Below are positions 1-26,555 of a stretch of DNA of 26,555 nucleotides, piece by piece (the first letter of the stretch is position 1; each line of letters starts with the position of its first letter). The position numbers and the translations under genes are program-made. Origin of the DNA: a virus. The stretch spans positions 1 through 26,555 of IMG/VR virus record IMGVR_UViG_3300047547_000276. One strand, 5' to 3'. The notes beneath the pieces were generated by a model. The model saw nothing but the letters and a program-made list of their open reading frames with translations, was not told where the DNA came from and made no database searches.

Positions 1-208
1 TTGTATAATTATCATCATCAACCTCTCTTATTTCTATAATATCTGAAAGAATATAGTCATTTTCTTCTCATACTATATTCAATGTCAATTCTCATTGCCC
101 ACCATTCAATTCTTCACTAAAAGATATATCAGATGATATAGTTTTTGGATTGATTTGTTTTTTGAATATTCCATCTCTGGAATACAGTTTTAATTCAAAT
201 GATTTCAT
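1..208 (-). CDS. Tail protein, N-terminal part only (runs off the window)
   Basis: The reading frame starts at ATG 208-206 and is open to the window edge, giving 69 residues. The start begins MKSFELKLYSRDGIFKKQ and continues with short beta-type stretches (SDISFSEELNGGQGELTLNI), which resembles the N-termini of siphovirus tail-tip/baseplate proteins that follow the distal tail protein. Its ATG overlaps the stop of the upstream gene as TAATG, so translation is probably coupled. Two UGA codons read as Gly fit the local pattern. The call rests mainly on gene order; it could equally be a receptor-binding or tail-associated protein, since the rest is missing. Confidence 0.55.
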
Positions 209-1050
209 TATAAATAAGTTGGATTATATACGAGAGTTGTGTCCACCGCTATTGTACCTGTAAAATCAAGATTGATTGTGTTTGATCCAACAAATAATGG
301 CCTCATAATTCAAGAGAAGTTTATATCAGTTCAATTCTTCTTTATAGATTTATTCACAAAATCTGCGATTATTACATCTCAATTCACAAATGTTGTAGGT
401 ATAGTGATTGTATATCCGTTTACCTCTCATACCTTCTTTATTGTGATAGATATATTCGTAATATTGCACGAGGTATTTGCAATAAAATAGAATACAGGGA
501 AAGAAGTGTAAGTTCATTCATTTATCATGAATAAGTCTATATCACTTGTGAGTCATAGTCGAGTCTCTGCCACAGCTGGAATACTCCATAGAGGAGATGT
601 TATAAGAAGGCTCATTTCCACATCTTCCACATAGTCCTGGAGCTTTGTTATCTTTGGTACTCTAATAGACTCTACTGTTGCTTTATATATTCTTATTGTA
701 CCTCATACAGAAATTCAAAAATCAATTTCATCTCATGAAGTTTTTAATTTTAAAGTATCTATTTTAGATACTAGATCATTATAGCTTGTTCCCTGTATAA
801 ATAATCTTATTGAAATTGATTTATTCGGATACCTTTTATTCAATACTCCACCTCAATCTGTCATGGTAGAGTTATATGAGTTAATCTCTGCTACAATGTC
901 AAATACATTCATCTCTTGTATCATAACTCCAGAAGTTTCTCATGAACACATTTCCATAAGTGGCTGTGTTCAAAGATACACACTGCCAAGATTTTCGAGA
1001 GTGTGCTGTGCTGCATAATTTATAAGCTGCGTATTGAGTAGAGTGTTCAT
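208..1050 (-). CDS. Distal tail protein (Dit-like)
   Basis: 280 residues, starting at ATG 1050, whose first base is shared with the tape-measure stop (TAATG). It lies directly downstream of the tape measure, the usual place of Dit, the hub that joins the tail tube to the tip. About residues 75-110 hold RYPNKSISIRLFIQGTSYN followed by DLVSKIDTLKLK. This matches the N-terminal half of siphovirus Dit proteins, where a beta strand pair precedes a 'subdivide into lengths' helix. The rest is beta-rich, as expected for Dit. UGA codons are frequent and read as Gly. Placement is strong; family membership (PF05709-like) is inferred by eye and is not certain. Confidence 0.65.
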
Positions 1051-3959
1051 TATTTGTTAATTCATTTAGCTGATAATTGTACTTCCTTTGCAAGTGTCTT
1101 AGATAGGTTAGATATATCTACATTACTACCTACTGTTGCATTTACTATAATAGTTGGAGTATTATTTACTGTTGTGCTAGAGGCTTCTCATGTTGTACCA
1201 CTTGATAGTGACATTCTTGTCATGAGTAGTTTTCTTGCTGCTGCCTCTTCTCTCTCATAGGCCACTATTCTTTGTGCTGTTTGATTTCTTACCGCAAGAG
1301 TAATTTGATTCTCAATAGTATCTACAGTTTCTTTATATGCTGTTATTGCATTTACTGATTTTAGATACCTGTCTTGTTCTATAGCTAGTAATCATGCTGC
1401 CTCTGCCTCTTTTATTCATGTCTTTTGTTGTACAAGTAGTTTTTCTGCTTCAAGGTCCTTTAATTTTGCGTCTCTCTCTAATATAATCCGTTCCGTTTCA
1501 GATAGTCCAGCTTTGTCTATTTCTGCCTTTGTTGTATTCTCTTTTGCTACTGCCTTCTCTTTCTGTAGTGCAACAACCTCTCTTTGGTTTTTTAGATAGT
1601 TTCGTATATCTTCAATAGGAATATCAAGTCAACCTGCTGTGAGTGTTTGTGCATTAAATGAGCTATCAAAAGCAAGGTCTCATAATCTATTTGCAAATGA
1701 TTGTACTTCAATCGAGTATCGTGAAGAGTCCTCTGTGAGTCACTTTATCTTATCTGATATTGCTTGGTATCTTTCTGCTATCTTCTCTGAAGAGTCTTTT
1801 TGTACTTCAGTTACTTGTTTTTGTACTTGCTCATAATCAAGTAGTGCATTCTTTATCTTATCAATAGATTCTTTTGATTTTCTTGCACTCTCTTCTCGTA
1901 CTTGTAATTCACTTGCGAGTGTTTTCTTCACAAATTCTTTTGCGTCTTGTTGCATTGTGAATCGTTTCTTTTGTATATCTTCTTCTGATTTTATTGTAGT
2001 TTGTGCTGTCTTATCTGCTTTTGCTTTACCACCTCATTTTGCAACCTCTGCTGTCTTTGTTGCTGAAGCTATTCTCTTTTCTAGTGCTTCAATTTCACTC
2101 TTTGTCTTATTGAAAGCTGCAGATCCTATTTCCATTCATTCAAGCCTATCTTTAAGTAGTTTTAGTTTACTATTTAGTTGCCCTATTGAATTTTCTACAC
2201 TTATAGCTCATTTAGAGGCAGTATCTGCTTCTTTTTTGAAAGCTGTATCTACAGTTCCTGTTTGTGATGGCTTTATTATTTGTGACAATTGCTCCTCTGT
2301 TCTCTTTATTAATGCCTCTCTTGTAGACTGCTCTCTCTCTAGTGCTGAATTTATATTCTGAAATTCTTTTGTTATCTCTCATGTATTAATATCTTTGAAT
2401 GCTTTGAATGCTTCTTTTACTCAACCATCATCAAATATAGGCTTAAATGTTATCTTTTGTACAAGGTCTCATTCAAATCATAGTCATTTTGCAAATGAGT
2501 TTACCTGTGATCATGCACTATTTATAAAGTCTTCAATCTTCTTTAATCAAGAATTTAGAGCTTTAGATATGAGTGCTGGTACTCTTCGAAATGCAATTCA
2601 TACATTATCTGCTAGAGTTCAAAAATTATCTGTAATAAATCACGCTACTGATTTTATACTTAATCACATGATAACTAGAGAAGATATGAATGCTTTAAAA
2701 TATCATACTGACTTTGATATTGCAAGCTGTACTGATAGAGATATAAGAAGAAATATTCATTTTAGTCATGCTGCAGTTTTTCTAGATTCTGTTAGTATGA
2801 ATAACAATGCGTCTATAAATCACTTTGCAAATCAAATCATATTAAATCAAACCTCTTCAAGAAAAATATTAAAAGAGTCTTTTAAGTTTGATATTTTACC
2901 TGTTAATGTTGTTGATTGCTCTGACATAAGATTAAAGAATTTTCCACCTTCTCATGTCATATTAGTAAATGCTTTTTCTACATCTCAAAATCATACTACA
3001 CCAGATTCTACCATTTTCTTTGCTTCTGCTTCTGTTACTCAATACATACGAGCAAGCTCTGCAAGGAGTGGTACTCATGCCTGTGTAAATTGCCTAAGCT
3101 CTGACGCATATAGCTGGTTTGCTGTTCGTACTTGACCATAAGCATATGCAATCTGTCCAAGTGGTACTCATGTACCAGAGGCTACATCTCACAATATTTT
3201 AAGAGTTGGGATTAAATCTCTTGCTCATATACCGAATGCGAGTAGTTGTTTTGCACTATCTCGTATTCAACCAATTTCAAATGGTGTTGTAGCAGCAAAT
3301 GCTGAAAGGTCAGCAAGTAGTTTTTTAGACTCTTCTGCACTTCATAGCATAACTCTAAATGATATTGCTGATTGCTCATATTTATCTCATAGTGATAGAG
3401 CCTGTACTCATAGAGCTAGAAATCATGCACCTATTGCTGCAAGTGCTGTTGGAGCGAATGCAGATGATAGACTCAATCATGCTGCTCTAGATTGTTCCGC
3501 CATCTGATTGAATTTTACACCTGTACTTGTTGCTGCTAGTCCTACTGAATTAAGTCATGATGATACTGTTTGAACAAATGATCCGGATATTGCTGATAAT
3601 ACTTTTCAAAATCATGAGTTTATATCCATTCAAACTTTATCAAACATCTTTCCTAATACTGATATTTCTTTGTCTCATGTACGAACAAAGTTTATAAGCT
3701 CTCTATTTGCCTGTGTAATTGACTTCTTCAGTAATTCTGCGTCTCATCTAAGTTTTAGAGATAGTGTTGTATCTCATGCTTTCTCTGCAGTCTTTATTTG
3801 AGCTTTTACAAGTTCTAGCTCTCTTCGGAGAGTTCATAAATCTACCGCCATCTTTATAGATATTGGAGATTTTAGCCTTTGCATTTCCTGTTCTGATTGT
3901 TTGATAGAGTTCTTATCTACCTCGGCCACTATCTGGGCGGTTACTTTTTCTATTGGCAT
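1050..3959 (-). CDS. Tail tape measure protein
   Basis: 969 residues in one frame, checked from start to stop; about 50 in-frame UGAs must be read as sense. The start MPIEKVTAQIVAEVDKNSIK follows the upstream stop by 2 nt. Roughly residues 150-190 are hydrophobic (APTALAAIGAGFLALGVQAL). About residues 190-350 form the common tape-measure domain: AFAATTPFEIGGIRDSAKQL, then GQIAYAYGQVRTANQLYASE, then GVPLLAELARMYGVTEAEAK. About residues 530-960 are Lys/Glu/Gln-rich coiled coil. Tape measures set tail length at roughly 0.15 nm per residue, so about 145 nm would be expected here. It sits between the chaperone-like gene and Dit, as in most siphoviruses. The most UGA-dense gene in the window. Confidence 0.93.
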
Positions 3960-3961
3960 AA

Positions 3962-4546
3962 TTATTGATTAAAGGCTTTACGAGTTTCTTCGGCTCTTCT
4001 TTTTATAGCTTCCTTATCTTTTAGAGCTTGTCCGTTCATAAACTGTCACTCTTTTGATTGTAGATTATTCTTATATATTATTCAATCCATAAGCCATATA
4101 TATTGTTCTATAGTAAAGTTTTCTAGCAGGTCCTGAAGAGGTGTAGAGTATTCGTTGCATACAGTTAGCAAATTAAATGCAGGGAGTCAAATCTCATCTC
4201 TCTTTGAGTTATTGTTACTTACGGATCATTCGAATATTGATTTATATGATCTAAACATATTTGCTATAATATTCATTGCTACATTTCAAACATCAATATT
4301 CCTTTCCATCTTTCCTCTCCATTTAGGCACTAGTATTCTTAATATCTTTTCAAACTTTGTGAGAGGGCATTGATTATGAATTATTCCATATATAAATAGT
4401 ACTTTCTCATCATCAGTAAGTCATTGATATTCGAAATACTCCATTAGAGTTGCCTGTTTATATGTGATAGTAAATAGTTTCTTTCCGTCTTTCGTGAGAA
4501 AGTCTTGTTCGAATGTTTTTCTTGGAGGAAGTTCTAGATTTTTCAT
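3962..4546 (-). CDS. Tail assembly chaperone-like protein
   Basis: 194 residues, starting MKNLELPPRKTFEQDF and ending in a charged helix (KEAIKRRAEETRKAF). It occupies the slot between major tail protein and tape measure, where siphoviruses encode the chaperone that coats the tape measure during tail assembly. Many such chaperones make a longer form by a -1 frameshift; I saw no slippery heptamer near the end and no extension ORF before the tape measure, so a single product seems likely. The middle carries a helical stretch (LTDDEKVLFIYGIIHNQ). The function is inferred from position and helical make-up only. A terminator lies just upstream, separating it from the major tail gene. Confidence 0.5.
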
Positions 4547-4581
4547 ACTTTTATTATACTTTTTAAATCGTTTTTTGAACG

Positions 4582-4608
4582 AAAAATCCCCCCAATAAAG
4601 GGAGGATT
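4582..4608 (-). terminator. Intrinsic terminator after the major tail protein gene
   Basis: Read on the minus strand, AATCCTCCC (4608-4600), a six-base loop and GGGGGGATT (4593-4585) form a strong hairpin followed by TTTTT. It lies 19 nt past the major tail stop and upstream of the chaperone-like gene. It probably trims transcription so that the abundant capsid and tail-tube genes are made in excess over the tape measure and tip. Confidence 0.75.
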
Positions 4609-4626
4609 AAGAGGTTAAAGCTTTAA

Positions 4627-5214
4627 TTAAATCTCTTTCTTTACAAAGAAGTTTCCACCTTGTGATACTTCAAATTCAATTGTAACTCCAGCGAGGTCAT
4701 CTCGGTTGAGGTTAGTAAATGGCATAGATGTATCTCCAGTTCGTACACATTTTACAAAGTAGAATGTATTTTTCTTTCCACCTACTGGACAAGTCTCAAA
4801 CTTGAATAGTTTGTAAGTATTTGTCTTCATAGCTCGCTTCTTTCCGATAATCTCCTGCCCTGCTTGGGTAGTATTGAGAGTAGCATCAAAGATTTTAGCG
4901 AAATTGCTCATTTCAAGAATTTCTTGAAGATCAACAGAAAATCCGAATACTGTTTCAGTCTTTCGTGATACTTCCCCTACTGAACAATAGTCAGTAAGAA
5001 TAATCCTTTCTTCTCCTGTAGAAGCTGAAATTTCGAAGTTTTCAAAATATCCAACATCTCCATAGGTAAGAAGTTCAAGAGCTGCAATAGCTTCGTCTTC
5101 ATTTGTTCCATTTCCGTCATCAAAAGTAGTTCCTGCGTAGTTTGCAGCAATGTACAATTTACCAGTTCCTACTTCTCAAGAAAGGCTGTTTTTTGTAAGG
5201 TCTAGTACTCCCAT
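4627..5214 (-). CDS. Major tail (tube) protein
   Basis: 195 residues from ATG 5214 (MGVLDLTKNSLSGEVGTGKL). A shorter start at 5157 would drop a good N-terminus and arises only if the single UGA (5176-5178) is taken as stop. The protein is beta-rich with conserved-looking Gly and Thr, ends FEVSQGGNFFVKKEI, and contains KTETVFGFSVDLQEIL, typical of phage tube proteins. It lies between the tail-completion genes and the chaperone. Only one glycine is coded by UGA, unlike its neighbours, as in other high-expression genes here. An intrinsic terminator follows, and a possible promoter with a stem-loop precedes it, so it may also have its own transcript. Confidence 0.75.
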
Positions 5215-5293
5215 AAATGGTTTTTATTAAAATTATTATAGATACTTCCCAGTGTATCTTCCTGCCTATTATACTGTAAAAATAGGGTTTTGT
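5215..5293 (-). promoter_or_regulatory. Short leader with stem-loop and possible -10 before major tail gene
   Basis: This 79-nt gap is long for this operon. On the minus strand it holds a perfect TATAAT (5273-5268) and, nearer the gene, the hairpin AGATAC / GTATCT (5240-5259) with an 8-nt loop. No convincing -35 is visible and there is no T-run after the hairpin, so it is more likely a leader structure or a weak internal promoter than a terminator. Confidence 0.35.
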
Positions 5294-5716
5294 TTACGAG
5301 TTGATATAGTTGTAGTTCACATAGTATTCTGCTGATATAAATGGCAATCAGTTCGTATCTCGAAGTACTCCACTCTGCTGTCATTCTACTATTCATATGA
5401 TCCGGAAGTCTGGAAGGTCCAATCTTGCTCATGGTACGAATATACAGAATTTATTTGAGAATTCATCGAGCATTTCATAGAGTTGATAATCTGGAGTATC
5501 TTTTGCATTTATAAAAACAAATTCAATAACTCATCTTTTTATCCTTGTTCCTATTCAGTCATCTCATACTCTCTCCGAGTTAGATACAAGCTGAAAATAA
5601 GAATACTTGGTATCTATATTGGTTACTGGTCGGCCTGCATATACTGGAAAAGATAATCCAAGTGTTGCTATGTGAGTGGCTATCTTGCCAAATTGACTTC
5701 AAATATTTACTATCAT
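5294..5716 (-). CDS. Putative tail completion/terminator protein
   Basis: 140 residues, starting MIVNIGSQFGKIATHIATLG and overlapping the end of the gp10-like gene by 7 nt. Placed between the gp10-like gene and the major tail protein, it matches the usual slot of the tail terminator that caps the tube. Features include GRPVTNIDTKYSYFQLV, a beta-rich middle and repeated UGA-Gly. Tail terminators are typically 130-150 residues, so the size fits. Sequence similarity is not clear enough to name a family. Confidence 0.45.
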
Positions 5717-6060
5717 TTTAGCCGTTTTATAAATCTATCTTTTACTTTTAGAATAGCTCTTTGATATGTGTTTGCTCATATATTTCTAAATATAGTTCCA
5801 TCATTCATATGCCAATTTACCGCCGTACTTCTGAAACCATATTCAACTCTCTCGCTGTATTCTCATTCATTTACTACTTCGCCTATAACTTTATCATTCT
5901 CTATCCGTATAGGCCTCTTTTTATTCTGTTTGAGATATGTTCATGTGTCTACTGGAGTCTTTCGCACTATTTCTATATAAAGCTCATTTAGAGTATCTTC
6001 TACTGCAATTACGGCTTGATTTTCTAGGTATTTACCTATGTTTTGTGCAAAAGTTGACAT
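5710..6060 (-). CDS. HK97 gp10-like neck/tail-completion protein
   Basis: 116 residues, starting MSTFAQNIGKYLENQAVIAV. Residues 34-42 read KTPVDTGTY, where the Gly is UGA; 'PVDTG' is a hallmark of HK97-gp10-like proteins. It is followed by the expected 'V-x-N-x-x-Y-S-x-x-V-E-Y-G' block (VVNEGEYSERVEYGF). The family links head connector and tail in siphoviruses. Gene order (connector, head-tail joining, gp10-like, tail terminator, major tail) supports the call. The stop lies inside the next gene's start region. Confidence 0.75.
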
Positions 6061-6061
6061 T

Positions 6062-6388
6062 TTATTCTGTTTTAGATAGGAATACTTGGTAATTATCTAG
6101 GTATCATGCGTAGTTACAATGCTCAATAACTTTATCCACTTTGTATGTTTTACCTTTTATTTCAAATATATCTCATATTTCTACCTCATGTATTTTATCC
6201 AGATTTGCTTCCCATCAATTCTGATCAACCTGTACTCATAGTGAGTTTCAATCATAGTTTCTTTGTACACCCCATAATCAGATACGAATATTTGCGTATT
6301 TTACAACTTTAGATTGAATAAGGCTTCATCATACTACCGAAGTGCCAAAAGTATATACTGTGGCCGAATAGTTTCGAAATCTTACCAT
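6062..6388 (-). CDS. Putative head-tail joining (head closure) protein
   Basis: 108 residues from ATG 6388, overlapping the end of the gp6-like connector gene by 7 nt and ending 1 nt before the gp10-like ATG. The central part NIRIGLWGVQRNYDG, followed by HEVEIGDIFEIKGKTYKVDK and a short beta strand, is like head-closure proteins, which form small beta barrels at the neck. Size and order fit the SPP1 gp16/HK97 joining slot. Family identity is inferred from context. Confidence 0.5.
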
Positions 6389-6957
6389 ACTCTAAGGTGT
6401 AATGGAATATATTTGCTTATTTTCTTTGCAAGTACATCAGATGGTTTTATTTGTACTCCATTTGTTGTACCTCATACTGCAAATTCAACCATTCTTGGTC
6501 CTAGTTGCTCTTTAGATATTTCTTTTCCCATTTCTGTTGCGAATATCTTTCCAATTGACTCTGACATTGCCCCTATAATATCTGAAGGTATTGTTGCATA
6601 CCCTGCTTGATATGTAATTGGAAAATATGAGAATGTTCTAGTTACATATGATAATAGATCCTTTACCTGTGCTGTACCATCTTCGAGTAATAGATAATCA
6701 ATACCATTTACCTTTGCTGTAAAGTCTACTCAATCAATCATATCTATACGAGTAACTTTTGGGCAAGAAAATGGTAATATATTATGCTTTTGTAGCAATT
6801 GTGATAGTGATATAAGCTCGGTCTTTGTTCAAAGGCTTATATCTCATATTTGATTAAAAACAAAACTCTCGCATTCATCAATTATAGATTGTAGGCGAGT
6901 GTCATAATCATTTCAAACAATTCCTAGGTAGTCTTTGACTTGTGCGAGAGTTATCAT
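6382..6957 (-). CDS. gp6-like head-tail connector protein
   Basis: 191 residues. The N-terminus MITLAQVKDYLGIVGNDYD followed by TRLQSIIDECESFVFNQIG is the classic HK97-gp6-like adaptor: a start helix, then a helix that lines the connector ring below the portal. The C-terminal half is longer than usual (gp6-like proteins are near 100 residues) and beta-rich, with GVDFTAKVNGIDYLLLEDG. This suggests an added domain or a fused neighbour. It lies downstream of the capsid gene as expected. Confidence 0.7.
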
Positions 6958-6966
6958 AGTATAGTG

Positions 6967-7167
6967 TTATTTCTTTTTGCTTTCTATTGCAAAAATATCA
7001 GAATGTTTTATTTCCTTAGATCCTACTTCTACTAGCCCCATTCGTAGAAGACGAAGGTACTCGCTCGAATGAACAAGTACCTTTTCTCCTTTTCTATATG
7101 CTTTCCGAGGCTGTCCCAATAGTTCTAGTTCATAGTTATCTGGTAGTTCCATCGAATATAGTAGCAT
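6967..7167 (-). CDS. Small protein downstream of the major capsid gene
   Basis: 66 residues, MLLYSMELPDNYELELLGQP at the start and a Lys-rich end (IESKKK). No UGA is used. The start overlaps the capsid stop in a TAATATG junction, so it is likely translated by re-initiation after the abundant capsid ORF. I do not recognise a family. The position between capsid protein and connector is often held by small head-decoration or connector-assisting proteins. Confidence 0.55.
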   Translation of the reverse strand: MLLYSMELPDNYELELLGQPRKAYRKGEKVLVHSSEYLRLLRMGLVEVGSKEIKHSDIFAIESKKK

Positions 7168-7168
7168 A

Positions 7169-8344
7169 TTAGATGTTTACGATAAGTGCAGCAGGTGCAG
7201 TAGGTTTTAGAGTATTTTGAGTATTATCAAACTTTACTGCAATTCGTGCTGAAGCTGTAATACCTGTCTGTTGAGTTTCTGCATATCGAGAAGTCTCTGT
7301 TGTGAGTCCTCGTCGAATACCTACATTCATAGAAGGCATATGGATAAGAACGATTTGCCCCTTAGTGTTATTTGCAGCAGTAGCTGAAATTTCTCCAGTA
7401 GCAGTAGTTCGTCCTAGCTCTTCTCGGTTTACGATTTGGATACCATCAATAGCAGAGAGTTGTCCGTTCTTGATAGTAGCTGCGTCTCCGAATTTCTCAA
7501 TGGTTTCAACCTCTGAAAGGTTCATAATAGAGAAATAAGTATCTTGGTCCGGTACGATAACAAGATTTGAAGGATCTACTCCTTTAAGTCCCATCTTAGC
7601 TCGTGCAGCTCGAATGTGAGCTACTGACAAAGCACCAGTTGCATTTACTACTGAAGCTGTTGCAATAGCAACTTTTCTTGCTCCGTCATGGAGAAGTGCG
7701 TCTGTAGAGTTTCCGTCTGGAAGTGCTGATGTATTTCCATCAATAATATTGATATTTACATTTGCTCCGATTGCTTCGTCTCCATTGAGAATAATCTCAT
7801 GAAGTGATCGCTCGAATGCTTCTTGAAGTTCTCCAAGAACATATGCAGCAATACCTACCAATGAATCCTCAACGAGTTCATCGCTGTAATATACAGTAAC
7901 AATAAGTTTCTTAGCTTTAAGTACCAATTCTGCAGTACCTGCTTGTTTAGTTTGTGCAGCAACTGCTCCTCCTGTTGGATTTGCAACTGTTTCTGTACCT
8001 GCTCGCATTCGAATTCGTACTCCCTTTACTGGGAATGCTTGTTCGTTTGCTCCCATAGATCGAAGCATTGCTTTTACGAATACTGACTCTGAAGACTTTA
8101 GTCGGTCAATAAGTTCGCTAGACAAAACTCGTTCCTCTACGAATTCTTTACCGAAAGCTGTTTCAGTAGTAGCCATTGCGTTGTTTCGAGAAAGGAAATC
8201 CTTTCCTGATAGTTGAAGGAGCTTTGAAACTGTTAGCCCTTCCCCTGCATTTTTTAATACATCTTCGAACTCTGAAAGGAATGTTCCTCCTTGCTTTTGT
8301 GCATGAGCGAGTGCGATTGCATTATAAATTAAATTTTCTTTCAT
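7169..8344 (-). CDS. Major capsid protein, HK97 fold
   Basis: 391 residues, directly downstream of the prohead protease. The N-terminal 100 residues are helical and charged (MKENLIYNAIALAHAQKQGG), like the delta/scaffold part removed at maturation. The body shows capsid features: VRIRMRAGTETVANPTGGAV, AKKLIVTVYYSDELVEDS, RAARAKMGLKGVDPSNLVIV and the late strand ETSRYAETQQTGITASARIA. All 31 glycines use GGN and none UGA, while flanking genes use UGA freely, consistent with selection for fast translation. CGA is the main Arg codon and fits Arg at these positions. Confidence 0.92.
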   Translation of the reverse strand: MKENLIYNAIALAHAQKQGGTFLSEFEDVLKNAGEGLTVSKLLQLSGKDFLSRNNAMATTETAFGKEFVEERVLSSELIDRLKSSESVFVKAMLRSMGANEQAFPVKGVRIRMRAGTETVANPTGGAVAAQTKQAGTAELVLKAKKLIVTVYYSDELVEDSLVGIAAYVLGELQEAFERSLHEIILNGDEAIGANVNINIIDGNTSALPDGNSTDALLHDGARKVAIATASVVNATGALSVAHIRAARAKMGLKGVDPSNLVIVPDQDTYFSIMNLSEVETIEKFGDAATIKNGQLSAIDGIQIVNREELGRTTATGEISATAANNTKGQIVLIHMPSMNVGIRRGLTTETSRYAETQQTGITASARIAVKFDNTQNTLKPTAPAALIVNI

Positions 8345-8362
8345 AATGAAAAATTATATATA

Positions 8363-9331
8363 CTAGGCGTATTTAGCCCGAAATTGTTCAGCGGTTTTTA
8401 CATTACTGTGTGCTCCTTCAGTAACAACTTTTGCAAGTGAGTTTCGCTCTTCGCTTCGAATAGCCTCTGTAGCTTGTTCTAGTCTTGTAGCGAAGTTTGT
8501 TTCCATATCTGCAATAACTTTTGCATGATTAGATTCTACCTCTGATAGTTTACTAGCGAAGTTTGTTTCCATCTCTGCTATTTTAGCAGAGAGAGTAGCT
8601 ACTTCATTAGTTTCTACCTCTACCGCATTACCTTCAATTGCTGGGACAACTTCTGGCTCTGCAACCACTTCCGAAACTGGATCTCCAGTTTCTACTACTT
8701 CTGTAGTTTCGTTCAGTTTCATTTCTTTAATGTTTTTAAGAACTTCATTTTTATCCAAACCTTTTCGCTCTGCATATTCCTCTGCTAGACTATTTCTTAG
8801 TACAGCTGATCTATTTGATGGTATTGTAACAAAAGAAAATTCAGCAATCTCTGCCTTAGTAACTATTTGATGCCAACCATCAGAGAACATTTCTACTATA
8901 TGTAAGTCAAAGTATTCTGCTTCACTTATTCTTTTTCAATTTTTCTCAAACATTCTCTCATGAGTAATATGTCCAGTAGAAAGTCATTTGAGTAGTCATC
9001 TACCTATTGCTCAATTTGTATATACATCATCGAATACATATCCTGTAACTACTATCTCTTTTCAGTTTAATGAGAATGATAGTGGTCGCCCTATTGGTTT
9101 ATCTGCTTCATGATTGAATAGAACACTTCAGTTTTTGATAAAGTCATTAGTAAACTTTCAACCATCGAAAAACCAAGCATTACTATCAATTATATATCCA
9201 TTACGATTAAAATCCCCATTGCTTACTACTCATTCAAAGTAGATAGCACCGTCTGGGATTAAATCTTTAATATTTGCTGGAGCTTCTTGCTTCTGCAATA
9301 CTGCATTTGTTTCAATATTTAGCTTTTGCAT
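8363..9331 (-). CDS. Prohead maturation protease with scaffold-like C-terminus
   Basis: 322 residues from ATG 9331 (MQKLNIETNAVLQKQEAPAN). Residues 1-175 are an S78/U35-type protease: LFNHEADKPIGRP holds the likely catalytic His74, and AEIAEFSFVTIPSN holds the likely Ser166. From about residue 190 the chain becomes acidic, then a coiled coil with two near-repeats (MET-NFASKLSEVESNH and MET-NFATRLEQATEAI), ending TAEQFRAKYA. That tail probably acts as internal scaffold and is cut away, as in phages that fuse protease and scaffold. The N-terminal half uses several UGA codons; the last 175 codons use none. It sits between portal and capsid genes, as expected. Confidence 0.85.
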
Positions 9332-9333
9332 AT

Positions 9334-10506
9334 CTATATAATAGCTGTATTTTGGGTTTTTGAAAAGGTATCTTTAAAGGTATCCTCTCCATCTACCTTC
9401 TCATATTGTATGAAGTCTCTGGCCTCATTTCTAGTTATTACTCCCTTCTCATATAAATCAGTTGCTATAGATGACTTTTTAGTCAGCTTACGGACATTAT
9501 CCTGTACAAACTCTACTACATATTTCTCTCATGGAAATATCTTTGATATTATTGAAGTGAGAAACTCTCATAGTTGTTTCTCATACCCCTCTATCATATC
9601 CCAGTAGTTATCAGTCTGATTTTCTCATACAGAGCGATTGCTTGTTTCAGTAAATCATAGAATATCTTTTGGTACTCCGTATCTAGCACATACAAGCTCT
9701 AGTGTAAATCTACGAAGGTTTAAAAACTGTGCGTCTTCAATCTTATCTTGAAGTTTTATAACTTCTTTTACTCATTGAATAAGAGAGGTCCTGTGCTTAT
9801 TCTTTCCGCCCTTATTACTTCAACCTTGAAATAGATCTTTAATCTTTTTTAGTGTTGCTTCATCTGGCTCTCTGAACTCTTGATCTAGAACTACTAGAGA
9901 AGAAGGTGTTTGATTATTTGCAAAGAATGCCCAGTTGCTTTCTTTTGCTTCCTTATCACTCTCTAGGTCTAGGAATAGTGATTGCATTTTAGATCTACCG
10001 ATTGCTTCATTTGTTGTATCTTGATCGCCTTTCAAATGGAATACCTCATCTTTTGTAAATGTACGAATACCTTGTAGGTTTTGATAGTATCACATTACCT
10101 GTCATTGTTCACTTACTATAGGCTTTACATATCGAGGGTCTAGTATCTGGAGTCATTCTACTCTACCTGATTTTGTTCGTGCTATATATACAAAAGCATT
10201 TCATGTTATCTCATAATCTCTCCATAGTCTTTTAATGAATGTTTTGATATTTAGGTCCAGAGAGTATTTTACAAGGTCTCATAATATATTTATATCCTTT
10301 TCAAATTTACCTCTCTTTAATAAGATACCATACTTTCCTATATCGTTTGAAATCTTATCAATACAAGTCTCAATATATGGATTTTGTTCGTATACTTTAT
10401 AGAATACCTCAAAGTCTGTTGAATAAGTGAAAGAAAGTCCATCACTACCGCTTGCTCTAATTGTTGGCTTCTCATTCTTCGAGAAGATGTTGTTGAATAT
10501 TCCCAT
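9334..10506 (-). CDS. Portal protein, HK97 family
   Basis: 390 residues. I chose ATG 10506 (MGIFNNIFSKNEKPTI): it follows the upstream stop by 4 nt, whereas an in-frame GTG at 10527 would overlap that gene. Family blocks include YEQNPYIETCIDKISNDIGK, GNAFVYIARTKSGRVEGLQI, LDPRYVKPIVSEQGQ, EVFHLKG and YGVPKDILGFTETSNRS. Portal rings gate DNA entry and dock the terminase; the gene lies between terminase and protease as usual. The glycine of LGFTE is an in-frame UGA. It ends in an FKNPKYSYYI tail just before the protease start. Confidence 0.92.
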
Positions 10507-10510
10507 ATGT

Positions 10511-10837
10511 TTAATTATATCTATCACTTATGTTTTTGATTGCCTGCCTGCATAGCTCATCTATCTCATAGTTAGAGTATGGAAGTTTTACTTTTTCTTT
10601 CTCCTTATAATCTATGCTTTTCCTATCTCAACCTCTTCAATCAAAAGTTTGCCACATTATTATTCTTGCTTCAGAGTCTCTAAATACTGCCAGTAGAGAG
10701 TGTTTATATTCTTCCCAATCTCATTGAAGTGAGCCATTCCATACTTTATGCCTTGATAGTTTAAGAAAAACTACACATCGTTTCCATGATTTTGATACGA
10801 GGTATCAAGCAACATCTTCTTTCTTGTATGATGGCAT
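10511..10837 (-). CDS. Unknown protein between terminase and portal
   Basis: 108 residues, starting MPSYKKEDVAGYLVSKSWKR. It is basic in the first half with several Trp (KVWNGSLQGDWEEYKH) and ends DELCRQAIKNISDRYN. I do not recognise a family. It is packed between terminase (5 nt away) and portal (4 nt away), so it is part of the packaging/head operon. Small adaptor or packaging accessory proteins are common at this spot. Confidence 0.6.
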
Positions 10838-10842
10838 AATAA

Positions 10843-12045
10843 TTAATAGACTTTAAATTGTAATTTAGGCTTTCATAGTGCCATTATAGCTAGATACCTT
10901 GCTGCGTCAATCGCATGATTAAAACTATCTATAGGTTTTTTTCATACTACTCAATTCTTATCTTTAGCCCAGCAGTAGTTGTTGAGTTCTTTCTTTAGAT
11001 TAAGGCTTCTCTTTGTTACTTTAATCTCATAGCTTTTGAGTATATCTATTCAATATTGTATAGAGTCTGGACCTTTCAGTACTGGTTTTATATTAAATCA
11101 TGCCCTGTATATATCCTCTATACTTTTAGGCTCTGCACTATCTCAAAATATATCATCTCTACTATCTATCTCTTCTGATTTGAAAATGTTTATAATATCT
11201 CAATTAGTCATCTTTGTTCTATATAGTACCTCATCTAGTATTATGGCATTATCTGATATAAATCAGTTTATAAGAGCAGTAGGATCGTTTGTATATCAGA
11301 AGTCTAGGCCATATCATAGCTCTCTTGCTCATTCTGGTACAGTATCTATCTCGGTCCACTTATCAAATATAATTCACTCCACTCTGCTTCCCCATTTGCC
11401 TAGTGCATATATCTCATACATTCTAGGATCCTGAATTCTCAATCGTTCCATTACATCTCTATATTCTACTCATACCCATCTATTATCTAGAAAGGTTGTA
11501 TGGAGGCATTCTACATTGTCAGTACTTCAATGTTGCCATAGGTCCAGATTAAGCCAATGTTCTTGGTCGATAGGATTGAAAGTACAGATTATTTGCATAT
11601 CTGTCTGTCATCGCAATCGCAGATCTATTTGATTGAAGTCCTCTCTATCTAATTCGGTTGCTTCCTCTATCCATACTCTTGATACCCTACGGATTGATTT
11701 TATCTTCTCTGGGTCATCTATACCACGAAATAATATATCACTTCATGTGAGCTTGTTTTTTATTGATAGTGGGCTTCTGGTTATATCGAAGTACTGTGAT
11801 AGTCCCCATTCTTCAATTACTCCAGTCAATTCTGAAAATACAGAGTCTTTACAGGTATCCTTTACTTTACGAATACAAAGTAGTCGCCTATTTCAGCTGA
11901 AAGTCTTTATTATTTCATTCTGTGCTTGAAATGTACTCTTTCCACTTCCACCTCATCACATCAAAAGTACATACCTCTTCTTGTTGTGCATGATAGGTAT
12001 GTACTTGTTGTTGTATAGTGATTTGTCGGAGAAGTCGATAAACAT
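10843..12045 (-). CDS. terL: Terminase large subunit (PBSX-like family)
   Basis: 400 residues. Residues 30-38 are the Walker A motif GGGGSGKST, where the first two Gly codons are UGA. The Walker B region is SRVWIEEATEL (VWIEEA), followed by LRLRGQTDMQIICTFNP. The nuclease part has ELGYGLDFGYTNDPTAL, FGDSAEPKSIEDIYRAGFNI and SFNHAIDAARYLAI, which supply the acidic residues of the RNase-H-like fold. The enzyme pumps DNA into the prohead through the portal and cuts concatemers. The start follows the HNH gene in a TAATATG junction. About 15 UGAs fall on family glycines, making this the best single proof of the code. Confidence 0.96.
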
Positions 12046-12046
12046 A

Positions 12047-12307
12047 TTATTTTGGTCTTAATACTCCTTTCTTGTACACATACTCATCATCTTGGAGTGA
12101 GTCTATGAGTTTCTTTATATCGTTTTGAACATCTCTTGTGAGTGCTTTTGCATTTATTGCTCTAATATATTCTATTTGTTCTATTGGAGTTCTGTTTGAC
12201 ATGATCCTGTGGAATGCCTTGTGATATATATCATTGAGAAGTATATAATTCTTCTCGTTGTTCGCTCATCATTTAGACTTTGGAACTATGTGATGGATTG
12301 TATTCAT
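12047..12307 (-). CDS. Small HNH-type endonuclease next to terminase
   Basis: 86 residues from ATG 12307, overlapping the small-terminase stop as TAATG. Residues 1-14 read MNTIHHIVPKSKGG: the His pair before 'P-K-S-x-G-G' is the first part of an HNH active site. LNDIYHKAFHRIMSNRTPIE supplies the later Asn and His. The Cys zinc ligands seen in many HNH proteins are absent, as in the short phage HNH proteins with a 'fH-x-x-f' end. HNH proteins beside terminase assist cos cleavage in HK97-like phages. An internal ATG (12202) would give only 51 residues and lose the motif. Confidence 0.65.
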
Positions 12308-12705
12308 TATTCTTCTGGTAATCAAACCCTTACAACTAACTCTGTGTTTATATTCTCATTCTCTGTTTTCTGTGTTGCTTTTCATATAGACCTATCTAGC
12401 ATAGTTTCTATTATATCAAATCATCGTACTGATAACATATTTTTTGCTAATATACGAACAAGCATTGGCTTTGTTCTATCTCATACCATTTTTTGTATTG
12501 CTTTTTCCTCTAATTGTAGCATTTGTAGATATGTTGACTCTATGTCTTGTTTTTTAGCTGGCTCATATCATTCATTTGCTAATTGTTCATTTACTAATGA
12601 TATTCATTTTCTAGGTCTTCACTTTCATAGAATGTTCTGTGGATTTTTATTAAATCCATTAGTATTTGCTTTTCATTTCATTCTTTTTTGTATAATTTCT
12701 CCCAT
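12307..12705 (-). CDS. Putative terminase small subunit
   Basis: 132 residues, starting MGEIIQKRMKGKANTNGFNK and including GGRPRKGISLVNEQLANEGY. A long helical middle (ESTYLQMLQLEEKAIQKMVG, then RTKPMLVRILAKNMLSVRGF) and an acidic C-terminus (NENINTELVVRVGLPEE) follow. The basic 'G-R-P-R-K' start, helical core and tail, plus the position just before HNH and large terminase, fit a small terminase that recognises packaging sites. The similarity is by pattern rather than a diagnostic motif. An AT-rich gap upstream may hold a promoter. Confidence 0.6.
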
Positions 12706-12786
12706 AGTTTTTGAATAGTTATAAAAGTTTATCTAAATTTTTATAAAAAAAATATTTTTTATATATATTTTATTTATAGTATTTTA
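12706..12786. other. AT-rich gap upstream of the terminase genes
   Basis: 81 nt, almost pure A/T, containing the self-complementary run AAAAAATATTTTTT and, on the minus strand, TATAAA-like boxes. It has no ORF. It may carry a late promoter for the packaging/structural genes, but no clear -35/-10 pair can be assigned and none of the TAACCTTTAC leader boxes seen elsewhere is present. Confidence 0.3.
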
Positions 12787-13323
12787 CTATTTCTTCACAT
12801 TATATCATCTATCTTTTAGCTCTGTTGCTAGAGTATCTAGTTCTTGTGTGTTTGTTAGTACTACTCTTAATTCAATAACACTTTTCTTTTCTTCATCGCT
12901 TATAGTTTCATCTGTAGGTGTTAGTTCTGTTAGCTCTACCCCCCAATCATCTAGTTCCTTTATATCCCATTCATTTGCTAAGCTGTCCCAGTCATCTGAT
13001 CCGAATGCTACATTATCCTTAATAATATAGGCTCTTATGTTTTCTGGAGTAGTATCTCATCGAAGTACCTTTACTTTAGATTCTGTGTATCATAAGTCTT
13101 TCATTGCTTTAAGTCTCATGTTACCGCATATTACAATATACTCATTATTATAATCTACTGCGATAGGCTCTCGGAGATCTAACATCTCTGGATTTTGTTC
13201 TATGCTTCCTTTTAGCTTTTTGAATTTATCATCTTTAATAATACGAGGATTCTTAGGTACTCATGGTATTTGTCATGAGTTTCATTTTAGCTGTGATAGC
13301 TTTAATGTCTTTATTTCAAACAT
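12787..13323 (-). CDS. ParB/Srx-fold phage protein
   Basis: 178 residues, starting MFEIKTLKLSQLKGNSGQIP. KNPRIIKDDKFKKLKGSIEQ, PEMLDLREPIAVDYNNEYIV and CGNMRLKAMKDLGYTESKV match the phage ParB/sulfiredoxin fold family; 'GNMR' is the phosphate-binding box. YIIKDNVAFGSDDWDSLANE and WDIKELDDWGVEL are the typical C-terminal continuation. Such proteins often sit next to DNA methyltransferases and terminases in phages, and are proposed to bind or nick DNA. Here a methyltransferase lies two genes upstream. The role is uncertain. The start overlaps the upstream gene by 13 nt. Confidence 0.8.
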
Positions 13324-13643
13324 ATGTTATATTGGGTTATTGCTTGTTCAAATGTTTTTCATTTCTTTAGCCTGTATAGTATAGCAGCTCTGTAAGATAA
13401 ATCAATTCATAGTGCTTCCATTATTCTACATATTCAGTAAGTGTTTCATTTATACTCTACTGTGAATGCTTTTTTATTTACTCTGTCTACTGGTTTATCT
13501 TGAATGGCTTGTTCTATTGTATATCAGTTCTTTATTCTCATTCGTAGTCTCATATAATCTTTACCTTGTACTCATATTTCTTTTGCATAGTCTTTTAATT
13601 TTACTGTACTTCATTCTACTTTAACCTTAATAGGTTTCTTCAT
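13311..13643 (-). CDS. Small protein with a duplicated helical DNA-binding-like motif
   Basis: 110 residues. Two copies of one motif are visible: VKLKDYAKEIGV-(x)-YMRLRMRIKNGYTIEQAI at about residues 14-46 and YKGNTYGICRIMEALGI-(x)-AILYRLKKGKTFEQAI at about residues 71-105. Each has a helix, a turn and 'R-[IL]-K-x-G-x-[TS]-x-E-x-A-[IV]', a pattern found in the DNA-binding repeats of phage regulators and homing-type nucleases. No catalytic domain is seen. It probably binds DNA with two copies of the fold. Neighbours are ParB-like and methyltransferase genes. Confidence 0.55.
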
Positions 13644-13662
13644 GTTGTATAGTGAGTTCATA

Positions 13663-13890
13663 CTAGAGTAAGATATAAAGTATTCGATTAATGTGTCTTA
13701 ATGCTCATATACTTCAATCCTCTGCTAGTACTTTTATGAGTTCTTTCAATATTACTTCAGCTTCTTCTGGTCGGACCTCTATAATCTCTTCGAGAATGTA
13801 TTCTAGTATCATCAAATCTCTTTGTGCAACTTCAGAGTCTACTCTCCGAAGTCTTTCGATTTGTTCTTTTATCTCTTTGATTGTTTTCAT
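13663..13890 (-). CDS. Small acidic helical protein
   Basis: 75 residues, MKTIKEIKEQIERLRRVDSE at the start and IIEVRPEEAEVILKELIKVL in the middle. It is almost entirely predicted helix, with a heptad-like spread of I/L and E/K, so a coiled coil or helical bundle is likely. No family recognised. It lies between the methyltransferase and the repeat protein with short gaps on both sides, so it should be in the same transcript. Confidence 0.55.
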
Positions 13891-13929
13891 GTAGTGAGTA
13901 TATATGGTATGCGAAAAAAAGCAAGTATT

Positions 13930-15348
13930 TTATATAAATTTATTGTTCATTTTCCATGCTTTTTCTTCTCTTTCTGGAAGCCATTTTTTTCAGCTTGTTG
14001 CTCTCATATTAAATTCTTGCCAGAGGAAATGATCCATGAATTCTATATGGAGAGTTCCTTTCTTGAATATCTTTATTTTAAAGAATTCAGATTCTCATGT
14101 CATCTCTTTTTCATTAAACATATTTCTTAGAGTCTGTTCAAGTGTTTTTATCTGTTTAATATCTTTTCACATAATATGTGCCATGCACCTGTCTATGTCT
14201 AGAATATCTCCGGATCACCTATGATATGATAGATGAAATGAGTCGAATGTCTTTTCATATGTGATATAATTTGGAAGTATAATCTTTTTATTTACTTTCC
14301 ATTTATCATTTGTTTTCCATCACTCTACATGAAACCTATTCTCATCGTAGTATCGAGTGAATATATCGAATACTTCAATAATTACCTGTTCCATTATCTG
14401 TGATCAATTTTCAAATATAGCCTGTACGAATAATTGAATGTTTTGTTCTGATATTGCTACATTTCATTGCTCTTTGAGTTTATACATGAAATCTGCTTTT
14501 ACCTTAGATGTAAGTTTATTTCAAATATTAAGCTCTTCAAATATCATATTCCATATTCAGTATTTCAGTTTGTCTGTATAATTCTGGACTATATTCTTTA
14601 CTGTTCAGCATTCATTTGCTATTTCAAAAGGTTTTAGCTCATAGTTTTTTGCTATTGAGTTGGCCATTGAATGTGCATTTCTTATGAGTGCAACTCATTG
14701 AGCATATTGCTCTTTTGTTTTCTGGTATAATTCCACGATATTTTTACATTTGTTGAGTGTTGCAATTCATGTTTCTCTTATTTCTTCATAATCTACCTTA
14801 TCTGCTTCAAATCAACCAAATTGGAATATTCTATCTGTAACCTTTGACACTCGGACTAGGACAACCTCTACTCATGTTTTTCTTTCTGCTGATACAAAAC
14901 AGCTTCATAACTGCTCTATTGTTCAATTATTATCATGTATAATCTTTTGAATGAGTTTTCTTTTTTCACTATATGGATTGTTTATAGTCTCTGAGTTTAG
15001 TAGACAGGCAATGGATCAGTTTTTTATAGTCTCCCATGCTTTTAGGAAGTGTTCATCTCAATTTGAGAATGGAGGATTCATTATAATTAAATCGAAGTCT
15101 ATATCTGTTTGGAACTCTAGGAAGTCATTTCATATAATAGTGCAATGCTCTTTAGCTATTTGTGCAAGTTCTGGCTCGCTTTCTATTCAAAATATCTTAC
15201 AATCTCTGAATGCGTTCTTTATAACTTTTGCTATATCTCATTTTCATACAGATGGCTCTAGGATATAAGGTTTAGACATTCATCTGTATGGATCTATCAT
15301 TTTGTAAGCTATCTCGAATGGTGTTGGGAAGAAATCTTTATTGAACAT
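13930..15348 (-). CDS. N6-adenine DNA methyltransferase with DUF4942-like C-terminus
   Basis: 472 residues, starting MFNKDFFPTPFEIAYKMIDP. Residues 29-40 (ILEPSVGKGDIA) are the SAM-binding motif I, with two glycines coded by UGA. NPPFSNGDEHFLKAWE from residue 91 is motif IV, typical of N6-adenine methylases. From about residue 250 the protein is helical, and near the end KIKIFKKGTLHIEF resembles the DUF4942 'G-N-x-H-L-x-F' block. I saw no restriction or specificity gene, so it is an orphan methylase, perhaps protecting phage DNA or timing expression. It is the first gene of the minus operon, with a promoter and TAACCTTTAC leader box just upstream. Confidence 0.85.
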
Positions 15349-15351
15349 ATT

Positions 15352-15399
15352 GTAAAGGTTATTGTGAGTTTATTATATCTATAAAAATTAATATATCAA
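15352..15399 (-). promoter_or_regulatory. Promoter and leader box of the minus-strand operon
   Basis: On the minus strand: TTGATA (15399-15394), 16 nt, TATAAT (15377-15372), then TAACCTTTAC (15361-15352) and ATG 3 nt later. The 16-nt spacing and the leader box are the same as in the plus-strand promoters at 16861, 18062 and 20514, so this and those units are probably switched on together. Confidence 0.8.
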
Positions 15400-15417
15400 G
15401 AAAATAGATGAATTTAT

Positions 15418-15444
15418 TTGACTTTATTTTACTATATGTATAAT
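15418..15444 (+). promoter_or_regulatory. Promoter of the structured leader and replication initiator
   Basis: TTGACT (15418-15423), 15 nt, TATAAT (15439-15444); the predicted start is near 15451. It is back to back with the methyltransferase promoter, the two -35 boxes lying about 20 bp apart. Unlike the other plus-strand promoters, it is not followed by the TAACCTTTAC box. Confidence 0.75.
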
Positions 15445-15450
15445 CGTTCT

Positions 15451-15598
15451 TGTTGAGTGGTTGTCCCATTATCGCAAAGAATAGTACCCTGTGCGATGGT
15501 TAGACAACCAAAAAGACTTAACATTTATATCTCCTGAAAGTAAGCGGTACTACATCTGAAAAGATGGCTTACGAGTAGGGAGTTTATTTTTTATAATT
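15451..15598 (+). ncRNA. Structured, probably pseudoknotted leader RNA
   Basis: Nested helices are visible. GGTTGTC (15459-15465) pairs with GACAACC (15503-15509), enclosing ATCGCA (15471-15476) with TGCGAT (15492-15497). GTAAGC (15540-15545) pairs with GCTTAC (15567-15572), enclosing CATCT-GAAA-AGATG (15553-15566) with a GNRA tetraloop. CTCC (15531-15534) can pair with GGAG (15579-15582). The loop TAGTACC (15482-15488) is perfectly complementary to the bulge GGTACTA (15546-15552), a 7-bp tertiary contact. The last hairpin is followed by TTTATTTTTT, so it may terminate: either a free RNA of about 140 nt, or attenuation of the initiator gene starting at 15599. I do not recognise a known riboswitch. 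Confidence 0.7.
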
Positions 15599-16297
15599 AT
15601 GACACGAGAATTTGAAGGCATATGGATAAGCAAGGAGATATGGTTATCGAAATGATTAACTATATACGAAAAGATATTCCTTGTTGAGATAAGAAGTTTG
15701 GATAATGAGAGATGATGTTTTGCTAGTAACTCATATTTTTCTGATTTTTTTTGATTAAGTAAATCAAGAGTTTCAGAAATAATTAATTCATTAAAAAATA
15801 AATGAATTTTAGATATAGAAATGTGATTATGAAATGAAAGAATTATGAGAGTTTTGCTTAAAAATACATACGGAAAAACCGAAGAGGGGTATTCGGGAAA
15901 GGCGAATAGGGTATTCGCCAAAACCGAAGAGGGGTATTCGGGAAAGGCGAAGCATAATAATATAGATATTAATAATACAATTAATAATACAATTTCTTCT
16001 AAAGAAGAAATATATAGTACTGAAATTTGCATTTCAAAAGAAAAATCAGAATTGGATTTATCTCTGGACCAGTATGCTATTATGAGAAATAAAATGAGAA
16101 AGCCTATGACAGATAGAGCAAAACAGCTTTTATTGAATAAAATGCAAGGTTATACAGAACAAGAGCAAATAGAGCTTCTTGAAGAAGCTACACTAAAATG
16201 ATGGCTTAGTGTATATCCGAAAGAAAAAGGTTATAATACAGGTAAACAGGAAATAATGGCGAGAAGAGAGGTTTTATCTCAAATTAAAATTAGCTAA
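15599..16297 (+). CDS. Replication initiator-like protein (winged-helix N-terminus)
   Basis: 232 residues, starting MTREFEGIWISKEIWLSKGL. YEKIFLVEIRSLDNERGCFA followed by SNSYFSDFFGLSKSRVSEII and NSLKNKGILDIE is the winged-helix DNA-binding domain typical of phage replication initiators. A linker with two copies of KTEEGYSGKA follows, then a polar Asn-rich stretch and a C-terminal part (MRKPMTDRAKQLLLNKMQGY) like the DnaB-loader-interacting ends of such proteins. As in lambda O, the linker DNA is repetitive and next to an AT-rich run, a possible origin. It is the first gene of the plus operon and follows the structured leader. Confidence 0.78.
15875..16000 (+). repeat. Candidate replication origin: direct repeats, palindrome and AT-rich tract
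   Basis: A 32-bp sequence starting AAAACCGAAGAGGGGTATTC occurs at 15875-15906 and again at 15920-15951 (45-bp period). The first copy's end and the spacer form a perfect inverted repeat, GGCGAATA-GGG-TATTCGCC (15901-15919). An A/T tract with almost no G/C follows (about 15955-16000). Repeats beside an AT-rich stretch inside the initiator gene is the layout of lambda-type origins. GC-rich DNA in this AT-rich genome also makes the repeat stand out. Confidence 0.55.
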
Positions 16298-16298
16298 T

Positions 16299-16562
16299 AT
16301 GTCAAATATTGTACAATACAAAAAACACTATAATGTGTTTATTAAGTGAATTGAAGATCCTTTGAAAGTATCTAGTGAATGAGGGGAAATACTCATGAAA
16401 ATACTAGCAGATAAATGATGTCCTCCATTTATTAACATAAATGATTGACTCTATAATATTTATGAAATTTCAAAAGTTATTCCTCATGAAGAGAAAATAA
16501 CACCAGAAAGAGCTGAAGCTCTCGCAGATATGGAACGACTTAAAACTTTACTTTGAAAATAA
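16299..16562 (+). CDS. Unknown early protein
   Basis: 87 residues, starting MSNIVQYKKHYNVFIKGIED, with a short beta-rich first half (FININDGLYNIYEISKVI) and a helical end (ITPERAEALADMERLKTLLG). Five UGA codons are needed to keep it open. The ATG follows the initiator stop in a TAATATG junction, so it should be co-translated. No family recognised. Confidence 0.65.
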
Positions 16563-16563
16563 T

Positions 16564-16860
16564 ATGAAAACAGCACAATCGCCTATTGAAGTTTGGAACT
16601 TATTTCCAGACTATAGAAATCTATTGAAGCACTACTCTATTCTTGATGAAAAAGATTGAGAGATTACTATCCCAGCTTTTAAATGCTCTATTGACAAGAA
16701 TTGAAAAACAGAAAATAGATTTTATCCATACTACCACCAGAAAATGTTACAGATGTTAGAGGCTTGCAATTATGATGTAGATTTTGTTATGAGTAACTGG
16801 AGAGATACAAGTAGTTTTTGTTGTGGTGCAGATGGATCAATAGTAATTTCATTATTGTAG
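16564..16860 (+). CDS. Unknown early protein with Cys pair
   Basis: 98 residues, starting MKTAQSPIEVWNLFPDYRNL. It has GEITIPAFKCSIDKNGKTEN, an aromatic stretch (RFYPYYHQKML) and FCCGADGS near the end. It overlaps neither neighbour (1-nt gap upstream), and the next promoter's -35 box starts at the base right after its stop. No family recognised; the Cys and aromatic content suggests a small globular protein. Confidence 0.6.
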
Positions 16861-16914
16861 TTGACTTTAATTATAAAGTGAATACTATTTACTAGCTTAT
16901 TTATTAACCTTTAC
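16861..16914 (+). promoter_or_regulatory. Early promoter with conserved 5' leader
   Basis: TTGACT (16861-16866), 16 nt, TACTAT (16883-16888). The 20-nt leader GCTTATTTATTAACCTTTAC (16895-16914) begins where transcription is expected to start, 7 nt after the -10 box, and ends 5 nt before the ATG. The same 20 nt recur at 18096 and 20548. Confidence 0.8.
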
Positions 16915-16919
16915 GAAAT

Positions 16920-17117
16920 ATGCAATATACTACTAGGTTTTGGGAAATTTGATACCCAGAAAACTATACAAATGTATCTGGAACTATGACTAGAAATACT
17001 ATCGAGTCAGAATTTAGAATGGCTAATAATACTGAAGTACTAGATATTCTAGATCTTAGTGACTGATCATTTATTATTCTTGATTCGGAAACAGTTTATC
17101 AATTTATCCCAGCTTAA
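16920..17117 (+). CDS. Unknown small early protein
   Basis: 65 residues, starting MQYTTRFWEIGYPENYTNVS, with an acidic hydrophobic end (EVLDILDLSDGSFIILDSET). It is the first gene of the transcript driven from 16861 and is linked to the next gene by TAATATG. No family recognised. The start is fixed by the conserved leader box 5 nt upstream. Confidence 0.65.
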
Positions 17118-17118
17118 T

Positions 17119-17397
17119 ATGTTTTGAATTTTTACATTGCCTGACACTATACAGGCTTCATCGCAAATCCAGGCACTTATTGACCAGTTTAGAGAGAAAA
17201 AAGTATTAACTACTTCAGAAATACGAAAATTGAAAATCAATTGAAAGCATTGCTGTAATATAAATTCTCTTATGTATAAAGTTCGAAATCGACTTAAAAA
17301 AACAAATGAATTTATACTTTCAGAACAAATACATATTACTAATTCTAATTGAACGATTAAAGATAGTTACGCAATTTATACATATGAAAAGCGATAA
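17119..17397 (+). CDS. Unknown early protein, possible DNA-binding
   Basis: 92 residues, starting MFGIFTLPDTIQASSQIQAL. The middle (FREKKVLTTSEIRKLKINGK, then NINSLMYKVRNRLKKTNEFI) looks like a helix-turn-helix followed by a wing, with clustered Arg/Lys. The fold is inferred from pattern only. It overlaps the next gene by 14 nt, so expression is coupled to the HNH nuclease. Confidence 0.55.
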
Positions 17398-17680
17398 CTG
17401 GAAGGACTTATTACCAATAGGCCCACGAGTAACAGTAGTAAAGAAAAAGAAAACATGAGAAGCTGATATGTTTAGAGAGATATGGAATGAAAGGCCTCAT
17501 TTATGCGAATTATGCTGAAAGATATTAAGAGAAGCAAAAGCACATAATTTTGACCACATAATACCAAAATCCAGAGGTGAAGAATACAGACTTAATAAAA
17601 CGAATATTGCACTTGTATGCTTCTCATGTCATTTCAATAAAACTACATTATTAAAATATAAATGACCTGATTTAGATTAA
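17384..17680 (+). CDS. HNH endonuclease (zinc-binding)
   Basis: 98 residues. CELCGK (Cys41, Cys44) and CFSCH (Cys79, Cys82) form the structural zinc site. HNFDHIIPKSRG (Asp57, His58) with KTNIALVC (Asn74) and His83 gives the HNH active site. The glycine after the second Cys is UGA, exactly where HNH proteins have 'C-x-x-C-G-K'. Located among replication/recombination genes, it may act in DNA processing or be free-standing. The start overlaps the upstream gene. Confidence 0.9.
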
Positions 17681-17681
17681 T

Positions 17682-18071
17682 ATGCAATTAAAGAGAACAA
17701 AGAATTGACTTACAGAGTCATCAGAAGGTATGCTCCTTGCCTCATGGCTATCGCGTAACTGATATAAGTATACAAAGATACCTAGTGAAACATTTACACC
17801 ATACCAATCGGTAAAGATACGCAATAAACTTGAAGGTGTGAAAAAGGGTATTCCAGATTACATGATAATTCTAAAGAGATGATCGCTTTTGTTTATAGAA
17901 CTTAAAAAAAAGAAATGAGTACGATGAGGAATGAACTGATCACATATTGAAGATGAGCAGATAGAATGGATTGACGCACTTAGATCTATAAATAATGTAG
18001 AGGCTACAATTGCACATGGTTGGAGTGAGGCGGTTGATATAATTAAATTCAATGAAAATATTTGACTTTAA
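17682..18071 (+). CDS. VRR-NUC domain nuclease
   Basis: 129 residues. The PD-(D/E)xK site of the VRR-NUC family is visible: a helix with Glu near residues 12-15 (TESSEG), GVKKGIPDYMII (Asp59), LLFIELKKKKG (Glu73, Lys75) and DEQIEWIDAL (Gln93). Stand-alone VRR nucleases in phages are thought to process branched DNA during recombination, which fits its place just before ERF. The last codons, including a UGA-Gly, overlap the -35 box of the ERF promoter, so coding and promoter share bases. Confidence 0.88.
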
Positions 18072-18115
18072 AAATATAATATATACAATGATTTTGCTTA
18101 TTTATTAACCTTTAC
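18062..18115 (+). promoter_or_regulatory. Promoter and leader of the ERF transcript
   Basis: TTGACT (18062-18067, inside the end of the VRR nuclease gene), 16 nt, TACAAT (18084-18089), then the 20-nt leader (18096-18115) identical to the one at 16895. ATG follows 5 nt later. Confidence 0.8.
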
Positions 18116-18120
18116 GAAAT

Positions 18121-18684
18121 ATGAAGCAATTACAGGCAAAACTATTAAAGTTCCGGAGTGAGGCGGTAGTTATCAAAAAAGAGTCTGAAAATCCTTTTTT
18201 CAAATCTAAGTATGCTGATCTACCTTCTATACTTGAAGAGATTAATAAACTACTAGTGAAGCATTGAATTTCAATCGCACACTATACAAAATTCATTAAT
18301 GACTCTCTAGTACTAGAAACAGTTGTTTGTGATATAGAGAGTGGAGAGCAGATTGAGTCTATTTTTCCTATATTCTGAAATAAACCACAGGAGGTTGGAT
18401 CATCTATGACATATGCTCGAAGATATAATATACAATCACTTCTTGATTTATCTACTGATGATGACGATGGAAACTCTGCAAATTCTTCTACTCCTATCAA
18501 GGCAGTAAAATCTACTGATAAACCTTGGTTTAATGAGCCAGATTTATTAGCACTAGAGGAAGATATAAATGCATGAATTGTTTTCTCAAAAAGTAAATTA
18601 AAATCAGATTATATTTTCTCTAAAAAAATGACTGAAGAAATAACAAATCTAATATTCAAATATCCATCAAGTTTCTGCAACTAA
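18121..18684 (+). CDS. erf: ERF-family single-strand annealing protein
   Basis: 187 residues, starting MKQLQAKLLKFRSEAVVIKK. ENPFFKSKYADLPSILEEI (residues 23-41) and GSSMTYARRYNIQSLLDLST (about residues 90-115) are the core ERF blocks; the acidic run DDDDGN follows as usual. ERF proteins form rings on ssDNA and anneal complementary strands in phage recombination. The C-terminal 60 residues are variable, with a helical end. It has its own promoter and leader, and is followed by a NinB-like gene and a small conserved phage protein, a typical recombination cluster. Confidence 0.92.
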
Positions 18685-18697
18685 TAACAATAATAAT

Positions 18698-19105
18698 ATG
18701 ACAACACTTACACTAATTGAGGAGCTAGATTGACTCCAAATACTCGAAGCTAAAATCCGATCATTACAAGAAGAGCCACATAAAGCATATCTTCTTGCAC
18801 ATCAAATTGAAAAACTATGATCTGGAATAAAGAAAGAGTTTAAAGAATGATTTGAGGAGTATTACTTTAAATGGAAAGAGTTACCAGCATGATTTTCTGC
18901 AAAAGAAAGCCAACGAGCAAGTTACCAATTTTCTGATGATCCAGAATATGCACGAATTGAAGCAATGCTAAAAAATCGAGAAGAAAAACTAAAAACTGCC
19001 CATGTATTTAATGATAAAAATCAAACTTATTTTGATGAGAATGGAGAACAGATACCACTTGTAGTACGAACATTTGCACAAATAGTATCAGTATCACGAA
19101 AATAG
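18698..19105 (+). CDS. Conserved phage protein of the recombination cluster
   Basis: 135 residues, starting MTTLTLIEELDGLQILEAKI. The pattern of long charged helices with FEEYYFKWKELPAGFSAKES, YQFSDDPEYARIEAML and KTAHVFNDKNQTYFDENGEQ resembles an uncharacterised phage family often found next to ERF or RecT. No catalytic residues are evident. An accessory role in recombination is inferred from its place between ERF and the NinB-like gene. Confidence 0.6.
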
Positions 19106-19107
19106 GT

Positions 19108-19560
19108 ATGAAAATAAAGATAGTGAAAAATGGAGAGGGAATATCCTCTCCTACTTCTATCAAGGAAATATTTTGAAATCTTAAAGATTGAGAATACGAT
19201 CTAGAAATAACAAAGATTAGATTAAAACGATCTAATGATCAGAATAGATATTTCCATTGAGTAGTCCTTCCAATGCTGGCCGAACATATGTGATATATAG
19301 TTCCAGGTATAGAGAATACAGAATGACTACAAGAAGCAAAAGAAGCGATAATATCTGCTTTTATACCATCTAAAAAATACAAAAATCCAATTGATAAAAG
19401 AAAACGAGTAGTAATACAAAAAAGAACAAGCGACCTAGATACTATTGAGTTCAAACAGTTCATTGATACTATACTAATAAAATTTCCTTTTATACCATCT
19501 CCAAATTCTGGAGACTTAGACAACTTAATTAATCACTATTCAAATATATATGCCATATAA
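19108..19560 (+). CDS. NinB-like recombination protein
   Basis: 150 residues. KRSNDQNRYFHGVVLPMLAE at about residues 40-60 is the recurring 'R-S-x-D-Q-N-x-Y-[FY]-x-G-V-V-x-P' block of a NinB-like phage group. KRTSDLDTIEFKQFIDTILI and FIPSPNSGD near the end match the C-terminal 'T-S-x-L-x-T-x-E-F' and 'I-P-x-P' parts. NinB-type proteins bind ssDNA and help recombination mediators. The glycines after FH and HM are UGA. It overlaps the next gene by 11 nt. The exact family name should be treated as tentative. Confidence 0.6.
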
Positions 19561-19759
19561 TTTATCTCCAGATAAAATGAAGAAGCTCGAAGAAGCAAGA
19601 AATATAATAAAATGAATTACACAGAGATGACAGCTTGCTGATCTAGTTGAATACATAGGAAGAACACCATCGCATATGAGTGTTATAAAAAAAAGAAATA
19701 TAACACCATCGTATTGAGATTCGCTCCTTGTTATAGAATGGAATTCAAAACAAAAATAG
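19550..19759 (+). CDS. Small helix-turn-helix (Cro/YdaS-like) protein
   Basis: 69 residues, starting MPYNLSPDKMKKLEEARNII. GQLADLVEYIGRTPSHMSVI reads as helix-turn-helix, followed by KKRNITPSYGDSLLVIEW, which resembles the 'I-x-P-x-x-A-x-x-I-E' end of Cro/YdaS regulators. It may be a transcriptional switch, but I see no paired repressor in the window. It overlaps the NinB-like gene and is followed by a strong terminator, so it is last in this transcript. Confidence 0.65.
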
Positions 19760-19763
19760 TTTT

Positions 19764-19786
19764 ATCCCTAGAAATAGGGATTTTTT
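19764..19786 (+). terminator. Intrinsic terminator after the HTH gene
   Basis: ATCCCTA, loop GAAA, TAGGGAT, then TTTTTT. It ends the ERF transcript 5 nt after the HTH stop codon. Confidence 0.92.
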
Positions 19787-19805
19787 ATTTTCTTTTCTTT
19801 TTTAT

Positions 19806-19869
19806 TTGACTTTGAAAACATTATATATAATAATACTCCTGTTACTTAGATAACATTTATAACCTTTAC
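19806..19869 (+). promoter_or_regulatory. Promoter and leader box, third copy
   Basis: TTGACT (19806-19811); the -10 lies within TATATAATAATACT (about 19824-19837), less certain than in the other copies. TAACCTTTAC (19860-19869) stands 4 nt before the ATG at 19874. The leader is longer than in the sister promoters. Confidence 0.7.
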
Positions 19870-19873
19870 ACAT

Positions 19874-20080
19874 ATGGCAATACTTGAATGACTTATTTCT
19901 GGAGATCCAGAGCTTATGGAAATATTTTGAGAGGAAAGAGTGAAGAAATTTCAGAAGTCATGGAAAGAGTGGGACTCAAAAATAGATAATGTAAAACTAG
20001 ATGAGCCACTTTGTAAATATATGACACAGGAAGAGTTGGAGGAATACATCTGACTCATTTGCCCACAACCTATTTTTTAA
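19874..20080 (+). CDS. Unknown small acidic protein
   Basis: 68 residues, starting MAILEGLISGDPELMEIFGE, then a Lys/Trp-rich helix (RVKKFQKSWKEWDSKID) and an acidic end (MTQEELEEYIGLICPQPIF). The start is set by the leader box. First gene of a short transcript with two exported proteins and a terminator. No family recognised. Confidence 0.6.
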
Positions 20081-20090
20081 TTTTAATTAT

Positions 20091-20273
20091 ATGAAACTCG
20101 CACTACTTACTTCAATTGCTCTTATTGCAACATTTTTCTCTACTTATGATTCTATATGTTGATGAGAGGTATGAACACATGAATATTTATTTGGTAATCA
20201 TTCTAGTGTTAGAATGCTATACTGTTCTGCATATCCATATGAGGAAATAATCTGGGGTAATAATTCAAAATAA
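20091..20273 (+). CDS. Small exported protein
   Basis: 60 residues. The first 20 (MKLALLTSIALIATFFSTYD) form a signal peptide or membrane anchor with one Lys and a hydrophobic core. The remainder is short and polar with two Cys (SICGGEVG and LYCSAYPYEE), which could form a disulphide outside the cell. No family recognised. Small envelope proteins in early phage operons often act in superinfection exclusion or lysis control; that is inference only. Confidence 0.55.
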
Positions 20274-20274
20274 T

Positions 20275-20436
20275 ATGAAATACTTTCTACTTATTATACT
20301 ATCGGTACTATCATTCGTTGCTTATGATATATACCTAATCTCTAATGAGATTAACCAGATCATGATTGACAGCGAAAAAAGACTTGAAAATATTAAAAAT
20401 CCGAGTATAAATCAAATGCCTATCTTGGGCAAGTAG
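20275..20436 (+). CDS. Small membrane-anchored protein
   Basis: 53 residues: an N-terminal hydrophobic segment (KYFLLIILSVLSFVAYDIYL) and a short charged tail (MIDSEKRLENIKNPS). TAATATG links it to the previous gene. The layout could suit a holin-like, spanin-like or exclusion protein, but nothing is diagnostic. Confidence 0.55.
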   Translation: MKYFLLIILSVLSFVAYDIYLISNEINQIMIDSEKRLENIKNPSINQMPILGK

Positions 20437-20443
20437 ATTTCAT

Positions 20444-20492
20444 GTAAAGGTTAGCTACTTTAATCCGCACTTATCAATGGTGCGGATTTATT
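20444..20492 (+). terminator. 3' untranslated segment complementary to the leader box, with terminator
   Basis: GTAAAGGTTA (20444-20453) is the exact reverse complement of the leader box TAACCTTTAC. It is followed by the terminator AATCCGCAC (20462-20470), loop, GTGCGGATT (20480-20488) and a T-rich run. The terminator is clear; pairing with leaders is a hypothesis. Confidence 0.85.
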
Positions 20493-20513
20493 TTCTTTTC
20501 TTTTCTTTTTTAT

Positions 20514-20567
20514 TTGACTTTGAAAATTATTAATCTATACTACTCATGCTTATTTATTAACCTTTAC
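20514..20567 (+). promoter_or_regulatory. Promoter and leader box, fourth copy
   Basis: TTGACT (20514-20519), 16 nt, TATACT (20536-20541), then the 20-nt leader (20548-20567) identical to those at 16895 and 18096; ATG is 4 nt further on. This is the closest match to a consensus. Confidence 0.85.
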
Positions 20568-20571
20568 TTTT

Positions 20572-20766
20572 ATGAGCAAAACTACTTTAGATACATTGGA
20601 TCAGCAAGCAGTAAGAGACGCAATAGCTGATTTGGCTAGCATAGTTTATAATGATAAATATGTTACGCATGATGTATGAACTCAATTATCGGAACTTGAT
20701 AATGCTATTTGCTTACTTGTTTCTATTATTGATGGAGACTTAAATACTAATAATAACAACATATAA
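20572..20766 (+). CDS. Unknown small early protein
   Basis: 64 residues, starting MSKTTLDTLDQQAVRDAIAD, mostly helical, with an Asn-rich end (DGDLNTNNNN). The start is fixed by the leader box. It is joined to the Cys-repeat gene by TAATATG. No family recognised. Confidence 0.6.
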
Positions 20767-20767
20767 T

Positions 20768-21310
20768 ATGAACAATACTAACTGCAATTCCTGCAATTTC
20801 TGCGATTTCTGCTATTCCTGCAATTCCTGCTATTCCTGCAATTCCTGCAATGGCTGCGATTCCTGCGATTCCTGCGATTCCTGCAATTCCTGCTATTCCT
20901 GCGATTTCTGCAATTCCTGCTATTCCTGCGATTTCTGCTATTCCTGCAATTCCTGCAATTTCTGCGATTACTGCAGAAACCTAAAAATGACGGAATACAA
21001 TTACTTCTGCTGGTCAGAGAAAGTCAACGATGAAAACAGTTTTCAACAGAAAAGATACCGAGTATTCAATACAGAAGTATCGAAAGATGAGTATGTAAAT
21101 ATTAAGAAAATCTATCATAAAATTGAACTTAATTCAAGTGATGATTACGAAGTACGATTTCAAAACGGATTTAGGAAGATGTGGAATACACTCTCAAAAG
21201 AGGAAAAACAAGAATATCTCGATATACCACACTTCGATATGATTTACATTCATTACGGGAATTACGGAAGATGATATAAAGGATTTGAAGACGGGAAGTC
21301 TATCTGGTAA
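20768..21310 (+). CDS. Cysteine-triplet repeat protein, possibly frameshifted near its end
   Basis: 180 residues in the uninterrupted frame. Residues 6-69 have Cys at every third position, 22 in all, in units such as NSC, YSC, DSC and DFC. A fixed sequence follows: RNLKMTEYNYFCWSEKVNDE, then NSFQQKRYRVFNTEVSKDEY. After DIPHFDMI (codon ending 21244) this frame gives an odd Tyr/Gly-rich end. Dropping one T of the TTT at 21243-21245 gives TFITGITEDDIKDL and then GKEVEVIVNGTTYTAIIK with a stop at 21362, a far more protein-like end leading to the next gene. The C-terminal boundary is thus uncertain. The repeats could bind metal or stack as a disulphide or Cys-ladder solenoid. No known function. 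Confidence 0.75.
20783..20974 (+). repeat. Tandem 9-bp repeats coding the Cys triplets
   Basis: About 21 units of nine bases, NNT-TCC-TGC or NNT-TTC-TGC, with the first codon varying among AAT, TAT, GAT, AAC and GGC-type changes. The near-identical DNA, not just protein, suggests copy-number change by slippage. Confidence 0.9.
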
Positions 21311-21370
21311 GGAAGTTGAGGTAATAGTAAACGGAACTACTTATACAGCTATAATTAAATAATACACAAT

Positions 21371-21742
21371 ATGACAACTACTAAAAATACACTAACTCTT
21401 GATGGAATTGAATATATCCGAAAGGACTTAGTAAAAGAACAGGCAGAAGTAAAAGATGGACTTACATACTCTATTGTGAGAACTTATTCTGCATGAGTAT
21501 GGGCAGGTTGGATTAAATTTCCATGTGAAGCATGAGAGATTGTATATGACGCTCGTAGATTATGGAAATGGGACAGTAAATTCACTCTATCGGAACTAGC
21601 GAATAATGGAGTTAGAAAAGCGATTGATTGTAAATTCGCTGAAGAGGTAGCTAGAGTTTGACTTACTGAAGTAATCGAAGTTATACCATGTACGGAAAAA
21701 GCAATGAACTCAATCCAGATTGTAGTAAATCATACCCCTTAG
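21371..21742 (+). CDS. Conserved phage protein (DUF6948-like)
   Basis: 123 residues, starting MTTTKNTLTLDGIEYIRKDL. YSIVRTYSAGVWAGWIKF, then YDARRLWKWDSKFTLSELAN and LTEVIEVIPCTEKAMNSIQI, match a small conserved phage family with 'R-T-Y-S-A-G-V', 'R-R-[LI]-W-x-W' and 'L-T-E-x-I-E-V-I-P-C' blocks. The glycine in YSAG is a UGA, again supporting Gly. Function unknown. The family name is from memory of its pattern. Confidence 0.65.
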
Positions 21743-21746
21743 TAAT

Positions 21747-21977
21747 ATGAAAAAAGATTTTAAACATATTTCTGGTAATGGTAATGGTTATGGTACTGGT
21801 AATGGTAATGGTTATGGTACTGGTTATGGTAATGGTAATGGTTATGGTGATGGTTATGGTGATGGTTATGGTGATGGTTATGGTACTGGTTATGGTTATG
21901 GTTATGGTTATGGTTATGGTTCTGGTACTGGTACTGGTTCTGGTTATGGTGATGGTGATGGTTATGGTAACTGATAA
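21747..21977 (+). CDS. Gly-X dipeptide repeat protein
   Basis: 76 residues: MKKDFKHIS, then an unbroken GX repeat (X = N, Y, T, D or S) with about 33 glycines. All repeat glycines are GGT; only the last, before the stop, is UGA. No signal peptide is seen. Such (GX)n chains are flexible or form glycine-rich sheets; adhesive or coat roles are possible but unproven. The DNA is a 6-bp microsatellite, so length is likely variable. The alternative frame reads MVMV repeats and is a shadow. Confidence 0.7.
21774..21967 (+). repeat. Hexanucleotide microsatellite (GGTNNT)n
   Basis: About 32 units of GGT followed by TAT, AAT, GAT, ACT or TCT. Strong T/G strand bias and repeat purity predict slippage during replication. 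It lies within the Gly-X gene. Confidence 0.9.
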
Positions 21978-22018
21978 TAAACTTATACTAATTATAGTAA
22001 TACTTAATAAATAACAAC

Positions 22019-22399
22019 ATGAAATACATAATTACAATACTACTAGCTACATTGCTGGTATCGTGTGGAAATAGTATAAATAAGCATAAAAATATAAAGA
22101 TTCCTGAGAATATCAAGAAAGAAGAAGTAGTATTAAAGACAGTAAATATTGAAGACTTCAATATAGAATGAGCGGTAAAGGTTGAACGGCTTTGAATATA
22201 TGTTGAAGAGGAGTATCTCGATGAAAATCTTGATAAGAAGAAACGAAAAGTGTATGAACCATTAAGAACAAGTAGTTTTTCATTATGAGGAGGTGTATAT
22301 AAGGTAATATTCAAAGATGGTACATCTAAGAGATACTACTGGGAATTTAGTAATTGATGAGCATGGACTGAACTGGACTTCTGACCTTATAAAAATTAA
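22019..22399 (+). CDS. Predicted lipoprotein
   Basis: 126 residues. MKYIITILLATLLVSCGNS is a type II signal peptide with lipobox LVSC (Cys16), so the mature protein should be lipid-anchored outside the membrane. The remainder has ERLGIYVEEEYLDEN and GGGVYKVIFKDGTSKRYYWE, a small beta-rich domain. Phage lipoproteins often block superinfection or DNA entry, which is the main guess here. No family recognised. UGA codons are used as Gly at several sites. Confidence 0.7.
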
Positions 22400-22408
22400 C
22401 AACACAAC

Positions 22409-22912
22409 ATGAAAGCAACATTAAAACTTGAAGATGGTAAAGAAATCTCCATCGAACTTACGGAAGAACAGATTGAGGCAATTACTCCAAAGAAGGAGTA
22501 TGGGAGAAAGCAGGTTTGTTGAGATAAATATTGGTTTATAAATGATGTCTGAGTGGTTATATGTTCTTTGGATAATTACTCAATTGATGATGAGTGTAGA
22601 TTCAATATGTGAAACTACTATAAGACATTGGAAGAAGCACAGTTCGCACTTAATAGACAGGTAGTAATTACGGAGATAAACGATAGGATAGATGAACTGA
22701 ATGAAGGTTGGGTACCAGATTGGAAGGATTCACAACAAAAAAAGTTTTTTATATCATATTATCATGATTGAGGTGGGTTGTTCTATGCAATAATATATCT
22801 TTCAAATACTTCACAAACAACTTTTAATTACATGAAATCAAAAGAAATAGCGGACAGGATTATCTCTGAATTTAAGAACAACCTAGAAACTTATATCTTT
22901 AAAGTAAAATAA
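22409..22912 (+). CDS. Phage protein with 'GNYYKTLEEA' motif
   Basis: 167 residues, starting MKATLKLEDGKEISIELTEE. KYWFINDVGVVICSLDNYS, then FNMGNYYKTLEEAQFALNRQ is a recurring pattern of uncharacterised phage and mobile-element proteins ('W-[FW]-I-N-x-x-G ... G-N-[YF]-[YF]-K-T-x-E-E-A'). The second half (AIIYLSNTSQTTFNYMKSKE, then FKNNLETYIFKVK) resembles the matching C-terminal part. Function unknown. Confidence 0.6.
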
Positions 22913-22916
22913 TACT

Positions 22917-24074
22917 ATGACACAAAAAAACATTACAACAGGTGTACTTATAGCACTTGTACTTGCAACTATTACCTTTGCAATTGACCTAGAAAGTGAA
23001 AAAAAGAAAATCGAAAGGATTGCTTGATATGACTATGAAAGATCTATACAAATTGATACTTATATGAAACAAGTAAAAAAACTATCAAAATGTATTGACG
23101 CTATTAAGGAAGAGATTAAGCAAGATATTGAAATAGTATGATGTGATGGTCGATCATTTGGTGAAGAATTGAACACAACTGGAAGCATTATTCCAGTACC
23201 CTCCAAAGGATTAGGTCCAGAGAAACTACTTTGACCAGTAAAGATTTCAGACGATTGCTATGTATCACAGACAGAGAATAATCATGTTAGGCCAGATAGG
23301 TGATGAATGTTTGCGACTGATCTAGCTTGTAAATTTTGAGCGGTATGAGGTAAATGATGAAAGGCAGAAATTTATGTTCCTGATCTAAGATGAAACAGTA
23401 TATCGTATCTAGTAGAGTTTGTTTGATATGATAATCTACTCTGATCATTTATACAACTTAGAGCTATGAAGGATTGATTACCAACTGATGAGTCTTTCTA
23501 TCTATGACATACTGAAACAAAATTAAAGAAATGAGATATTGTTACAACAGGAATAAGAATAGGCCAGATGATATTGAATTGAGTTACAACATGATACCAT
23601 GTACACTTCGAGTATAGGAGATTGACTCCAAATGGAGCTTGGGCCTCTCAACGATACTTTACAGGCCAAAGAGAACAGGCAATTGATAATAAAAGAAAGG
23701 GTGTTACATACAATGAATGGAAATGGGGGGATACTATCTATGCAACATATTACAATTTGAAAGCATGACAAACAGATAGATCCCCAACCATTGGTGCTTC
23801 ATGAAAAGACCTTCGCCATGTTATTAATCCTGTAGCCCTTACTATAGATGTTCGAAAATCACTTTGATTAAAATGGTGAGATAAGATAATGATACAGGAT
23901 ACAAATTGAAAAAATCATATAGTACAAATAGAAGATGAAATGAATTCCAGATTTAGAAATACTTGACCAAGTAACTGTGTAAAACCAACAAACTGAAATA
24001 AGCATTGTATTAAAATGGATATAGTAGAACAATTTATTCCTTCATGAGAATACAAATTAATTAAAAAAATGTAA
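22917..24074 (+). CDS. Membrane-anchored peptidoglycan hydrolase: M23 peptidase plus 3D-like domain
   Basis: 385 residues. Residues 6-23 (ITTGVLIALVLATITFAI) are a membrane segment or signal anchor. Residues 110-235 are M23-like: Asp135 in GGMFATDLACKFG, the mid-domain LGHTETKLKKGDIVTTG, and TTGYHVHFE with the HxH pair (His228, His230). The last 120 residues (YATYYNLKAGQ, IGASGKDLRHVINPVALTI, DTNGKNHIVQIEDEMN) look like a 3D/double-psi-barrel domain. The M23 part cuts peptide cross-bridges; the 3D part may act on glycan. It is the likely endolysin, possibly of a signal-anchor type. The first zinc-binding His is less clear than in standard M23 (His123 is a candidate). Confidence 0.8.
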
Positions 24075-24076
24075 AT

Positions 24077-24262
24077 ATGCACCTATACAGAAATTGAAAC
24101 TTCTTGGATTACCAAGAAGAATGAAAAGAAATCAAACGAATTGATTTACGAAAACCACACCAGATAGATCATATCATGTGAAAATATAAACTAGCAGTAG
24201 AGTTGGCTCTAAACTCAAACATGAGACTTATAAATTGAATAACACTTGAAATATATGAATAA
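24077..24262 (+). CDS. Unknown small protein
   Basis: 61 residues, starting MHLYRNGNFLDYQEEGKEIK, with the positively charged IKRIDLRKPHQIDHIMGKYK and a helical end (LAVELALNSNM). Overlaps the HAD gene by 8 nt. No family recognised. Confidence 0.55.
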
Positions 24263-24692
24263 AATAATCGTTTGCGATCTTGATGAAGTCCTTGCAAATC
24301 AATCTCATAGAGAACACTTTGCAAAAGCTAAAGACTGGGACGCATACTTCAATCTATGCAATATGGATAAAGCAATAAGCTCAACATATGTTAGTATAGT
24401 AAAGGCCCTTTCTAAAAGTTTTGAAGTGAAGATACTTACTTGAAGAAATGAGTCATGCAGAGTAAAAACATTTCTATGGATAAAAGAAAATTTCCCAAGT
24501 CTCAATATTACAGAATTGATAATGAGGCCAGAGAATGATAGAACAAACCAAGCAGATTTTAAGAATAAGGAATTAAAGAAGCTAAAAAAAGAATACGATA
24601 TAGTTTTATTTGTAGATGATAATGAACAAAACTGTATGAGATCAATTCTATTATGAATACCAACACTATTTACTTGAAAAAATAAGAAATAA
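24255..24692 (+). CDS. HAD-superfamily phosphatase (polynucleotide kinase 3'-phosphatase-like)
   Basis: 145 residues. The nucleophile block IIVCDLDEVLA (Asp8, Asp10) is followed by HREHFAKAKDWDAYFNLC and NMDKAISS, then KILTGRNESCRVKTFLWIKE, LIMRPENDRTNQADFKNKEL and VLFVDDNEQNCMRS. These are the four HAD motifs as seen in phage PseT/PNKP-like phosphatases, which remove 3' phosphates from DNA or RNA ends. No kinase domain is attached. In phages these help repair tRNA or DNA ends cut by host defence. I chose ATG 24255; an upstream TTG at 24246 would overlap more. Last gene of the plus operon. Confidence 0.85.
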
Positions 24693-24750
24693 GTGCCTCA
24701 AAAATCGTTTCAATATATTTTACTACTCAATATATAGAAAAATAAATATA

Positions 24751-24773
24751 GCCTCTAAAATGGGGCATTTTTA
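24751..24773 (+). terminator. Terminator at the end of the plus-strand operon
   Basis: GCCTC (24751-24755), loop, GGGGC (24762-24766), then ATTTTTATT. It stops plus-strand transcription about 60 nt past the HAD gene and stands next to an oppositely oriented terminator. Confidence 0.7.
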
Positions 24774-24780
24774 TTATAAT

Positions 24781-24904
24781 AAAAAAACACCTCCACAGGA
24801 AGTGCTATATTCGCTAAATATATTCTGCCAAGACTATATTTTTATACAACAAGAATAACTTATTGGCGTAGCTGATGTTATTTATACTCCAGGCTAGTGG
24901 AGTT
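24781..24904 (-). ncRNA. Candidate small RNA with own promoter and terminator
   Basis: The predicted transcript of about 124 nt begins with the hairpin ACTCCA/TGGAGT (24903-24886), directly after its promoter. Further stems on the minus strand are AATAAC/GTTATT, ATTCT/AGAAT and TATATT/AATATA, and loop GCCAA can meet TTGGC. It ends in CACTTCC-TGT-GGAGGTG (24804-24788) followed by seven T. The last stem needs a G-U pair that forms only in minus-strand RNA, fixing the direction. No ORF of note lies inside. It matches no RNA family I recognise. Confidence 0.65.
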
Positions 24905-24910
24905 ATTTAG

Positions 24911-24937
24911 ATAATATTCAATAAAAAAAAAAGTCAA
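24911..24937 (-). promoter_or_regulatory. Promoter of the small RNA
   Basis: On the minus strand TTGACT (24937-24932), 15 nt rich in T, TATTAT (24916-24911). The expected start, 7 nt downstream, falls on the first base of the opening hairpin. Confidence 0.65.
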
Positions 24938-24946
24938 ATAGAAAAG

Positions 24947-24991
24947 CCTCTTGCAATATATAGAGAAACCTACGGAGTCTCATGCAGGAGG
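24947..24991 (+). other. Long hairpin between small RNA promoter and minus operon
   Basis: CCTCTTGCA (24947-24955) pairs with TGCAGGAGG (24983-24991), and inside it GAGA (24963-24966) pairs with TCTC (24978-24981). The outer stem is unbroken only as plus-strand RNA (one G-U), though both strands can fold. T-rich DNA follows on both sides, so it may work as a two-way terminator for the minus operon and for plus-strand read-through. Confidence 0.5.
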
Positions 24992-25014
24992 ACTTACTTT
25001 CTTTTATTATTTTA

Positions 25015-25383
25015 TTATATTTTTCGGATTATTCAAATCACATTTCATACAATAGAGTCTTTTGTTGTATATTGTGTGATCCTATTTCCTATTCAATATC
25101 ATTCTACTAGATATATATATTCAAGATTACTTCATATTGAGGCAATTCATATATGATCTGTATCAAATATCACTATGTCATCTGGAAATATATTTGTTAG
25201 ACTAGCAAAATCTATTACCCTAAGTCATGGAGTACTCCATTTTATTAATTCTGTTGCTTTTTCTACCTCCGGAAGTGTTATTCATATAGTTTTAGTATAT
25301 CGAATAACATAATCTAGGTATTGGCTTTTGGTAGTATTTACCACCATTTTTCGAGAGAATAGCTCTCTTATTGTTTTAATCAT
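25015..25383 (-). CDS. Protein resembling the C-terminal half of NlpC/P60-CHAP hydrolases
   Basis: 122 residues, starting MIKTIRELFSRKMVVNTTKS. DDIVIFDTDHIGIASIGSN followed by YIYLVEGYGIGN resembles the 'G-D-[IL]-V-x-[FW] ... H-[IV]-G-I' and 'E-x-x-G' parts of NlpC/P60 or CHAP cell-wall enzymes. The catalytic Cys helix is not visible; the N-terminal half is helical without a Cys. It may be an inactive or divergent version, or an unrelated beta fold. Overlaps the upstream gene by 16 nt. Lies near the lysis gene across the convergent terminators. Confidence 0.45.
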
Positions 25384-25568
25384 GAGAATGTTGCTTTATC
25401 CTTTCATATTCTATACATAAAATTGCCGATTGATATATTATTATCATCTATAATATCAAAAGTATGTGAATCCTTTTGTCAGTTAGGAAATATAAAATAT
25501 ATTTCTTTTTCTCAAAGAGAATATTCACAATACTTTCATCACTCTAGTATTATGGTAGATAATCACAT
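25368..25568 (-). CDS. Unknown small protein
   Basis: 66 residues, starting MGLSTIILEGGKYCEYSLGE, beta-rich with DSHTFDIIDDNNISIGNFMY and a basic end (GKDKATFSGLKQ). The second codon is UGA. It overlaps both neighbours in the three-gene minus operon, so expression is coupled. No family recognised. Confidence 0.5.
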
Positions 25569-25762
25569 AGTATATTATTTATATGTTTTACAGTAAGTCA
25601 TTGTAGCTCATTTACAAATTGTTGTGGAAACTTCGCATAGTACAAAATTTCAGCTCATTCTGGAGTCAATTCCTGTGGAGTTGGAGGTACTGAATGCTGT
25701 ACCATCTTAGCATTTCCGTCATTATGGCGGTATATAGTTACATCTACATTATTTCAAAGCAT
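25550..25762 (-). CDS. Unknown small protein, first of a minus operon
   Basis: 70 residues, starting MLGNNVDVTIYRHNDGNAKM, then a Pro-rich stretch (HSVPPTPQELTPEGAEILYY) and a helical end (FPQQFVNELQGLTVKHINN). A variant leader box stands 4 nt before the ATG. No family recognised. Confidence 0.55.
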
Positions 25763-25766
25763 ATAT

Positions 25767-25791
25767 TAAAAGGTTACTTTTAAGTATTATA
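25767..25791 (-). promoter_or_regulatory. Variant leader box and -10 of the right-end minus operon
   Basis: On the minus strand TATAAT (25791-25786) precedes TAACCTTTTA (25776-25767), an 8/10 match to TAACCTTTAC with the same 4-nt spacing to ATG. The -35 at the usual 16-nt distance (TGGCTT) is poor and would overlap the upstream gene's terminator. Confidence 0.55.
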
Positions 25792-25803
25792 ATCAAAACA
25801 AAT

Positions 25804-25826
25804 AAAAAAGCCACCATTTAGGCGAC
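25804..25826 (-). terminator. Terminator after the coiled-coil protein gene
   Basis: On the minus strand GTCGCC (25826-25821), loop, GGTGGC (25815-25810) with two G-U pairs, then TTTTTT (25809-25804). It ends the transcript about 17 nt after the stop at 25843. Confidence 0.8.
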
Positions 25827-25842
25827 TTTTTTATAAACGAGA

Positions 25843-26538
25843 TTAATCGTTGTTTACTGGGCAAGGACCTTCAAGAACCTGAATAAATGAGATAACAGCA
25901 GCGGCAAGACCAGCGGCCATTTTCTTGTTATTCTTACAAACTTCATCTTGTGAAATTGTACGAACTTCATTTTCATCTGTACCTCCTCCATTGCTAGAAA
26001 GGTTTGAAATAGAAGATTGAAGTTGTGAAACTTGGTCTTCAACAGTAGAAATACGAGCGTCAAATCCACCAACTTGTGATTCAAGTGTAGAAACACGAGA
26101 TTCAAGAGCAGCGATAGAAGTATTTACACTAATCTGGAAAGAAGCAAGAGCTTGTGAACAAGCGAGTGCGTCAGCAACAGCTTGTGAAGCAGCACCTTGT
26201 GCAGCAGCAGCAGCAGCAGTAGCAGCATCAGCAGCAGTCTTAGCAGAATCAGCTAGGCTCTTAATATCGAGAAGGTTATCAACGATACTTCCGTCTGTAT
26301 CAAGGTCTAGTGTCTCAACGAGTGCTTTAAGGGCATTTACCTTATTGAGTGTATCCTGACTATCAATAGCTTCAAGCTGTGCAGTAATAACTGCAATCTG
26401 GCTATCAGTATAGTTTCGTGAGTCCTTTAGAGACTTACAAATAGCTGCCTTAGTGGCAACCGCCATTTGATTGATAGACTCAACCAAAATTACCTGTGGG
26501 TTTGGACACTCAACTGTGTCATGAACAATATCTGCCAT
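25843..26538 (-). CDS. Ala-rich coiled-coil protein, probably an abundant virion component
   Basis: 231 residues, starting MADIVHDTVECPNPQVILVE. A helical body has heptads (about residues 40-175), an Ala-rich run (AADAATAAAAAAQGAASQAV) and ALESRVSTLESQVGGFDARI, a trimeric coiled-coil pattern. A Gly/Asn linker (NGGGTDENE) and a short hydrophobic end (MAAGLAAAVISFIQVLEG) follow. No UGA is used, like the capsid gene, so high expression is likely. A head fibre, tail fibre stalk or other virion spike would fit; there is no receptor-binding head domain. The four Cys could form disulphides. Confidence 0.6.
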   Translation of the reverse strand: MADIVHDTVECPNPQVILVESINQMAVATKAAICKSLKDSRNYTDSQIAVITAQLEAIDSQDTLNKVNALKALVETLDLDTDGSIVDNLLDIKSLADSAKTAADAATAAAAAAQGAASQAVADALACSQALASFQISVNTSIAALESRVSTLESQVGGFDARISTVEDQVSQLQSSISNLSSNGGGTDENEVRTISQDEVCKNNKKMAAGLAAAVISFIQVLEGPCPVNND

Positions 26539-26555
26539 ATTATATGGGTAAAGAA
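26539..26555 (-). other. Upstream edge of the coiled-coil gene
   Basis: Only 17 nt remain. On the minus strand they read CCCATATAAT just before the ATG: TATAAT directly abuts the start codon, too close to serve as its own promoter, so the true promoter lies outside the window. Confidence 0.3.

What the first reader, a model, noticed from the sequence alone, without database searches (positions are those of the whole stretch)
15451..15598. Pseudoknotted leader RNA before the replication initiator
Two complex hairpins, one with a GAAA tetraloop, and a 7-bp loop-to-bulge complement (TAGTACC with GGTACTA) lie between a clear promoter and the initiator ATG. The last hairpin, closed by CTCC/GGAG, is followed by TTTATTTTTT, so it may act as an attenuator or end a free RNA of about 140 nt. 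It could sense a ligand or an antisense RNA and set replication timing. I know no family with this layout.
Basis: partly seen in the sequence, partly recalled or inferred. Interest (0 to 1): 0.8.

Follow-up and report, generated by a model that had tools for sequence, protein, structure and literature searches.

The report
Knotted RNA leader of phage initiator
A phage of code-switched Gracilibacteria-type bacteria puts an elaborately folded, probably knotted RNA of about 130 bases in front of its replication-starting gene, apparently a new RNA switch or brake on viral DNA copying; so far only this one copy is known, so its function is inferred.

Summary
Window 15451-15582 folds far better than chance (-45.6 kcal/mol, z -5.4). 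A 9-nt hairpin loop carries UAGUACC, and the second hairpin's 7-nt bulge is exactly its complement, GGUACUA; no pairing of equal energy was found in 1000 sequence shuffles or 5000 loop-letter shuffles. One more feature: the second hairpin's 4x5 internal loop (GAAA/GAGUA) matches every core letter of the sarcin-ricin (loop E) 3D motif, and it ends in a GAAA tetraloop. Together these indicate a real tertiary-structured RNA on the + strand. It lies between a promoter and the ATG of an O-like initiator in a TGA=Gly phage. No Rfam family matches, and no homologue was found in IMG/VR, phage or plasmid collections, or 353 Gracilibacteria-class genomes, so covariation cannot be tested. Ligand sensing, an antisense partner and termination at the U-run remain unproven. 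Most likely it is a cis-acting gate on initiator expression, closest in logic to plasmid rep-leader pseudoknots and attenuators. A related recoded phage (G002) has an unrelated pseudoknotted leader before its own initiator. Side finding: five other early genes share a start-region box whose complement sits in the loop of an sRNA-like hairpin.

The parts
15418..15444 (+). Promoter: -35 TTGACT (15418-15423), -10 TATAAT (15439-15444); expected start of transcription near 15451, i.e. at the first base of the 5' stem
   Evidence: Sequence; ATTTGACTTT -35 region shared with early leaders at 16858, 18059, 19803, 20511. Not reported by the consensus scan because of the 15-nt spacer.
15451..15523 (+). 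Hairpin 1: P1 15451-15458/15516-15523, A-rich bulge 15510-15515, P2 15459-15465/15503-15509, P3 15468-15476/15492-15500, two inner pairs 15478-15479/15489-15490, 9-nt loop 15480-15488
   Evidence: MFE and centroid; pair probabilities 0.96-0.999.
15482..15488 (+). UAGUACC in the loop of hairpin 1: pseudoknot side A
15531..15582 (+). Hairpin 2: P4 15531-15535/15578-15582, P5 15540-15545/15567-15572, 7-nt bulge, P6 15553-15557/15562-15566, GAAA tetraloop 15558-15561
   Evidence: MFE; P5 0.996, P6 0.86, P4 0.71.
15536..15577 (+). Sarcin-ricin (loop E, bulged-G) type internal loop: GAAA 15536-15539 opposite GAGUA 15573-15577
   Evidence: 5x4 loop; core letters AGUA/GAA match the prototype (loop size and named pairs from PMC8450098; core letters from general knowledge of the motif); descriptor finds 3 such hairpins in 2.69 Mb scanned, including this one (a fourth row, L001, is the window's own copy).
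15546..15552 (+). GGUACUA, the whole 7-nt bulge of hairpin 2: pseudoknot side B
15583..15592 (+). U-run UUUAUUUUUU directly after hairpin 2
   Evidence: Sequence; the phage's clear terminator at 20462-20488 also runs into UUUAUUUU
15599..16297 (+). Replication initiator gene, TGA=Gly code
   Evidence: HTH_36 1.1e-8; phrog_678 replication initiation O-like 1e-14
15879..15953 (+). Iteron-like repeats inside the initiator gene (CCGAAGAGGGGTATTCGGGAAAGGCGAA twice, GGCGAATAGGGTATTCGCC once): likely origin, as in lambda O
   Evidence: Sequence; repeat D4; function by analogy

Best explanation
The first ~130 nt of the initiator mRNA form one compact, tertiary-folded RNA. Hairpin 1 starts at the transcript's 5' end, and its loop pairs (7 bp) with the 7-nt bulge of hairpin 2. 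Hairpin 2 is kept rigid by a sarcin-ricin internal loop and capped by GAAA. It works in cis as a gate on production of the replication initiator. Hairpin 2 abuts a U-run and the AUG 17 nt downstream, so the locked fold sets how much RNA polymerase passes the U-run (attenuation) and/or how open the Shine-Dalgarno-less start region is to ribosomes; anything binding the loop or bulge would shift the setting. Shown computationally: secondary structure, complementarity, motif match, position, initiator identity. Inferred: transcription, the kissing contact itself, control of the initiator. Unknown: the signal, and whether transcription or translation is the controlled step.
For: Fold z -5.4 on the + strand against -3.8 (and -37.1 kcal/mol) on the - strand; G-U pairs in P1, P3 and P4 would be A-C mismatches on the other strand. 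Exact loop-to-bulge complement with 0 of 1000 and 0 of 5000 shuffles as good in energy. Sarcin-ricin core letters all matched, a hairpin form rare in 2.69 Mb. Predicted start site at the first base of P1. O-like initiator downstream with iteron-like repeats inside. The initiator is the only early gene with this promoter type that lacks the UAACCUUUAC start-region box, so it seems controlled apart from its neighbours. A related recoded phage has an unrelated H-type pseudoknot plus U-rich hairpin just before its own initiator (L097 1405-1514), and another has one before a gene of unknown function (L099 11855-11964); 0 of 300 shuffles match either.
Against: One known copy, so no covariation or conservation. 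P4, the stem next to the U-run, has only 5 pairs (one G-U, probability 0.71), so the terminator is not textbook. No strong alternative fold for a classical two-state switch. No strong antisense promoter in or near the leader (only a 9/12 match at 15687-15659). The frame upstream of ATG 15599 is open back to 15491 in TGA=Gly code, so an N-terminal extension is not strictly excluded, although homologues begin at the ATG.
Confidence: 0.5

Rival explanations
1. Terminated leader as a trans-acting small RNA: most transcripts stop at the U-run, and the ~140-nt RNA accumulates and pairs through its loop or bulge with new leader transcripts, limiting initiator synthesis (as in P4 CI RNA or Gifsy IsrK).
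For: U-run after hairpin 2; self-complementary loop and bulge could pair between molecules; pT181- and P4-like logic is known for replication genes (P4 and IsrK described in PMC4825925).
Against: Intramolecular pairing should win; no other target with strong pairing to the loops stands out (best L1 to 5214 start, -12.5 kcal/mol); the terminator is imperfect.
Confidence: 0.2
2. Processive antitermination RNA (put-like): the nascent leader binds RNA polymerase and makes it read through terminators in the long early operon.
For: Two hairpins directly after an early phage promoter, like HK022 putL (two stem-loops, ~70 nt, just downstream of PL; PMC9378689).
Against: About twice the length, different tertiary layout, hairpin 2 followed by a U-run; other early promoters of this phage lack it, and it precedes the initiator only.
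Confidence: 0.12
3. Ribosome-recruiting or 5'-end protecting leader: the fold shields the 5' end from decay or presents the AU-rich start region to ribosomes in a phage without Shine-Dalgarno sites.
For: Folding begins at the predicted first base; no Shine-Dalgarno sites with proper spacing were seen before the genes examined; the initiator lacks the box that its early neighbours have.
Against: A plain hairpin would suffice for stability; the loop-bulge contact and sarcin-ricin loop suggest more than that.
Confidence: 0.13
4. A DNA-level element (operator or origin structure) rather than an RNA.
For: Inverted repeats upstream of an initiator are common in origins.
Against: G-U pairs and the strand-specific sarcin-ricin loop favour + strand RNA; the likely origin repeats lie inside the gene.
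Confidence: 0.05

Closest known systems
rep leader pseudoknot of I-complex / IncL/M plasmids (repZ of ColIb-P9)
   Same: An RNA pseudoknot between the loop of an upstream stem-loop and a site just before the replication initiator start (details from general knowledge; Asano & Mizobuchi 1998 and Athanasopoulos 1999 are cited in PMC10724649).
   Different: No antisense RNAI gene found, no Shine-Dalgarno site at proper spacing, a 7-bp contact to a bulge inside a second hairpin, no sequence similarity; phage, not plasmid.
pT181-type countertranscript attenuator
   Same: Leader hairpin followed by a U-run before a replication initiator (from general knowledge; cited in PMC10724649).
   Different: No antisense promoter or antiterminator alternative evident here.
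HK022 put RNA
   Same: Two-hairpin RNA directly after an early phage promoter (PMC9378689).
   Different: ~70 nt, no U-run, other fold.
P4 CI RNA / Gifsy-1 IsrK
   Same: Leader RNAs of phage operons acting through complementary segments and premature termination (PMC4825925).
   Different: No processed RNA or separate target sites shown here.
Pseudoknotted leaders of recoded phages G002 (L097 1405-1514) and G005 (L099 11855-11964)
   Same: Upstream segments complementary to the loop of a U-rich hairpin just before an ATG; in G002 the gene is an initiator.
   Different: No sequence homology; H-type layout without hairpin 1; the G005 gene has no known function.

Membership tests
Any of 4227 Rfam 15 families | Covariance-model score at gathering threshold | tested here: not met
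   No match in the window; best below threshold E 4.3, DUF805b, 10.4 bits against 35.6 needed
I-complex / IncL/M rep leader pseudoknot | Loop of an upstream hairpin pairs with a site close before the initiator start | tested here: met
   UAGUACC 15482-15488 / GGUACUA 15546-15552, ATG 15599; by complementarity only
I-complex / IncL/M rep leader pseudoknot | Antisense RNAI complementary to stem-loop I | tested here: inconclusive
   Only a weak antisense promoter-like site (9/12, 15687-15659) in a region whose promoter-like matches are no more than chance gives
I-complex / IncL/M rep leader pseudoknot | Sequence relationship | tested here: not met
   No meaningful match among 72,556 plasmids
Intrinsic transcription attenuator | GC-rich uninterrupted stem followed by U-run | tested here: inconclusive
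   U-run present; stem interrupted by a 4x5 loop; not called by the scan; hairpin -17.7 kcal/mol
Intrinsic transcription attenuator | Mutually exclusive antiterminator fold | tested here: not met
   Best fold without hairpin 2 is 6 kcal/mol worse
HK022 put | ~70-nt two-hairpin RNA that modifies RNA polymerase | tested here: not met
   131 nt with a different layout; polymerase effect not testable
Sarcin-ricin (loop E) internal loop | 5x4 loop with AGUA/GAA core | tested here: met
   GAGUA/GAAA in the right orientation; 3D pairing not testable

The most novel reading that the evidence does not exclude
A new class of riboswitch-grade regulatory RNA, built from a loop-to-bulge kissing contact, a sarcin-ricin module and a GNRA cap, that decides when a phage of TGA-recoded CPR bacteria makes its replication initiator, perhaps by recruiting ribosomes without a Shine-Dalgarno site.
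Probability: 0.3. Interest if true: 0.8.

Novelty: new variant of a known kind. Interest (0 to 1): 0.58.

Why it matters
Leader RNAs that control replication initiators are well known in plasmids but little described in phages, and my literature searches found none described for phages of Gracilibacteria or Absconditabacteria. The element is compact, has a precise testable contact (UAGUACC/GGUACUA) and a recognisable 3D module, so it can be probed in vitro without culturing the host. The neighbouring sRNA-like hairpin and shared start-region box suggest that this phage's early genes may be run largely by RNA.

Tried and rejected
Homologue hunt: exact pattern in viral contigs (none). Initiator relatives L002-L005 have no such leader. 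Terminase and MCP relatives found recoded phages (L006, L091-L094, L101, L100), but model R1 gives no significant match in them or in 353 Gracilibacteria-class genomes (best E 0.13). blastn against phages and plasmids gave only matches to AT-rich flanks or 21 bases. A search for the 18-mer early-UTR box in viral contigs gave five unrelated contigs. R1 was built from one sequence (two copies), so it is weak for distant relatives. One search used a protein query whose residues after about position 60 I had typed wrongly; its empty result is discarded. The k-mer survey is uninformative, because crude gene calls missed the known motif. Leaders of related phages proved to be analogues, not homologues. 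A tRNA/tmRNA reading was rejected.

Full report
Setting. The window is a 26,555-base virus record. Read with TGA=Gly (NCBI code 25), coding density rises from 0.34 to 0.87, as reported for alternatively coded phages of Absconditabacteria and Gracilibacteria (PMC10746230). Relatives by major capsid protein are also recoded (L006, L091-L094), and one lies in a Candidatus Gracilibacteria assembly (L100). The gene at 15599 is a replication initiator: HTH_36 and several PHROG replication-initiation families. Its coding region holds iteron-like repeats at 15879-15953, as in lambda O. The divergent gene 15348 is a methyltransferase.

Observation. The leader 15451-15598 folds at -45.6 kcal/mol, z -5.4, with the MFE equal to the centroid. 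The opposite strand is weaker (-37.1, z -3.8), because the + strand uses G-U pairs in P1, P3 and P4. UAGUACC (15482-15488) lies in the 9-nt loop of hairpin 1. GGUACUA (15546-15552) is exactly the 7-nt bulge of hairpin 2. A crossing helix this good in energy did not arise in 1000 dinucleotide shuffles or 5000 loop-letter shuffles.

A further feature. Hairpin 2 contains a 4x5 internal loop, GAAA/GAGUA. The sarcin-ricin motif is described as an asymmetrical 5x4 internal loop (PMC8450098); the A-G-U-A/G-A-A core letters, which I take from general knowledge of the motif, are all matched in the right orientation, with a G-A pair at the variable position. A descriptor for such hairpins gave three distinct hits in 2.69 Mb on both strands, this one included, so a chance hit in this leader is about 1 in 10,000. 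With the GAAA tetraloop, this makes hairpin 2 look like a purpose-built 3D element.

Position. The predicted start of transcription falls at the first base of P1. The -35 region ATTTGACTTT recurs before other early genes. Hairpin 2 is followed by UUUAUUUUUU and, 17 nt after the hairpin, the ATG. Hardly any gene start in this phage has a Shine-Dalgarno-like site; GGGAG at 15578-15582 is too far from the ATG to serve as one.

Mechanism. I take a cis-acting gate on initiator expression as most likely. The U-run suggests attenuation, but the stem is interrupted, the scan does not call it, and there is no competing antiterminator fold: forbidding hairpin 2 costs 6 kcal/mol. The exact step is therefore open. 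Support from elsewhere is by analogy only. In recoded phage G002 the initiator is preceded by a pseudoknotted U-rich hairpin leader (TAAATAG/CTATTTA and GCTACAAC/GTTGTAGC), and in G005 a gene of unknown function has one (GACTAAGAGA/TCTCTTAGTC and TGTTCGA/TCGAACA); no shuffle of 300 matched either. They are not homologous to the window leader.

Novelty. No Rfam family and no homologue in any collection searched. The nearest known systems are the rep-leader pseudoknots and countertranscript attenuators of plasmids (references in PMC10724649), with HK022 put and P4 CI/IsrK as weaker parallels. I file it as a new variant of the known kind 'structured leader controlling a replication initiator', not as a member of any family.

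Side finding. Five early genes next to a promoter (15348-, 16920+, 18121+, 19874+, 20572+) have UAACCUUUAC 3-5 nt before the ATG (AACCTTTAC: 7 sites, 0.14 expected). The complement GUAAAGGUUA occurs in the 18-nt loop of a hairpin (20431-20460) directly before an intrinsic terminator (20462-20488), just after a stop codon. Predicted pairing to the five starts is -13.5 to -14.4 kcal/mol, among the best of 45 starts, although one start without the box (22409) scores -13.7. The box is not enriched in 341 Gracilibacteria-class genomes. This may be a phage sRNA controlling its early genes; the initiator with its knotted leader stands outside that set.

Confidence. Real structured RNA on the + strand: about 0.9. 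Cis-acting control of the initiator: about 0.7. Attenuation as the step: about 0.35. All function is inferred.

Noticed in passing
20431-20495 (+) with target boxes at 15352-15361 (-), 16905-16914, 18106-18115, 19860-19869, 20558-20567 (+): Candidate phage sRNA: hairpin loop AUUUCAUGUAAAGGUUAG before an intrinsic terminator is complementary to a UAACCUUUAC box just before the start codons of five early genes. Phage-specific box, 7 sites of AACCTTTAC against 0.14 expected.
   Followed up: partly
15879-15953: Iteron-like inverted/direct repeats (CCGAAGAGGGGTATTCGG, GGCGAATAGGGTATTCGCC) inside the initiator gene; distant initiator relatives (L003, L004, L104) also seem to carry repeats inside the gene.
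   Followed up: partly
L097 1405-1514; L099 11855-11964: Two other TGA-recoded phages have unrelated pseudoknotted, U-rich hairpin leaders just before an ATG, one before its initiator.
   Followed up: partly
whole window: Hardly any gene starts have Shine-Dalgarno-like sites; many downstream genes start right at or just after the preceding stop codon (TAATATG).
   Followed up: partly
20768-21010: Nine-base tandem repeat encoding a Cys-rich array (MNNTNCNSCNFCDFCYSC...), and a Gly/Tyr/Asn-rich repeat protein at 21747-21977.
   Followed up: no
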